A stretch of DNA of 64,000 nucleotides from Methanogenium sp. S4BF (lineage in GTDB: Archaea > Halobacteriota > Methanomicrobia > Methanomicrobiales > Methanomicrobiaceae), in the NCBI RefSeq assembly GCF_029633965.1, contig NZ_CP091277.1:1237940-1301939 (forward strand), written 5' to 3'. The notes beneath the pieces are model-generated. The model made no database searches, was not told the DNA's origin, and saw only the letters and a list, made by a program, of their open reading frames with translations. Numbering within the stretch: the first letter of the stretch is position 1; each line of letters begins with the position of its first letter. Shown piece by piece: positions 1 to 64,000 of this stretch. The position numbers were made by a program, and so were the translations under genes.

Positions 1-1008
1 CCATTTAAGACCATTATCCGGTGATGTTCCGGTTAAAAAAACATAGTCCTTAAATTTCGTAATATCAGTGATCAGAATACCGGTTGCCGAAGGTCCACCA
101 GTGTAACGGTAACAGTTCGTTACGGAGCTATCCCAATTGTAACCAACAAGACCGCCGGCATAAGAAGGAGCAGTGGCAATACCCGTTGCATAACAATTTG
201 TAATGGAGCTATCGACATTCCAACCAACAAGACCACCGGCATCACTTCCAGTTGCAGTGGCCTTGCCCGTTGCATAACAGTTCGTTATGGAGCCATAGTC
301 ATTCCAACCAACAAGGCCGCCGGCATCATATTCAGAAGTGGCATTGCCCGTTGCATAACAGTTCGTTACAGAGCCATGGTCATTCCAACCAACAAGGCCG
401 CCGGCATCATACTTAAATGCAGTGGCATTGCCCGCTGCAGAACAGTTCGTTACGGAGCCATAATTCAAACCAATAAGACCGCCGGCATCACCTCCAGTTG
501 CGGTGGCAGCGCCCGTTGCATAGCAATTCGTAACCGAGCCTCGATTATCTCCAACAACCACACCGACATAATTGCTTCCGCGTACACCATTGGCATTCGT
601 TTCAACGCCCAGACAAGTAATCTCTCCACCTGAACCGACACAGCCAAAGAGACCAATGTTATCATTATTTATCGACAATTCGAAGTTGCTAATCGTATAC
701 CCCTGCCCGTCAAAAGTGCCGATGAAAGGAGTAGCGGAAGTACCAATCGTTGATGTGGGATTTCCTCCGGAAAGATCGATATCACCGGTCACTATAAAAT
801 ATTTATTCCAGTTGCCAGAGTCCGTGGACAGATATCTGATATCAGCACTGCTGCTTATCTGATAGGGACTCGCCTCTGTGCCGCTGCCGCCGCTATACAC
901 TGCGGCTACCGGTGCTGCCAGACAGGGAATTGCGACAAACGTGATGAGCATCACAAAAAAAATTGCTTGAATTGCTGGTGCACTCCACCAGGGGGAATTT
1001 TCAGACAT
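1..1008 (-). CDS. GLUG-repeat secreted surface protein (3' end outside window)
   Basis: The reading frame is open from an ATG at 1008 to the left window edge, giving 336 codons without a stop. The first 40 residues hold a signal peptide (core IFFVMLITFVAIPCLAAPVAA). A beta-rich segment follows (YSGGSGTEASPYQI), and then at least six repeats of the GLUG type, each reading roughly AGGLVGWN-SSITNCYATG, spaced about 60 to 85 bp apart between positions 100 and 545. GLUG repeats occur in large secreted or cell-surface proteins of methanogens and some bacteria, where adhesion is the usual suggestion. The start is supported by a GAGGTG ribosome site 6 to 12 bases upstream. The C-terminus, which would show the mode of surface anchoring, is not in the window. 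Confidence 0.85.
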   Translation of the reverse strand, partial: MSENSPWWSAPAIQAIFFVMLITFVAIPCLAAPVAAVYSGGSGTEASPYQISSSADIRYLSTDSGNWNKYFIVTGDIDLSGGNPTSTIGTSATPFIGTFDGQGYTISNFELSINNDNIGLFGCVGSGGEITCLGVETNANGVRGSNYVGVVVGDNRGSVTNCYATGAATATGGDAGGLIGLNYGSVTNCSAAGNATAFKYDAGGLVGWNDHGSVTNCYATGNATSEYDAGGLVGWNDYGSITNCYATGKATATGSDAGGLVGWNVDSSITNCYATGIATAPSYAGGLVGYNWDSSVTNCYRYTGGPSATGILITDITKFKDYVFLTGTSPDNGLKW

Positions 1009-1883
1009 GGTAAAACACCTCATTTTCGGTAAAGACAGAACAGATGATCCTCAGGCACCTGAAATCCAAACCCCGGACGTCCCCTGCCGGCACCCCGGCA
1101 CGGGAATCTGCATGCGTAGTACTATCAGGGATACTGCTGCACGAATATGGATCAGCACGAATGCCTGCCAAAAACGGCATTATAACTACTCTTTTGAGGA
1201 GGAACACCACAATGGAGAGATAACAGAAGACCTCAGGTCTCTGACGGCCGGAGAAAAATAACGCACAGTAGGCATGCAACGCGGGGGGGACACTCATTAA
1301 TAGTTATTGCACAATTACGCATATATAAATACACCCTCACACAAGCCCATTAAGGCTTTTAAGCATCATGCTGTGCAATGCCGACAATAGTTAAGGGAAC
1401 AAAATAACCGTACCGGCCACTGACTTCAAACCCGAATACCAGAAACCGCGATTGGTTTCCTGAAAAATCGGTGATGATGCGGATTTAAAACCGGATCAAA
1501 ACGCCCCGGGCCGGCAACCCGGACCACATCCGAACGGTATTAAATCGGACCATGCATCAGGGGCCAATAATTTCCCGTCAGAATAAACAGAGAAACGAAC
1601 ACTGCCATTTATAGTATGGGGAAGACAAGGCAGGAACCGGATATTTCCGGAGGGGAATATGTTCCTGCCCGGCCCGGCCAAAAAATGATATCCAAAAGAC
1701 ACCGGCCCTGTGGTGTGTGGTCAGGGGGGCCGGCTGTCTCTTCCTGAATGGTATTTCCGAGAGTATAGTATTGGGATGGGTGGGGAAAGGTGCCATGTGT
1801 CATGCACTCTGTGGTCTTTGCTGACACATGGATTGAATGGAGAGTTTGTCCTTTCAGCCATTCATGAGATGATTTGCTGGTTC
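1009..1883. other. Intergenic stretch without a recognised gene
   Basis: I see no convincing coding frame in these 875 bases. A TATA-like element lies at about 1319-1330 (CATATATAAATAC). Read leftwards it could serve the GLUG gene, but that implies a leader of nearly 300 nt. The short open frames here are not supported by ribosome sites or recognisable protein sequence. Confidence 0.4.
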
Positions 1884-2483
1884 TTATTCAGCGGACGGGC
1901 CGCCATGCCGGAGGCCGGTGCCTGCATCGGCAGGGCGGTTCTCCTGCAGGAAGGCGTGAACGGCTTCCCTGTCGCCGCTCTCAAGTGCGGTCTCAAGAGC
2001 AGTCGTGTCAACACCGTTTGCCTGCATCTTCCGGATCATTTCCTGCATGCGTTCTTCATTCATGGCAGGACGGTTCGCCTCCATGAATGCACGGACAGCC
2101 TCACGGTCACCGCTCTCAAGGGCGGTCTCAAGAGCAGTCGTGTCAACACCGTTTGCCTGCATCTTCCGGATCATTTCCTGCATCCGTTCTTCATTCATGG
2201 CAGGCCGGTCTTCGTTCATTGCCGGTGCATCGGCAGGACGGTTCGCCTGCAGGAAGGCATGGACAGCCTCACGGTCATCGTTTGCAAGAGCGGTCTCAAG
2301 CCCGGTCGTGTCAATGCCGTCTGCCTGCAATTTCTCAAGGGCAGCCTGGGCACCGGTGCCGTCCTTCATCATGCCCCTCTGTCCTGTTCCGTCACCCATG
2401 GCAAGTGGTGCTGCCATCGCGGCGCAGACACAGAGCACGGCAAGGCCGGTCAGTGCCAGGACAATTTTTCTGCTTTTTGTCAT
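1884..2483 (-). CDS. Secreted protein with three NGVDTT repeats
   Basis: This 199-residue protein has a clear signal peptide (MTKSRKIVLALTGLAVLCV, cut near AMAAPLAMG). The mature part carries three copies of a repeat of about 45 residues: one at about 48-84 and two nearly identical ones at about 97-185. Each reads roughly LxKMQANGVDTTALETALESGDREAVxAFxxxNRPA and is predicted to be helical and charged. The last two copies come from a 135-bp tandem duplication in the DNA. I do not recognise the family. Two further genes with the same repeat follow the same operator (3073-3555 and 3812-4045). The start is supported by GGAG about 10 bases upstream. No enzyme motif is visible; a binding or structural role outside the membrane is only a guess. 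Confidence 0.8.
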   Translation of the reverse strand: MTKSRKIVLALTGLAVLCVCAAMAAPLAMGDGTGQRGMMKDGTGAQAALEKLQADGIDTTGLETALANDDREAVHAFLQANRPADAPAMNEDRPAMNEERMQEMIRKMQANGVDTTALETALESGDREAVRAFMEANRPAMNEERMQEMIRKMQANGVDTTALETALESGDREAVHAFLQENRPADAGTGLRHGGPSAE

Positions 2484-2596
2484 TCTTCAACTCCTGTTTT
2501 TTCGGGTCCGGGCAGGGAGTGGATCACCTCCCCGAACCTCTGATCATACCAATCACCCGGAAAGGGATAAATGCGTAAAATGGGGGGAATGGTATA

Positions 2597-2616
2597 GTGC
2601 AACCATAAGGTTGCAC
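2597..2616 (-). promoter_or_regulatory. Operator a and promoter of the 1884-2483 gene
   Basis: This is a perfect inverted repeat with 8-bp arms GTGCAACC and GGTTGCAC around the centre ATAA. It ends 24 bp from the TATA-like hexamer at 2567-2572, with a C-rich tract and CATTTTACG between them on the minus strand. The same arrangement recurs at 3665-3684, 4179-4198 and 7463-7482. A site just upstream of TATA suggests an activator rather than a repressor (inference). Confidence 0.8.
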
Positions 2617-3072
2617 GATGGTCATATGTGATACCGACAGGCACGGCAGCATGGGACCACCGGAACAGCAGGCAGAGAGGAGAAGAGCTTTTCCTAAAGA
2701 ATCGGCATAAAACGCCGTAAGCAGTCTTATGGCAATCTCTGTGATCTCAAGGGAGAAATAACAGCCTTGTGAATACGATGCAAAAACCATCCATATCCTG
2801 GCTGAACAGGCAGCCGGACCAGGTACGTCCATCATCTTGTGTGCTGGCATGGAGTCGCAAAAAAGACGCATCATCTCAGAAGTGCAGTGAGCGGGAAAGA
2901 AAAATGGTATGAGGTACGCACCGGTCCCGGTTGTGTTTCAGGTCCGGGGCTCTCCCTCCACAGTCTCGTATGATCAAAAACCGAACAGGTGAATCCCCGC
3001 GTCTTCCGCATGCACCGGCCAGAGAGAACCATCAGATTCCGGCATTCACAAACGATTCCGGCAATTTCAGTA
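2617..3072. other. Intergenic stretch without a recognised gene
   Basis: This lies between operator a and the stop of the next repeat-protein gene. No coding frame here shows a recognisable protein or a plausible ribosome site. Confidence 0.4.
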
Positions 3073-3555
3073 TCATGCGGGAGGCGGCCCGTCCGGCCGG
3101 TCTCCGGGGCCGCCGCCCGGGGGCATATCTGCGGGCCGGTTCTCCTCGATGAAGGCGAAGACAGCATCCATATCACCGTTTTCAAGAGCCTCCCTGGCTT
3201 CGGTGGTGTCGATGCCATTCTCCTGCATTATATCAAGGATCTCCTCAATCTGTCCGGCATCCATCTCAGGCATACCTTCAGGCATACCATCAGGAGGTAT
3301 CCCCTCCCGGACGGGTTCATCCGCCCCGATAGCATTCACAGAGGTATCCGTGGGCAGCCCCTCATTCGGGGAGGAAACAGGGATCCCGGCTCCCATATCA
3401 GGCGTAGTTACGGGGGATGAAGCCGCTGCCGTTGGGGAACTGACCTGCCCGGTTCCATTGTCATCGCTCATCATAAGCGGCACCACCGCTGCTGCACAGA
3501 TGCAGAGCACAGCAAGGCCTGCCGCAGCAGCAATTAATTTTTTACGTGTATCCAT
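3073..3555 (-). CDS. Secreted protein with one NGVDTT-type repeat
   Basis: This is a 160-residue paralogue of the 1884-2483 product. It starts with a very similar signal peptide (MDTRKKLIAAAAGLAVLCI). A Ser/Thr/Pro/Gly-rich low-complexity stretch (about 35-95) follows, and then a single repeat at about 100-143 (ILDIMQENGIDTTEAREALE, then AVFAFIEENRPAD). It ends in a Pro/Gly-rich tail. It has its own promoter with operator b. The function is unknown; the shared signal, repeat and operator indicate it is co-regulated with the other two. Confidence 0.8.
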   Translation of the reverse strand: MDTRKKLIAAAAGLAVLCICAAAVVPLMMSDDNGTGQVSSPTAAASSPVTTPDMGAGIPVSSPNEGLPTDTSVNAIGADEPVREGIPPDGMPEGMPEMDAGQIEEILDIMQENGIDTTEAREALENGDMDAVFAFIEENRPADMPPGGGPGDRPDGPPPA

Positions 3556-3664
3556 TTCATGTCTCCTTTCAGGTGTCTGGTCCAGACATACGCTGAACCT
3601 TTGCCCTCACATAGAACGGTCCGCATAAAATGTGATAAATGGGGAGAATAGCAGAATGTACGTG

Positions 3665-3684
3665 CATTAACCGCAGGGTTGCAT
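3665..3684 (-). promoter_or_regulatory. Operator b and promoter of the 3073-3555 gene
   Basis: The core AACC-GCAG-GGTTGCAT is intact. The distal part of the left arm is imperfect (TGCATTAACC instead of TGCAACC). The distance to the TATA-like hexamer at 3635-3640 is 24 bp, as at the other three sites; a second A-rich hexamer lies at 3625-3630. Confidence 0.65.
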
Positions 3685-3811
3685 GACGAAACCCTGATAA
3701 CCGTATGCCGCCCGGGAGTCACGGGCAAACCTTCCGTTTCCTGCTAAAAAGGGTGCCGCCTGCACCGGCACAGGCGATGAGAAAACGCCCCGGAGCCGGG
3801 GAACGAACCGG

Positions 3812-4045
3812 TCATTCCCCAAATGAATCCGGGAACGCCGGCCCGGGGGATGCATCCCCGTGGTAACGTCCGGGAACGGCACCGGTGGGCCGGATCTTTT
3901 GGAAAAAAGCATGGATGCCTGTTATATCGCCATTCTCAAACGCCGCCTCCAGTTCCGTGGTGTCGACGCCGTTTTCCGCAAGCATCCGAAAGGCAGAGGG
4001 CACGACAGGGCCGGCCGGTGCATGGTCAGGTGGAATATTCTTCAT
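3812..4045 (-). CDS. Short NGVDTT-repeat protein without signal peptide
   Basis: This 77-residue frame contains one complete repeat at about 20-52 (MLAENGVDTTELEAAFENGD, then AFFQKIRP). Unlike its two paralogues it starts MKNIPPDHAPAG and has no hydrophobic signal, so it may be cytoplasmic or a gene that lost its export signal. No in-frame upstream extension supplies one. It has its own promoter with operator c at 4179-4198 and a GAGAGG ribosome site before ATG 4045. It lies downstream of the ABC permease gene on the same strand. Confidence 0.7.
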   Translation of the reverse strand: MKNIPPDHAPAGPVVPSAFRMLAENGVDTTELEAAFENGDITGIHAFFQKIRPTGAVPGRYHGDASPGPAFPDSFGE

Positions 4046-4178
4046 CTGTTTCCCTCTCTTTTATCTCCGGTCTTCTCAGGGAAGGGGTCAGGACAAAAAG
4101 AGTGCCATACCTTCCCGGACCTCTGAACAGATGATTCTCCGGATGACCATAAATGCATAAAATAGGAGGGAGGGCATG

Positions 4179-4198
4179 ATGCAACCATGCAGTTGCAC
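4179..4198 (-). promoter_or_regulatory. Operator c and promoter of the 3812-4045 gene
   Basis: Arms ATGCAACC and AGTTGCAC surround the centre ATGC, with one mismatch. The TATA-like hexamer at 4149-4154 (CATTTATGG on the minus strand) is 24 bp away. A C-rich tract (CCCTCCCTCC) and ATTTTATG sit in between, as at the other sites. Confidence 0.75.
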
Positions 4199-4216
4199 GG
4201 TGGCCGTCCCTCTCGT

Positions 4217-5437
4217 TCACTCCGCCCTGAGCGCCTCAATCGGGTCGAGGTTCGATGCCCGCCATGCCGGGTAGACACCCGAGATAACGCAGATGACCGT
4301 ACCGATGATCATCCCTTCCGGGACATTCACGATACTGTTCCATGCAAAGAAATACTCGGTCGTCCCGACCATCCCGAAGACGACCACATAGCCAATGAGA
4401 AGCGAGAGCACCGCCCCGATACCTGCCCCGACAATGCCGATAATAGCCGCCTCGTAGACAAACATCCTGAGGATTTCGCCCTTCTGCGTCCCGATACTGC
4501 GGAGAATTCCTATCTCACGGATACGTTCCGTGACCGACATCATCATCACATTGAAGATGGAGACGGCCGCCACAAGAAGCGAGATGCCCGCGATGCCAAG
4601 GGCAAAGGTGGTGAGCGTCCCCAGTGTCGAAGATATAGAGTCAAGCATCCGGCTGGAATCCTGCACCCTGACTTCATCGTCCTTCTTATTCAGGGACTCA
4701 TCGATGCTCTCAGATACCGCATCGATCTCATTGATGTCATCAACAACAACATTGACCTGGGAATACTCATCCTCCCCGTCGTATCGGCCGGTAAAGAACT
4801 TCTCTGTCGTGATGATGGCACTGTCCGAGTTGATGTCCATCGACATGCCGCGTTCTTCGAGAATGCCTGTCACCCGGACGGTTGTCTCACCCTCGTCATC
4901 GTCCTCGTCTCCTATCGTAACCTTGCTCCCGACCTCAATACCGTAGCGTTCGACTAAGTCCGGCCCGACAACGACCTGTGATGTGGTCGATGGGAAACTG
5001 CCCTCGGTAAGGGTGAGGACTTCTGTCATCGCCTCATCGTCCATCCCATAAACGGTTGCGTGGCCGCTGCTGTCACTGGTCTCGATACGATCGCTCTCCG
5101 AGTAGAGATAATACACATACGCGGAGCCCGCCGCCTTTCTGATATCATCGAACTGATCACTGGTCAGGTAATCATCCTCATCTGAACTGCTGCCTCCGCC
5201 GCTGCCCGGGCTAAAACCGCCACCGCCACCCCCGCCACTGTCGGCGGTTACCACAAGGACATTCGCCGTTGCGGAGAGCTCTTCGGTGACAGAGAGAGTC
5301 ATATTCGCCGAGATCATCCCGATGGACGCGATCGCAACGACGCCTATCACAATGCCAAGGGCCGCAAGCACGGATCGCAGGAGGTTCAGGCGCACACTGC
5401 GCATTGAGAGATGGAAGATTATGTCTGGTTTTCTCAT
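4217..5437 (-). CDS. MacB/FtsX-type ABC transporter permease
   Basis: This 406-residue membrane protein has the MacB layout. There is a first membrane segment at about 20-42 (LLRSVLAALGIVIGVVAIASIGMI), a large extracytoplasmic MacB_PCD-like domain at about 45-275, and then three membrane segments of the FtsX domain (about 285-400), ending PAWRASNLDPIEALRAE as is usual for the family. A Gly/Ser-rich loop near residues 67-87 is unusual. The ATG at 5437 overlaps the stop of the ATPase gene by 4 bp, so the two are translationally coupled. Such permeases export peptides, drugs or lipids or act mechanically on envelope proteins. Its substrate is unknown; the neighbouring secreted repeat proteins are candidates. 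Confidence 0.9.
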   Translation of the reverse strand: MRKPDIIFHLSMRSVRLNLLRSVLAALGIVIGVVAIASIGMISANMTLSVTEELSATANVLVVTADSGGGGGGGFSPGSGGGSSSDEDDYLTSDQFDDIRKAAGSAYVYYLYSESDRIETSDSSGHATVYGMDDEAMTEVLTLTEGSFPSTTSQVVVGPDLVERYGIEVGSKVTIGDEDDDEGETTVRVTGILEERGMSMDINSDSAIITTEKFFTGRYDGEDEYSQVNVVVDDINEIDAVSESIDESLNKKDDEVRVQDSSRMLDSISSTLGTLTTFALGIAGISLLVAAVSIFNVMMMSVTERIREIGILRSIGTQKGEILRMFVYEAAIIGIVGAGIGAVLSLLIGYVVVFGMVGTTEYFFAWNSIVNVPEGMIIGTVICVISGVYPAWRASNLDPIEALRAE

Positions 5438-6123
5438 GCTATCCTCCCGTCCTGTATTCGGATTGTGCGGTCGGCATACTCTGCCGTCGATTCATCATGG
5501 GTCACCATGATGACCGTTCGCCCCTCGCGGTTGAGGTCGGCAAGCATCTCCATTATCTGGGTGCTCGTTTTTGAGTCCAGATTTCCGGTCGGCTCGTCGC
5601 AGAGCAGGATGGCCGGTTCGTTCACCAGTGCCCGTGCAACGGCCACCCGCTGCTGCTGCCCGCCGGAGAGTTCCGCCGGACGATGTGCGGCCATTGCGGC
5701 GTCGATGCCCACCGAATCAAGGAGGGCCTGCACCCGCCCGGTGTCATCATACTTCCGGTCCCTGAGTATCAGCGGATACTCAACATTCTCGTAGGCTGTC
5801 AGCAGGGGAATAAGATTGAATTTCTGGAAGATGTAGCCGATGGAGTCCCTCCGGAGTGCCGTCAGGTCAAAGTCACTGAGCCGGCCGATATCCTGCCCTT
5901 CGATACAGACCGTCCCTGACGTCGGCACATCGAGACAGCCGATCTGGTTCATGAGCGTTGATTTCCCCGACCCCGACGGACCCATGATGGCGACAAACTC
6001 TCCTTTCTCAATCGTGAGAGAGACGCCGTCGAGTGCATGGACATCCCCGGAAAGGAGGGGGTATATTTTGCGCACGTCTTCGAGCGCAATAACCGGTGTG
6101 GAGTCCATTATAGTCCCCTTCAC
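5434..6123 (-). CDS. ABC transporter ATP-binding protein, MacB/LolD type
   Basis: This 229-residue ATPase has Walker A GPSGSGKST (about 49-57), the Q-loop IFQKFNLIPLLTAYENV, the signature LSGGQQQRVAVARAL, Walker B ILLCDEPTGNLD and the switch His in MVTHD. The PTGNLD and FNLIPLLTA sequences place it in the family that serves MacB/FtsX permeases. It overlaps the stop of the upstream S-layer-like gene and the start of the permease gene, making a three-gene operon. An internal ATG at 6108 (MDSTPVIALEDV) is an alternative start. Confidence 0.92.
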   Translation of the reverse strand: MKGTIMDSTPVIALEDVRKIYPLLSGDVHALDGVSLTIEKGEFVAIMGPSGSGKSTLMNQIGCLDVPTSGTVCIEGQDIGRLSDFDLTALRRDSIGYIFQKFNLIPLLTAYENVEYPLILRDRKYDDTGRVQALLDSVGIDAAMAAHRPAELSGGQQQRVAVARALVNEPAILLCDEPTGNLDSKTSTQIMEMLADLNREGRTVIMVTHDESTAEYADRTIRIQDGRIA

Positions 6124-7382
6124 TTCTCTTTGTGCAGACGGGCGCTGACAGCGTCACGTGCCCGTGCAAGGTGGCCGGTTCTCCAAACAATGAGGCCGCC
6201 TGCGATGATGAAGATCACGAAGATGACGGGTATGAATGGTATCTGCGAAAATCCGCTTCCCATACTGCCTAAAGGACTTCTGCTGCCACCCGGCCCGCCG
6301 TCGTTACTCCGTTCAGCAGGGGCGCCGCTTTCACCATCTGCTGAAATGCTGCTACTGCTGCCGCTGACGGAGAACTCATTCTCATAGATGTTCCCGTCCT
6401 CGTCCTTGTAGCTGACAAGGACCGGCACCGATCCCGCGCCCTGCATCGTATAGGTCACCTCAAACCCGGAGAAGTCGTCCGGTTCAAGGGCGCCGATGAC
6501 GGCAACGGGGTTTGGGTTGGAGGGCGTTGCCGGGTCTCCCACGGTTACCATCACCGAGTATGCCTCCTCGAGACCGGCGTTGGTCACATCACCGGATACG
6601 GTGGCCGTCCCCCCGGACGAACTCACCGAGACCTCGTTTATGACAAGAACCGCACTGGTCTTGTCGGTCCCGAAGGTCATGGGAATAGAGACGGCGGTGC
6701 TGTGCTCGTTGACGCCGTTTCGGTAGCTCACCACAAAGGAGAGGTCGCCCTCTGTCTCCGGGGTAACCGCAAAGGTGACCTCTGCGGATTCGTCCTGTTC
6801 AAGCTCGCCCACAAAATAGCTGGTCCGGTCGCATTTTATCCCGTCTGTTACCGGCGTAATCGTGATACCGCTCAGTATGCCCTCACGGGGATTGCCCACA
6901 CGGACCGTGATATCCTCGGTCTTCCCTTCGGTGAAGATCTCCGGGACGCCTAAGAGGGAGACCTGCGGGGTGGTGTCCTCAACAATCACCGGGATGGATG
7001 AGTGCAGGGACCCTGCCGACCCGAAATCGACATAGAACGTCGGGTAGAAGATCCCCTCACCCGGACCTGCCTTCACCATAAAGGAAAATTCCATGGAATT
7101 TCCCGCACCGATGTCGCCAACGACTTCGTAGGCATTGTCATTGACGACGTTCAGGTCATTGGTGTAGAGTTTTACCCGGTCGATAGAAGCGCTCTCATCA
7201 CCGGAGTTCGTTATCTGAACCGTGATAAATCCCTGATCTCCCGGCATCAGTGTTTCAGGGGACTTTGCCACCCCGGTCACGGATATCTGGGACGAAGCGT
7301 CTGATCCACTGTCGGCTGCGGCGGCCGCGATGCCGCAGCACGCTGCAAGGACCAGAAGTGCAATACCTATTCTGTAGTTCAT
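6120..7382 (-). CDS. Secreted S-layer-like protein with C-terminal membrane anchor
   Basis: The protein has 420 residues: a signal peptide (MNYRIGIALLVLAACCGIAA), several Ig-like beta domains of the COG1361/CARDB kind (motifs GDQGFITVQITNSGDESA and EVTFAVTPETEGD), a Ser-rich spacer, and a membrane helix near the end (IPFIPVIFVIFIIAGGLIVW) followed by a short basic tail. The ATG at 7382 is chosen because the TATA box at 7431-7438 places transcription start near 7408, so a longer frame from 7424 would begin upstream of the mRNA. GAGG lies 9 bases before 7382. It is the first gene of an operon with the ABC ATPase and permease. It may take the place of the MacA-type adaptor (inference). Confidence 0.85.
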   Translation of the reverse strand: MNYRIGIALLVLAACCGIAAAAADSGSDASSQISVTGVAKSPETLMPGDQGFITVQITNSGDESASIDRVKLYTNDLNVVNDNAYEVVGDIGAGNSMEFSFMVKAGPGEGIFYPTFYVDFGSAGSLHSSIPVIVEDTTPQVSLLGVPEIFTEGKTEDITVRVGNPREGILSGITITPVTDGIKCDRTSYFVGELEQDESAEVTFAVTPETEGDLSFVVSYRNGVNEHSTAVSIPMTFGTDKTSAVLVINEVSVSSSGGTATVSGDVTNAGLEEAYSVMVTVGDPATPSNPNPVAVIGALEPDDFSGFEVTYTMQGAGSVPVLVSYKDEDGNIYENEFSVSGSSSSISADGESGAPAERSNDGGPGGSRSPLGSMGSGFSQIPFIPVIFVIFIIAGGLIVWRTGHLARARDAVSARLHKEK

Positions 7383-7430
7383 GTCTGTGCCTCTGTAGTA
7401 ATATTCAGAAGAGGCGTTTCCCACGTACAG

Positions 7431-7482
7431 GTATATATGAAGAAAATGGAGGGAGGGGAACCATGCAACCGCGAGGTTTCAC
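7431..7482 (-). promoter_or_regulatory. Promoter and operator d of the S-layer/ABC operon
   Basis: The TATA box is at 7431-7438. The operator at 7463-7482 has arms ATGCAACC and GGTTTCAC around GCGA, again 24 bp from TATA with a C-rich tract between. The operator overlaps the last codons of the upstream kinase gene (stop at 7479). Confidence 0.75.
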
Positions 7483-9833
7483 GGTTCTTTTGATGTTGTG
7501 TCCAGCGCCTCTGCCAGCGCTGCAGCGGACGGGTAGCGGTCGCCCTTCTCTTTGGCAATGCAGCGCATCACAATGTCATCCCACGGTGCCGCCGCCGGGA
7601 CACGGGATGAGGGGGGTGCGGGGATTTCACTGAGGATGGCGTCCGTCATCTCCCCCAGCCCGCCGTCACCGAACGGCCGGCGGCCGGTAAGGAGCTCGTA
7701 GAAGACAATGCCTGTCTGGTAGATGTCGGTGCGGGGATCGGCATCACCGAACCGGCGGGGAGCGATCTGTTCGGGGGCCGCATACTGGATGGAAAAGCCC
7801 ACGACAGAGGACTCGTGCCCGTCGCCCATCACCGCCCCGAGGCCCCAGTCGGTTATTTTGGCGGTATTCTCCTCTGCAAGCAGGATGTTGTGCGGCTTGA
7901 TATCGCGGTGGATGATGCCGTGTTCATGGGCATACATGAGGCCGCGGACGATACCTTCGACAATTACGACCGCCTCTTCAGGGGGAAGGGGCAGCGTGAC
8001 ACCCGCGAGGGACTTCGGCACATACTCCATCTCCACATAGGGCACGGGCAGGATATTGACCGAGCAGATGCGGACGATATTCGGGTGGGAAAGCCCTTCC
8101 CAGAGTTTCATCTCCTTTAAGAAGATGCGGCCGGTCGTCTCATCAAAGCTGATGGGAACCTTGACGGCGACGACCGCCCCGTCTTTGCGCCGGACGGCCC
8201 GGAATACGCGTGCGAGCCCGCCCTTGCCGATGAACGTCACTTCACGGTAGCGGTCTGACAGGGTGGCGGGGAAATAGACGTCCCTGAGCTGGGTGTCCAT
8301 GATCCGGGTCTCATCGAAGGGGTCGCCGCCAACGTGTGCAATACGGGTCCGCTCGTCGGTGTCCCCCGAAACCTGCGGGGTGACGAACCGGGAGCGGTGA
8401 TAAGACCCGAGAAGAACGGCGGCGAGGCAGAGGAAGAGAGGGACGGAACTGCCCGGCCCCCCCTGCCCATCCAGCACCAGAGCGGCGGAGATGACCGCCA
8501 CGCTGCCTGCCACGATAAGGTAGGCGCCAAGCAGATACCGGGGGGAACTCTCCGTTGCGGTGGTTGCGGCAAGGATGATGCCCGCCACCGAGAGAAATGC
8601 CAGCCCGACCAGAACCGGGTTTGCACCCGGCACCGTCTGCAGGACCAGCAGGGACTGGAAGCCGGTCAGAAACATCGCCGAACTGCACATGACCGCAAGA
8701 ATGGTGTATCCGGCGGTCAGGACAGGCACGGTATGCCCGTCCCGGTTCAGGACAGTGCGGTGCCGGGCACGGCGGTCGGCAGCCGTGAGCAGCCCTCCGA
8801 CAAGCAGGGAGCCCAGAAAGGCAAATGCCGGCCAGAAGAACCCTTCAGGCTCCCGGGGGAACTCGAAGGGGCCGGTCCCGTTCGGGCCCGGACCCGGCCC
8901 GGGTGTATCCCGCTGCATCCGGGAGGGACTGGTGACCGAATATGCATCAATGCCTGAGATCAGGGGGGCGGTATCCTCCACAATCACACCGCCGGTGAGT
9001 TCACCCATCAGATCGAAGGGGCGGCGTTCAAAGGGGGATGCTTCATCATCGTCCCGCCATGCGTTGAACTGGGCCGGGGAGAGGGAGGGGACGACATACG
9101 GCTCGTCCCCGATTCCATCGCCCCCGAAATCAGCCCCGGCATACCCGCTCCAGCTGTTGCCCACCTGCCCCGCGAATGAGCTCCCCTCATATACGTAGGT
9201 GAGCTCCGGCGAGATCCAGGATGTCTCCGGGGATGACGAAACCGCTCCGATGATGCAGTCAATTTCGTTGAAGTATACCGCAGTCCCGTCCGATTCGCTT
9301 ACCAGAATCCCGATGCGCTCCCCCTCGATACGGTTTCCCGTCACGACGGTCCGGTCTGCGTCATAGATGCAGATGCCGACACCGGTTCCGGGGATGGTGG
9401 TGGCGATCGTGTTTCCGGTAATCACCGTATTGTCCGCATGGACGAATATGCCGCAGGGAACGATTCCCGTAATGAAGAGTCCTTCGATGGTGGTCCCCGG
9501 TGCGTCCACGACAAGGGCGGCCTCACCCTCTTTTGCCATGATGACCGGCAGCCCCCCGCCGGTATTCACACCCGTGATCGTCACCGGGACGGTGATATTC
9601 AGGTGTTCAGAATAGGTGCCGCTCTCAACGCGGATCTCATCCCCCGGCATGGCCGCGGCAAGTGCTGCTGAAATGGTGCCATACCCGTCTTCCCCGACGG
9701 TCAGGGCGGCGGCGCTGCCGGGAGAGCAGAGCAGGGCTGTGCAGAGCAGAAGAAGGGCAACGAGCATCCGCACAAAGCCGCCGCTCCGGCAGGCTCGGAT
9801 TCCTGTCTGCGGATCGTCCCTTCGCATATTCAC
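7479..9833 (-). CDS. Membrane Ser/Thr protein kinase with PbH1 ectodomain
   Basis: This 784-residue protein starts with a signal or membrane segment (LVALLLLCTALLCSPGSAAA). A NosD-like parallel beta-helix domain follows at about 45-300 (repeats such as NTVITGNTIATTIPGTGVGI). Next are about five hydrophobic helices between residues 330 and 480 and a cytoplasmic Hanks-type kinase domain at about 525-780. Visible kinase motifs are GKGGLARVF (Gly-loop), VVAVKVP (ATP Lys), HRDIKPHN (catalytic loop near 643) and DWG in place of DFG. The GTG at 9833 is 15 bp after the stop of the HTH-FHA gene, with GGAG before it; ATG 9827 is an alternative. The layout is that of a receptor kinase sensing carbohydrate or surface polymer, but the ligand is not known. 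Confidence 0.88.
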   Translation of the reverse strand: MNMRRDDPQTGIRACRSGGFVRMLVALLLLCTALLCSPGSAAALTVGEDGYGTISAALAAAMPGDEIRVESGTYSEHLNITVPVTITGVNTGGGLPVIMAKEGEAALVVDAPGTTIEGLFITGIVPCGIFVHADNTVITGNTIATTIPGTGVGICIYDADRTVVTGNRIEGERIGILVSESDGTAVYFNEIDCIIGAVSSSPETSWISPELTYVYEGSSFAGQVGNSWSGYAGADFGGDGIGDEPYVVPSLSPAQFNAWRDDDEASPFERRPFDLMGELTGGVIVEDTAPLISGIDAYSVTSPSRMQRDTPGPGPGPNGTGPFEFPREPEGFFWPAFAFLGSLLVGGLLTAADRRARHRTVLNRDGHTVPVLTAGYTILAVMCSSAMFLTGFQSLLVLQTVPGANPVLVGLAFLSVAGIILAATTATESSPRYLLGAYLIVAGSVAVISAALVLDGQGGPGSSVPLFLCLAAVLLGSYHRSRFVTPQVSGDTDERTRIAHVGGDPFDETRIMDTQLRDVYFPATLSDRYREVTFIGKGGLARVFRAVRRKDGAVVAVKVPISFDETTGRIFLKEMKLWEGLSHPNIVRICSVNILPVPYVEMEYVPKSLAGVTLPLPPEEAVVIVEGIVRGLMYAHEHGIIHRDIKPHNILLAEENTAKITDWGLGAVMGDGHESSVVGFSIQYAAPEQIAPRRFGDADPRTDIYQTGIVFYELLTGRRPFGDGGLGEMTDAILSEIPAPPSSRVPAAAPWDDIVMRCIAKEKGDRYPSAAALAEALDTTSKEP

Positions 9834-9848
9834 ACGCTCCGGTGTTCG

Positions 9849-10709
9849 TTATTCGTCTGCTGCTTCATCCTGAACTTCTGCAACGGTGAAGAGGAATCTG
9901 ACCCCGCGGGGGCCGCGGGCAAGGTCGATGATGTCGCCTGCCATCAGCCGCACCTCGCTGTTCTCCCCGCACGCACTGTCATTCAGGTAGGTCCCGCCGG
10001 TGCTTCCCCGGTCGGTGAGGAACCAGCCGTTCTCCTTCCGGCGAATTTCCGCGTGCGGCCGTGATATGCGGGTGACAAGGTCGAAGTCCCGGTGGACGAC
10101 GATCGCGGCGTCGCCCGTGAGGGTGCCCGGCGGGGCATAGCGGATGGCAGAGGCATCGTGTTCAGTCATGAGCGGCCCGAACCGTTTCTCCTCCCGCCCG
10201 ATACGGGTTACTTCTTCGGAGAGGGGAAAGGTCTTTCCGTCGGCGGGCCCGCCCAGCACGAAGATGACCGGGGTCTCCCCCGCATATTCGCGGGAGACCA
10301 TCCGCCGGGCCTCATCGACCCGTTCTGCCAGCTCGCTGCCCTTGATATGGATGTCTAAGTTCGAGAATAATCCCAGATTGCGGATAATCTCCTCGATGCC
10401 GCCGGGGCGGGTGGTGTACTTCCAGACCGGAAGCGACCCGCGGGAGGTGGCCCGCCCAAATCCGGCCTCCTTGGTGATGATGCCTGCCGCAAGCATCTTT
10501 TCGAGATGCTTTTTGGTGTTCACATAGGATGTGCTGATCTCGGTCGCGATTTCGCTGGCCTCTTTCGGGGTGTGCTCGATAATCTTGAGGATATGCAGGC
10601 GGACGGGATTGGAGAGGACGTTGAGATATCGGGAGAGGTCTTCATAGTAATCCATATCCTCCGTCATCATCACGGTCTTTCCATTGGCATACTCTTCAGG
10701 GTCTGTCAT
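9849..10709 (-). CDS. Winged-helix regulator fused to an FHA domain
   Basis: From ATG 10709 the product has 286 residues. An ArsR-like winged helix occupies about 15-90 (LSNPVRLHILKIIEHTPKEA, HLEKMLAAGIITKE). After a linker, an FHA domain lies at about 180-280 with GRE, ISRPHAEI and DRGSTGGTYLND, the loops that bind phosphothreonine. ATG 10709 follows the phosphatase stop by one base and is preceded by CGGAGGAA. The longer frame to 10802 would run back into the phosphatase gene, so I reject it. Between a kinase and a phosphatase gene, it is probably a transcription factor whose FHA domain reads the kinase's phosphorylation state (inference). Confidence 0.85.
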   Translation of the reverse strand: MTDPEEYANGKTVMMTEDMDYYEDLSRYLNVLSNPVRLHILKIIEHTPKEASEIATEISTSYVNTKKHLEKMLAAGIITKEAGFGRATSRGSLPVWKYTTRPGGIEEIIRNLGLFSNLDIHIKGSELAERVDEARRMVSREYAGETPVIFVLGGPADGKTFPLSEEVTRIGREEKRFGPLMTEHDASAIRYAPPGTLTGDAAIVVHRDFDLVTRISRPHAEIRRKENGWFLTDRGSTGGTYLNDSACGENSEVRLMAGDIIDLARGPRGVRFLFTVAEVQDEAADE

Positions 10710-10710
10710 C

Positions 10711-11481
10711 CTACTCACATTCCTCCGGGTATTTCGCTTCGCCGTGCACCCTGACCACAATAAGGGTGATGTTATCTGTTGATTTCCGGGCAGCCTCTTC
10801 AAGAAGAATTTTCACCGCGTCGTCTGCGGACGGCACCGCTCCTGCCGCAACCAGCGCCTGACGGGAGACATAGTCGTGCAGGCCGTCGGAGGAGAGCACC
10901 AGCGTATCATTGGGACAGAGGAAGTGGGCGGTGCAGTCGGCGATGAAGTCCCCACCCAGCGAGTGGGTGATGATGTTTTTCATCGGGTGGTCCATGGCCT
11001 CCTCCGGGGTGAGCACGCCCTTGTCCACCAGATCCTGCACAAAGGAGTGGTCCTTTGTCAGCCTCAGCACGATTCCCTTGCGTATCAGTGTGCACCGGGA
11101 ATCCCCCGTATTGCACATGGTGATGGCCCCATCCCCAAACCAGGCGGAGACAAGCGTGGTCCCCATTCCTGCACGGGTCCCGATGGCCTGATGCCGGATG
11201 GCCTCGTGGGCGAGGGTGTGGCCTTTCATGAGCACCGCTGCTGCCGTGTCATGATCGCCTGAAGTGATCTGTGCCGCATGCACGGTCTCACCGAATACGC
11301 GAATGGCAAGGGCGGATGCCACGTCCCCTGCCTCATGCCCGCCGATCCCGTCGGCAACGGCGCAGACCAGCCCCCCACCCACCTGGGCAGTGCACCATGC
11401 ATCCTCGTTTACCGGGCGGATTCCGGCAACGGAAGCAGCGCTGCATTCAAATTGTTCATGGGTTCCTGTGTCTGATCTCAT
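10711..11481 (-). CDS. PP2C-family Ser/Thr protein phosphatase
   Basis: This 256-residue cytoplasmic protein has the metal-binding and structural motifs of PP2C phosphatases: RPVNEDAW near the N-terminus, ADGIGGHEAGD, GMGTTLV, CNTGDSRCTLI, LTKDHSFV, LSSDGLHDYVS and STDNITLIVV. No membrane segment is seen. It is the first gene of the phosphatase/HTH-FHA/kinase operon and would reverse the action of the membrane kinase. A TATA-like AATAAAT lies at 11521-11527, about 40 bp before ATG 11481; no copy of the operator found at the other promoters of this locus is present there. Confidence 0.92.
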   Translation of the reverse strand: MRSDTGTHEQFECSAASVAGIRPVNEDAWCTAQVGGGLVCAVADGIGGHEAGDVASALAIRVFGETVHAAQITSGDHDTAAAVLMKGHTLAHEAIRHQAIGTRAGMGTTLVSAWFGDGAITMCNTGDSRCTLIRKGIVLRLTKDHSFVQDLVDKGVLTPEEAMDHPMKNIITHSLGGDFIADCTAHFLCPNDTLVLSSDGLHDYVSRQALVAAGAVPSADDAVKILLEEAARKSTDNITLIVVRVHGEAKYPEECE

Positions 11482-11772
11482 CTCTCGGCTCGTATGGACA
11501 AAGGGTTGGTCGTCACAGATAATAAATGTGGGAAATGGTTGTGGTTACATGGTGCCGGGTTTGGGAGTATGGTGTCACTCACCATGGTGTTCTCCCGTAT
11601 GTGGGGGTGGGCCGGTGCAGGAGGCACATCCCGGTGGGACATACCAGCCGGAGAAAAACACCCGTACAGACACGGCGGCACCGGCCATCCCCACCATTCA
11701 TATGACCGGCAGGGGTGAGAGAGAGAGAGAAATGTAGAAGAAGGAGACCGGTCCCTATACAGGGATGAGGAT

Positions 11773-12288
11773 ATGACCACAAAATCCGGGTTTTCCCTTG
11801 CCCGCAGGGATGAGCCAATGCGGGAGCTGGTGCGTGAAACGGGTCACAAAACGCTGGGTGTCTGGGCCGTTGACTGCGTTGAGCGTGTCCTGCCCTACTT
11901 TGAGGTGCAGTATCCTGATGACCACCGGCCCGGAGACGCTGTCGACGCACTCCAGAACTGGATCCGGACGGGGGTCTTTCATATGGCGGATATCCGCAAA
12001 GCGGCACGTGATGCCCATGCGGCTGCCCGCGAGGTGGGAAGGGATAATGCAGCCCGTTCGGCCGCCCGTGCCGCCGGGCAGGCAGCGGCAACGGCACATG
12101 TCGCCACCCATGCGCTTGCTGCTGCGATGTATGCCTTACAGGCGATGTACCGGGCCGCAAACCCCTCTGATGCTGAAGCCGCCGTCGCCCGTGAACGGGA
12201 CTGGCAGTACCGGCATTTACGCGACCTGAGGGAGAGGGATGTGCAGGCGGGACGAGCGGCAACGGCGGGGGAGGAGGATAAATCCTGA
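11773..12288 (+). CDS. Imm-5-like putative immunity protein
   Basis: This 171-residue protein is rich in Ala and Arg, largely helical (AARAAGQAAATAHVATHALA), and has the pattern of the Imm-5-like family: SLARRDEPMRELV, then WAVDCVERVLPYFE, then DDHRPGDAVDAL and W-rich C-terminal helices (RDWQYRHLRDL). Members of that family are annotated as putative immunity proteins of polymorphic toxin systems but also stand alone in many genomes. No toxin gene is adjacent. The gene is high in GC, like the surrounding core. The family assignment is by remembered pattern, without a search. Confidence 0.6.
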   Translation: MTTKSGFSLARRDEPMRELVRETGHKTLGVWAVDCVERVLPYFEVQYPDDHRPGDAVDALQNWIRTGVFHMADIRKAARDAHAAAREVGRDNAARSAARAAGQAAATAHVATHALAAAMYALQAMYRAANPSDAEAAVARERDWQYRHLRDLRERDVQAGRAATAGEEDKS

Positions 12289-12386
12289 GAACAGGTGAGG
12301 ACACCGGCTGTTCCAAATCACGGTGAAAAATTGTACGGGGAAGAATCGTACGGGGAAGACTGCGGGCCATCCTGAAATGGGCCGGA

Positions 12387-13241
12387 TTAAGCCCGGATGG
12401 ATTCGGACCCAAACCGTATCCGGTCTTTATCTGTGGGAATGCCATTAACCGTCTGGTGCCACTCACCATCCCGGAATACTTCATACTGTTCAAAAGCACA
12501 GGGCAATCCGTTTGCAGCAGCGATGTCGCAGCTGTCCATAAGCTGAAAATGCAGATGCGGACCAAAGGAATTGCCTGAATTACCCACTCTCCCAAGGACT
12601 TCACCTTTTTTTACCCTCTGGCCAGCGGCAACCTGAATGGACCCTGTCTGAAGGTGGACGAGCGCAGCGTACGCATTACCGCCGCATTCCATTATGATGT
12701 AGTTGCCGGCAACTGATTGTACGTCGTCTTTCCCCGGATCGAAAGAGTGAGCATTTTTATAGGCATTCGACAAATCCGAGAGCAGATTCGTTCGTTCCCG
12801 TTCTTTATACCCATCCTCTGCCCGGACAATGATCCCGTCGCATGGTGCATATACTTCCCGGCCCCAGCAATAATATTCCTTTACGGGAACCCCAAAAAGA
12901 AGATATTGCGGCAGGCTGACGCGGTACGCGGGCCAGCCCTTTCTTCCCCAGTCCACCTGGATAAAGTCATACGCATATCGTGTTCCGAACCGGTCTGTGC
13001 CGTGGCTCGGAATTTTTGTCCCCGGAGTGTTGGGAGAGAGCCATTCCCCCCTCAAAGGAAACGCTACAATGATCGGCTCACGCGCTTCAGTCATTTCAGT
13101 ACTCCTCTCTGTCCATTCTGTACCTGCATTATTAAAAATGACGAGTGCTCCAAGGGCAAGTGCCAGTACGATACTGACACGTGCAGACCGGTGATTTTTC
13201 CCATTCCACACTCCAACCCGCATTTCAACCCCCTTGTCCAT
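12387..13241 (-). CDS. M23-type (LytM) metallopeptidase, membrane-anchored or secreted
   Basis: This 284-residue protein has an N-terminal hydrophobic segment (VSIVLALALGALVIFNN) and an M23 domain. The first zinc ligands are in HGTDRFGTRYAYDF, and the second motif is GPHLHFQ near residue 235. The core YAPCDGIIVRAEDG and GNYIIMECGGNAYAALVHLQ is typical. M23 enzymes cut peptidoglycan cross-links, but methanogens of this group lack murein. It may therefore act on another surface glycoprotein or on competing bacteria (inference). The start could also be ATG 13223 (MRVGVWNG). Confidence 0.85.
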   Translation of the reverse strand: MDKGVEMRVGVWNGKNHRSARVSIVLALALGALVIFNNAGTEWTERSTEMTEAREPIIVAFPLRGEWLSPNTPGTKIPSHGTDRFGTRYAYDFIQVDWGRKGWPAYRVSLPQYLLFGVPVKEYYCWGREVYAPCDGIIVRAEDGYKERERTNLLSDLSNAYKNAHSFDPGKDDVQSVAGNYIIMECGGNAYAALVHLQTGSIQVAAGQRVKKGEVLGRVGNSGNSFGPHLHFQLMDSCDIAAANGLPCAFEQYEVFRDGEWHQTVNGIPTDKDRIRFGSESIRA

Positions 13242-13382
13242 TGCCTGACGTACAGAAATGGTCCCGGGTTCGTCAGGGTATCCGTCAGGTGCTGCAATGT
13301 GACCGGTTCACAATCCGGATTTGACGTCTGCAGGGCCCATATCTGTTCTCCGAATCAGGCGGGTGATGCGCCGTATGCCCCC

Positions 13383-14696
13383 TCACTCCGCACCCAGAAG
13401 CCATTTCCAGAGCGGGACACAGCGGACATCCCCCTTCTGCTGTGCGGTATCCTTTGTTATCAGCACCTGTTCTTTTACCCGGGCGCCAAACTCACCGGTG
13501 AACTCCCGGAATCCGTCCAGCTTTTCCCGCGGGATGGTATCGGTGTAGGTAATGCTGACCGCACTCAGCGTATTGTCCAAATGGTTCAGGACAAAATCCA
13601 CCTCATACCCTTTCTTCCAGTAATACGGTTCATGCCCCCGCCGCCGCAGTTCGAGATACACCAGGTTTTCCGCACACCTCTCTTCATCCAGGGACACCGC
13701 GGATAACACCGCATTTCTGATTCCGTTGTCGATGCAGTATATTTTCTTGTTGTTCCGTGCCTGAATCTTTGGCGAACTGCTGAAAAACTGGACCTCGAAG
13801 AGCACGTGCGCCATCGCGGCATACTGGATATATTCCCGGACGGTCACCGCATCGATGCCCAGCACCCGCACCAGCAGCCGGTAGGAAAACGGGGAGGCGA
13901 AGTTGGTCAGGAGGTAGGAGAGGAGATCGCTCATCGCCCGCTGGTTGCGCACCTCGTTCACCCGGACGATGTCCCGGTAGACAATGCTGTCATAGTATGC
14001 CCTGAGCTGGTCTTTTTTCACCTCCTCGTCACTCTGCTGGACGACCTGGGGGAATCCGCCCTCATGGAGATAGCGCCTCAGGAGCTGCACGATCTCATAT
14101 TTCCGGCTGGCAAGCGTGACCGGGTCGTTCTTTGCCTCTACCCCGTGAAAGAGCAGGTACTCGGAAAAATCGAGGGGATATACAATGACAGAGAGATACC
14201 GCCCGCTGATAAGGGTAGCCACCTCCGAGTCCAGCAGACGGGAGGAGGAACCCGAGATCACCAGCCTGAACTGCTTGCGGTCATAGACCGCCTTGACCCA
14301 CTGCTCCCAGCCCGGAATGTTCTGGATCTCGTCAAAGACCAGACAGATATTCTCCCCGCTGCCGACCTCCTTCCGGTAGGTGTCGAGCACCATCTCCAGC
14401 GGGCGGTCGAGCCGGGTAAGATACGGCTCGTCGCAGTTGACGAAGAGAATGGACCGGGGATCGACCCCCTCCTCATGAATCAGGTCGTGAATCAGCTGGT
14501 ACAAAAGAGAGGTCTTGCCCGAGCGCCGCACGCCGCTGAGCACCACAATCTCTCCGGTGGCGTAATACTTCCGGATCTTTGAGGAGTAGCGCTCCCGCCG
14601 CATACCGGTCCCGAACTCTTTGCCGCTCCACCATGGGTTGAGGGATACCAGAAGGTCAAGCAGTTCTGTCACACTACCCGGATGGGTGATACCCAC
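13383..14696 (-). CDS. AAA ATPase with DUF4143 domain
   Basis: This 437-residue protein has Walker A GVRRSGKTSLLYQL (about 55-68), Walker B ICLVFDEIQNIPGWE, the GSSSRLL sensor segment and a C-terminal DUF4143/nuclease-like part (CAENLVYLELRRRGHEPYYW, then EVDFVLN). Such ATPases are frequent in archaeal genomes in many copies and behave like mobile or selfish genes; their biochemical role is poorly known. The GTG at 14696 is the first start. Two near-palindromic operators lie directly upstream. A second, only distantly similar member is at 52909-54234. Confidence 0.88.
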   Translation of the reverse strand: MGITHPGSVTELLDLLVSLNPWWSGKEFGTGMRRERYSSKIRKYYATGEIVVLSGVRRSGKTSLLYQLIHDLIHEEGVDPRSILFVNCDEPYLTRLDRPLEMVLDTYRKEVGSGENICLVFDEIQNIPGWEQWVKAVYDRKQFRLVISGSSSRLLDSEVATLISGRYLSVIVYPLDFSEYLLFHGVEAKNDPVTLASRKYEIVQLLRRYLHEGGFPQVVQQSDEEVKKDQLRAYYDSIVYRDIVRVNEVRNQRAMSDLLSYLLTNFASPFSYRLLVRVLGIDAVTVREYIQYAAMAHVLFEVQFFSSSPKIQARNNKKIYCIDNGIRNAVLSAVSLDEERCAENLVYLELRRRGHEPYYWKKGYEVDFVLNHLDNTLSAVSITYTDTIPREKLDGFREFTGEFGARVKEQVLITKDTAQQKGDVRCVPLWKWLLGAE

Positions 14697-14711
14697 CTAT
14701 AATAGTATGGA

Positions 14712-14769
14712 TCGTGCGATTATAGCCATGCGAAGACGGGCATTTCTGCATGATTACAGCCATGCAGAA
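14712..14769. promoter_or_regulatory. Tandem operator pair upstream of the DUF4143 gene
   Basis: The inverted repeat at 14744-14769 has perfect 9-bp arms TTCTGCATG and CATGCAGAA around ATTACAGC. A related imperfect copy lies 32 bp away at 14712-14734 (TCGTGCG, ATTATAGC, CATGCGA). A spacing of about three helical turns suggests cooperative binding. CTATAATC inside the proximal copy could be the TATA box, which would make the mRNA of the 14696 start leaderless. Confidence 0.6.
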
Positions 14770-15295
14770 AATACGGTTTTTATACGCCTGCAGGGCAATC
14801 CGATGCAGCACCGGTGCCCACCCAAAACGGTGGCCCGTACCATGATGCGATACATCCCTTTTGTGCGCCCCTCTCCGGAAAAACCCTCCGAAGGATTGGA
14901 TTTCAGCAGAAAAAACCCCGGAATCAGGAGATTCTGACAGCATTCTACGGCACCGGCGTTCGTTGAAACGGGTTTGAGGCACAGGTGCAGACCCGATGAG
15001 CGTTTACGATACAGAGTATCCGCAGTTATTAGAGGGGACGGAAGAATAGCCCCTAAACCGGATTCTTTTTCCTGAAATCGGCTGAATCGCGAATATTTCG
15101 ACAACACCCCTTTCAATACGGCAACCGGCAGCACAGAATGAAATAAGCCATAATTAAAGCCATTTAATCCATTTAACCCAAAATTACCGATATTTCCCAC
15201 AACACATATATGGGGTGAACAAGAGACGTACGAGTCCACCGGAACGCATTCTGAACTCTGCTTCATACCGAACAATTCATCCTGGTTTTGCTTTC
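14770..15295. other. Intergenic region with promoter of ablA
   Basis: No gene is seen. A TATA box (ACACATATATGGGG) at about 15201-15213 should start transcription near 15236, which decides against a translation start at 15215. A second TATA-like GTTTTTATACG lies near 14774-14783 and points to the DUF4143 gene when read leftwards. Confidence 0.45.
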
Positions 15296-16609
15296 ATGAC
15301 AATCTATTCATCCAATCAGCAGCAGATGGCTGCAAAAATTGATCCTACATCACAGGCCTCCCAATGGAAAGACTGGCACTGGCAGATTCGCCATGCCATA
15401 ACTGACATCGCGACCGTCGAACGCCTGCTGGGCATCCGCTTTCCACCGGAAAAACGGGCAGAGCTGGAAGAGACGATTGCAACCTTTCCCCTCTGCATCA
15501 CCCCGTACTACCTCTCTCTCATCGAGGCAGACGATTATGAAAACGATCCTGTCTTTATGCAGGCGTTTCCCTCCGCAGCTGAGCTGATCATCGAAACGAG
15601 CGACATGGCAGACCCCCTTGCCGAGGATACGGACAGCCCCGCTGCCTGCATCACCCACCGGTATCCCGACCGCGTCCTCTTTCTGGTCAGCAACGTCTGT
15701 GCGATGTACTGCCGCCACTGCACCCGGAAACGAAAGGTCGGAGATATCGACTCCATCCCGGACAAGGCGGCCATCCGTGAGGGGCTCAATTATATCGCGG
15801 GGAATCCCGCCATCCGGGACGTCCTGCTCTCGGGAGGCGACCCGCTCATGCTCCCCGACGACTATCTGGACTGGATTCTTACCGAGCTGCGGGCGATTCC
15901 TCATGTCGAGGTGATACGCATCGGCAGCCGTGTGCCGGTGGTCCTTCCCTACCGCATCACCAACGAGCTTGTCCGTGTGCTCAAAAAACACCACCCCCTC
16001 TACCTGAATACGCACTTCAACCACCCCCGGGAGATAACCGCCTCATCGCGGGAGGCCCTCAGGAGACTCGCCGATGCGGGCATTCCCCTCGGCAACCAGA
16101 CGGTGCTTTTAGCCGGTGTCAATGACTGCCCCCGGATTATGAAGAGCCTCATGCAGAAGCTGGTCCGGGAGCGGGTGCGCCCCTATTACCTCTACCAGTG
16201 CGACCTCTCCGAGGGGCTCGCCCACTTCCGCACGCCCGTCGGCAAGGGCATTGAGATCATCGAGAGCCTCATCGGCCATACGAGCGGGTTTGCAGTACCT
16301 ACCTATGTGATTGACGCTCCGGGCGGAGGCGGCAAGATTCCGGTGATGCCCAATTACCTGCTCTCATGGTCGACGAACAAGGTGGTGCTGCGCAACTACG
16401 AAGGGGTTATTTCCACCTACCGGGAACCGGACCACTACCAGCAGGTCTCCTGCGACCGGAACTGTGATGCGTGCACGCTGCAGCTGAAACTGGATGACGC
16501 GAATGAGGCGAAAGGGGTCGGCATCGAGAAACTGCTCTGTGACTACGATGACACCTATATGCTTATTCCTCAGGATACCGAGCGGGTTGACAGACGCAAT
16601 GACGCGTGA
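15296..16609 (+). CDS. ablA: Lysine 2,3-aminomutase (radical SAM)
   Basis: This 437-residue enzyme converts L-lysine to beta-lysine, the first step of N-epsilon-acetyl-beta-lysine synthesis, an osmolyte of methanogens. The radical SAM cluster motif CAMYCRHC is at about 136-143. The family signatures [45 protein letters not shown] and PYYLYQCDL with [10 protein letters not shown] are present. ATG 15296 is chosen because the TATA box at 15201-15213 puts the mRNA start near 15236. The gene overlaps ablB by 11 bp, so the two are coupled. Confidence 0.93.
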
Positions 16610-17465
16610 TACGGTCACCCGTCCTGGCGCATCGGCCGTGCAGCACGGGCCCGGCAACGACCGCGTCTACCTGATGAAGCTCGCGGTGGAGGATACCGAT
16701 ACCATCATCCCGGCGATGGATGCGCTGGCGGACCGGTACGGCTACTCAAAACTCTTTGCCAGGGTGCCTGACTCTGCAAAAGACCGGTTCTGTGCGGCCG
16801 GATACCGGGCCGAGGCACATATCCCCGGCATGTACCGGGGAACAGAGGACGGCTGGTTTCTCGCACGCTATCCCGACCCGGTACGGGCAGAACCCGGTGA
16901 TGCAGCGCCCCTTACCGCAGATCTGCTCAGGTCCGCGAGGCCGCGGCCGGATGCCTGCGGGAGCCCCGGCATGGCATCCGGGTGTGTGATTGAGGAGGCA
17001 GGTCCGGTCGATGCGGATGCACTCGCAGAGCTGTATACCGACGTCTTCGAGACCTATCCGTTCCCCATCCACGACCCGGCGTATCTCCGGGAGACGATGG
17101 CTGACGGCATCCGGTATTTTGTCGTCCGGGCAGAAGGCCGGGTGGTGGCGGCCTCGTCAGCGGAGGTGGATGTCTCCGGCAAAAACGCGGAGATGTCTGA
17201 CTTTGCGACGCATCCCGGATACCGGGGAATGGGGCTCTGCCCGGCCCTGCTGGCGGCGATGGAGGGGGAGATGCGGCGCACCGGGATAATAACCACATAT
17301 ACCATCGCACGGGCCGCCTTCTATCCGGTCAACATCACCTTTGCCCGTGCCGGATACCGGTTCGGCGGGACACTGGTCAATAACACGCAGATATGCGGGG
17401 CCTTCGAGAGCATGAACGTCTGGTACAAATCCCCCGGCAGGGAGCGTGCCCCGCACCGTGACTGA
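16599..17465 (+). CDS. ablB: Beta-lysine N-acetyltransferase (GNAT)
   Basis: This 288-residue protein has a C-terminal GNAT fold: the acetyl-CoA loop is in [20 protein letters not shown] and is followed by [13 protein letters not shown] and the typical [10 protein letters not shown] ending. Its N-terminal half ([31 protein letters not shown]) matches the AblB pattern. It acetylates beta-lysine on the epsilon amino group. The ATG at 16599 lies inside the last codons of ablA, which supports translational coupling. A run of ten T residues at 17565-17574 probably ends the transcript. Confidence 0.9.
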
Positions 17466-17564
17466 GCAGGGGGGCATGCATTCGCCCGTGCATCCTCCCC
17501 CCGCCTTTCGTCGGAAGCCACCAGCATATTCCTGCCGGGCATGCCCGTTTACCGATACAGATTC

Positions 17565-17574
17565 TTTTTTTTTT
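17565..17574 (+). terminator. Poly-T terminator after ablAB
   Basis: Ten consecutive T residues lie about 100 bp after the ablB stop and before the photolyase gene. Archaeal transcription commonly stops at such tracts. Confidence 0.55.
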
Positions 17575-17626
17575 ACATGGCCGCCCGCCGTCTCTTTTAT
17601 CTGCTCCCCGCATGAGAAAATAGTGC

Positions 17627-18955
17627 ATGGAGCGGCGGCTGAACGACCATGCCCCCCGACGGGGCGACTATCTCCTTTACTGGATGCAGGCCTCCCAGCG
17701 GGCCGAAGGGAACCCGGCACTGGAATATGCCGTCCGGGAGGCAAACCGGCTCAATAAGCCTGTCGCCGTCTGCTTCTGCCTTGACCCGCGGGGCGAGGGG
17801 CGGCAGGTCCGCCATCTGACCTTCATGCTCGAAGGGCTCCGGGAAGCCGCAGAGCAGCTGGCCGGACGGGGTATTGCGTTTATTCTCAGAGACGGTCCGC
17901 CGCAGGAGGTGGTGGCGGCACTGGGGGAGGAGGCCTGCCTGGTGGTCACCGACGGGGGCTATCTCCGGGGGCAGCGGCGGGACCGGGCCCTTCTTGCCGG
18001 AACACTGGAGGCGCCGCTCATCGAGGTGGAGGGGGATGTCATCGTGCCGGTGGAGACGGCCTCTCTCAAAGAGGAATGGTCCGCAGCGACCTTCCGGCGG
18101 CGGATCACGCCCCATATCGTCCCGTCTCTTGCCCAAAGCAACGAGCAGGAGGTGAAGGTGAGGGCGGTTCCGGGGGAGTATGAATCGCTCTCACTCAGCC
18201 GCCCCGCAGAGATCATCCGAACGCTTGCTCCGGCAAAGGACGCCTCTCCTGCGGCCTTTACCGGAGGCATCACTGAGGCACGCCGCCTTCTCACCCTCTT
18301 TGCAGCAGAGAAGCTCAGCCGCTATGCAGACGAGCGCAATGACCCGAACAAAGACGTTCTCTCCTGTATGAGCCCGTACCTGCACTTCGGGCAGATTTCC
18401 CCTCACGAAATTGCCCTCCGCATACGGGAGGCAGGCGGAAAGAATGCGGCCGCATACCTCGAGGAGCTGATCGTCCGCAGGGAGCTCTCGATGAACTTTG
18501 TGCACTACAACCCCCGCTACGCCTCCATCGAATGCCTCCCCGCGTGGGCCAGAACGACCCTTGCTGAGCATGCCGGCGACCCGCGGGAGTATGCCTATTC
18601 ACTGCATGAATTCGAGGCGGCCCGGACCCACGACCCCTGCTGGAATGCGGCGCAGCGGCAGATGCGGGTGACCGGGAAGATGCACGGGTATATGCGGATG
18701 TACTGGGGCAAGAAGGTGATCGAGTGGTCGGCCTCTCCGGAGGAGGCGTATCGCACCCTCCTGATCCTGAACAACCGCTACGAACTGGACGGGAGGGACC
18801 CGAACAGTTATGCCGGCATTGCGTGGTGCTTCGGGAAGCACGACCGGGCATGGAAGGAGCGGCCGGTCTTCGGAAAGGTGCGGTATATGAACGCAAAGGG
18901 GCTGCAGCGGAAGTTCGATACGGATGCATATGTAAAAGCGTACGGCGGGGAATAA
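17627..18955 (+). CDS. phr: Deoxyribodipyrimidine photolyase, class II
   Basis: This 442-residue flavoprotein splits cyclobutane pyrimidine dimers using light. The N-terminal antenna domain begins with GDYLLYWMQASQRAEGNPAL. The C-terminal FAD domain has class II signatures: LSRYADERNDPNKDVLSCMSP, LHFGQISPHEIA, ELIVRRELSMNFVHYNP, and near the end RQMRVTGKMHGYMRMYWGKK and NRYELDGRDPNSYAGIAWCF. The length fits the class. It stands alone after the ablAB terminator. Confidence 0.95.
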   Translation: MERRLNDHAPRRGDYLLYWMQASQRAEGNPALEYAVREANRLNKPVAVCFCLDPRGEGRQVRHLTFMLEGLREAAEQLAGRGIAFILRDGPPQEVVAALGEEACLVVTDGGYLRGQRRDRALLAGTLEAPLIEVEGDVIVPVETASLKEEWSAATFRRRITPHIVPSLAQSNEQEVKVRAVPGEYESLSLSRPAEIIRTLAPAKDASPAAFTGGITEARRLLTLFAAEKLSRYADERNDPNKDVLSCMSPYLHFGQISPHEIALRIREAGGKNAAAYLEELIVRRELSMNFVHYNPRYASIECLPAWARTTLAEHAGDPREYAYSLHEFEAARTHDPCWNAAQRQMRVTGKMHGYMRMYWGKKVIEWSASPEEAYRTLLILNNRYELDGRDPNSYAGIAWCFGKHDRAWKERPVFGKVRYMNAKGLQRKFDTDAYVKAYGGE

Positions 18956-19288
18956 GACGTCCGGGTATTTCAGAACAATTCCTCCCCGGCACCGCCCGAC
19001 AGATGGTTGCCAAAAGGTCCGAAGTAAAATGGCACTGCGGCAGATTCCTGCCCTTTCCGCCCGCAGAGAGCAAAGGCACAAACCCCGTATGCCGTCCCCG
19101 GGAGAGATGACAGCCTCCCTCCTTCTGAAACGGTCAGAAGGCCCTACACCTGCAGCAGATGCATCCACCCCGCCCCCCGGAACCTGCAACAGGACCTCAG
19201 GAAACCATTTTTATCCCCGCATTATTGGCATTGAGCACTGAGGGAGACAGGTAAGTATATAATCTCCCTGATGTTTCTGTTAATTACG
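18956..19288. other. Intergenic region with promoter of the PAS kinase
   Basis: No gene is seen. The TATA box AGTATATAATC at about 19254-19264 puts transcription start near 19285, just before ATG 19289, so the upstream start at 19271 is unlikely and the mRNA is nearly leaderless. Confidence 0.5.
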
Positions 19289-22200
19289 ATGGATTCCCCG
19301 CTCTCTGTCCTGATTATCAGCGAAAAATCACCGGCAGCAACAATTACGGAGAAAATCAGGGAACTGAACACTGACTGTACGATAGATACTGCAGAATCCG
19401 GAAAAACCGCCCTCATTTTCCTTGAAAACAATATCTATGACCTTATTATCATTCAATACCCCACCAGGGATTTATCCGGTGCAAAACTGCTTGAAGCACT
19501 ACGGGAAGAAAAGATTGACATCCCTGTGATCGTCATCGTGGGGAAAGCAGACGAGGGCAGTCTCCCTGCTGCATTATACCGGGGGCCTGAATGCACGGTT
19601 CTGCCTGCCTCGGAACAGGCGTATACGAATGAACGGATACAGCATAAAATCGCTGCTGTTCTGGATAAGAAGAGACGGGAAGAGGCCTTCGAGACCCATA
19701 GGATCCAGTCTTCAGGGATCATCACCCATATCCCGGACCCCACGTTTGCCATCGACCGTGAAGGCAGAGTGATTGCCTGGAATAAGGCAATCGAGGATTT
19801 GACCGGCGTGCCTGCCGCAGATATCCTCGGCAAAGGGGATTATGAATATTCCATACCCTTTTATGGCCACCGCGTGCCCACTCTCATCAATTTTCTGGAA
19901 ATTTCTGAGGAAGAACTCGGTTCGCTCGGATATCACGTGCTGCAGCGAACAAAAAATGCGATCTCCATCGAATCCACCCTTATCGAGATTAAAGGAAAAA
20001 AATACTATGTCAGGGCGAACGCATCCCTGATCTATGACCGTTCGGGAAATATTACCGGCGCCATCGAGTCAATAACAGATATCACCGCCCTGAAAGATGT
20101 GGAGAATGCCCTCAGGGAAAGCAAAGACAAATTCAGGGGGATTACCGAGAGGATTTCGGATCTGATTCTGTCGACGGATACTGATGGGATGATCACCTAT
20201 GCATCTCCTTCAGCCGAAACGATTCTTGGATATGAACCGGAGTTCATGTACGGGAAAGGGCCGGAAGAGTTTCTGCTCCCGAATGATCTGGAGGTGGTTC
20301 ATACCGCCATCGGTAAACTGAAACAGGGAGCGGAGGTAAAAGGACTCGAAATCAGCTTCCGAAAAAAAGACGGCAGGTATGCCATCCTTGAGATGTCAGG
20401 GTCTCCGGTTATGGAGAGCGGCGTAGTGAGCGGGATGCAGGTCATCGGGAGGGATGTCACCGGGAAAAAACTGGCAGAGGAACGCATCTTCCGGCTGCTT
20501 CGTGAGCAGAAGGAGCTGCTGGGCATCATTAACAAGAGTCCGGCAGTCGTGTTTCTCTGGAAGGCCGAGGAGAACTGGCCGGTGGAGCGGGTTACCGAAA
20601 ATGTGTCCCTGTTCGGCTATACCGTTGATGACTTTGTTTCCGGACGGGTTATTTTCAGCTCCATTATCCACCCGGACGACCTGGAGCAGGTCGGTGCCGA
20701 AGTGAAATACTACAGTGCTCATCAGACAGATAATTTTGTCCAGAAATACCGGATCTATGGAAAGGACCGGAAAATACACTGGATCGAAGACTTTACGCAT
20801 ATACGCCGCAGTAAAACCGGGAGCATCACCCATTACCAGGGCATTATTATCGATATCACCGAGCGGAAATTGGCTGAAGAGGCCCTGCAGCTGAGCCGGT
20901 CACGCTACCGGCAGCTGTTTGAGTCATCGCCGATCTCTCTGTGGGAAGAGGATTTTTCAGCAGGGAAGAAGGGTCTTGACCGGCTCAAAGAGGCCGGAGT
21001 CACCGATTTCAGGGCCTATTTTGAAGAGCATCCCGAAGAGGTCGTCCGGTTTGCCGGGATGGCAGAAATACTGGATGTGAACAATGCCACACTGCATCTG
21101 CTGAAGGCGGAAAATAAAGACGAGCTTACGGCCGGTCTTGGGAATATCTTTACCGATGAATCCCTAAAGACCTTCCGGGAAGAGCTCATCACCCTCGCAG
21201 AGGGAGGGCTCCGGTATACGGGTGAGGGCGGCCACAAGACACTTTCGGGTGACGAAATTTCCGTGATTCTGCAGATGGTCGTCGCTCCCGGATATGAACA
21301 GAGTCTGGGAAGGGTTCTCATATCCCTGCTGGATATCACCGACCGGAAGAGAGCGGAAGAGGCGCTTGCCAGGGAGAAGGCCAACATTGAATATATTCTG
21401 GACAGTCTGCCGGGGATGTTTTACATGTTCTACCTGTTTGACTCTACCGGCCGGTTTATCCGCTGGAATAAGAATCTGGAAACCCTGACCGGCTATTCCG
21501 GGGAAGAGATCTCACGGATGAAGCCCCTGGAGTTCATCGATGAAAAATATCAGGATACCGTAACTGAAGGGATCAGGAAGGCATTTTCAGAAGGGTATGC
21601 TGACATCGAAGCAGGTATTGTCACGAAAGACGGCAGAAAGATTCCGTTTTTATTTTCCGCCAGCAGTAAAATCATCGGGGATTCTTCCTACATTCTGGGA
21701 ATGGGTCTTGATATCAGCAGGACGAAGGAGGCAGAACAGGAGATCCTGAAACTGGCATTAATCGTCCAGCACTCTAAGGAATTCATCGCTTTGGCCGATA
21801 TCGACGGTGTGATTACGTTTATCAACAGGGCAGGGGCCGAAATGATTGGCATTCGTGCAGCTGATATTGGCGGATACCCGGTCAAAAGCATTGTTTCCGG
21901 GGAGGAGAGAGACCGGCTGCAATCTGAGATTTTCCCCGCACTCCGGGAAACGGGGTCATGGGAAGGAGACCTCCGGTACCGGAATGCCAAAACAGGGAGT
22001 CTGGTCGATGTCCATGCGATGACATTCACCATCAAAGACCCCGATACCGGTGCACCGCTGTACCTTGCCAACGTGTCACTGGATATCACGGACCGGAAGA
22101 AGGCAGAGACTGCCTTAAAGGAAGTGAATAAAAAGCTCAATCTCCTCGGGAGTATCACCCGCCACGACATCCTGAACCAGCTGACGGTGGCGCAGGGGTA

Positions 22201-22771
22201 TATGGAGATGCTGGAGATGGATGCATTTTTCCCGCCCGGGAGTCAGGAAGAGGAATATGCCAGAATTGTGTCGGGTGCCATCGAGACGATTGAACGGCAG
22301 ATCCTCTTTACCCGGGATTACCAGGACCTGGGGGAGCAGGCTCCCGAATGGTATCATGTGGGCAGGATTATCGAGCAGAATTACCGTAACCTCGGATTCC
22401 GTGAGGTTTCGCTGGTAAATGACGTCGGTGATCTGGAGATATTTGCCGATCCGCTCTTTACCAAGGTCATCTACAACCTGTTTGATAATGCCGTGAAGCA
22501 CGGCGAGACCATAACAACGATCACGTTCTCGTCTGCCCGGTCAGATGATCAGGTGGACCTCATCTGCGAGGATGACGGCGTGGGCATCCCGGATGACGTA
22601 AAAGAAAAGATATTCCGGCGGGAATTTTATAAGCATTCGGGCCTGGGCCTGTTCCTCTCCCGCGAGATCCTCTCGATCACCGGCCTCTCCATTGAGGAGA
22701 CGGGAGAGGCGGGGAAGGGGGCCCGGTTTGTGATTCATATTCCGAAGGGACTGTTCCGGTTTGGGGAGTGA
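19289..22771 (+). CDS. Multi-PAS sensor histidine kinase with degenerate receiver domain
   Basis: The product has 1160 residues. Residues 1-120 look like a response-regulator receiver, but the acidic pair is replaced by SE and the phosphoacceptor Asp by Gln (Q56 in IIIQYPTRDLSG). About six PAS domains follow (roughly 140-940), several ending in the DITDRKRAEEAL or DITERKLAEEAL linker. The H-box is SITRHDILNQ (about 953-962), typical of methanogen kinases. The HATPase domain follows with NLFDNAVKHG, CEDDGVGIP and HSGLGLFLSREIL. No membrane segment is present, so it senses a cytoplasmic cue such as redox or a small ligand (inference). No cognate regulator is adjacent. Confidence 0.9.
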   Translation: MDSPLSVLIISEKSPAATITEKIRELNTDCTIDTAESGKTALIFLENNIYDLIIIQYPTRDLSGAKLLEALREEKIDIPVIVIVGKADEGSLPAALYRGPECTVLPASEQAYTNERIQHKIAAVLDKKRREEAFETHRIQSSGIITHIPDPTFAIDREGRVIAWNKAIEDLTGVPAADILGKGDYEYSIPFYGHRVPTLINFLEISEEELGSLGYHVLQRTKNAISIESTLIEIKGKKYYVRANASLIYDRSGNITGAIESITDITALKDVENALRESKDKFRGITERISDLILSTDTDGMITYASPSAETILGYEPEFMYGKGPEEFLLPNDLEVVHTAIGKLKQGAEVKGLEISFRKKDGRYAILEMSGSPVMESGVVSGMQVIGRDVTGKKLAEERIFRLLREQKELLGIINKSPAVVFLWKAEENWPVERVTENVSLFGYTVDDFVSGRVIFSSIIHPDDLEQVGAEVKYYSAHQTDNFVQKYRIYGKDRKIHWIEDFTHIRRSKTGSITHYQGIIIDITERKLAEEALQLSRSRYRQLFESSPISLWEEDFSAGKKGLDRLKEAGVTDFRAYFEEHPEEVVRFAGMAEILDVNNATLHLLKAENKDELTAGLGNIFTDESLKTFREELITLAEGGLRYTGEGGHKTLSGDEISVILQMVVAPGYEQSLGRVLISLLDITDRKRAEEALAREKANIEYILDSLPGMFYMFYLFDSTGRFIRWNKNLETLTGYSGEEISRMKPLEFIDEKYQDTVTEGIRKAFSEGYADIEAGIVTKDGRKIPFLFSASSKIIGDSSYILGMGLDISRTKEAEQEILKLALIVQHSKEFIALADIDGVITFINRAGAEMIGIRAADIGGYPVKSIVSGEERDRLQSEIFPALRETGSWEGDLRYRNAKTGSLVDVHAMTFTIKDPDTGAPLYLANVSLDITDRKKAETALKEVNKKLNLLGSITRHDILNQLTVAQGYMEMLEMDAFFPPGSQEEEYARIVSGAIETIERQILFTRDYQDLGEQAPEWYHVGRIIEQNYRNLGFREVSLVNDVGDLEIFADPLFTKVIYNLFDNAVKHGETITTITFSSARSDDQVDLICEDDGVGIPDDVKEKIFRREFYKHSGLGLFLSREILSITGLSIEETGEAGKGARFVIHIPKGLFRFGE

Positions 22772-22797
22772 AGGGGGGAGAGTAATTGTACCGGAAT

Positions 22798-23109
22798 CTA
22801 TTCTTCGGCAGACACAAGAATCAGATTTTCTTTGAATCCGCCCCGTGTCTCACTCTTCTTTTTCCGTATCATTTCAAGTTCATCTCTTCCAGTCTGCCGC
22901 AATTCTGCCACACGGTAAATCACCTCAAGAAGATCTGCAAGTTCTTCAGCTGATTTTGTTTCGGTGTACTCATTCAGCTCTTCAAAGAGTTTTGACTCCA
23001 TATATCCCAGAAACTCATCATCAGATACCTGCTCCACAACACATCGCTTCCCCTCTGCCCGGATAATATCAGGGATTCCATCCCGGACTGCCTTGTCATA
23101 CATCTTCAT
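22798..23109 (-). CDS. MazG-like nucleotide pyrophosphohydrolase
   Basis: This 103-residue protein starts MKMYDKAVRDGIPDIIRAEG and carries KLFEELNEYTETKSAEELADLLEVIY, the EExxE-12-ExxD type helix pattern of all-alpha NTP pyrophosphohydrolases (MazG and phosphoribosyl-ATP pyrophosphatase-like). ATG 23109 overlaps the TGA of the HNH gene as ATGA, so the pair is coupled. Proteins of this type are common beside nucleases in defence or mobile regions; a house-cleaning role on modified nucleotides is the family's known activity. Confidence 0.8.
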   Translation of the reverse strand: MKMYDKAVRDGIPDIIRAEGKRCVVEQVSDDEFLGYMESKLFEELNEYTETKSAEELADLLEVIYRVAELRQTGRDELEMIRKKKSETRGGFKENLILVSAEE

Positions 23110-24332
23110 GCGTCTGCCCACTCCCACGCTTCATAGCCCCGGACTTCAATGAGATAATCTGCTTTTTGCACAAGGTTTGCAAACGCATCTTCCTTCCAGT
23201 TTCCCTGTTCTGCCGGTTTTTTCCCCAAGAGTGAGATGGCAACCTCCCTTTCAAACTGTACCGGATAGACCTGACTGAGCTGGCCCCAGTAATCGGTGAT
23301 GATGCCTTCTCTTCTTTCAAGGAGACTGCAGGATGGGATCATATCACTTTTTTTTCCATTTACTTTGTCCAGTGCAGGAAGCAGATTCCAGAGATCATTG
23401 TTCTTCCACCGGGCAAAGGGGAGCATATGATCCACATGCATCAGAGTCGCATCCCGGATCATCTTTCCGGACCATACGCATTCCAGAGGGCCTTCCCTGA
23501 AGGCATCCCGGTAGACCTTCTGTGCCATTGCAACTGCCCGTTCCGTTTCAGGAACGGTGGTGAGCAGAGTAAGAATGTGTTCTTTTGGAATGGACTGTTT
23601 ACTTTTGGTATGGGAAAAATCCGCCCAGTTTTCGAGAATTGATTGTTCGCCGCTGATAAAACTCCCAAAGTATTCAAATGCCAGACACATATCTGCCGGG
23701 ATATCAAAGACGCCAAAATTCTCCAGAACAAATTCGGGGTCAGGATACGCATCATTACGGATCCTGACACCATTTTTATCATATCCATATATCGAGTAAT
23801 ACTCATCAGACCGCGAACGCCCAATAAATTTCATGGGCTGGGTCACGATTGTCTCCCGAATGCTCTTGAACAGTCGCAGGACATCGGACGAAATCTCCTC
23901 AGAAATATCTCCATTCCGGTATTCATTCCAAAAGGCATTGAAGCCTCCACGGTCCCGATAGTAATCGGTCACTTTCTTAAATGCGGGACGGAATGCAATC
24001 TGCCTCCCTCCGCTGTTATCAGACGATTCATTGCTTCTCTGGGGAATAAATTCGGGAGATTCAATGATCGGGTAATAGTAGAGCACCCACCGTTCGACAA
24101 GAAGGCCAAGGGGATAACGAACTCTTCCGTCAGCTTCCTCCCGTAAATGTGAATATCTCTGGCAGACATCAATCGTCCCCCGGAGAAGAGCGAATTTATA
24201 TGATGCGTCTTTTGCATCGCGTTCCAGAATTGAGTTGATTGTGCGCAGCGATGAGATGTCCATGGGGGTTCGTCCTGATGAGATATTGAATGGTGGCAGC
24301 GATGAAGATATGGATTTGAGAACAGTGTTCAT
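23106..24332 (-). CDS. HNH endonuclease
   Basis: From ATG 24332 the protein has 408 residues. The C-terminal third holds an HNH motif: CVWSGKMI, then HVDHMLPFARW, then NDLWNLLPALDKVNGKKSD. The N-terminal part (LKSISSSLPPFNISSGRTPM and GLLVERWVLYYYP) is not recognised and may recognise DNA. The TATA-like GTTTATATGG at about 24349-24358 makes ATG 24332 an almost leaderless start and argues against 24377. It is divergent from the broken nuclease gene at 24395 and shares a promoter region with it, so the three genes may be one defence or restriction-like unit. Confidence 0.8.
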   Translation of the reverse strand: MNTVLKSISSSLPPFNISSGRTPMDISSLRTINSILERDAKDASYKFALLRGTIDVCQRYSHLREEADGRVRYPLGLLVERWVLYYYPIIESPEFIPQRSNESSDNSGGRQIAFRPAFKKVTDYYRDRGGFNAFWNEYRNGDISEEISSDVLRLFKSIRETIVTQPMKFIGRSRSDEYYSIYGYDKNGVRIRNDAYPDPEFVLENFGVFDIPADMCLAFEYFGSFISGEQSILENWADFSHTKSKQSIPKEHILTLLTTVPETERAVAMAQKVYRDAFREGPLECVWSGKMIRDATLMHVDHMLPFARWKNNDLWNLLPALDKVNGKKSDMIPSCSLLERREGIITDYWGQLSQVYPVQFEREVAISLLGKKPAEQGNWKEDAFANLVQKADYLIEVRGYEAWEWADA

Positions 24333-24394
24333 GCTGCCATGACCATACCATATAAACAAGTACATCCAAGGTCTCACTATCCCATGGTGATACC

Positions 24395-25003
24395 ATGAAT
24401 GATCACCTCAACCCCGCCCTTCCTATTTCAAGGCCTGAAAATCACACCCTCAGTGATTTCCGGTCGTGGGCCTATTCCAGTATTCTCACAAATACCAACC
24501 GGAGTATCTTCGCAGAATATCTGGTCTGAGCTGCTCTCGGCGTTCTGGACACACCAAGGATTAAGTGGGACCGCTATGATTTCCAATATCAGTCAATGGG
24601 AATCGAGGTGAAGTCCTCTGCCTACATCCAGAGCTGGCATCAGGAACGACCCTCAAAGATTCAGTTCGATATTGCAAAGAAACGCCGTTTGGACTACGCA
24701 ACAAATGCCTTTGACCCGGACTATCCCTGCAGGTGTGCGGACTGCTATGTATTCTGCCTTTTCACCGGCCGGAATGTCCGCCATGAAGATGTCCTCGATA
24801 CATCGCTCAGGAAATTCTATGTGCTCCCTGCCGCCATCATTGAGGAGCGTTTTGGAGAACAGAAATCAGTGGCGCTTTCAAGGAATGAAGAGATTTATGA
24901 GGCGGTTTTTCATGAGGATTTGAAGGATAACATTGATGCAGTACTGAATGCGAGTGCTACCAAGAGATATGATGAATTGTCACCCGATAACAGGAATGCA
25001 TAA
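24395..25003 (+). pseudogene. PD-(D/E)XK nuclease-like gene interrupted by an in-frame TGA
   Basis: One continuous frame runs from ATG 24395 to TAA 25001-25003 but has a TGA at 24527-24529 (codon 45) where the context EYLV-x-AALGVLDTP suggests a former GGA glycine codon. Without it the product would have 202 residues. After the stop come KWDRYDF and MGIEVKSSAYIQSW, which fit the D...ExK active site of the PD-(D/E)XK nuclease fold. The 24596 ATG could still express a 135-residue C-terminal part that keeps EVK but lacks the Asp-bearing segment. Methanomicrobiales are not known to use selenocysteine, so a nonsense mutation is the simple reading. Confidence 0.75.
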
Positions 25004-25467
25004 TGTGTGAAATATGACGATGTCCGGAAAAAATCATCACCACATACATATGGATGTTGCAGGATTAAGGCTTTAGTAAAGATAGAACAGCACATAGTAT
25101 CCCATTTTTCTGACATATGAGCTGGCTGCATCCACAACAAATCACTCACATATAGACCTGGTCCGTTTGAAAATCACTCCCCAGCGTTAAGGACCATGAC
25201 TGTAAGTATTCCTTAATTATTCCTTATACTGTTACAATTGTCTACTGGTTTTCGATGACTGGGATACCATACTACGCTGCTGCGGCCACACTGAGGAGGT
25301 TGATGAATCGATCTTCTCAAAAAGAGAAAATATGGTTTATCATACTTCATCCCGTTGTGGTTGTAAACACTCATTTAGGAGCGAATGGATACGAATATCA
25401 ATCATTTATACGAAAGACAATTGCTAGAATTTGATTCACATACTTTCATTAGTGTGGATAATTCTCA
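25004..25467. other. Intergenic stretch before CRISPR array 1
   Basis: An AT-rich stretch of about 460 bp. I see no convincing gene in it, only short frames without recognisable protein. Confidence 0.4.
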
Positions 25468-25644
25468 TATATCTGCTGATGATACAATTATCCAGTCAGG
25501 GAAGATAAGAGTCTGTTTTGGAGAGGTAATTAAATATGCCAAATAAATATTACAAAATAATAAATATTCGATATTTCCGTAATACAATCCGATACCTATA
25601 TCTCCAATTATTTTGAAACTCGTTCATTGTATATAAATTGAAGA
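25468..25644 (+). promoter_or_regulatory. CRISPR leader 1
   Basis: This AT-rich sequence lies directly before the first repeat. It aligns over about 175 bp with the segment before array 2 (36584-36760); the last 55 bases are nearly identical, including the TATA-like TTGTATATAAATTG next to the first repeat. The conservation and position identify it as the leader, with transcription and spacer insertion from the left. Confidence 0.8.
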
Positions 25645-26831
25645 GAGTTCCCCACAGGCGTGGGGATGAACCTAGTATATTACTATACATTAACTAATTA
25701 GACATGAGTTCCCCACAGGCGTGGGGATGAACCTTCATACATCATACATCGATGGGAATTTTACCCGAGTTCCCCACAGGCGTGGGGATGAACCTGGTCA
25801 ACATACAGATCAAAAATTTGATCTAAAGAGTTCCCCACAGGCGTGGGGATGAACCTGTTATCAGGCTTCATTCCTTTGGCGAAATCCAGAGTTCCCCACA
25901 GGCGTGGGGATGAACCTATATCTTTGATGGTGGAGACTGCCCGCTGAGGGAGTTCCCCACAGGCGTGGGGATGAACCTATACTTCTGATATACTCCATTC
26001 TACCAAAATCGAGTTCCCCACAGGCGTGGGGATGAACCTTCCTTTTTGATTGATCTCTTTTCTGTGGTCTTGAGTTCCCCACAGGCGTGGGGATGAACCT
26101 CATTGGTGCAAGCAGTGTTGCCGGGAATCAGAGAGTTCCCCACAGGCGTGGGGATGAACCGGAGTGTTGTTCAGATTCACAGCGAACAACCCGGAGTTCC
26201 CCACAGGCGTGGGGATGAACCTGACATTGCAACGTATCTTGCAACAAAGGGGCTGAGTTCCCCACAGGCGTGGGGATGAACCTTTGTGCTGCAATATACT
26301 GTCTGTGTGGTGTGTGAGTTCCCCACAGGCGTGGGGATGAACCGGTATTTATCCAACATATCTTTTTATTATCATTGAGTTCCCCACAGGCGTGGGGATG
26401 AACCTCCCCCATACAGCAGAGGAAACATAGATAAATTGAGTTCCCCACAGGCGTGGGGATGAACCTATTGCACCCGTAGAACAGTGGTAGTTCGCCGTGA
26501 GTTCCCCACAGGCGTGGGGATGAACCTGCGTATCACGCGCGAAAAAGAGAAGAAAGGAAGAGTTCCCCACAGGCGTGGGGATGAACCTAAAGGCCATGGT
26601 CGCTGATGGGTCACGGACATGAGTTCCCCACAGGCGTGGGGATGAACCTGCATCATCATCGCAGTAATCATCAACCAAACTGAGTTCCCCACAGGCGTGG
26701 GGATGAACCTTTGGCCTTCCAGTAAGTGTCATTCGACACCACGAGTTCCCCACAGGCGTGGGGATGAACCGCCACTTTTGATCGGAAACGGATATGAAAA
26801 CAAGAGTTCCCCACAGACGTGGGGATGAACA
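25645..26831 (+). CRISPR. Type I-E CRISPR array 1, 20 repeats, 19 spacers
   Basis: A 28-bp repeat begins GAGTTCCCC, forms the hairpin CCCCAC-AGGC-GTGGGG and ends GATGAACC. It recurs every 61 bp without exception, so all spacers are 33 bp if the PAM-derived first base is counted. The last repeat (26804-26831) is degenerate (CAGACG in the loop and a final A), which places the old end on the right. Nearly all spacers differ; the first base after the repeat is T in 16 of 19 and G in 3. The E. coli I-E repeat has the same beginning and the same GGGGAT-AACC ending. Confidence 0.98.
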
Positions 26832-26890
26832 AGAGTCCACCAGTTAAAATGGTGGACAATGTTTTTAGTAATATATGCCAAGGCATACCT

Positions 26891-27493
26891 ATGCAGGAAG
26901 GAGAAAAACCCGAACATCTCTGCACTTACCTGGCCTTTGATACAGAGACCACAGGGCTTGCCGGAAATGAGAATACACGACTCATTGAGATTGCCTGGGT
27001 AAAGGGCACCTTCTCTTCCCGTAACGCAGAAACATGGCAGTATCTCATCAAGCCGAAAGGGATGCTTGTTCCCGAAAAAATTACCGATTTAACTGGAATA
27101 ACGGATGAAATGCTCTGCACCTCCGGAATTCCGGTACGGGATGCACTTGCCGCATTTTCTGACGCCGTCAGGTCCTCTGACTGTGTCATTGCGCACAATA
27201 TGTCCTTTGATAAAACCATCATCGCTGACGAATGCAGCCTTCTTGGAATTCAGGACCCTCTCAGCAGTGCAACTCTTCTCTGCACCATGAAAGCCGGCGT
27301 CGCGTATGGAAAGAAAAACACAAACCGGCCATCGAAAAAAACCATCTCCCTGATCAATCTCCATAAAGCTATCTTCGGCATCGCTCCCCCGACATCGCAT
27401 CGTGCACTGCCGGATGCCATATCCTGCGCCCGGTGTGCCTGGATTCTTGCGAAATCAGATACCTTTCAGGAAAACGCTGCCTTTTGCAGATAA
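26891..27493 (+). CDS. DnaQ-like DEDDh 3'-5' exonuclease next to the CRISPR array
   Basis: This 200-residue protein has the three exonuclease motifs: AFDTETTGL (Exo I), AHNMSFDKTII (Exo II) and HRALPDAISCA (Exo III, DEDDh type). There is nothing else on the chain, so it is a stand-alone exonuclease. ATG 26891 is favoured: it follows a TATA-like TAATATATGC near 26868-26877, and the longer frame begins inside the last CRISPR repeat. It sits between array 1 and cas3 on the same strand. In some I-E systems a DnaQ domain is fused to Cas2 or acts with Cas1-Cas2 to trim prespacers, so the same job is likely here (inference). Confidence 0.88.
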   Translation: MQEGEKPEHLCTYLAFDTETTGLAGNENTRLIEIAWVKGTFSSRNAETWQYLIKPKGMLVPEKITDLTGITDEMLCTSGIPVRDALAAFSDAVRSSDCVIAHNMSFDKTIIADECSLLGIQDPLSSATLLCTMKAGVAYGKKNTNRPSKKTISLINLHKAIFGIAPPTSHRALPDAISCARCAWILAKSDTFQENAAFCR

Positions 27494-27539
27494 ACACACA
27501 ATCCCCAAAATTTATGCACTATCTCTCTAACAAACACAT

Positions 27540-30275
27540 ATGAATCCTCCCTCAGCCCCCCTGAAAACATACTATCCATTCTGGGGAAAAACATCCAGAG
27601 ATGAACAATCCGTTGACCCATATCATCTGCTGGTGTACCATTGCCTGGATGCAGCGGCAGTTGCCGGTGTCATCCTCGACAAAAATCCGTACCTGAGAGA
27701 GAGATTTACATCCCTGTTCCCGTCCGGGAATGAACAGATCCAAAACTACATACAATTCAGTGTCGCCCTTCACGACCTCGGAAAATTTTCCGGACGATTT
27801 CAGTCCCTTTCACGGGATACCTTTTCTCTCCTGAATCCCGGTAAAACCGGGAAACCCTACCTTCCCGGCATCCGTCACGATGCAATGGGAACAGCACTTA
27901 TCACCGAAACACTCTGGGAAACAGTCCGGGAGGAAGAATGGTTCCCGTTTGATTACAATGAAGCAGACGAATTTGACTGGCTGGATGTCTGGGAGGCATG
28001 GTTTCAGCCCATCTCCGGCCATCACGGGTCACCAACAAAGCCCCTGTCCGGACAAAAAATTACCATATCTTCCCTCTTCTCACCGGAAGAAACAGAAGCA
28101 GCTCTTGATTTCTCCTATGACTGTTACCGGCTCTTTCTGGATGATTCTGTGAATCCTCTCACATATTCAGATGAACTGCTCTCTTCGGTCAAAAGAGGCT
28201 CATGGCTCCTTGCAGGGCTGACCATTCTCAGCGACTGGATAGCATCCGGCGATATGTTTGCGCACCATGCTGCCGAAATGCCTATTGAAGAATACTGGAA
28301 GGCATATGCGTTGCCGCAGGCAGAGAAAGCAGTGCGTGCCGCTGGCATTCTCCCGCAGACACCAACATCGCCACTTGGCGTACAAAACCTATTTGGATAC
28401 GACACCCCCAGCCCGGTTCAGCATCTTACCGAAACCATGCCTCTCCCCGAAGGGCCCCTCCTTATGATTATTGAGGACCAGACAGGCAGCGGTAAAACAG
28501 AAGCAGCAATCACTGCGACACACCGCCTCCTTGCCCGAGGTGATGCTGACGGATTCTTCTTCGCCCTCCCCACAACAGCCACGGCAAACAGTATGTATGA
28601 AAGGATGGAGTCAGCATATCGCCGCTTGTATACAGAGGATGCACATCCATGGCTGATCCTCTCCCATGGGTCAAGAAAACTGTCACCAGGATTCCGTAGG
28701 ATAGTTCACATCGGCCCCGAAGGAGAAAAAACCAGAAATCAAAATGATATTGGAAATAACGAATATCCACCAGCTGAATGCTCGGCCTGGATAGCAGACA
28801 ACAGGAAAAAATCACTTCTCGCAACCGTAGGGGTGGGAACAGTGGATCAGGCACTTATGGCAGCACTCCCGTTCCGGCATCAGTCCCTGCGCCTTTTAGG
28901 CCTTGCAACTCATGTCCTCATTGTCGATGAAGTCCATTCGTATGACTCCTATATGAATAAAATTCTGGAATCCCTGCTTCGATTTCAGGCAGCACTTGGC
29001 GGAAGTGTCATTCTTCTGTCAGCAACCCTTCCGACACAAATGAGAAATGATCTTGCCAGGGCATATTGTGAAGGACTTGGACGAAAACAGACACTCCCCC
29101 TCCAATCAATGAAATACCCTCTCATTACGCTTTGCTCAGAAAATGGAGCACAGGAAGTATCCCCGGAACGTGAAACAGAAAGAAATCTCAATTATCAGAT
29201 TACCCCTCTCTCAGAGATACAGGATGTGCATTCAATCATTCTCGAAAAAGCACGATCCGGCAAATGTGTCTGCTGGGTCCGCAACACCGTCACAGACGCT
29301 GTGGAATCATACCAGCACATCCGTGAATATGTTGACAGTGACCATGTAATCCTCTTCCATGCACGCTTTATCGCAGCAGACCGTGAACGAATAGAAAATG
29401 AGGTGCTTTCCCGCTTTGGAAAACCGTTCAATGAAGAGAAAAGAAAAGGAATGGTTGTCATAGCAACCCAGGTCATCGAACAGTCCCTTGATCTGGATTT
29501 TGATTGCCTTATCAGTGATCTGGCCCCGATTGATGCGGTCATACAGAGGGCGGGACGCATGCACAGACATGCAGAATTTCACCTTAATGACGGTATCCCG
29601 GAACTCTTTGTGCTGACGCCTGATCCCGAACAGGTGACAGATGACTGGTACAAGAGGATGTTTTCCATCGGAGCATATGTGTATCCCCACCATGGCCAGC
29701 TCTGGCTGACGGCAAAGACACTCTGTGAAAAAACGAATATTTCCCTCCCTTCTGATGCACGTATGCTCATAGAATCGGTCTATAGTCCTGAAGCACAGGA
29801 ATCAATCCCTGAAAGCCTCCGCAACGGAGAGGTTGAAGCACTGGGAAAGGACTTTGGGGATATTTCCATCGCACTGAATAACGCCCTCCCGGTATTTTCA
29901 GGTTATTCATGGAAGATGAACTGGATGGATGAAATAGTAACACCAACACGGCTGGGGGAACCTGTGCGTTCATACATCCTTGTTCTTTGGGACGGCTCTT
30001 CTGTTACCCCACTTGCAGGGAATAATTCTGGTGACTGGGAAAAAAGTACAATCTCCGTATCGGTCAGAAACATTGCAACCGTTCCTGAATGTGATGGAGA
30101 ACTGGCAGCTTCAATTGAACATTTCCGCGCATCACTCCCGCAACAGGCAAAATGGTATGAAATACTCCCGTTTATCCAAGATAATGCTGTTTTGAAAGCC
30201 AAAGTTTACGATCATCGCCAAAATTGCATTGAGGTATGGTATTCGCATGAAACCGGCATTACATTCTGTAAATGA
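27540..30275 (+). CDS. cas3: CRISPR-associated helicase-nuclease Cas3, type I-E
   Basis: The 911-residue protein has an N-terminal HD nuclease (His in LLVYHCLDAA, HD in ALHDLGKFSG at 78-79, GHHGSPTK) and a superfamily 2 helicase with EDQTGSGKTEAA (Walker A, about 315), VDEVHSYD (motif II), SATLPTQMR (motif III) and QRAGRMHRH (motif VI). It degrades DNA opened by Cascade. The ATG at 27540 follows a TATA-like AATTTATGC by about 25 bp, so it is probably leaderless. It is the first core cas gene. Confidence 0.97.
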   Translation: MNPPSAPLKTYYPFWGKTSRDEQSVDPYHLLVYHCLDAAAVAGVILDKNPYLRERFTSLFPSGNEQIQNYIQFSVALHDLGKFSGRFQSLSRDTFSLLNPGKTGKPYLPGIRHDAMGTALITETLWETVREEEWFPFDYNEADEFDWLDVWEAWFQPISGHHGSPTKPLSGQKITISSLFSPEETEAALDFSYDCYRLFLDDSVNPLTYSDELLSSVKRGSWLLAGLTILSDWIASGDMFAHHAAEMPIEEYWKAYALPQAEKAVRAAGILPQTPTSPLGVQNLFGYDTPSPVQHLTETMPLPEGPLLMIIEDQTGSGKTEAAITATHRLLARGDADGFFFALPTTATANSMYERMESAYRRLYTEDAHPWLILSHGSRKLSPGFRRIVHIGPEGEKTRNQNDIGNNEYPPAECSAWIADNRKKSLLATVGVGTVDQALMAALPFRHQSLRLLGLATHVLIVDEVHSYDSYMNKILESLLRFQAALGGSVILLSATLPTQMRNDLARAYCEGLGRKQTLPLQSMKYPLITLCSENGAQEVSPERETERNLNYQITPLSEIQDVHSIILEKARSGKCVCWVRNTVTDAVESYQHIREYVDSDHVILFHARFIAADRERIENEVLSRFGKPFNEEKRKGMVVIATQVIEQSLDLDFDCLISDLAPIDAVIQRAGRMHRHAEFHLNDGIPELFVLTPDPEQVTDDWYKRMFSIGAYVYPHHGQLWLTAKTLCEKTNISLPSDARMLIESVYSPEAQESIPESLRNGEVEALGKDFGDISIALNNALPVFSGYSWKMNWMDEIVTPTRLGEPVRSYILVLWDGSSVTPLAGNNSGDWEKSTISVSVRNIATVPECDGELAASIEHFRASLPQQAKWYEILPFIQDNAVLKAKVYDHRQNCIEVWYSHETGITFCK

Positions 30276-30391
30276 TTTTTTGTGCCCATTATACCAAATT
30301 AAGAAATATATTTTAATTTTTTTGAGTTTTAAATGAAAGATAAGGTATATCGTAGATTAAACGGGAGTTTCCATTGTAGAAAGGTGAATGA

Positions 30392-31981
30392 ATGTACCAA
30401 TTACTGGATAGTCCATGGATTCCGGTGCTGCGTGCGGATGGGACAGTTGAATCGATTCCACCGTTTGCCGTAACAGACAACCATGAAGACAACCCTGTTA
30501 TATCCATTCAGGCAGTGCGTCCTGATTTCACAGGGTCACTTGTACAGCTTCTTATCGGGTTGGCACAGACTGCGCTTGCTCCCGATAATGACAGAGAATG
30601 GAGAGATCTCTATCAGAACCCACCCTCCCCTGAAGAACTCAGAAACGCATTCCGGGAATACGAGTCAGCGTTCGCTCTCGGTCCTGATGTGGGTCGTCCC
30701 CTCTTCCTGCAGGAGCAGAACCTTGACGGATCAGTTCTTCCGATATCACGCCTGTTCCTGGAAATGCCCGGTGAAAATGCAGAGAAGAACAACACAGACT
30801 TCTTTCTGAAAAGGGGGGAATTTGATAAATTATGCCCTGCATGCGCAGCAGCGGCTCTGTATACCTATCAGACACATGCCTCATTTGGAGGTGCCGGTCA
30901 TCGTGTCGGACTCAGAGGAGGAGGCCCACTTTCGACAATTGTCCGGGGGGATACGCTCTGGCAGACAATCTGGCTGAACGTCCTTCCAGCATCTGAGATG
31001 GGCCGTTTTGGCGATCTCTCGAAAAAGGACCCGGACGCAATATTTTCCTGGCTGGAGCCATGGGATGAAAGCCGGGCAAAGCAGATTGTAAGCCCGTCCA
31101 TGATGCATCCCTGCCATATGTTCTGGGGAATGCCAAGGAGAATCCGGCTGGAATTTGGTGAAGGAGGGACCTGTGATCTCTGCGGTTCAGAGTCTGATAC
31201 ATCAGTGACGGGGTTTGTGACAAAAGCCAAAGGGATGAACTACGGGTTCTGGCACCACACCCTGACTCCGATTAACACAGATTTAAAAAAGCAGGAGAGT
31301 TCGTGCCAGCATGTGCAGCCGGGCGGCATCCCATACCGCTACTGGACGATTGTTATGCAGCCCTCTTCCACGAAAGATTACCAAAAAGAACCTGCACCTG
31401 TTGTCACCCATTTCCTTGACAAAAAACTGAGATTTGTATCAAAGAAAAATGGCGATAAATCCTTCCGTGTCTGGTCATCAGGATATGACATGGATAAGGC
31501 AAAAGCCAGATGCTACTATGAAGGCACAATGCCGGTCTTTGGAGTTGAGGACACCATTCGGCCAGAATTTGAACAGGCGGCCCAGACATTTGTCGAAAGT
31601 GCATCCTATGCTTCAAAGGTAACAATATCTCAGATAAAGGCAGCCCTGTATTCAAATGCAGGAGATGCAAAGGGAGATTTTTCGGTCATCTCATCACGAT
31701 TCTGGCAGGACACAGAACCCGACTTTTACGATGCTCTTGCGTCAGTGGAAAAAATTCTTCCCGAAAAAGGGTTTGACGGGTTATCAGAAGATGGAGGGCC
31801 AAATCATGCATGGTTCACTGTGCTGAGTACGGAAGTGTTCTCCCTTTTTGATGAATATGCCCTCTCTCTCCAGATTGGTGAATCAAACCCGGGGCGGATT
31901 GCCCGTGCACGCCGGGATCTGGCCAGAATGCTCTACAGTAAAAAGGGCATTCGTGCATCACTGGGGTTAATCGAGGCATAG
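30392..31981 (+). CDS. cas8e: Cascade large subunit Cas8e (Cse1/CasA)
   Basis: This 529-residue protein has the typical Cse1 start (YQLLDSPWIPVLRADGTVES). It also shows the conserved segment FDKLCPACAAAALYTYQTHASFGGAGH, HRVGLRGGGPLSTIV, the zinc-like CDLCGSE and the family's C-terminal helical bundle. Cas8e recognises the PAM and starts R-loop formation. GGTGA precedes ATG 30392. A TATA-like TATATTTTAAT near 30306-30316 suggests a separate promoter for the cascade operon; all genes to cas2 follow closely on the same strand. Confidence 0.95.
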   Translation: MYQLLDSPWIPVLRADGTVESIPPFAVTDNHEDNPVISIQAVRPDFTGSLVQLLIGLAQTALAPDNDREWRDLYQNPPSPEELRNAFREYESAFALGPDVGRPLFLQEQNLDGSVLPISRLFLEMPGENAEKNNTDFFLKRGEFDKLCPACAAAALYTYQTHASFGGAGHRVGLRGGGPLSTIVRGDTLWQTIWLNVLPASEMGRFGDLSKKDPDAIFSWLEPWDESRAKQIVSPSMMHPCHMFWGMPRRIRLEFGEGGTCDLCGSESDTSVTGFVTKAKGMNYGFWHHTLTPINTDLKKQESSCQHVQPGGIPYRYWTIVMQPSSTKDYQKEPAPVVTHFLDKKLRFVSKKNGDKSFRVWSSGYDMDKAKARCYYEGTMPVFGVEDTIRPEFEQAAQTFVESASYASKVTISQIKAALYSNAGDAKGDFSVISSRFWQDTEPDFYDALASVEKILPEKGFDGLSEDGGPNHAWFTVLSTEVFSLFDEYALSLQIGESNPGRIARARRDLARMLYSKKGIRASLGLIEA

Positions 31982-31995
31982 ATGAGGAACTATCC

Positions 31996-32508
31996 ATGAG
32001 TGAAAAAAAGAATTATCTGAAATTTTCCAAGGGTTCTGAGGAAGAACAGATTCTCCGGAAATGGTGGTCTGATCTGGATCGATCCCGGGGAGATCGTGCG
32101 ATGCTGAGGCGATGCAGGGCTCCGGCAGAAGTCGTGATGGTGCCTGCGTATCATCGCCTTCGTCTGTCCCTTAAAGACAACTGGCATGTCAATGACCAGC
32201 AGCTGGCAGTTGTGGCAGGTGTCGTATCTCATCTGGATTCCGATGAGAACTCAGGGACGTGTGCAGAACAGATGGCCAGATCGAAAGAGAAGGGCGGGCC
32301 CTCAAAAGTAAGCGGTCTCCGGTTCCGCCGTCTGTTGAAAGTCAACACCCCGGATGAGGAGTATATGGCACTGGTGCGAATGGTCCATCTCATGGGAAGG
32401 ACTGCAAATCTTAGGGATCTTGCCGGGAGTGCTTATCAGTGGAATGAGTATACGAAGAAAAACTGGGCGATTTCATACTATGAAAAAGCACCCGGTACCG
32501 AATCATAA
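31996..32508 (+). CDS. cse2: Cascade small subunit Cse2 (CasB)
   Basis: The protein has 170 residues, the usual size, with the Cse2 pattern LRKWWSDLDRSRGDRAMLRRCRAPAEV near the start. The conserved FRRLLKVNTPDEEYMALVRMVHLM follows, and then SYYEKAPG at the end. It holds the displaced strand in the Cascade belly. It starts 14 bp after cas8e. Confidence 0.95.
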   Translation: MSEKKNYLKFSKGSEEEQILRKWWSDLDRSRGDRAMLRRCRAPAEVVMVPAYHRLRLSLKDNWHVNDQQLAVVAGVVSHLDSDENSGTCAEQMARSKEKGGPSKVSGLRFRRLLKVNTPDEEYMALVRMVHLMGRTANLRDLAGSAYQWNEYTKKNWAISYYEKAPGTES

Positions 32509-32532
32509 TCTGATGTAAGAGGTGAACAAAAA

Positions 32533-33633
32533 ATGAAGAGATTTACACAAATTCATATGTTAGTATCGTATCCGCCGTCGAATCTGAATCGCGATGACCT
32601 GGGAAGGCCAAAGACCGCCCGTATGGGAGGAAAAGAACGGCTGCGCATCTCATCACAAAGTCTGAAACGGGCCTGGAGAACATCTGATATCTTTTATGAG
32701 TCGCTTGCAGGGAATATCGGCATCCGGACGAAAGAGATGGGCGAGCTTGCAATGCAGTCATTCACCAGCGGCGTCCCGTTTTCTGCATTGATTGAAGGGA
32801 AAGAAGCAGCATCGCAATTCACTCCGGTTAGTGAGAAAAAAGCACAGGAATGGAGTGAAAATATTGCAAAAGTCTTTGGCAAACCGCAATCCGGCGATAA
32901 ATCATTGAAGATTGAACAGCTTGCCCATATCAGCCCGGAGGAGATTCGGGCCATTGAAGAACTGATTCAGTCATGTGCAGCAAATGGCACCGGGCCGACA
33001 GAGGATGAACTGGAACTTCTGCGATCGGAAAATTCTGCAGTTGATATTGCGATGTTTGGGCGTATGCTCGCTTCAAAACCAAAATATAACTGTGAGGCAG
33101 CAGTGCAGGTCGCTCATGCAATTACCGTCCATGACTGTGTGGTGGAGGATGACTACTTCACAGCGGTTGATGATTTGAACCGCGGCGACGAGTCTTCCGG
33201 TGCAGGACATGTTGGCCAGGCAGAGTTTGGTGCAGGGGTTTTCTATCAGTACATCTGTATCAACAATGAGCTCCTGAAAGAAAATCTCGGGGGCGATGCT
33301 GCCCTTGCATCCCGTGCATTAAAGGCCCTTGTCGAGGCGGCGGCAAAAGTTCCTCCATCAGGAAAACAGAATAGTTTTGCATCCCGGGCATATGCATCAT
33401 ACATCCTGGCAGAGACCGGGAACCAGCAGCCCCGCTCTCTCTCTGCAGCATTTCTCAACCCGGTGAACAGAGGTGATTTCCTGGTATCTTCTATCCAGAG
33501 CCTGAAAGACAGCAGAGAGAAAATGGATGCAGTGTATGGTTCCTGCTGTGATGGATTCGTTGAAATGAACGCCTGTACCGGCGAAGGATCGCTGGATGAC
33601 GTACTTTCATTCGTAGCTGATCACAATGACTGA
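32533..33633 (+). CDS. cas7e: Cascade backbone subunit Cas7e (Cse4/CasC)
   Basis: The 366-residue product begins QIHMLVSYPPSNLNRDDLGRPKTA and has KERLRISSQSLKRAWR, DIAMFGRMLASKPKYNCEAAVQVAHAI (split here as DIAMFGRML and VQVAHAITVH) and GHVGQAEFGAGVFYQYICIN, all family signatures. Six copies cover the crRNA guide. The Cas7 gene overlaps cas5e by 8 bp. Confidence 0.96.
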   Translation: MKRFTQIHMLVSYPPSNLNRDDLGRPKTARMGGKERLRISSQSLKRAWRTSDIFYESLAGNIGIRTKEMGELAMQSFTSGVPFSALIEGKEAASQFTPVSEKKAQEWSENIAKVFGKPQSGDKSLKIEQLAHISPEEIRAIEELIQSCAANGTGPTEDELELLRSENSAVDIAMFGRMLASKPKYNCEAAVQVAHAITVHDCVVEDDYFTAVDDLNRGDESSGAGHVGQAEFGAGVFYQYICINNELLKENLGGDAALASRALKALVEAAAKVPPSGKQNSFASRAYASYILAETGNQQPRSLSAAFLNPVNRGDFLVSSIQSLKDSREKMDAVYGSCCDGFVEMNACTGEGSLDDVLSFVADHND

Positions 33634-34375
33634 TTATCTGGTATTTCATTTATACGGACCAATGGCGTCATGGGGTGATACAGCCGTAGGCGAATTTCGC
33701 CCATCCTTAGATCACCCGTCCCGTTCAGCGGTACTGGGTCTCATCGCTGCATCACTGGGGGTGAGAAGAGAGGATGAGGGTACTCTGAAGCGTATTGCTG
33801 CATCGTATGCACTGGCAGTTGCAGTTGAATCGTCAGGAACATTACTCCGCGATTACCACACAACAGCAGTGCCTCCCTCAGGAAAAGGCAAAAACCGGCG
33901 TCATTTTGCGACACGCAAGGATGAATTGTCAGGCCCAAAAGACGGTCTTTCAACGATTCTCTCGTCACGGGATTACCGGTGTGATTCAAAGTATCTGGTC
34001 TGTGTCTGGCCACGTGGCCAGGAGTGCCCCTATTCGCTCTCTGAGATACAGTCCGCTCTTGCATCACCCTGCTTTGTTCCCTATCTCGGAAGAAAATCAT
34101 GTGTCCTGTCACGCCCAATGGCACCGGTCCTCATTGATGCCCATGATGCCGGGGAAGCGATGAATACGGTTCTTTCAGGAGAGGAAGATTATATTCCGGG
34201 GCTGAGACGGAACAAAAATATCCGGGTGTTCTGGAGTGCCGGGGATGATACCGGGATTCAGCCAAAGCAATCGGTTCACCGGCGGGATGAACCGTTTTCC
34301 CGTAAGCCCTGGCAGTTTATGGAACGAATCGAAGAGATGGGTTATCTGAAAAATGAGGGTGAAGATGTACTTTAG
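33626..34375 (+). CDS. cas5e: Cascade subunit Cas5e (CasD)
   Basis: The 249-residue protein starts with YLVFHLYGPMASWGDTAVGE and continues with HPSRSAVLGLIAASLGVRRE, the usual Cas5e RAMP start. It also has LLRDYHTTAVPP and STILSSRDYRCDSKY. It binds the 5' handle of the crRNA. It overlaps both neighbouring genes. Confidence 0.96.
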   Translation: MTDYLVFHLYGPMASWGDTAVGEFRPSLDHPSRSAVLGLIAASLGVRREDEGTLKRIAASYALAVAVESSGTLLRDYHTTAVPPSGKGKNRRHFATRKDELSGPKDGLSTILSSRDYRCDSKYLVCVWPRGQECPYSLSEIQSALASPCFVPYLGRKSCVLSRPMAPVLIDAHDAGEAMNTVLSGEEDYIPGLRRNKNIRVFWSAGDDTGIQPKQSVHRRDEPFSRKPWQFMERIEEMGYLKNEGEDVL

Positions 34376-35057
34376 CAAAATTTCCCTTCGTCCACGGGCA
34401 AGTGAAGACCCAATATTCTGGTCAGGGTTGGGGTCGACATATCAGGCACACCACAGAGTATGGGATCTCTTCTCTGACGGCCCGGACAGAAACCGGGATT
34501 TTCTGTACCGGCATGAATACGGAACCGGGCTTCCAACGTTTATCTGTGTTTCAGCAAGACCGCCAAATGACCGATATGGTATGTGGAATGTTGCCACAAA
34601 GGAGTATTCCCCGGTGATCCGCGAAGGGCAGCACCTGAGGTTTAGTCTCCGGGCAAATCCCGTCATTACCCGCTGGGTTGAGGGGAAGGACGGAGTAAAA
34701 ATTCACAAACGCCATGACGTTGTGATGGACAGAAAAATGAGGATGAATGATGAGGGCATTCCCCGGCATGAATGGCCGGAATCCCAGCAGATTGTGCAGG
34801 ATGAGGGTGTTAAGTGGCTTTTTGCCCGTTCAAATGAACATGGCTTTGTAGTCTCCCCTGATGAGGTTGTTGCAGAAGGGTATATCCAGCAGAAATTTAT
34901 GAAAAAGAAGGGGAAACACCTGATTAGCATCTCCACTATGGATTTTGACGGAATTCTTGAGGTGACCGATCCGGAAAAGATGCACCAGACCCTTATGGAA
35001 GGAATCGGGCCATCGAAAGGATTTGGATGCGGCCTGCTTCTGGTGAAACCAGTGTGA
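34365..35057 (+). CDS. cas6e: crRNA endonuclease Cas6e (Cse3/CasE)
   Basis: The 230-residue protein starts MYFSKISLRPRAS and contains YQAHHRVWDLFSDGPDRNRDFLYRHE, with the histidine-containing segment expected in Cas6e, and the C-terminal G-rich loop GIGPSKGFGCGLLLVKP. It cuts pre-crRNA at the base of the repeat hairpin. ATG 34365 lies within the end of cas5e; a start 12 bases earlier is possible but the shorter form matches the family. Confidence 0.95.
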   Translation: MYFSKISLRPRASEDPIFWSGLGSTYQAHHRVWDLFSDGPDRNRDFLYRHEYGTGLPTFICVSARPPNDRYGMWNVATKEYSPVIREGQHLRFSLRANPVITRWVEGKDGVKIHKRHDVVMDRKMRMNDEGIPRHEWPESQQIVQDEGVKWLFARSNEHGFVVSPDEVVAEGYIQQKFMKKKGKHLISISTMDFDGILEVTDPEKMHQTLMEGIGPSKGFGCGLLLVKPV

Positions 35058-35067
35058 GGAGATCAGG

Positions 35068-36337
<1,270 letters not shown>

Positions 36338-36583
36338 TATAAATAGTGCTGAATGGATGGGGAGATGAACAGCAGTAAATGAATGGTGATGAATATGTTC
36401 CTGGACTGATTCTCTATGGACTGCTCTTTTTTGCTGGATGCAATTGGAACCAAATGATTTTTTTGGGATCTGGTACTGGTACCATGACGATATAATGAAT
36501 ACCAATATCAATTATCGATTCAAATGAAATCTATTAGGGTAGTACAATCATTTTCCAATGATTGATATCAACAAATCCCTTGT
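36338..36583. other. Intergenic stretch between cas2 and leader 2
   Basis: An AT-rich stretch with no coding frame of note. Confidence 0.4.
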
Positions 36584-36760
36584 ACATATCTGCTGACGCT
36601 GCAATCATCAAACCGGGAATAGAAGATAATGAGGTGGAGTAGTAATTGAGGATAGTAAATAATTATTACATAATAATACCAAATCTATTTTCCAATAATA
36701 CAATCCGATACATATATCACCAATTATTCTGAAATTAATTCATTGTATATAAATTGAAGA
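36584..36760 (+). promoter_or_regulatory. CRISPR leader 2
   Basis: This is the counterpart of leader 1, conserved from CATATCTGCTGA through the TATA-like TTGTATATAAATTG right before the first repeat. Both arrays therefore probably draw on the same Cas1-Cas2 machinery. Confidence 0.8.
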
Positions 36761-37886
36761 GAGTTCCCCACAGGCGTGGGGATGAACCTTCATCAATGGA
36801 CAATTTATGCCATTTTTTCTCGAGTTCCCCACAGGCGTGGGGATGAACCTGGACTACAAGACCAAAGAGTTGTACAAAAAGCGAGTTCCCCACAGGCGTG
36901 GGGATGAACCGGCACTATCTGCTATGGTCTATGGCATCGATCAGAGTTCCCCACAGGCGTGGGGATGAACCTTGCTGCATTTGTTGTGGCGGGTGTTACT
37001 GAGAGAGTTCCCCACAGGCGTGGGGATGAACCTGCTCCCGGCAGGATTCGAACCTGCATCGCGTCGAGTTCCCCACAGGCGTGGGGATGAACCTCCCGGA
37101 TTTTAGCGAAGTCTTTGATCTTATTGGAGTTCCCCACAGGCGTGGGGATGAACCGGTCCGTATAACCAACACCGCCTGTCACGGGATGAGTTCCCCACAG
37201 GCGTGGGGATGAACCTCTCTTTTGGATTGTGGATCACCTCTCTTTCTGGAGTTCCCCACAGGCGTGGGGATGAACCTACATGGTACTGTCGCCGGCACTC
37301 GACCGGAGGGAGTTCCCCACAGGCGTGGGGATGAACCTAAGTTATGTTACTTGCACTTATATAGGGGTTTGAGTTCCCCACAGGCGTGGGGATGAACCGC
37401 GGTCCGCCTCCAGATGTGCAGTGCCGGCAATGAGTTCCCCACAGGCGTGGGGATGAACCTGCCTTTTGACACTCATTGAAATAGTGGTTATAGAGTTCCC
37501 CACAGGCGTGGGGATGAACCTACCACATTATCAGGAACTACTGGTGTTGATGGGAGTTCCCCACAGGCGTGGGGATGAACCCAAACACAACGACACTATC
37601 AGATCAAAAACGATGAGTTCCCCACAGGCGTGGGGATGAACCTTTTTCGGCTATCACCAACCAGGAACCGATAGTGAGTTCCCCACAGGCGTGGGGATGA
37701 ACCTAACAGTGCACCTGGTTTTGAGTGTCGCATTAAGAGTTCCCCACAGGCGTGGGGATGAACCTATGCATATCAGTCATATTTTATTACTGTCAGTGAG
37801 TTCCCCACAGGCGTGGGGATGAACCTACACACTATCAGCAGATGAGATGAGCAGAGAGGAGTTCCCCACAGGCGTGGGGATAAATC
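36761..37886 (+). CRISPR. Type I-E CRISPR array 2, 19 repeats, 18 spacers
   Basis: The repeat and 61-bp period are the same as in array 1. The last repeat (37859-37886) is degenerate at its end (GATAAATC). The first base after the repeat is T in 14, G in 3 and C in 1 of 18 spacers. Spacer 5 (37033-37065) is the complement of a tRNA 3' end. No spacer is shared with array 1 as far as I can see. Confidence 0.98.
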
Positions 37887-38115
37887 TCCTTATCCACGAC
37901 GAAGGTGTTGAAAAGAGAGTTACTTTCATACCGCACGAAAGTAAAAAACACAAAAAATAATCCCGCACCACCACCCGTTTTAATTTTCAACCCCAAATCA
38001 CCCAGATAGCCCACCAATAATCCCCTCCCCCTTTCACCACGCGTGGTTCTTCTTCATATCCTCCGCCACCCACCGTGTATTGTGCACAACCGATCGTGCA
38101 CAGGTGGATACCACC
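37887..38115. other. Intergenic stretch after array 2
   Basis: No gene is seen. This is where the low-GC CRISPR region meets the high-GC element that follows. Confidence 0.35.
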
Positions 38116-38691
38116 ATGAGAAAAACCGAACATAAAACCGAACCAAAAACCAAACAAAAAACCGAACCGGGAGCCGAACAGAAGGCTGAACGAAACACCA
38201 TACCGAAACCCGAACAGCATACCACCCGCACCCCCGGCCAGCCAGAGACCATCGTCCGGGGCGGGAGAGATGGTGAGGAAACGAACCGGCAGGTTATACC
38301 GAACAGAAAGGTGCAGAGATGCAGACCCGCAGTGCCGGCAGAAGAGGGCAGCCCCACCGCACCACCCTGCGCCAACAGTGAAATGTCCGGAACTGCCGGT
38401 GAACATCCGGCGGCTGAGGGCATGCAATCAGCGGTGCATGAACAAACCGCCATCCAGGCCGGGCCGGTCCCGCTCTATCTCATCCCGCAGACCATCTCCT
38501 CGGGGATTCATGCCCACGGCGGGGAGATCTCGGAGATTACCGTCCGGCGGACGGGCCAGCATGTCTACGCGATTACGCTGACCACGGTGCCGAAGCGGAA
38601 GCGGGCGCGGAAGCAGACACCCCGGCAGGGAACGAGGCAGGGAGCAGTGCGGGGAGCAAAGCAGGCCGGAGGTGACGCCGATGCAGACTGA
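38116..38691 (+). CDS. Charged protein of unknown function, first gene of the primase operon
   Basis: The 191-residue product is very hydrophilic. Residues 1-40 are Lys/Glu/Thr-rich with imperfect KTEPK repeats, and the end is Arg-rich (KRKRARKQTPRQGTRQG). The middle, PLYLIPQTISSGIHAHGGEI followed by YAITLTTVPKR, looks folded. I do not recognise the family. The next gene starts inside its end, so it belongs to the primase operon of a mobile element. The start is uncertain: ATG 38116 has no clear ribosome site. Confidence 0.55.
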   Translation: MRKTEHKTEPKTKQKTEPGAEQKAERNTIPKPEQHTTRTPGQPETIVRGGRDGEETNRQVIPNRKVQRCRPAVPAEEGSPTAPPCANSEMSGTAGEHPAAEGMQSAVHEQTAIQAGPVPLYLIPQTISSGIHAHGGEISEITVRRTGQHVYAITLTTVPKRKRARKQTPRQGTRQGAVRGAKQAGGDADAD

Positions 38692-39034
38692 GCCCGGCAC
38701 CCTCTCCCCCGGGAACGGCGGGGGGCTCTGCCTCGCCCTTGCGGAGGAAACCTACCGGCTCGCCAGAGATGACATCCACACCCTGCTCTTCTACGGGCAG
38801 AGCGTGCCCCTCACCCGGACGGAAAGGCAGGTCCACCCGGACGGCACCATTGTGGCCGCCGCGGTCATCGACGGGCATATCGCCGTCCATGTATCCGGGC
38901 GGGCCGTCCTCATCACCACACGGGCCGGGCTGTACTCCATCCCGTTTGTGAGTTTCCAGCGGGTCGCCCGCGGTGAAGCCGCCTCGGCCCCCCTCTTCCC
39001 AGCAATGCCGGCCTATGCAGGGGGCTGCCGATGA
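38681..39034 (+). CDS. Small protein of unknown function in the primase operon
   Basis: This protein has 117 residues. ATG 38681 is chosen because GGAGGTGA lies 4 bases before it. It overlaps the upstream gene by 11 bp, and its TGA overlaps the ATG of the primase gene (ATGA). The protein (LCLALAEETYRLARDDIHTL, TIVAAAVIDGHIAVHVSGRA) looks like a small alpha/beta fold. No function is recognised. Confidence 0.7.
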   Translation: MQTEPGTLSPGNGGGLCLALAEETYRLARDDIHTLLFYGQSVPLTRTERQVHPDGTIVAAAVIDGHIAVHVSGRAVLITTRAGLYSIPFVSFQRVARGEAASAPLFPAMPAYAGGCR

Positions 39035-41928
39035 ATGCCGGGCAGACGCAGGAGATACGGGAGGCCCTCTCCCTCCTCTTTTCCGAAGGTGGTGTCGTCG
39101 AACTCCGTGCGTTAGGCGACGGGGGGGTCCACAGCGGCTACTTCAGCGACTTCGATGCCCTTGCCGAGCGGGCGGCGGCGCTGGACACATTCCCCGGCGT
39201 GCACGGCGTGTATGTCACCTTAAACGAGGTGAACCCGGCCCTCCTTTCCCGCCGGGCGAACCGGGTGAAGCAGCGGCTCTCCCGGACAGACGCCACCACC
39301 GCTGACGCCGACATCTGCCGCCGCCGGTGGCTCCCCATCGACTTCGACCCGGTGCGGCCGAGCGGGGTCTCGGCGACCGATGCGGAGCATGCCGCTGCCC
39401 TCGAACGGGCCGAAACGGTGGCCGCCTGGCTCACACAGCGGGGGTTCCCGGCACCGGTCCTCGCCGACTCCGGGAACGGGGCCCACCTCCTCTACGCAAT
39501 CGACCTCCCGAACGACGGGGAGGCCGCCCGGCTGGTGAAGGAATGCCTCACCGTCCTTGATGCCCTCTTCTCAGACGGTACCGTCCACTGCGACACGGCA
39601 AACTTCAACGCAGGCCGCATCTGGAAATGCTACGGCACGACGGCCAGAAAGGGCGACCACACCCCGGAACGCCCCCACCGGCAGGCCCGCATCCTCTCTG
39701 CCCCGGATGAGCCCGCCATCGTGCCGGTCGGCCTGCTCAACGACCTCGCCAGGTCCATTCCCCGCTCCGCCCCGGAAGCGGAACAGGGCAGGCGCCGGGG
39801 CTCGTTTGACCTCGGCCGGTGGCTCGGCAGACACGGCATCGCCGTCAGGACAGAGCGGCCCTGGCAGGGAGGGACGCTCTATTCCCTTGCAGCATGCCCG
39901 TTCTCCACCGCCCACACCGACGGGGCGTTTGCCGTCCAGTTCGCAAACGGGGCGGTCTTTGCCGGGTGCCACCACGACTCCTGCGGCGGCGGGACGCAGC
40001 GGTGGCAGGAGCTCCGGGCGATGTATGAGCCGGAGCGGGCCGCGGGGAAGAGAAACGGCACGGAGTCGTCAGACGGTTCGGAGGAACCGGCGGTGGACCC
40101 CTCCCCGGTCCCATCACCCTCTTTGGCAGTACCGGATATGCAGGAATACCGGAGACAGGCCCTTGAAATCCTCACCACCGGCGATCCGCTCAGCTTCCTC
40201 CTCGACGTCTTCCACCGGGACCATGTCGGTGACCGGACCGTCGCGGAGTGCCTCATCATGTCGGTCGCCTCACAGTCCGTCGAGAACACCTCCGGGCTGC
40301 ACGTCGCCATCTCCGGCACCTCCGGCAAGGGCAAGACCCATGCCTGCAACGCGATGGTCCGGCTCCTGCCGGAAGAATACCGGCTGAAGGGCACGGTCTC
40401 CGATAAGGCACTGTACTATTATGATGACCTCCGGCCGGGGACGGTGCTCCTCTTCGATGACGTCACCCTCTCGGATGATATGCAGGAACTCCTGAAGTCG
40501 GCCACGGCGAACTTCCGGGAGCCCATCCAGCACCGGACCCTGACCCGTGAACGCCAGCTGAAGCTCTGCACCATCCCGGAGCGCTGTGTCTGGTGGCTCG
40601 CGAAGGTGGAGAGCATCGGCGACGATCAGGTGATGAACCGGATGCTCACCGTCTGGATTGACGACTCGGCCGCCCAGGACCGGGCCGTGCTTGAGCACCT
40701 GAAGAAGTCGGAAACAGGCGATATGCTCTCTTTATCGGATGACCCGGATGTGCCTGTCTGCCGGGCGATGTGGGAGATACTCAAAGGTGCGGTCCGGAAG
40801 GTGAAGATCCCGTTTGCAAAGCGCATCTGTTTCTCTGTCACGCACAACCGGCGCAACCCGGCGATGCTCTTTGACCTGATCAAGTGCCACGCCCTGCTGC
40901 ACCATCTCCAGCGGGAGACCGATGCGGACGGGACACTCATCGCCACCGGTGATGACTTTGCCTACGCCCGAACACTCTTTTCCGCCATCAACGGTGGTGG
41001 AGGCGGCCAGGAGACGAAACTGACGAAGAACGAAGCAGCGGCGCTGGAGTCGATTGCCCGGATGGACCTGCAGGTCTTCACTATCCGGCAGCTCCAGGAC
41101 ATTCTCGGACTTTCGTATTACCAGACCTACCGGCTTTTGCACGGCTATTCGGTGAACCGAACGACATACCAGGGTGTTCTCGACAAGTGCCCCGCAATCA
41201 GTCTCATCGATGCCACCGTTGCAGAGGAATTCTGCGGGGTTGAGGGGCGGCAGCGGAAACACTATTTCTCCTTTGACCTGGTGCAATACCGGAAATGGTC
41301 TGCACAAGCCGATGTATGGCTTGAGGAGGATGGAAATGATGACCGGAACGGCAATGGCCCTGATGGCAGCGGCAAAACGGGCGATACCGGAGATGGTTGC
41401 ACCTTTGCAGCAGCTTTGCATACAAAAACGAAAGATATTGCAAAGCGAAACAAAGGACGATTCGTTCATCATATTCCAAAAAAGGACAATGTAATAGAGA
41501 GATGTACAGAGAGTACACGTACTTTGCATACTTTGCAGGGATCATACAGCAATCCTGATTCGGCATCTGGTGGGAATGATGGTGTCTGTGATCCCTGCAG
41601 CATTGCAAAGAGATCCGGGAACCCGCCAATACGTGGTTCAAATGAGGATTCGGGTCACAATTCGCAGGATTATCTTTGCAAACCGGATTGCAAAGCTATG
41701 CAAAGTCACGCACCCATGCAAAAAACAGCGGAACAAGGAGCCACGCTTCCCCTCCCCGGCATCCTCGACCACCGGGACTTCCACCATTCATCCGTCTCCC
41801 TCGGCCACTGCACGCTCTGCGGTGACGGGGCGGCGGTCTATCACTCAGACGAACTGCTGGCGAGTGTCTGCGAAAGGTGCTATGCCCGGCTCGTGCGGGA
41901 GTGGAACCTGGGGGAAGGGGTGGGGTGA
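39031..41928 (+). CDS. Primase-polymerase (AEP) fused to a P-loop ATPase/helicase
   Basis: The protein has 965 residues. The N-terminal 250 show archaeo-eukaryotic primase motifs: the metal pair in LPIDFDP (D104, D106), DSGNGAHLLYAI (147-156) and GRIWKCYGTTARKGD (about 195-209). A D5/phage-helicase-like ATPase follows at about 375-640, with Walker A SGTSGKGKTHACNA and Walker B VLLFDDVTLSDD, and then a winged-helix segment (IRQLQDILGLSYYQTYRLLH). A low-complexity linker (about 790-910) comes next, ending in a zinc ribbon, CTLC and CERC. Such fusions replicate plasmids, viruses and integrated elements. The linker DNA is AT-richer and carries nine CTTTGCA copies. No integrase gene is nearby. Confidence 0.85.
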   Translation: MNAGQTQEIREALSLLFSEGGVVELRALGDGGVHSGYFSDFDALAERAAALDTFPGVHGVYVTLNEVNPALLSRRANRVKQRLSRTDATTADADICRRRWLPIDFDPVRPSGVSATDAEHAAALERAETVAAWLTQRGFPAPVLADSGNGAHLLYAIDLPNDGEAARLVKECLTVLDALFSDGTVHCDTANFNAGRIWKCYGTTARKGDHTPERPHRQARILSAPDEPAIVPVGLLNDLARSIPRSAPEAEQGRRRGSFDLGRWLGRHGIAVRTERPWQGGTLYSLAACPFSTAHTDGAFAVQFANGAVFAGCHHDSCGGGTQRWQELRAMYEPERAAGKRNGTESSDGSEEPAVDPSPVPSPSLAVPDMQEYRRQALEILTTGDPLSFLLDVFHRDHVGDRTVAECLIMSVASQSVENTSGLHVAISGTSGKGKTHACNAMVRLLPEEYRLKGTVSDKALYYYDDLRPGTVLLFDDVTLSDDMQELLKSATANFREPIQHRTLTRERQLKLCTIPERCVWWLAKVESIGDDQVMNRMLTVWIDDSAAQDRAVLEHLKKSETGDMLSLSDDPDVPVCRAMWEILKGAVRKVKIPFAKRICFSVTHNRRNPAMLFDLIKCHALLHHLQRETDADGTLIATGDDFAYARTLFSAINGGGGGQETKLTKNEAAALESIARMDLQVFTIRQLQDILGLSYYQTYRLLHGYSVNRTTYQGVLDKCPAISLIDATVAEEFCGVEGRQRKHYFSFDLVQYRKWSAQADVWLEEDGNDDRNGNGPDGSGKTGDTGDGCTFAAALHTKTKDIAKRNKGRFVHHIPKKDNVIERCTESTRTLHTLQGSYSNPDSASGGNDGVCDPCSIAKRSGNPPIRGSNEDSGHNSQDYLCKPDCKAMQSHAPMQKTAEQGATLPLPGILDHRDFHHSSVSLGHCTLCGDGAAVYHSDELLASVCERCYARLVREWNLGEGVG
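41403..41705. repeat. Cluster of nine CTTTGCA iterons inside the primase gene
   Basis: CTTTGCA occurs at 41403, 41414, 41522, 41531 and 41674; its complement TGCAAAG occurs at 41439, 41604, 41689 and 41699 (start positions). The copies fall in different reading frames, so they are not a protein repeat. The surrounding DNA is clearly lower in GC than the rest of the gene. This is the layout of an iteron-type replication origin or binding region. Confidence 0.75.
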
Positions 41929-42013
41929 TTGAAATGAACAGAATTATTCAAAAAAATTCAAATTTTAGGATTTTTGAATGGTGCCAATGTCCAACAGCAC
42001 AGGATTTTGAGAA

Positions 42014-42286
42014 TTGCACGTTAAATGCAAGGTAAAACCATACGAAAACACACACGTATCTCGTTACGAAATACACCATAAAATTCGGGTCAGTTTCGCA
42101 CAGAACAATGATGAGCGGGTGTTCCGTCCGGTCTTTGAAAAGGTGTTCAAGGATATGCCCATTCAGCGGTATGAACAGAATGACGAATTCCTTGTTCGCA
42201 TATTCAACGATTCTGCATTCATGCACGACACCATGGACCTCATGCGCTCAGACATCTACCGGAAGATCAGGACCGCACAGGTCTGA
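42014..42286 (+). CDS. Small protein of unknown function
   Basis: The 90-residue frame starts with TTG at 42014 and reads like real coding sequence (RVSFAQNNDERVFRPVFEKV, then FLVRIFNDSAFMHDTMDLMR). No domain is recognised. It lies just downstream of the primase gene on the same strand, so it may belong to the same element. The start is uncertain. Confidence 0.5.
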   Translation: MHVKCKVKPYENTHVSRYEIHHKIRVSFAQNNDERVFRPVFEKVFKDMPIQRYEQNDEFLVRIFNDSAFMHDTMDLMRSDIYRKIRTAQV

Positions 42287-42469
42287 GATTTCCTCTCTCT
42301 TTGATTGATTCGGGGAATCGTGATCATCTCCCGGCATCTGTTATTGCATGGTGACCTTCATCAGGGCAGGACGGTACAGTTCTCCTTTTTTTGGCACGTC
42401 CCCGTTCGTATCCATTACCGTGAATGTGGTCCCGGACAAACCTGGTACCCCTGCATATCCGGCAGGGCA

Positions 42470-42709
42470 TCACATCTTCGATTGTTCATCTGCTGAACCT
42501 TTTGTGCAGAAACTGATGTGTTTCAGTCCTGCATTTTTGAATGCCTGACAGTTGCGACAGACGCACCCTTTTTCCTCATGGATGCATGCACTCTTTCCGA
42601 TCGCATCAACACAGTATCCACCCTTCTCTCCGCAATTGACCCAGCTCGGACAGGTCATGCAAATACACATGCCGAGCACCTCATCCAATGTAGCAGCCTT
42701 TAGTGCCAT
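42470..42709 (-). CDS. DUF2769 cysteine-rich protein
   Basis: The 79-residue protein has eight or nine cysteines in the DUF2769 arrangement: CICMTCPSWVNCGEKGGYCV, then CIHEEKGCVCRNCQAF and FCTKG. This family is common in methanogens; a metal or Fe-S site is likely but its role is unknown. ATG 42709 follows GGGGGGAGA, and a TATA-like GATATATCC lies at about 42746-42754. Confidence 0.85.
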   Translation of the reverse strand: MALKAATLDEVLGMCICMTCPSWVNCGEKGGYCVDAIGKSACIHEEKGCVCRNCQAFKNAGLKHISFCTKGSADEQSKM

Positions 42710-42969
42710 GTCTCCCCCCCCTATTCTCTCATACCAATAAGGGGCAGGATATATCGTTAGTATAGTATAATGATTGCCACGGGCTGAAATTTTCAACACT
42801 GATTTCCCATTCCCATCAGAGCGTATGGATACTGATGTTCGGGCAGGTCTTCAGGGGTACCCTGCTGCGGAGTTTTTCACCCCGCAGGGGGAGTACATTC
42901 TTTTAAAAACGACATTCCCCCTTCCAGGCATACGGGTAAAATAACCGGATTCAGACGATAAGGGCTGAG

Positions 42970-43155
42970 ACGGACAATGGCGGATCTGGTGCGACGAAGA
43001 CGAAATACGAACCGGACCGCTCTCTCTGGGTGGCATGGGCGGCAGCGTTGTATCGGGTGCATGTGTTTTCCGGGGAATTGTGCCGTCACAGAAACGGATT
43101 GTCATTTCCGACAGATATCCCGAATCAGGGAAATGCAATGTGCGTTCGAATATGG
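42970..43155 (+). pseudogene. Relic related to the 52218-52715 gene
   Basis: The DNA at 43030-43155 aligns with the 3' part of the 52218 gene. Translated, GGMGGSVVSGACVFRGIVPS corresponds to VGMGGSVLSGAFVFWGVVPS. Homology extends weakly upstream to about 42970 (DEDEIRTGPL against DENSEPVTEPL). No start or complete frame remains. Confidence 0.7.
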
Positions 43156-43285
43156 TGCGCTCTCTACTAGCATTGAAGGCAGTCTAACGGTGCACAAAGG
43201 GGAGAGATTTCGGCGCCATTCTGCCTTTACGCGGAATCCTTTGGCCATACGCCGGTTCACCGGCAGTCGGTGTCGCCCTGAAGGG

Positions 43286-43404
43286 GTGACATCTGCGGCG
43301 ACGGGGCGGCGGTGTACCATTCGGAAGTGCAGCTCAAAAGCGTCTGCAAAGCGTGGTGTGCAGGCATGTCCGGGAGTGGAACCGGAGCCAGGGGATGATG
43401 TGAT
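43286..43404 (+). pseudogene. Relic of a second primase C-terminus
   Basis: ICGDGAAVYHSEVQLKSVCK in one frame, then HVREWNRSQG in another, match LCGDGAAVYHSDELLASVCE and LVREWNLGEG at the end of the 39031-41928 primase. At least one frameshift separates the two halves. The rest of that primase gene is not here. Confidence 0.7.
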
Positions 43405-43479
43405 GGTGAATGGGATATGTGAGGAATCTGAGGGAGGGAGTGATGCTCCCCCGATGCATCACCCTGCAGGAAATGGCCG

Positions 43480-44604
43480 CTATCGGGTAGTGCCAATAAT
43501 GTATTTGCTATAGGGGAGCTTTTGGAGAATCTCAACCGAGAGGTAACTCAGAATGAGAACCAGACAAAAGGTCACGGGATAGAACAGCCAGTCATTCCAG
43601 TCGAATCCGGCATAGGGGAATACGACGACGAAAAGCGACACAAAGGAGGCATGAACCAGGTAGATGCCGAATGAATAATGGCCGATTTTTTCCAGGAGTA
43701 TCACGTTCCGGGTTCTGTTGGCTACAAGATGCAGGGAGAGGCTGAGGCAGAGGGCAAATATGAGCACATAAAACAAGGGCGTGAGTGCCGCAGCAATATA
43801 CTGCCAGTACTGTCCGACAAAGGGATGGATGAGGGTGAGGTCATAGGCAAAGAATTTCTGAGCGTAGCCAAAGATACCAAGAACGGTGCCGCAAATCAGG
43901 GGTATCGCCATCCAGTACACGGATCTGTCCGGGACATATTTCAGCACTTCGTCATATCTGCTCAGAACAACCATCCCCAATATGAAATAGAACAGATATC
44001 CGATAAACAGGGTAGCCACCCCCAGTATCGGGGTGGCAGTTCCCATGATGTATACATCGGGTATCGGAGAGGAATTGTAGATCACTCCGATGAGGAAGGA
44101 GGCAAAGAGGAGTGCTGACGTTTGGCCTCTCGACGTGCAATAATCGTAGATCCGGACGATGGCAGGATAGAGGAGATAAAACTGGATAATCAGGACAAAA
44201 AACCAGAGGTGATAATAGCATCCGCCTGTCAGGTATCGGTATATGATATGGGGAATGTCAAAACTGACGGATGTGCCCAACACCAGTGAGCCTGCATAGG
44301 TCACTCCCAGATAAAATGTCGAAAAGATAAGATATTGGGGCAGAACGGATTTCATGCGTTTTTCATAGAACGTTTTGACATCTACTGCACCGGAATATTT
44401 GTTGTACAGGACAAAGCCGGATATGCATATGAACAGAGGTACGGCAAAATGACAGAACGCATCAATTGCCATGTATACCAACGTCAGTAGCGTAATGCCA
44501 CCCATTATCTTGAAATGATCCGAAACGTGAATGCTGATTACGGCTAAAATGGCAAAGGCCCGTAAAATATTGATTTCATCGAAGTAACGGGCCTTATTCT
44601 TCAT
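43480..44604 (-). CDS. Membrane acyltransferase of the acyltransferase-3 family
   Basis: The 374-residue protein has about ten membrane helices and begins YFDEINILRAFAILAVISIH, the typical start of this family with the catalytic His; HFAVPLFICISGFVLYNKY follows. Such enzymes acetylate sugars or surface polymers. ATG 44604 is chosen because the TATA box AATTATAATATG at about 44630-44641 would be inside a longer gene; AGGTG precedes it. Lower GC than the neighbours suggests recent arrival. It lies alone between element fragments. Confidence 0.88.
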   Translation of the reverse strand: MKNKARYFDEINILRAFAILAVISIHVSDHFKIMGGITLLTLVYMAIDAFCHFAVPLFICISGFVLYNKYSGAVDVKTFYEKRMKSVLPQYLIFSTFYLGVTYAGSLVLGTSVSFDIPHIIYRYLTGGCYYHLWFFVLIIQFYLLYPAIVRIYDYCTSRGQTSALLFASFLIGVIYNSSPIPDVYIMGTATPILGVATLFIGYLFYFILGMVVLSRYDEVLKYVPDRSVYWMAIPLICGTVLGIFGYAQKFFAYDLTLIHPFVGQYWQYIAAALTPLFYVLIFALCLSLSLHLVANRTRNVILLEKIGHYSFGIYLVHASFVSLFVVVFPYAGFDWNDWLFYPVTFCLVLILSYLSVEILQKLPYSKYIIGTTR

Positions 44605-44942
44605 TACACCTGATTTGTCAATCCGGGGCATATTATAATTATCTGAAATTTTTTTGGAGTTATGTCTATCATGGTTGTCCTGATGGTCTTTTAAAAAACA
44701 GACCGCGTGTTTTCCCATGCAGGGGCGATCAATTACCGGTACGATACATCTCTTTCAGACCAGCAAATCTGCACGATGCCGGTGGCCTCAGGCGCTGACC
44801 GGTGGAAACGTGAATTTTTGACAATGATTGCAATACAGGGAGACGAAAAGGGGAAACAAAGAAGGTGGCATGCACATTTTCGTTCCCCGGTATACCGGAC
44901 CACCGGAACGTTCGCCGGTCATCGGTCTGCCCTGGTGCGTGG

Positions 44943-45050
44943 GAGCCTCTGTGAAGAGAACGCGGCCGTCTATCATTTCCGAATCCCTGAGCCGGTGAGC
45001 GTTTGCGAAGGGGGCTGTGCCCCGCTCACGGGGGAAAATGGAACCGGAAG
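44943..45050 (+). pseudogene. Possible third relic of the primase zinc-ribbon end
   Basis: LCEENAAVYHFRIPEPVSVC followed by EGGCAPLTGEN aligns loosely with LCGDGAAVYHSDELLASVC and ERCYARLVREWN of the primase. The match is short and gapped. It may be an older copy. Confidence 0.4.
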
Positions 45051-45089
45051 AACGGGGTGCGGCAGGAAAGGGATCCGATACGGCCCGGA

Positions 45090-46223
45090 TCACCCGACCC
45101 CGCACGCCTCCCGGACCGTTCCGGCATCATACCGCAGGACGATCTGCCGGGTATTGCCGTGATACGGGGGACGAAACATCTCAATCAGCCCCAGGTTCCG
45201 GAACTTTTCGAGGCGTTCAAAGAAGAGCGTGTAGCACATCGGGACCTCTGCCTGCAGCGCCCGGTAGAGTTTGCCGGAGACCATCTCCCCCTCCCCGGTC
45301 TGGTGCAGGACGGCCATCCGGCACAGCATCCGCCGCTCGTCCTCCCGGAGTCCCCGGACGACCTGCTTCAGGTGGGGATGGCCGACCCGCAAAACGGCGG
45401 TGCGTACATCGGCCCCGGTCACCGTTTTGCGCCCGTCGGATTCCGCCAGCCGTACTGCTGCATGCAGCAGGCTGATGCCCACCCGGAGGTCGGTGTCCCG
45501 CATCGTCTCCTGCACGATGGCATCCAGCACCTTTGATGGGAGGACGTCCGGGTACAGCCCGGCCCGGACCCGGTCATGGAGAATGGCACGCACCTCCTCC
45601 TCCCCGTAGGGCGGGAAGATGACCTCATTGGGCCGGAAGACCGAGATCACCGACGGGCTGAGAAACGGGAGAATGGAGATGTCCGGGCTGTTGATTGTGG
45701 CGATGACACCGGTTTTGACGCCCGGATACTCCTCGTGCAGCCGGAGCAGGGAGCGGAGCACCCTCTCGAGGATATGGTCATGGAAGAGGAAGTTGGCATC
45801 ATCGAGGCAGATGAGAAGGACAGCACCCCGTCTGATGAGTTCTTCACACAGGGCCTCAATGAGGGAGGGGACGGAGACGCCGGAGACGGGCGGTTTCTGG
45901 CGGAACACGGCGGCGTAGATCTTCCGGAACACCCGGTATTCGGTCTGCACCGTCTGGCAGTTGACAAAGACCGGTATGATTCCGGGTATGGCCTCTTCGA
46001 TCTCGGTGAAGCACCGTTTCACCGAGGTGGTCTTCCCGGTGCCCGGCGGACCACGCAGGATCATATTGAGGGGGCGGCCGCCGTGGATGGCGGGCCGGAT
46101 GCACTCTGCGATCTGGCGAAGCTGCGTGTCACGAAACCGGAATATCTCCGGCATATGGTCAATATCAAGAACATCCAGGTCCCTGAAGAGCGTTTCATTC
46201 GACATCAAAAAATTATGCCTCAT
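45090..46223 (-). CDS. cdc6: Orc1/Cdc6-type replication initiator
   Basis: The 377-residue protein has the family start (SNETLFRDLDVLDIDHMPEI), Walker A GPPGTGKTTS, Walker B LLICLDDANFLF, sensor 1 ATINSPDI and a C-terminal winged helix (KLYRALQAEVPMCYTLFFERLEKFRNLGLIE). It binds origin repeats and loads the MCM helicase. Given the primase and element debris nearby, it may be the initiator of a mobile replicon rather than the main chromosomal copy. The AT-rich stretch 46224-46370 upstream is the usual place for an origin, but I see no clear ORB element. ATG 46205 is an alternative start. Confidence 0.92.
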   Translation of the reverse strand: MRHNFLMSNETLFRDLDVLDIDHMPEIFRFRDTQLRQIAECIRPAIHGGRPLNMILRGPPGTGKTTSVKRCFTEIEEAIPGIIPVFVNCQTVQTEYRVFRKIYAAVFRQKPPVSGVSVPSLIEALCEELIRRGAVLLICLDDANFLFHDHILERVLRSLLRLHEEYPGVKTGVIATINSPDISILPFLSPSVISVFRPNEVIFPPYGEEEVRAILHDRVRAGLYPDVLPSKVLDAIVQETMRDTDLRVGISLLHAAVRLAESDGRKTVTGADVRTAVLRVGHPHLKQVVRGLREDERRMLCRMAVLHQTGEGEMVSGKLYRALQAEVPMCYTLFFERLEKFRNLGLIEMFRPPYHGNTRQIVLRYDAGTVREACGVG

Positions 46224-46402
46224 GCACAGAGATAGGAGTGGGGATGTTTAGGGGAATACCGTGGAGGGTAAAAGTGTAATTTGCCTTTTTATGCGATTAT
46301 TTCTGATTATATGCACGATTTATGCGTTTTACTAGATCAGACACCAACTATTGCCGTGATATGGAAACGGTTACGGCTTTGAAAGCCGGTTTCGGCATGC
46401 GC

Positions 46403-46642
46403 TCACCCCACGTACTGGAAGAGCCACGCCACAATCCCGCCGGTAACTCCGCTGAGGCCGGCACAGACACCGCCCAGCCGCTTCTCTGCCCCGGTTTTTT
46501 CGGCCCGCCACCCTTCGAGTGCCCGGATACGGGCCTCAAAGTCGGCATCCGTCTCCTTCATCTCTTCAAGCGTCCGGCAGATCCATTTCACATCGCGGTG
46601 CGTCTCGATGATTTTCGCGGCCAGATCATCCTTCATTTTCAT
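46403..46642 (-). CDS. XhlA/holin-like small membrane protein
   Basis: From ATG 46642 the protein has 79 residues: a coiled-coil part (DDLAAKIIETHRDVKWICRT, EEMKETDADFEARIRALEGW) and a C-terminal hydrophobic helix (VCAGLSGVTGGIVAWLFQYV). This is the layout of XhlA-type phage haemolysin/holin accessory proteins and of related virus membrane proteins. It suggests a viral remnant. The longer frame to 46756 is not supported by a plausible protein. Confidence 0.6.
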   Translation of the reverse strand: MKMKDDLAAKIIETHRDVKWICRTLEEMKETDADFEARIRALEGWRAEKTGAEKRLGGVCAGLSGVTGGIVAWLFQYVG

Positions 46643-46797
46643 CAGCAACTCCGTATATTCTTTGTATAGGATCTGCCGGCAGGCGGGATAAGTATTACTT
46701 ATGGTAATATTTTGGCATATCTGTCGACAGGGGGCGGGTGTCACGCAGCGTGACATTCAACTATGGGAATAAGAATACGAGGCTGGGAAAAATGGAT

Positions 46798-47036
46798 TTA
46801 ATTCAGTTCAAAGAACTCTTCTCTGGTAAGATGGGTTTGTTTTTAGTATTGAAATCAGCGTTCACCGTGGCACAGGATTTCTGTGAGGGATAATAACCAA
46901 CAGCTTATTTCCAGCAGCATCCACCTTGTACAGTGCGACATGACTCCCCTTGCCCTGATGAGGGGCTACCTCAAAACCGGCTTTTTTTAATGTACGAATA
47001 ATGGTATCAGATGAAACCAGGAGGGAGTCTGGTCAT
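46798..47036 (-). pseudogene. hicA: hicA toxin gene with two frameshifts and a nonsense codon
   Basis: Read from ATG 47036, the frame breaks after MTRLP by one extra base near 47018 and continues as VSSDTIIRTLKKAGFEVAPH, GKGSHVALYK, then LLVIIPHRNPVPR. A TGA (46862-46864) stands where HicA proteins have the Gly of PRGT. After TLISILK a second frameshift leads to HLTREEFFEL and TAA at 46798-46800. The pieces together cover a whole HicA mRNA interferase, including the active-site His in KGSH. Its ATG overlaps the hicB stop. Confidence 0.8.
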
Positions 47037-47256
47037 CCCTCTCCCTCAACAATTGAGGTGAATGTATGGCGGGATGGTATGGAAGGTTCAGGATCCTTTA
47101 TGATGCCAAGAGCACGGGCATTTTCCAGATACAGCTCTATTGCCTCCTGGATAGTATCAAGTGCATCCTGGGGTGAATCACCGCAACCGGCACCTTCCAG
47201 TTCCTGGCATCCGGACACATATCCTCCTCTTCCCATATTGAAACAGTAAACCGCAT
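47033..47256 (-). pseudogene. hicB: hicB antitoxin gene with a one-base deletion
   Basis: ATG 47256 begins MRFTVSIWEEE, and after a missing base near 47224 (in a GGAAGAGGAGGA run) the frame continues GYVSGCQELEGAGCGDSPQD and AIELYLENARALG, a typical HicB sequence. In the other frame a 67-residue product from ATG 47236 is still possible but lacks the first beta-strand. The order is hicB before hicA, with ATGA overlap. Confidence 0.8.
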
Positions 47257-47298
47257 TTATGTCATTCTATCACCCGTTACTGCGTAAATGATTCATGC

Positions 47299-47479
47299 AG
47301 ATCATATAATTTCTGCCTCAAACGTGTGATCTTCCAGGATGTGTGGCTACGGGAGCGACCCGCGAGGAGGCAGAAGAGCGAATGCACGAGGCTACCCAAC
47401 TCCACATCGAAGGTCTGAGAGAGGATGGGTTTCCGGTACCCATGTCACGATCTTCAGCCATTTATGTAGCGGTCCGCTA
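47299..47479 (+). pseudogene. Second hicB-like remnant
   Basis: A reading frame bounded by TAA at about 47299 and TAG at 47477-47479 encodes DLPGCVATGATREEAEERMH, then QLHIEGLREDGFPVP, the C-terminal two thirds of a HicB-type antitoxin of another lineage. No start or toxin gene remains. Confidence 0.65.
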
Positions 47480-47789
47480 GGCAGGACATATTCCTTCTGC
47501 TCTTCATATTTATCCCGGATGTGCATTTCCCGGAACCAAAGACCGGATGTTCTTCTCATTTTTCCCAAATGATTTCCCCGGTGCGGCGATGATAATTGTG
47601 CAGTGAACATGACGATTCCGCCGGTGCGCCCGGAACAATTCTGCGCCAGAATTACCCGTTGTTTACTTTCACAACGCCGCATTTGCCCTGCATTGGTTCC
47701 GATGTTAAGGCACGCATATATTACTCAAAGTAATAGTTTAGTATGTCAGTCGCATCCCGGGAACCGGCTGGCCCAGGAGTGTGCAAATC
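47480..47789. other. Intergenic stretch with promoter of the 47790 gene
   Basis: No gene is recognised. The TATA box GCATATATTAC at about 47714-47724 should start transcription near 47745, upstream of ATG 47790. Confidence 0.4.
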
Positions 47790-48293
47790 ATGGCAGACTT
47801 TATCCAGACAACAAACACCAGAAGTGCGGTGCGGGACCTTTCCGTCCCCATCGCCAACATCACCACCTTCGATGCCCTCGTGCAGGACATCATCGACACC
47901 AACCCCTTCGGCTGCACTGCGTATGTCGAACAGGGTGTGACCATCGACCCGGTTGTCCGTTCCAAAGAAGCGTATGACGCGAAGATCGTCTATGAAAACC
48001 TCGAAGCCGATACGGTCGGCGACCTCTCCGTCAGGGTTGCATCCGTCACCGCGTTCGGCACCGCTGCCGCCCACGTGATGGCCGACGGCGACCTTGCCAC
48101 GGCAATCGGCGGGACCCCGTCCCGCAACACGGCAAAGGACACCTTCTCCTGCAGGCTGAAGTGTCATGACCCGAACGGCGAAATCTACTACGTGACCCTC
48201 TCCCGCTCGAAGGTCCGCATCTCATCCTACGCGGATGATGCCATCCGCACCACGGTTGAGGCATGGGCTGACGGGATACCAGAACTTTCCTGA
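47790..48293 (+). CDS. Conserved protein of unknown function (family A)
   Basis: The 167-residue protein starts MADFIQTTNTRSAVRDLSVP and has no signal peptide. It includes NPFGCTAYVEQGVTIDPVVR and KVRISSYADDAIRTTVEAWA. I do not recognise it. Fragments of the same family occur at 49230-49427, 54390-54442 and 54805-54872, so it has been copied within this region. A hairpin with a T-run follows its stop. Confidence 0.8.
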   Translation: MADFIQTTNTRSAVRDLSVPIANITTFDALVQDIIDTNPFGCTAYVEQGVTIDPVVRSKEAYDAKIVYENLEADTVGDLSVRVASVTAFGTAAAHVMADGDLATAIGGTPSRNTAKDTFSCRLKCHDPNGEIYYVTLSRSKVRISSYADDAIRTTVEAWADGIPELS

Positions 48294-48315
48294 AACCTCC
48301 CGGCGGATGCCGGTG

Positions 48316-48340
48316 AAACAGGGGATTTGCCCCTGTTTTT
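48316..48340 (+). terminator. Hairpin terminator after the family A gene
   Basis: A perfect 9-bp stem AAACAGGGG and CCCCTGTTT with loop ATTTG is followed by more T residues. It begins 22 bp after the stop of the 47790 gene. Confidence 0.65.
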
Positions 48341-48887
48341 GCCAGGCATCGGCGATGGAAAGAGAAAACCGGCGCTGGTTTTTATATGTATTCCACCTAG
48401 TCCCGAATTACCAGGTGAAATCACTACGTCTTTTGGAGATTCCCCGATAGGGGAAATAAAACAGGATCTGACCGATTCGGATAAAGAACGAATCATCAGT
48501 CAGATCACGACATATCTCTCCGGCGTAGATGATCTGATGATTGGGTATCTCTACGGTTCGTTCCCCGTTCGGAATGATTTTCATGACATTGACATCGGAT
48601 TGCTTGTCTCCGGAGAGAGAGAACCCTATGAATCCTTCCGGTATGCCATGGACATCGCATCCGGCCTTGAACAGTCTATTACACCGAGGTTCGAGGTCGA
48701 TTGCCGGATTCTTAATAGTGCACCTGTTCTGTTTCAGTATGAAGTGGTGAAAACAGGCATAGCGGTTTTTGTCCGTGACGAGAACATCCGGATTGACTTT
48801 GAAGCTGATGTGATGTCGGGATACCTTGATCAAAAACCCCTCTTTGACAGGATGGACAAAATGGTTCTCGCACCGGTGAGAGAATGA
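48327..48887 (+). CDS. mntA: MNT-type nucleotidyltransferase antitoxin (MntA-like)
   Basis: The frame has the nucleotidyltransferase signature IGYLYGSFPVRNDFHDIDIG (GSF, then DxD), as in MntA antitoxins that AMPylate the HepT toxin. The true start is unclear: the frame's first ATG (48327) lies inside a terminator hairpin, and the TATA-like TTTTTATATG at 48378-48387 would place the mRNA start near 48408, after which there is no in-frame ATG before the catalytic motif. An unusual start codon or a damaged N-terminus is possible. Its TGA overlaps the ATG of the hepT remnant. Confidence 0.75.
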   Translation: MPLFLPGIGDGKRKPALVFICIPPSPELPGEITTSFGDSPIGEIKQDLTDSDKERIISQITTYLSGVDDLMIGYLYGSFPVRNDFHDIDIGLLVSGEREPYESFRYAMDIASGLEQSITPRFEVDCRILNSAPVLFQYEVVKTGIAVFVRDENIRIDFEADVMSGYLDQKPLFDRMDKMVLAPVRE

Positions 48888-49105
48888 GAGTTCTTCATCA
48901 TATGCAGGAGCTGCAGGATGCAGCGGATGACTGGAAGCGGTATCAATCCATCCCACGCGAAGACCTTTTTTCCACTCGTGATACCCGGAATATTCAAAGC
49001 AGACCGTCTACCCGCATAATACTGAGTTTACAATCGCAAAAATCAATAATATACATTATTAAAATAACTCCGGATTTTAACAATTCTCCCAAAGAACATC
49101 CATAA
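48884..49105 (+). pseudogene. hepT: Truncated hepT (HEPN) toxin gene
   Basis: The first 37 or so residues (ELQDAADDWKRYQSIPREDL, FSTRDTRNIQ) match the start of HEPN toxins paired with MntA. The rest (SRPSTRIILSLQ onwards) is unrelated AT-rich sequence. The C-terminal R-x4-6-H RNase motif is lost, so the toxin cannot work. The overlap with mntA is the normal operon layout. Confidence 0.7.
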
Positions 49106-49129
49106 CATCGAATCAAAAAATTGTAGAAC

Positions 49130-49183
49130 ATGTATAAAACTTGTATAAAACTTGTATAAAACTTGTATAAAACTTGTATAAAA
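49130..49183. repeat. Five tandem copies of an 11-bp TATA-like unit
   Basis: The unit TTGTATAAAAC repeats head to tail five times; the first begins with A and the last is one base short. Each unit contains a good TATA core (TATAAAA). It lies between the hepT remnant and a family A fragment. Confidence 0.85.
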
Positions 49184-49229
49184 TCAGGTCAAAAAATGTG
49201 GAACTATGGTTGAATCTGCATAATCAAAA

Positions 49230-49427
49230 ATGAATATGATCATCTATGAAAACCCTGATGCCGACACGGTAGGCGACGTCTCCGTCAAAGTGGCGTCTGT
49301 TGCCGCGTTCGGTACCGCTGCCGCCCATGTGATGGCAGACGACGGCCTTGCCACGGCAATTGCTATGCTTCTGTCCCTTCCCTGCGGCCGGGATGGTTCA
49401 CACCGGCAGAATCATATGATGAGTTGA
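49230..49427 (+). pseudogene. Truncated family A gene
   Basis: IIYENPDADTVGDVSVKVAS, then FGTAAAHVMADDGLATAIA, closely match the middle of the 47790-48293 product (IVYENLEADTVGDLSVRVAS). The N-terminal and C-terminal thirds are missing and the tail is unrelated. It might still be translated as 65 residues. Confidence 0.7.
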
Positions 49428-49486
49428 TATACGCCCTGATGAGGCCATCATACGGGCCCCCGCTGCCGAAACCCTCACCGACAACC

Positions 49487-49777
49487 CTACAGCAGCTGCT
49501 GCATCGTAATACTCATATCCAGCGGGCCATCAGCGAACTCTTCCAGATCGGCATTGGTTAAAAACTGAGTCGTCGTGGATGCCATTCTCTCCTGCGCCCT
49601 GACAACCGGCGATAGCGGACCCCCGATGAGATCCGGCATTGGAAGGCCGTTTAACTGTGAACTATTTACGGTTGATGATGCAGCCGGGACAGGTGCTGCT
49701 CCGGCACACGGACATGCAGCGTTGCCTATCACGGCAACCAGAATCGCGACTGCAGCCACACGTTTCCATACTTCCAT
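49487..49777 (-). CDS. Small secreted protein of unknown function
   Basis: From ATG 49777 the product has 96 residues with a clear signal peptide (KRVAAVAILVAVIGNAACPC, then AGAAPVPAAS). The mature part (NGLPMPDLIGGPLSPVVRAQ, TTTQFLTNADLEEFADGPLD) is short and without known motif. The longer frame to 50065 runs into the LysR gene and is rejected. Confidence 0.65.
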   Translation of the reverse strand: MEVWKRVAAVAILVAVIGNAACPCAGAAPVPAASSTVNSSQLNGLPMPDLIGGPLSPVVRAQERMASTTTQFLTNADLEEFADGPLDMSITMQQLL

Positions 49778-50006
49778 CCTCTGACACTCCCCCGATTGAC
49801 AGGAAGAAGGGGGTTCTGCCGTATATAAATAACTCACGGATTTTATCTTCCCGGAAATCTGCGGTCTCCGGTGTTCGGTGCGATACAGGAGATATCGGTC
49901 CCTATGCCCTCTCGCGGCTGAGGTGAGCACATCCTTATGTACCTTCTGTCCGAAAGGGACTGTACCATTTTTGTGGTGATCCGAAAGGGGCACAGATTTT
50001 CTGTTC

Positions 50007-50885
50007 TTATTTCCTCTCCGGATTATTTCGGTATGGCAGATATTCCAGAAACCGCCTGACTGCAAGTGATGCGGATTTCATATCCTTCAGAGCAAGACCA
50101 ATATCACGATAGGCAGGGACATCAAGTTCCCTTACAACAACGCGATAAGGGATTCTCTGCAGAATCAGTTCAGGGAGAATGCTGATCCCAAGCCCGCTTT
50201 CCACCATTGACATAATGGCATAATCGTCCCAGGTTATAAAATGAACCTTTGGTGAAATAGTATGCCGTTCAAAAATTTCAGAAATCTCAGCTTTTGCTCC
50301 TTTTTCCAGAAGCATAAACGGGTCATTGCATAATGCTTCAACAGGAAAATGAACACAGTCCGCCAGTGGATGGTTTTCCGGCAGTACCACCATTAACCGG
50401 TCCCGCTCTAAAAAGATCGTCTCAAGTCCGGGATTTGTCGGAAGCCTGATAAAACCGCAGTCCACACGTCCCTCAAGAATCCATTTTTCAATCTCTGTAT
50501 AGTCACCGAGTAAGAGCTCATATTCAATATCAGGATACTTTTTCTGAAATTCTTTGATGATACGCGGCAGCCAGTGGGTAGCCACACTGGAAAATGTTCC
50601 GATTCGAATCAGTCCCGACTGAAGTCCCTTTAATTCATTGATCTGTGTCTGGAGATTCTGATATTCGGTGCATACGCTTTTGACATACGGAAGGATTTTT
50701 AGGCCATCGGAAGTGAGATGTGCGCCGGAACGTCCGCGCTCAAGAAGTGAAAGATTCCATTCTGTTTCCAGATCATTGATCATGCGACTGATTCCCGACT
50801 GAGAATAGCCCATGACTTTTGCAGCTTCGGTAAAGCTCCCGCATTCCACTGTTTTAACGAATGCCAGATATTTTTGTATATTCAC
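50007..50885 (-). CDS. LysR-family transcriptional regulator
   Basis: The 292-residue protein starts with the LysR winged helix (FVKTVECGSFTEAAKVMGYS, QSGISRMINDLE) and has the LysR substrate-binding domain (IGTFSSVATHWLPRIIKEFQ, VESGLGISILPE). GTG 50885 is preceded by GGAGGACAG at good spacing, so it is preferred over TTG 50903. It is divergent from a transporter gene, the usual layout in which the regulator controls its neighbour. LysR proteins are mainly bacterial, and low GC here also suggests transfer. Confidence 0.93.
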   Translation of the reverse strand: MNIQKYLAFVKTVECGSFTEAAKVMGYSQSGISRMINDLETEWNLSLLERGRSGAHLTSDGLKILPYVKSVCTEYQNLQTQINELKGLQSGLIRIGTFSSVATHWLPRIIKEFQKKYPDIEYELLLGDYTEIEKWILEGRVDCGFIRLPTNPGLETIFLERDRLMVVLPENHPLADCVHFPVEALCNDPFMLLEKGAKAEISEIFERHTISPKVHFITWDDYAIMSMVESGLGISILPELILQRIPYRVVVRELDVPAYRDIGLALKDMKSASLAVRRFLEYLPYRNNPERK

Positions 50886-50941
50886 GTTTCTGTCCTCCAC
50901 CAAATATCTGATTATGTCATGACACGCATGAGATACATTTG

Positions 50942-50956
50942 ATATTGTAATAATAT
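50942..50956. promoter_or_regulatory. LysR-type operator in the divergent promoter region
   Basis: ATATT-GTAAT-AATAT is a 5-bp inverted repeat of the T-N11-A kind bound by LysR proteins. It lies midway between the lysR and transporter genes. A second palindrome, GTCATGAC, lies nearby at about 50915-50922. Confidence 0.5.
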
Positions 50957-51018
50957 GACATTACTGAGGCACATCAGTAAAAAATGAATGGTGAAAACCG
51001 GGCGGAGAAAAGCAGAAA

Positions 51019-51909
51019 GTGTACCTGAACAGTAATTACATCAAATACATCGCCGCACTGCTGTTGTTCGGCTCCAATGGTATTGTCGCGAGTTACATTG
51101 CCCTCAGCAGCAATGAAATTGTTCTGCTGCGTACGCTGACAGGTTCTTTATTTCTTCTTCTCATTTTCCTATGCCTGCATGAAGAGGTGCATATCCGCAG
51201 ATATCCGCAGGACTTCCTCTATATCGTTATTTCAGGAATTGCTATGGGCATCAGCTGGATGTTCCTTTTTGAGGCCTATACCCGGGTAGGAGTCGGTATT
51301 GCCTCTCTTGCGTATTATTGCGGCCCGGTTATCGTGATGCTGGTATCTCCAATTATCTTCCGTGAAAAGATACACATTTCAATAGTACTCGGATTCATCA
51401 GCGTCCTTTTAGGCATGATCTGCGTGAACAGTCCTTTCATATCGAACGGTGGACTATCTTTCGGCCTTTTTTGCGGAATAATGTCTGCCGTTATGTATGC
51501 AGTGATGCTCATCTTCAACAAAAAGGCGACGAAGATACAGGGTCTTGAAAATTCTCTTTTTCAGTTATCGACGAGTTTCGTTGCTGTTGCCGTATTCACT
51601 CTGATTACGCAGGGAGTTGCGATTTCGATACCTGCGGAGAGTATTTTACCCCTTATCATTTTAGGGGTTGTAAATACCGGTGTCGGTTGTTATCTGTATT
51701 TCTCATCTATTGGCGGACTGCCTGTTCAGACGGTGGCAATATGTGGATATCTCGAACCGCTCTCGGCAGTGGTTCTCTCAGCGATAGTATTGGGAGAGTG
51801 CCTGAGTGGCATTCAGGAAATTGGTGCAGTGCTGATTATCGGCGGTGCTGCATTCGGGGAACTATTTCGAAGCAGAAAATTAATCAGGGAACATAACGCT
51901 GAAGGTTAA
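51019..51909 (+). CDS. EamA/DMT-family transporter
   Basis: The 296-residue protein has ten predicted membrane helices in two repeated halves, as in the drug/metabolite transporter superfamily (ISGIAMGISWMFLFEAYTRV, IASLAYYCGPVIVMLVSPII, ICGYLEPLSAVVLSAIVLGE). Members export amino acids or other small metabolites; the substrate is not predictable here. It starts with GTG, and the LysR neighbour probably controls it. Base composition is AT-richer than the core genes. Confidence 0.9.
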   Translation: MYLNSNYIKYIAALLLFGSNGIVASYIALSSNEIVLLRTLTGSLFLLLIFLCLHEEVHIRRYPQDFLYIVISGIAMGISWMFLFEAYTRVGVGIASLAYYCGPVIVMLVSPIIFREKIHISIVLGFISVLLGMICVNSPFISNGGLSFGLFCGIMSAVMYAVMLIFNKKATKIQGLENSLFQLSTSFVAVAVFTLITQGVAISIPAESILPLIILGVVNTGVGCYLYFSSIGGLPVQTVAICGYLEPLSAVVLSAIVLGECLSGIQEIGAVLIIGGAAFGELFRSRKLIREHNAEG

Positions 51910-52185
51910 ATCTCAGCCACCCCGGAATCCTAAGGGCCCCATTCTCAGCGCACCACGGGTGTTTGATTATGGGATGGATGAACAGGATTTCTGCTGTTGC
52001 ATCATCGTTGCAGAAAATATACCAGTAGATCGGGTTTTCTGTTCCATTTTTGAGGTGAACGATGGTGAACGGCAGATTATATCGTGGCGTCTCTTGCAGG
52101 ATCAGGGATCATTTTAGATTGCAGCTAAATATATCCCTAATTACTGACAGTAATTAATAATTGGAAAATATATCATCCACAGTAA

Positions 52186-52218
52186 TTTATAAATAGTCCT
52201 ACCCCCTAGTTGGGGGTA
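52186..52218 (+). promoter_or_regulatory. TATA box and start-overlapping palindrome of the 52218 gene
   Basis: TTTATAAATA lies at 52186-52195. A perfect palindrome TACCCCC-TAGTT-GGGGGTA covers 52200-52218 and ends on the A of the ATG. The expected transcription start (about 52217) lies inside it. A protein bound here would block initiation, and the mRNA would be leaderless. Confidence 0.65.
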
Positions 52219-52715
52219 TGAGCGCAATGGCTCCGTCTGAAAAAAACGAACAAAAACCTTCACCACCTTCACCGCCTTCACCGTATCGGGTGATACTGCA
52301 TGGAAGGTTTTCCGACCCGACCATAAAAATCAGGGAATGCTCCTGTATCCTTGATCACTGGGACGTGTTTACCGAAAACACGGAAGACCGGATTCTGGAT
52401 GAACAGATGTCAACGGCCATGATCGGGAGTGCCTACACCCAGTCCAGCCCACCGCTGACCCTTCGGCAGCTGTTTGGCCTCTGGCGCAACGGTCATGGAA
52501 TCCATACCAGTTTCTATGATGAAAATAGCGAACCCGTAACCGAACCGCTCTATATGGTGGGCATGGGCGGCAGCGTACTGTCGGGCGCCTTTGTGTTCTG
52601 GGGCGTGGTGCCGTCACAGGGACTGATTGTCGTCTCCAATATCTCTCCCGAACCGGGGAGATGCAGGGTGCCGTCGAACAGCATCCTCTATGCAAAAGCG
52701 GCGAAGGGGGAGTAG
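52218..52715 (+). CDS. Protein of unknown function (family B)
   Basis: The 165-residue protein has a Pro/Ser-rich start (KPSPPSPPSPYRVILHGRF), a middle part (CSCILDHWDVFTENTEDRIL) and a glycine-rich conserved end (MGGSVLSGAFVFWGVVPSQG, CRVPSNSILYAKAAKGE). I do not recognise it. Its 3' end is duplicated at 54443-54680 and decayed at 42970-43155. Leaderless start and palindromic operator as described. Confidence 0.7.
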   Translation: MSAMAPSEKNEQKPSPPSPPSPYRVILHGRFSDPTIKIRECSCILDHWDVFTENTEDRILDEQMSTAMIGSAYTQSSPPLTLRQLFGLWRNGHGIHTSFYDENSEPVTEPLYMVGMGGSVLSGAFVFWGVVPSQGLIVVSNISPEPGRCRVPSNSILYAKAAKGE

Positions 52716-52796
52716 GCGGGATATGCTGCAGTGGACGACTGGCTGCACCGGGCATGCTCCGCGGGAGACCGGTCGTTTACTTTTTTATTGTATAAT
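52560..52796 (+). repeat. 237-bp repeat, copy 1
   Basis: From GGCATGGGCGGCAGCG to TTGTATAAT this segment is nearly identical (about six differences) to 54443-54680. It covers the last 50 codons of the 52218 gene and 80 bp downstream. Confidence 0.9.
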
Positions 52797-52908
52797 GGAT
52801 GTGTGAGCCCAAACCCTTCTTCCCGGCAAGGCCAGGCGTTTCCGGTTTTCAATTCTTCTGAGGACTGTGTTTTTGGATATCCAATACATACCCATCAGGT
52901 AAAAAACC

Positions 52909-54234
52909 TCAGAGATATGCCTTCAGTCTCCAGACAAGATATAACGGCATTTCCAGAACATCACCGTATTCATCCGAATGTCTGGCAATAGTATTGATAC
53001 TGGCCCTTACAGCAATACGCGGCCGGTATTTTTTCCTGTACTCTGCAAGACTTCTTGAACGAGTCCTTCTTGCTGATTTAACCTCTACCGGAACGACATC
53101 AACGCCTTCCTGTATGATATAATCAACCTCGGCAATCCCGCCGGATTTCCAGAAAAATGGTCTTTGGAAATTGTTTGCAATTAGTTCTGTCAACACAAAA
53201 TTTTCCGTTAAAATCCCCCGCATGTCGGCGGTAAGTGAAGAGGAGTCAAAAACGACATCTGCCGGGAATTTGCTCATCCTGCGTAAAAGTCCTACATCTG
53301 AGAAATAGATCTTGAAGTATGTAACGTCTGCATATGTTGTAACCGGAATATAGGGCCGCTCAATTTTTTCGACCTTATAGATGAGCCCTGCCGAGATCAG
53401 CCATTGCAGGGAATCTTCCAAATCACGGGCACGCATTCCCTTCTTTACATGGGAGAATATGAATTTCTGATTGTCCTTTGCAAGCTGTGCAGGGATTGCA
53501 TTCCAGATAAGGGTAAGTTTTGGAAATTCTGATACGGACGCATATTTCACGAAATCCTTTTCATAATTACTGAGAATCTCGCTTTGTATTGTTTCTACAA
53601 GCCCGATGTCGTGGTTATTTACCCATGAGGTGACAACCTCGGGCATACCTCCCGTAATCAGGTATTCACGATATGCTTCTTCCAGTTTGCCGGTAAATAC
53701 AGCGGATATCTTTTCATCGGGGGATAAATTAGTCAGGTGTTCGTAAAGGAGTTCTTCACCCTTTGCCAGGAGATATTCCGGGAAATGAAGAGGATACATC
53801 GTAAGCATCTGCACCTTCCCAACCGGAAATGAGACATTTTTACCCATCTGTGCAAGAGCAACACCCAACAGGGAACCGGCGGCAGCTACGTGGAGTTCGG
53901 GCAGGTTTTCGCAGAAATATTTGAGGGAAGTTATCGCACGAGGGCAGATCTGAATTTCGTCTAATATGAGGATGGTTGTTCCGGGCCGGATGGATTTATT
54001 CCTTAGGATGCCAAGGTCTTTGATGATTCTTGAAACATTCAGGTCGCTTTCGAATATCGTTTGCAGCCGGTCATCATATTCGAAGTTGAAATACGCGATA
54101 TCTTTGAATTCCGCCTCGCCAAATTGCTTTAATATCCAGGTTTTCCCGCACTGGCGGATTCCTTCAATAATCACCGGTTTACGATCCCCACTGTCTTTCC
54201 ATTTGAGTAAAGTATCGTACATAAACCGTTTCAT
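52909..54234 (-). CDS. AAA ATPase with DUF4143 domain
   Basis: The 441-residue protein has Walker A IIEGIRQCGKTWILKQFG (about 22-39), Walker B LILDEIQICPRAITSLKYF, the sensor AAAGSLLGVAL and a C-terminal part with ILTENFVLTELIANNFQRPF and AEVDYIIQEGVDVVPVEVKS, which resembles a restriction-like nuclease core (D...ExK). It is only distantly similar to the 13383 gene and belongs to the common AVHLLG/SSLLG-like branch. Its promoter (ATATATAC near 54257) is embedded in repeated DNA. Confidence 0.88.
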   Translation of the reverse strand: MKRFMYDTLLKWKDSGDRKPVIIEGIRQCGKTWILKQFGEAEFKDIAYFNFEYDDRLQTIFESDLNVSRIIKDLGILRNKSIRPGTTILILDEIQICPRAITSLKYFCENLPELHVAAAGSLLGVALAQMGKNVSFPVGKVQMLTMYPLHFPEYLLAKGEELLYEHLTNLSPDEKISAVFTGKLEEAYREYLITGGMPEVVTSWVNNHDIGLVETIQSEILSNYEKDFVKYASVSEFPKLTLIWNAIPAQLAKDNQKFIFSHVKKGMRARDLEDSLQWLISAGLIYKVEKIERPYIPVTTYADVTYFKIYFSDVGLLRRMSKFPADVVFDSSSLTADMRGILTENFVLTELIANNFQRPFFWKSGGIAEVDYIIQEGVDVVPVEVKSARRTRSRSLAEYRKKYRPRIAVRASINTIARHSDEYGDVLEMPLYLVWRLKAYL

Positions 54235-54277
54235 AAAATGGCATTTGCACTTTTAAGTATATATTATGTGTGCCCAT

Positions 54278-54330
54278 TACACATTTTTACAACCTAATTT
54301 GTGGAAAATGTACACATTTCTCTAACTTAA
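54278..54330. repeat. 53-bp repeat, copy 1
   Basis: It runs from TACACATTTTTACAAC to TCTCTAACTTAA and is repeated with few changes at 54693-54745. The pair flanks the chimeric segment in between. Each contains a short palindrome AAATGTACACATTT. Confidence 0.8.
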
Positions 54331-54389
54331 GATTGAAAGGGTGTGTGCCTATGTGAGATCTCTTGCCCGCATGCAGCACGTAAGAAGTT

Positions 54390-54442
54390 CTGATCTCGAA
54401 GGTCTCATCCTATGCGGATGACGCCATCCGGACCTCGGTTGA
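54390..54442 (+). pseudogene. Family A gene 3' fragment joined to the 237-bp repeat
   Basis: KVSSYADDAIRTSVEAWA here corresponds to the end of the 47790-48293 product (RISSYADDAIRTTVEAWA). It then switches, within the shared bases GGCATGGGC, to the family B gene end at 54443. Confidence 0.7.
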
Positions 54443-54680
54443 GGCATGGGCGGCAGCGTACTGTCGGGCGCCTTTGTGTTCCGGGGCGTGGTGCCGTCAC
54501 AGGGACTGATTGTCGTCTCCAAGATCTCTCCCGAACCGGGGAGATGCAGGGTGCCGTCGAACAGCATCCTCTATGCAAAAGCGGCGAAGGGGGAGTAAGC
54601 GGGGATATGCTGCGGTGGACGACTGGCTGCACCGGGCATGCTCCGCGGGAGACCGGTCGTTTACTTTTTTATTGTATAAT
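54443..54680 (+). repeat. 237-bp repeat, copy 2
   Basis: Second copy of 52560-52796, with one extra base after the family B stop codon. No promoter or start belongs to it. Confidence 0.9.
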
Positions 54681-54692
54681 ATATGTATCCAG

Positions 54693-54745
54693 TACACATT
54701 TTTACAACTTATTTTGTGGGAAATGTACACATTTCTCTAACTTAA
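54693..54745. repeat. 53-bp repeat, copy 2
   Basis: See copy 1 at 54278-54330. It starts 13 bp after the end of the 237-bp repeat. Confidence 0.8.
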
Positions 54746-54804
54746 CATCTGAATCGGTGTGATTATAGGATTTCCAGCCTGCCTGCATGCGGCACGCAAA
54801 AAGT

Positions 54805-54872
54805 TATAATCTCAAAGGTCTCATCCCATGCGGATGACGCAATCCGGACCTCGGTTGGGGCATGGGCCGGAC
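54805..54872 (+). pseudogene. Another family A 3' fragment
   Basis: KVSSHADDAIRTSVGAWA followed by GREAG matches the C-terminal end of the 47790-48293 product. It is short and has no upstream part. Confidence 0.55.
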
Positions 54873-55113
54873 GGGAAGCCGGAGCTGAGCTGAGTTGAGT
54901 TGAACTCAGACGGGCTGAACTTTGACGGATTGAACAATCCAAAAACGGCCGGATAAATGCCGGAAAAAGGGACATTCACCCACCTGTTTTGTATTTTTTT
55001 GTGGGTTGCTTTAGTGGGCTGATTTATAGGCGATTTTTCATCATACGGAACGTACGAAAACAGGTGTGTGATTCAAAATTAAACCAAAAATGGTGGAGAT
55101 GCACGTTTCGGGA
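54873..55113. other. Intergenic stretch
   Basis: No gene is recognised. Short repeats of GCTGA/GTTGA give it a low-complexity look near 54885-54920. Confidence 0.3.
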
Positions 55114-55385
55114 TTATGGAAAGACGGAATAGATTTCTTCCCGGCTTTTAACCCGGCAGAAGACAACACTTCCATCCGTACGCAGAGCACAGCCTATCCG
55201 GTAGCGACCGACACGGATACGATAACGGCTTTGGGTTCCTTTTATTTTGCGTATGTCAGTCTGGCTAAAGAGTGATTCACTTTCAGGAATCTCATGAAAG
55301 ACGAGTTCTTCTATTGTCTCCCGATATGATGCCGGAAGATGAGACAGATCTTTTAAAATGTCTTTTTATAGAGACAGGTAACCAT
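55114..55385 (-). pseudogene. RelE-like toxin gene with a one-base deletion
   Basis: ATG 55385 reads MVTCLYKKTF and then stops at TAA (55353-55355). One base earlier the frame continues KDLSHLPASYRETIEELVFH, ESLFSQTDIRKIKGTQSRYR, RVGRYRIGCALRTDGSVVFC, RVKSREEIYSVFP and stops at 55114-55116. The whole is an 88-residue RelE/ParE-superfamily toxin. The missing base is in the run TTTTAAAA at 55351-55358. The start lies 2 bp after the antitoxin stop. Confidence 0.82.
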
Positions 55386-55387
55386 GC

Positions 55388-55591
55388 TCAGGCCTTCTTT
55401 TTCAGGGTTGCGTAGTAATTGTGAGCATCTGAAATGGAAAGCGGTTCTTCATCATCTGCTTCATCCATGAACCTGTCAAGACCATAGTCTTCAATGACAG
55501 CCTCAATCTTATGAAATGTCTGGATGTCAAGGATAACACGTACCGGTTCGTTATCTTCTGAGACAATATACTGAGGTTTTATGTCGAGCAT
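55388..55591 (-). CDS. Antitoxin of a RelBE-like pair
   Basis: The 67-residue protein starts LDIKPQYIVSEDNEPVRVIL and has the Phd/YefM-like pattern (DIQTFHKIEAVIEDYGLDRF). A flexible acidic end that would wrap the toxin follows (MDEADDEEPLSISDAHNYYA). Two GGAG ribosome sites lie upstream. It is intact, whereas the toxin gene behind it has a frameshift. Confidence 0.82.
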   Translation of the reverse strand: MLDIKPQYIVSEDNEPVRVILDIQTFHKIEAVIEDYGLDRFMDEADDEEPLSISDAHNYYATLKKKA

Positions 55592-56141
55592 CTCCTTTGG
55601 TCTCCTTTTGCCGTACGTATGAGTGGGTCACCCGGGATTAAAAAGTTCTCTCTGTCGGAAATCCATGAGAAAGAGATCTCATGACAGACTGGAATCGTAT
55701 TTGAAGTGAGGGTATCGAATATGAAACTGAGCACATGACGGATGAAGAACGGATTGAAACGAAAAAATGTTTCCAGAACGTCCTTTTGTCAGGCAGATAT
55801 GTCCGAAATGAACGAAATGGGGCTGCTTTTAATAAAAGAGTTCGGAGCGATTCCAGGCAGTATCTAAGCAATCCAGGTAATCGGCGGATAATTGTGAACG
55901 ATACTGAGTATCTGTTGTCGTATATGTTGGGAGATGATGTGGGGGTTGCCTCCGGTTGAGAGAGGCCCGCTCCGGGTGTCTGTGGTGATGGGGGTTTTCG
56001 GACTAGGGAGCGGATTTGAGGTTATTTGAGCGACAGATGAGGTCTTTCAGGACTTGATCAGAGAATATTCCCCTGATTCGCGGGCCTGTCATGGTGATTC
56101 ATGAGGGAAAAGACGCCACATCGAATTACGAATGAATTACT
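55592..56141. other. Intergenic stretch, possible small gene
   Basis: A 74-residue frame at 55735-55959 on the plus strand (TDEERIETKKCFQNVLLSGR) is the only candidate. It has no recognised relatives and no clear ribosome site, so I do not call it. Confidence 0.3.
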
Positions 56142-56280
56142 AATGTGTGTGAAATTAGTATTTTATAGATCCCGACCAAAATACTAATGAAATACTAAAA
56201 TGTGTAAAATTAGTATTTTATAGATCCTAATCAAAATACTAATGAAATACTAAAATGTGTGAAATTAGTATTTGGTAGGT
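56142..56280. promoter_or_regulatory. Triple 55-bp repeat with palindromes before the Fic gene
   Basis: Three copies with a period of 55 bp (ATTAGTA at 56154, 56209 and 56264) precede ATG 56288. The first two contain a palindrome AGTATTTT and AAAATACT (56157-56164 with 56178-56185; 56212-56219 with 56233-56240). The third has only the left arm. AGTATTTTATAG also provides TATA-like elements. This looks like a cooperative operator. Confidence 0.8.
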
Positions 56281-56287
56281 CGCACCC

Positions 56288-57598
56288 ATGAACAAACTCC
56301 CTGAAAAACCACCCGAAGGATGGGATGAAATAGCCATTCGAACGATAGAAAAAATTCATCTTGACCCCGCGTTCGGAAAGCTGGTGACCGAATACAACAC
56401 CCGCTATCTTGCCTGGGACGACCTCACGTACCGCATCCCCGACCCGGAAAAGAGGATGGCTGCCTGGGCGATGATGAAGATGCTTCGGGCCGTACGCTAC
56501 GAGGCCGTCCCCTACCCCTCCCTCGACCTCAAGTACTCGACCACCCCTGATATCTCTCGTAGCCTTCACATCTTTGACCAGTATCTCTCGGGCACCATCC
56601 GGATCCACAACAAGACGATCAAACTCGAACAGTCCTACATCATCAACTCCTTCATGGAGGAGTCCATTGCCTCCAGCATCCTCGAAGGGGCGGTGACCGC
56701 CCACAAAGTCGCCAAAGATATGCTCAGAAAAGGGAGAGAACCGAGGAATACCTCCGAGCAGATGGTAATCAACAATTACCGGGCCATGCGCTTCATCAGG
56801 GCAGAGAAGGATACACCCCTGACCCCGGAATTCATCCTCGCCCTCCACCGCATCGTCACCGGGAACACCCTTGACGAGGCCGCCGTCGGACATTTCAGGG
56901 ACAACAATGAGATCGTCGTCAACGACCCTGTCACCGGCGTCGTCTACCACACACCTCCGGAGTACACAGAAGTTCCCGGTCTCATCGACGCCCTCTGCCG
57001 GTTTGCAAACGCCACCGACGATGACGATGCAGGCACATTCATCCACCCCATCGTCAGGGGTATCATTCTCCATTTCCTCATTGGCTACATCCACCCCTTC
57101 GAAGACGGGAATGGCAGGACCGCACGGAGCATCTTCTACTGGTACGTCCTCTCGCAGGGCTACTGGCTCTTCGAGTACATGCCCATCTCCCGAGTCATCC
57201 TGCGGTCCAAAAAAGACTATGCCCTCGCCTACCTCCACACCGAATACGACGAGATGGACCTCACCTACTTCATCCGGCACCAGATCAGGTGCATCGAGGA
57301 AGCCCGAAAAGACCTGCTTGCCTATATCGAGAGAAAACAGAGCGAGCAAAATGCGACAAAAGCGATACTAAAAACGATTCAGGACATCAGTCAAAGACAG
57401 GCAGACATTCTCAGAGAGATGATGGAACAAAGCGACGAGTATTTCACCATCAGAGAGATTTCGGAGACACACGGCGTCGTCTACCAGACGGCCAGAACCG
57501 ACCTCCTCGACCTCGCCGAGAAAGGCTACATCAGAAAGGAAAAACGCGGCAGGGAGTTTATATTCATCTTTAATGAAGAGTGCGACCTCTGGAAATAG
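56288..57598 (+). CDS. Fic-family AMP transferase with C-terminal winged helix
   Basis: The 436-residue protein has the full Fic motif HPFEDGNGRTAR (269-280). The autoinhibitory helix motif SSILEG (129-134), with the Glu that blocks ATP, makes it self-inhibited. The C-terminal 70 residues are a winged helix (YFTIREISETHGVVYQTART, LAEKGYIRKEKRGREF). Fic enzymes of this type AMPylate proteins and are often toxin-like. The triple operator upstream and the own DNA-binding domain suggest autoregulation (inference). It is high in GC. Confidence 0.93.
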   Translation: MNKLPEKPPEGWDEIAIRTIEKIHLDPAFGKLVTEYNTRYLAWDDLTYRIPDPEKRMAAWAMMKMLRAVRYEAVPYPSLDLKYSTTPDISRSLHIFDQYLSGTIRIHNKTIKLEQSYIINSFMEESIASSILEGAVTAHKVAKDMLRKGREPRNTSEQMVINNYRAMRFIRAEKDTPLTPEFILALHRIVTGNTLDEAAVGHFRDNNEIVVNDPVTGVVYHTPPEYTEVPGLIDALCRFANATDDDDAGTFIHPIVRGIILHFLIGYIHPFEDGNGRTARSIFYWYVLSQGYWLFEYMPISRVILRSKKDYALAYLHTEYDEMDLTYFIRHQIRCIEEARKDLLAYIERKQSEQNATKAILKTIQDISQRQADILREMMEQSDEYFTIREISETHGVVYQTARTDLLDLAEKGYIRKEKRGREFIFIFNEECDLWK

Positions 57599-57765
57599 GC
57601 AAGAAACGCGGCATTGACAGCATTCGATAGATCCGAAATAAGTATGATATAGCTGCCAATTAGATTTTTATCTGCTATTTCCTTTCTTAATATAGATTTA
57701 ACTTAGATTCAGGTCACATGCTAACATCTATTTATAGTATTTTTTCCAATTTTCTATTGACTCTC

Positions 57766-58050
57766 ATGTCAGACGAACTTTCTGAAGAAATGCTGTTCAT
57801 CCTGAATATATTTTATAAAAACAGAAATTTAAGCTCAGATAAGGGATATCATTCTCAAAAACTCAAAAAATTATATGGAAAAAAGTTTCCAGGGCGTGAA
57901 TATCTCACACTAAAAGATGCAATTAAGAAATTGCATAATGAGGGCTATATTACTACAATCAAAAAGAAGGAAGAAAAATATTACATATCAAATATTCCAA
58001 TGGCTGTACTGGCATTGCAGGAACATGGATTCATAAAAGGATTTCAATAG
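57766..58050 (+). CDS. Small winged-helix-like protein
   Basis: From ATG 57766 the protein has 94 residues, is basic, and has a plausible winged-helix pattern (LTLKDAIKKLHNEGYITTIK, KKEEKYYISNIPMAVLALQE). TTTATAGTATTTT at about 57728-57740 is the likely promoter; its distance from 57766 supports this start over 57718. The function is unknown; it is much lower in GC than the Fic gene before it. Confidence 0.65.
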   Translation: MSDELSEEMLFILNIFYKNRNLSSDKGYHSQKLKKLYGKKFPGREYLTLKDAIKKLHNEGYITTIKKKEEKYYISNIPMAVLALQEHGFIKGFQ

Positions 58051-58107
58051 TTCGTGATGTAATGCAAAATATTTTTATCACATATGATAATACTACTATT
58101 CACACCA

Positions 58108-58139
58108 TGTCGGTTTTCCGACATATTTTTCCGACATAT
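58108..58139 (+). promoter_or_regulatory. Operator of the winged-helix gene
   Basis: TGTCGG-TTTT-CCGACA is a perfect inverted repeat (58108-58123). A third half-site CCGACATAT follows at 58131-58139. It lies 60-90 bp before the 58198 start; a TATA-like ATATTTTTATC is near 58068-58078. Autoregulation by the next gene is likely. Confidence 0.6.
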
Positions 58140-58197
58140 GGACCTGTCATGTGGATATCAAATGAACGAATCTATTGAACCTTTGGAGATGTGAAAA

Positions 58198-58725
58198 GTG
58201 GCCCGACCTTTTGAAGGGGTGTTTGGTAATACCTGTGAAATGCGACTCCTTGAATTCCTGTTGCCTCTTGAGGGCATTGAATTTAATGTTACTGAATTAT
58301 CCGAGGAGGCAGGAGTCAGTCGTGTTACGGCCGGCAGGGTGGTCAGGAAGTTTGTTGAATGGGGCATTCTCAATGCAAACGATGCCCGGATTCCACAATA
58401 CTCAATAAATCCAGACTCCCCAATAGTTCAGTCAATTGACAGTATGAACAATTCATTGATTGAACGTATGCTTGGTGAAGAAAAAATCCAGGAAATACGT
58501 ACCTATGTCCATCAGCACACTGCACGAAATGTCCCGGTAATCCCCGAATCATCGACAGAAGATGTATGGGCACGTTTTTCAAACGGGCAGGATCAGGGCA
58601 TTTCCAATCCTGAATTTTCACAGGGATATTGTTGTGAAGCCAATGGGGCTGATTCATGGCTTTCTGTCCCACCTTGTGTAACGGCAAGCGAGTTTGAACC
58701 AAATTTCAATCGAATATACCAATAG
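58198..58725 (+). CDS. Winged-helix transcriptional regulator
   Basis: The 175-residue protein starts with GTG (GGAGATG 8 bases before it). The first 75 residues are a winged helix (CEMRLLEFLLPLEGIEFNVT, SEEAGVSRVTAGRVVRKFVE, WGILNANDARIPQYSI). The remainder is polar and without a known domain. It forms an operon with the next gene (15 bp to ATG 58741). Confidence 0.8.
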   Translation: MARPFEGVFGNTCEMRLLEFLLPLEGIEFNVTELSEEAGVSRVTAGRVVRKFVEWGILNANDARIPQYSINPDSPIVQSIDSMNNSLIERMLGEEKIQEIRTYVHQHTARNVPVIPESSTEDVWARFSNGQDQGISNPEFSQGYCCEANGADSWLSVPPCVTASEFEPNFNRIYQ

Positions 58726-58740
58726 AGGATGGTTAACTGC

Positions 58741-59157
58741 ATGTCAAAAGATGATTTCTTCAGAAAAGAGCTGGTCACAGAACTGCGGCGCATAGAGGTG
58801 GCCATGAGAAAAGAAGAGAGTGTTGAGAAGAAGATATACTATTTTTCTGCTGCATATGGGATCACCAGCCGGACATTTAGGTACTCATTCACTGAGGATT
58901 ATCTCATGGCGGATTGCATCTTAAATACCGCATACAATGGGATCATGGATCGTTTCAAACGCGTCCGTTCGGGAGATTCTACCGTAAAACTTGAGCCAGT
59001 TCATTTCGAACGGATTCAGGACGGTCTGCGAATGCTTGCAGATGCATTTGAATCTGAAACGTCCATCCTCGTGCCACTGGAACAAATCCTGACAACAATG
59101 TACTCACTCACAGGCCCGGGCAACTATTTACGGGAAAAGGGACTCCTGAATTTTTAA
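58741..59157 (+). CDS. Helical protein of unknown function
   Basis: The 138-residue protein is helical and charged (FFRKELVTELRRIEVAMRKE, YYFSAAYGITSRTFRYSFTE, MADCILNTAYNGIMDRFKRV). No domain is recognised. ATG 58741 lies 8 bases after GAGGATGG. It is paired with the winged-helix gene, a common layout for regulator-effector modules, but the function is open. Confidence 0.7.
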   Translation: MSKDDFFRKELVTELRRIEVAMRKEESVEKKIYYFSAAYGITSRTFRYSFTEDYLMADCILNTAYNGIMDRFKRVRSGDSTVKLEPVHFERIQDGLRMLADAFESETSILVPLEQILTTMYSLTGPGNYLREKGLLNF

Positions 59158-59596
59158 TGAGTTAATATAAGATAGAGACTGAATCACAATTTTTTGTGGT
59201 TTTCGAACTGAGATGAGAGTGAAATGCGCGATTTTTGAATGTGCCAGTTCAAAGGGGGCTGTTTCCATGCCAAAATCGGCATGGCTCCATTGATGCGTCC
59301 TTGCCGAATCAAGGAACGGGCGGCTTTGACACCCCCCGCCCGTCTGTGTGGATGCAAATTTCCGGGCTGCAGACTTGTTTGGTACGTGATTTATGCAATC
59401 CGTATCACGAATCCAATATTTTTCCTTCAAGAATGAAAATCAGGATCCAAATCTGGATAAAGATAGTCAAAAATCCTAAAATTGACCAAGAAATCCAGAA
59501 TCACACCCATTTCTCTAAAAAAGGATATTAAACAATTACAGAAAACACTTTGTTACCCATGAGAAATCAGATAATTCATCTATTCTGGAGTTTTCC
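59158..59596. other. Intergenic stretch
   Basis: No gene is recognised. CATGCC-AAAATC-GGCATG near 59268-59285 is a perfect 6-bp palindrome. The right half is AT-rich and precedes the helicase gene. Confidence 0.35.
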
Positions 59597-61504
59597 ATGA
59601 CACTTCCCTGCGGGTACCGGAGTGAACTATCTGAGTTTCTGGAGGTATCCTATTCTGACTGGCTGGGACAATTGCAGAACCATCATATCCAGTGCATGCA
59701 TGAGCCTGCGAGTCGATCACAGATTACTGCATGGAAAAATTCGTTTAAGGTCCTTCAGCGGGAATTACCGAAATTGATTGAAGCCCATCCAGATGCATGC
59801 CAGTGGTCAATTCTCTTTGAATACGAATTACCGCGAGAAGGGGGACGCCGCCCTGATGTTGTCATCCTTGGACAAGGGACCATCTATGTCATTGAGTTTA
59901 AGGATTTTCGCGTGATGCATCAGGCACATGTGGACCAGGTAGATGCATACGCCCGTGATTTACAGCACTATCATGCTCTTTCGCACGACTATCAGGTAAT
60001 ACCCCTCCTCCTTCTGACAAAATCGGCATCACGCTTTGAAAAATCAGAAAAGGTCCGAATCATCTCACCCGATACACTGGTGAAGGCCATTATCGCCCAA
60101 AATATCTCAACGGATACCTCCTGGATTGACCCCGTTGCATGGCTCAACGCCGACTACTCCCCTCTGCCCTCTCTTATTAGTGCAGCGAGGATTATCTTCA
60201 ATAATGAACCCCTCCCGCATATCCGCCGTGCCCTCAGTGCCGGCATTCCCCAGACCATCGAAGCACTCAACGGGGTTGCACAAAAGGCAAAGGAGAAGAA
60301 TGAACGCCATCTGGCCTTCGTCACCGGCGTTCCCGGAGCAGGAAAAACACTTGTGGGCATTCAATTTGTCTATGAAAACGTCCTCGTTGAATCGGTCATC
60401 AGTAAAAATGCCGTTTTTCTCTCCGGGAATGGCCCACTGGTTCAGGTTCTCAAACATGCATTAAAAACCAGTGTCTTTGTGCAGGACGTGCACCGATTTC
60501 TCAAACAATATGGAGGAACGAAGACCAAGATTCCCCATGAACACATCTGGATATATGACGAAGCACAACGGGCGTGGGATGCAAAACAAGTGGAGGAAAA
60601 ACGAGGTCATTCAACCTCAGAACCAGAAGATTTCCTGACCATTGGTGAACGGATGGATTCATGGGTGTTGATGATCGCCCTGATTGGAGAGGGGCAAGAG
60701 ATACACCTTGGAGAAGAATCCGGCCTTCCCCAATGGAATGAAGCAATTGCAGAGATGGAAGGGTCATGGACAGTCCATTGCCCAACAAAAATCGCCTCCG
60801 TATTTCCTGATGCCACCGCGATACAGACAAATGAAGCGCTGGACCTGACCATCACCTTGCGGTCTCATCTCGCAGAAGATGTCTCAGAATGGATACAAAA
60901 CGTATTAGATGGCGATTTCGTGCAGGCACGAGAGCTTGCAGACCGCATGTACGAACAGGGGTTTGATATGTACATCACGACGCAGCTGTCCTTGGCCACT
61001 GAATATGTGAAAGACCGATATATGGGTCAAAGTGAGAAGCGTTACGGCCTTCTTGCATCATCCAAAGCCAAAAATCTCCCCGATTATGGCATTCACAATG
61101 AATTCAATTATACCCGTACAATGAAAGTCGGGCCATGGTATAATGATCCACAGGATTCCCCACAATCATGCTGTGCACTCCACGATGTTGCCACCGAATT
61201 TTCGTGCCAGGGTCTGGAATTAGATTTCCCCATCGTCTGTTGGGGAAGTGATTTTTGCTGGGATGAGGACCAATCTCAATGGAAGAGTCCGAAAGTTACC
61301 CGGATGAATAAGGCACGTGACCCTCATCGGCTGAGGATGAACAGTTATCGGGTACTCCTCTCACGAGGGAGAGACGGATTCATTATTTTTGTTCCCCCGG
61401 AACAGAGGATGGCATCAACGTATCGTGCTTTGAAGGCAGCGGGTGTGCGGGAGATTCGAAATGAATATGCGGATGCTGTTGGGGTTGCTGTTTTGTCTGA
61501 ATGA
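59597..61504 (+). CDS. Nuclease-helicase with DUF2075-type ATPase
   Basis: The 635-residue protein has an N-terminal PD-(D/E)XK-like nuclease region (about 70-180: GRRPDVVILGQGTIYVIEFK, with the D and ExK residues). A superfamily 1-like ATPase of the DUF2075/Schlafen type follows: Walker A FVTGVPGAGKTLVG (about 243-256), motif II in HIWIYDEAQRAWD, TITLRSHLAEDVSEW and the C-terminal RVLLSRGRDGFIIFVPPE. Such proteins are found in archaeal and bacterial defence islands; a role in restricting foreign DNA or RNA is inference. It is a single-gene unit with AT-rich flanks. Confidence 0.85.
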   Translation: MTLPCGYRSELSEFLEVSYSDWLGQLQNHHIQCMHEPASRSQITAWKNSFKVLQRELPKLIEAHPDACQWSILFEYELPREGGRRPDVVILGQGTIYVIEFKDFRVMHQAHVDQVDAYARDLQHYHALSHDYQVIPLLLLTKSASRFEKSEKVRIISPDTLVKAIIAQNISTDTSWIDPVAWLNADYSPLPSLISAARIIFNNEPLPHIRRALSAGIPQTIEALNGVAQKAKEKNERHLAFVTGVPGAGKTLVGIQFVYENVLVESVISKNAVFLSGNGPLVQVLKHALKTSVFVQDVHRFLKQYGGTKTKIPHEHIWIYDEAQRAWDAKQVEEKRGHSTSEPEDFLTIGERMDSWVLMIALIGEGQEIHLGEESGLPQWNEAIAEMEGSWTVHCPTKIASVFPDATAIQTNEALDLTITLRSHLAEDVSEWIQNVLDGDFVQARELADRMYEQGFDMYITTQLSLATEYVKDRYMGQSEKRYGLLASSKAKNLPDYGIHNEFNYTRTMKVGPWYNDPQDSPQSCCALHDVATEFSCQGLELDFPIVCWGSDFCWDEDQSQWKSPKVTRMNKARDPHRLRMNSYRVLLSRGRDGFIIFVPPEQRMASTYRALKAAGVREIRNEYADAVGVAVLSE

Positions 61505-61828
61505 TGTGTGGATTTATATTTTTCCTAATATATATTTTCATTTTTTAAATAGAATTTCAGATGCCATAGGTATCTAAATAACGTTGGTTTACTCTTTAAA
61601 TCGATAGTTATCTCTCAAAAATTCAGAATTAAAGGGGTTTGGACTAATCGAGGATAATTGAAGAATGGTGCAAATAGAAACCAGTAATTTTTATCTCCTC
61701 TTAAGGAATGAAAAAAATTTATTACTTCATTCCCATGAAATGTCGATAAAATTCCTCTCAACAACCGGTATCATCATTCACAACTACTTTCAATAATATT
61801 TAAATACAAATTTGATACGGGGAACGAA
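61505..61828. other. AT-rich intergenic region with promoter of the helicase gene
   Basis: No gene is seen. TATTTAAATAC at about 61797-61807 lies 25-30 bp before ATG 61829, so that mRNA is probably leaderless. Confidence 0.45.
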
Positions 61829-64000
61829 ATGAAAATTATCGACAATATCAATGAAACCCTAAAAGATGACCTAAAAGTCACTATCAATAATAATAGCAAA
61901 ATTGCCATTGCAGCGTCCTATTTTTCAATATATGCCTTTCAGGAACTGCATAAAGAATTATCAGAAATAGAAGAATTAAGATTCATTTTTACATCCCCTG
62001 CCTTTACGACTGAAAAAGCAAAAAAAGAGAAGAGAGAGTTTTATATACCACGATTAGAACGGGAAAAGAGTCTCTATGGCACAGAGTTTGAGATTAAACT
62101 GCGAAATGAACTCACACAAAAAGCCATTGCTAAAGAATGTGCGGAATGGATCCGGCGTAAGGTGACTTTTCGCTCAAATATCACAACTGAGAACATGGGG
62201 GGCTTCATTAATGTTCAAAATAATGATAGCAACATTACCTATATGCCGGTAAATGGTTTTACCACTGTTGACATTGGGTGTGAAAAAGGGAATAACGCAT
62301 ATAATATTGTAAACCGGCTCGGTGCTCCATTCAGCCAGGAATACTTCAGAATATTTGATGAAATATGGAATGATAAAGCAAAACTTCAGGATGTAACTGA
62401 TGAAGTAATTGAGAATATATCAACCGTTTATAGGGAAAATTCTCCCCAATTCATCTATTTTGTAATTCTGTATAACATCTTCAATGAATTCCTGGATGAC
62501 ATTTCAGAAGATGTGCTCCCAAACGAGGCAACCGGATTTAAGAATAGTCAGATCTGGAATAAATTGTATGACTTCCAGAAGGATGCTGCACTCTCAATTA
62601 TCAATAAACTTGAGACCTATAACGGCTGTATTTTGGCAGACAGCGTGGGTCTGGGAAAAACGTACACCGCTCTTTCTGTGATTAAATATTATGAGAACCG
62701 CAACAAGTCTGTATTAGTATTGTGTCCTAAAAAGCTTTCAGATAACTGGAATACGTTTAAAATGAACCTGCTCAACAATCCCATTGCCAAGGATCGTCTG
62801 AGCTACGATGTACTTTTTCATACCGACCTCTCACGAAATCACGGATATTCAAATGGCATTCCACTTGACCGGGTTAACTGGAGTAATTATGACCTCGTTG
62901 TCATTGATGAATCCCATAACTTCCGCAATGGTGGCGATGTCGATACGGAAGATAATGAGAAAGAGAACCGATACGAGCGGTTAATGAATCAGGTCATCCG
63001 CAAAGGTGTCCGAACAAAAGTCCTTATGTTGTCTGCCACGCCGGTGAATAACCGATTTTCAGATCTGAAAAATCAGCTTGCACTGGCATACGAGGGAAAT
63101 ACCGATCAGATCAATGAAAAACTGAAGACAAAACAGAATGTTGAAGATATATTCAGAATTGCACAGCAAGCCTTCAATACATGGAGTAAATTTGAGACGG
63201 AGGAGAGAACGACTGAAAATCTTCTTGATATGCTTGACTTTGAATTTTTTGAAGTTCTCGACAGTGTCACCATCGCCCGTTCGCGGAAGCATATTGAAAA
63301 ATATTACAATACAGAAGAAATTGGGAAATTTCCGGAGAGAAACAAACCCATTTCTGTTCGCTGTCCCCTGACGACTCTTCCGGGAGCAATTGACTATGAT
63401 GATATCTATGATACATTATCTCAGTTAAATCTGAGTATATACACTCCTTCTGCCTTCGTTCATGAGAGTAAGATTCCCAAATATGAAGAGAAATATGATA
63501 CCAAATTAGCGAATACTTCGTTCAAACAGAGAGATCGTGAGAGGAGTCTTCGTATCCTTATGCGGACAAATCTTCTCAAACGACTTGAGAGTTCTGTTCA
63601 TGCATTTCGGCTTACCGTGGGAAAGGTGCTTGAAAATATCACCCTGACAATTGAACAGATTGAGAAATTTCAGGAAAACGGTTCGATTGAATTTAATAAC
63701 AGGACCATCTCTGATGATTTTGATTTCGACGATCAAAACTCGGATCTCTTATTCACATCCGGAAAGGTCAAAATTGAACTCAGGGATATGGACTACCGGA
63801 GTTGGCTTTACGATCTGAATGACGATCGGGGTCTGTTAGAAGAACTGCTGAAAGCAACATCTGCCATCACCCCTGAACATGATGAGAAGTTAAATGTCTT
63901 TTATAATGTCATCCGGGATAAGATACAGAATCCAATCAATGATAATAATAAAAAAATCCTGGTCTTTTCTGCATATGCCGATACCGTAGAGTACCTGTTT
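61829..64000 (+). CDS. SNF2-type helicase with PLD-like N-terminal domain (3' end outside window)
   Basis: An open frame of 724 codons runs from ATG 61829 to the right edge. The first 150 residues (NSKIAIAASYFSIYAFQELH, LRFIFTSPAFT) resemble the PLD-nuclease-like domain found at the start of some defence helicases. The helicase core follows: CILADSVGLGKTYTALSVIK (Walker A, about 268-287), LVVIDESHNFRNGG (motif II), KVLMLSATPVNN (motif III), and at the edge KKILVFSAYADTVEYLF, the beginning of the second RecA domain. Similar genes often lead operons with a DNA methyltransferase and a restriction helicase, which would lie just outside the window (inference). Confidence 0.85.
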   Translation, partial: MKIIDNINETLKDDLKVTINNNSKIAIAASYFSIYAFQELHKELSEIEELRFIFTSPAFTTEKAKKEKREFYIPRLEREKSLYGTEFEIKLRNELTQKAIAKECAEWIRRKVTFRSNITTENMGGFINVQNNDSNITYMPVNGFTTVDIGCEKGNNAYNIVNRLGAPFSQEYFRIFDEIWNDKAKLQDVTDEVIENISTVYRENSPQFIYFVILYNIFNEFLDDISEDVLPNEATGFKNSQIWNKLYDFQKDAALSIINKLETYNGCILADSVGLGKTYTALSVIKYYENRNKSVLVLCPKKLSDNWNTFKMNLLNNPIAKDRLSYDVLFHTDLSRNHGYSNGIPLDRVNWSNYDLVVIDESHNFRNGGDVDTEDNEKENRYERLMNQVIRKGVRTKVLMLSATPVNNRFSDLKNQLALAYEGNTDQINEKLKTKQNVEDIFRIAQQAFNTWSKFETEERTTENLLDMLDFEFFEVLDSVTIARSRKHIEKYYNTEEIGKFPERNKPISVRCPLTTLPGAIDYDDIYDTLSQLNLSIYTPSAFVHESKIPKYEEKYDTKLANTSFKQRDRERSLRILMRTNLLKRLESSVHAFRLTVGKVLENITLTIEQIEKFQENGSIEFNNRTISDDFDFDDQNSDLLFTSGKVKIELRDMDYRSWLYDLNDDRGLLEELLKATSAITPEHDEKLNVFYNVIRDKIQNPINDNNKKILVFSAYADTVEYLF

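Follow-up and report, generated by a model that had tools for sequence, protein, structure and literature searches.

An iteron array of conserved geometry and changing word inside a methanogen primase-helicase gene, a predicted replication origin

The replication protein gene and its surroundings

The window analysed here is a stretch of 64,000 nucleotides from Methanogenium sp. S4BF. It includes a gene for a replication protein of 965 amino acids, defined by its open reading frame, an AF2 model and Foldseek comparisons. The domain order given by AlphaFold and Foldseek is an AEP-like primase, an MCM-like AAA+ ATPase, a winged helix, a disordered linker and a zinc ribbon, with Foldseek matches to MCM subunits (E 5e-7) and to the primase RepB' (3h20, E 1.3e-4). 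The genes and the parts of the protein referred to below are the following.

38672-39034, plus strand: 120-aa protein just upstream of the primase gene, with relatives in 24 loci
39031-41928, plus strand: replication protein gene, 965 codons
41008-41325, plus strand: winged helix, residues 660-765, predicted reader of the iterons (AF2, 600-768; weak wHTH matches; covariation)
41116-41142, plus strand: recognition-helix codons, residues 696-704 (AF2; covariation of 696)
41152-41160, plus strand: wing-tip codons V708-N709-R710 (covariation of 708/709; AF2)
41335-41757, plus strand: disordered linker hosting the array, residues 769-909
41758-41925, plus strand: C-terminal zinc ribbon with four conserved Cys
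45090-46223, minus strand: Orc1/Cdc6-like initiator gene (NCBIfam NF001624, E 6e-120)

A profile search with the 965-aa protein gave 0 Pfam and 0 NCBIfam matches to primase or helicase families, and the RepA_N domain (PF06970) was absent in the Pfam search. Comparison with PHROG yielded weak matches only, and a sequence-profile search of solved structures returned nothing. By domain order and host group, compared by description, the family is probably arCOG07809 (Mpal_2033), which the available part of the report by Makarova and colleagues presents as a marker of small integrated elements (PMC4158269). Like the element in the window, those elements combine primase, helicase, HTH and Zn finger and are small, integrated and found in methanogens; the same part of that report mentions neither an origin nor iterons and does not contain the term "replication origin" (PMC4158269), whereas the window copy has an iteron array.

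Relatives of the primase gene are present in 66 of 100 related genomes, often in multiple copies, and the S4BF genome has three near full-length copies. The near full-length copies found lie without exception on chromosomes or contigs; among plasmid, virus and phage records, no bona fide one with the whole primase gene turned up, and single-protein scans of viral contigs gave no relatives.

Several neighbours recur. A few relatives of the 120-aa upstream protein are possibly joined to the primase frame, the Orc1/Cdc6-like gene accompanies the primase in 22 loci, and a tyrosine-recombinase-type gene family lies upstream of it in about 17, none being recognised near the window copy. The window's primase gene adjoins a type I-E-like cas locus; copy 2 (L181, genome C1:424000-443000) lies beside Druantia genes (DruC, DruD and DruE1 profiles) and a zeta-toxin-like gene, and copy 3 (L182) beside TIR and kinase genes. 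A 170-aa protein without family match (MADFIQTT..., 47781-48293) is found near the primase in about ten loci, including that of copy 2. Downstream of the primase gene, at about 43237-43359, a short fragment resembles its zinc-ribbon end, and other primase remnants lie elsewhere in the genome.

The array and its geometry

Within the C-terminal third of the protein, conservation reaches its minimum in the linker. The initial annotation had seen here a low-complexity peptide encoded by an AT-rich part of a GC-rich gene, and both descriptions are borne out: the linker is of low complexity and predicted to be disordered (AlphaFold pLDDT < 50 over residues 769-909), and its GC content is 0.47 against 0.64 elsewhere in the gene. 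Its DNA carries the following sites.

41403, 41414, 41522, 41531, 41674 (plus strand) and 41439, 41604, 41689, 41699 (minus strand): exact CTTTGCA (n=9)
41403-41445, both strands: cluster A, TGCAAAG at 41403 and 41414 (minus) and 41439 (plus)
41483-41543: most AT-rich stretch (+120 to +180), candidate unwinding element
41522-41537, minus strand: site B, TGCAAAG at 41522 and 41531
41534-41544: left arm TGCAGGGATCA of the central inverted repeat, between sites B and C
41589-41599: right arm TGATCCCTGCA of the central inverted repeat
41604-41610, plus strand: site C, TGCAAAG (CTTTGCA on the minus strand)
41674-41680, minus strand: site D, TGCAAAG
41689-41723, plus strand: cluster E, TGCAAAG at 41689 and 41699 and a degenerate ATGCAAAA with TG at 41717

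The nine CTTTGCA previously reported on both strands and in different codon frames are thus exact copies and use all six strand/frame classes; near-copies such as that at 41717 are part of the array. Their rarity stands, the earlier chance expectation of 0.04 being slightly low, since 682 copies genome-wide (2.51 Mb) correspond to about 0.08 per 303 bp. Nor is the 7-mer equally dense elsewhere, as a genome scan found only five isolated close pairs outside the array, against three within it. The 682 copies in this genome (G000) compare with 185 of a reversed control, an excess for which the array does not account.

The initial annotation had named absence of the 7-mer from the linkers of close homologues as a ground for refuting its proposal. 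CTTTGCA itself is in fact usually absent from them; the array is conserved. Measured against codon-shuffled controls, the word of homologous linkers differs by lineage (TGCAAAG, GGTGCAAA, TGCTGAAA, TGCTGCCA, GATGAAAA, and further GTTGCAA, TGCTGTAA, TGCTGTCA, AGTGGAA and others), and the signed positions of the sites coincide once the linkers are registered. In copy 3 of the S4BF genome the word is GTGGAA. We built a template of 12 sites, centred on TG and independent of the word, from a few copies in Methanoregula/Methanofollis, and fitted it to 131 Methanomicrobiales homologues. Of these, 118 scored above the 99th percentile, and 95 above the maximum, of 1048 fits to codon shuffles. A motif search by EM, run linker by linker, settled on low-complexity patterns and was abandoned.

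The linkers of these 118 hold about 12 sites in fixed order, orientation and spacing, with a standard deviation of position of 0.4-1.15 bp among 62 good arrays. Median positions are 36, 44, 55 and 66 (minus), 76 (plus), 163 (minus), 240 (plus), 315 (minus) and 325, 336, 346 and 354 (plus). Five site pairs share, to within half a base, a common axis at 195-195.5, which falls near 41559 in the window, and the axis of the B/C pair lies 6 bp off it. Symmetry extends to ten of the 12 sites, where the null mean is 5.4, and 18 of 5000 randomisations did as well.

Some copies depart from this plan. Near-palindromic GTTGCAAA words together with ARG or TRG wings characterise a Methanoculleus group that fits the template poorly, has a regular spacing of its own and supports the dyad only in part. 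The array of copy 2 in the S4BF genome (L112) is degenerate. Two Methanoculleus linkers are expanded to 870 and 1023 nt (L066 and L067) and repeat these sites in a further cluster, suggestive of an in-frame duplication of the array, and a 960-nt linker of Methanogenium marinum (L041) has CATCATC-type repeats and no recognisable array.

A disordered linker of low complexity is where a coding artefact might arise, the words then coming from a peptide repeat or from codon bias. Codon shuffles never match the array: nine copies of any 7-mer occurred in none of 200 shuffles of the window's linker, and the highest 7-mer count over 100 shuffles was three. The spread of the nine copies over six strand/frame classes, with a mean of 5.1 of 6 in the good arrays, also speaks against such an origin of the words. 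Furthermore, four copies of the Methanofollis group (L121, L125, L137 and L144), a single clade in the core tree, have open reading frames with a common end point that precedes most of the array, and keep the sites nonetheless, with template scores of 43-52 against a null maximum of 39.3. These proteins all end in ...RS where the linker begins, and no zinc ribbon was found downstream of the stops. Strand/frame spread, shuffles and stop-truncated copies together led us to reject the peptide-repeat and codon-bias explanations, whose probability we consider negligible. That the linker holds a real and conserved DNA array matched to its initiator is almost certain.

Covariation of the word with the winged helix

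The match to the initiator became apparent when variation of the protein was compared with that of the word. With overall divergence removed, the highest partial correlations with iteron distance over 734 variable columns were those of residues 708 and 709 (0.59 and 0.55), a permutation max-statistic null over the same columns reaching at most 0.40. Both residues track iteron positions -3 to -1 (0.52-0.78, with up to 0.78 at -1). Residue 696 appears to track positions +3 to +5 (0.40-0.53), and 697/698 are weakly correlated with +1. Since the model places 696-704 in the recognition helix and 708-710 at the tip of the wing, the covariation, which is blind to location, singles out both DNA-reading parts of the winged helix.

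The first set of sequences gave a rule, in which an SRG-like wing goes with TGC before TG and an N-type wing with G before TG. Among 63 newly fetched homologues with enough sequence, held out from that set and matched to the template by an unchanged procedure, TGC was found with 25 of 28 SRG-like wings and G at -1 with 12 of 12 N-type wings (Fisher 8e-8 for the association of wing class and word), two cases, with CRG and SHG, having been counted as SRG-like post hoc, after the hold-out was viewed. The wing classes switch repeatedly along a tree built from the primase-helicase core, and seven independent contrasts were about 6.8 concordant and 0 opposite (p 0.016). Between two copies that are 90% identical (L130 and L131), a one-residue shift in the wing goes with a change from TGC to a weak TT at -3 to -1, CAAA being kept. 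The window copy has the wing VNR, and in its iteron the 5' half is unconserved and G is fixed at the +4/+5 end.

The wing lies about 250 bp from the array, wing codons and array together fall within about 600 bp, and in switching pairs identity drops over the wing-array block, so that recombination may carry the two together. Linkage alone would nevertheless be insufficient, because lineages with differences across over half of the protein still keep the match of wing and word and because 708/709 are singled out against columns nearer the array.

The zinc ribbon and the element's Orc1/Cdc6-like protein had both been put forward as possible binders of CTTTGCA, and the recurrence of an Orc1/Cdc6-like gene beside the primase would suit the latter. 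However, for many arrays no Orc1-like gene was found alongside, and by far the strongest signal comes from the wing-tip residues of the primase protein itself. The zinc ribbon does not covary with the iteron words, its partial correlation being negative, and was rejected as the reader. Reading by either of these thus appears very unlikely. The array sites are in all likelihood read by the protein's own winged helix, a binding that is predicted from sequence covariation.

A candidate origin within the initiator gene

Mean GC content at +120 to +180 is 0.19-0.26 under that of the rest of the gene in the 62 good arrays. The central inverted repeat of the window has 11 of 11 pairs; at least eight pairs are found in 30% of 71 homologues against 1.3% of shuffles, related copies not being independent, and the repeat persists across homologues with differing arm sequences. 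As single-stranded DNA the 103-nt central segment folds better than 200 of 200 shuffles (z -4.0). This folding, the pairing kept with different arms and the mutual inversion of many sites would also be compatible with an RNA structure in the primase mRNA, whose inverted-word stems would regulate translation or stability. The lateral clusters, however, are weak folders (z about -1.5), and pairing in RNA would not require any covariation of the word with the residues by which a winged helix reads DNA. We regard a function in the mRNA as highly improbable.

With a probability of roughly 0.8, the array at 41403-41723 would be the replication origin of the mobile element encoding this primase, situated inside the gene of its own initiator. 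An origin within the gene of its primase had been proposed at the outset; the array linked to its initiator and the AT-rich core agree with that proposal, and origin activity is what we infer from them. Copies of the protein would bind the iterons through the winged helix: the wing tip (708-709) would read the 5' half (-3 to -1), while part of the 3' half would be read by the first residues of the recognition helix (696-698). Initiator complexes would be placed symmetrically about the AT-rich core by the two outward-facing clusters, by sites B and C as a pair and by the central inverted repeat. The MCM-like AAA+ part may then open the DNA and the primase part start synthesis, which would plausibly be bidirectional. 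The linker peptide would be a spacer, variable because its DNA holds the function.

Binding by the protein's own winged helix would explain the covariation without proving an origin. The array could instead be a cis site for autoregulation, for incompatibility or handcuffing or for partition, the true origin lying elsewhere in the element: plasmid iterons also take part in copy control (PMC5703833), and the origin of pRN1 is downstream of the gene (PMC4234260). Yet the array lies 2.4 kb past the start codon, away from the promoter. Matches to its own matrix number 21.8 per kb within it (high by construction) and 0.08 per kb in flanks of up to 6 kb, and it resembles an origin in having an AT-rich core, a dyad and a central inverted repeat. 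A different role in cis therefore seems unlikely to us, and the origin remains the preferred reading.

Lambda O recruits the host helicase, and the lambda repeats are four in number and longer; we know of no helicase or primase in O, nor of a dyad of about 350 bp with separated clusters in lambda. N15 and PY54 have their origin inside repA, which resembles the gene in the window as a primase-helicase initiator gene that in N15 and PY54 forms a complete replicon, and differs from it in its bacterial Toprim-type primase. The repA minimal replicon of these two is named in a title cited in PMC10612081.

Origins inside initiator genes are described for pSK41 rep and pT181 (PMC5703833) and for lambda O, where, as in the window, iterons and an AT-rich tract lie in the middle of the gene (PMC7466680). 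The repC gene of repABC likewise holds its origin, the oriV of p42d being inside the repC coding sequence near an A+T-rich region; RepC belongs to another protein family, and the part of that source covered here does not mention a matched code of word and wing (PMC3155836). Parallels to the linker are found in pSK41 and the RepA_N staphylococcal plasmids, which have initiator boxes inside rep that are bound by a winged-helix domain, and in pSK41 the segment encoded by the origin is a deletable linker (PMC5703833), a role that we propose likewise for the linker of the window's primase. RepA_N differs in having neither a primase nor a helicase domain, in its four boxes, in its occurrence in Firmicutes and in its unrelated sequence.

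Among archaeal systems, orf904 of pRN1 is also a replication protein with primase, helicase and winged helix; unlike in the window, the origin there is an essential 100-nt stem-loop that lacks iterons and is located downstream of the gene (PMC4234260). The iterons and the central inverted repeat of the window both lie inside the gene, an arrangement other than that of pRN1, and the likeness of the central repeat to the pRN1 stem-loop is suggestive only. The Methanothermobacter plasmid pMTBMA4 (L179) encodes a distant relative of the helicase and carries four TGGGAAA at 1711-2045, in the 3' half of the gene. This count is within chance, though in the corresponding place.

The initial annotation had called the arrangement undescribed. 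In kind it is not, given pSK41 rep, pT181, lambda O and repABC repC, and for archaea the statement probably holds: a literature search, with most subscription papers outside it, found no description of an origin in an archaeal primase gene or in an arCOG07809-like family. Whether this is the first origin inside an archaeal primase gene, with a dyad array of about 350 bp, two back-to-back MCM-like hexamers, a word set by the wing code and separate control of replication, is in our judgement evenly balanced. If so, the wing code (SRG to TGC, N-type to G) would re-specify initiator and origin within about 600 bp, and co-resident elements would thereby gain separate replication control; an avoidance of shared words by co-resident copies beyond that of unrelated copies was not supported (p 0.13).

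The data provide a predicted origin and a predicted code of initiator specificity for a large, uncharacterised family of mobile elements in methanogens, which often lie beside defence genes and in a host group with few genetic tools. The same or adjacent bases encode a protein and a DNA element, and over 100 natural copies show the two shifting specificity together many times. Such joint changes bear on how replicons escape from incompatibility and could yield compatible replicon modules for methanogen genetics.
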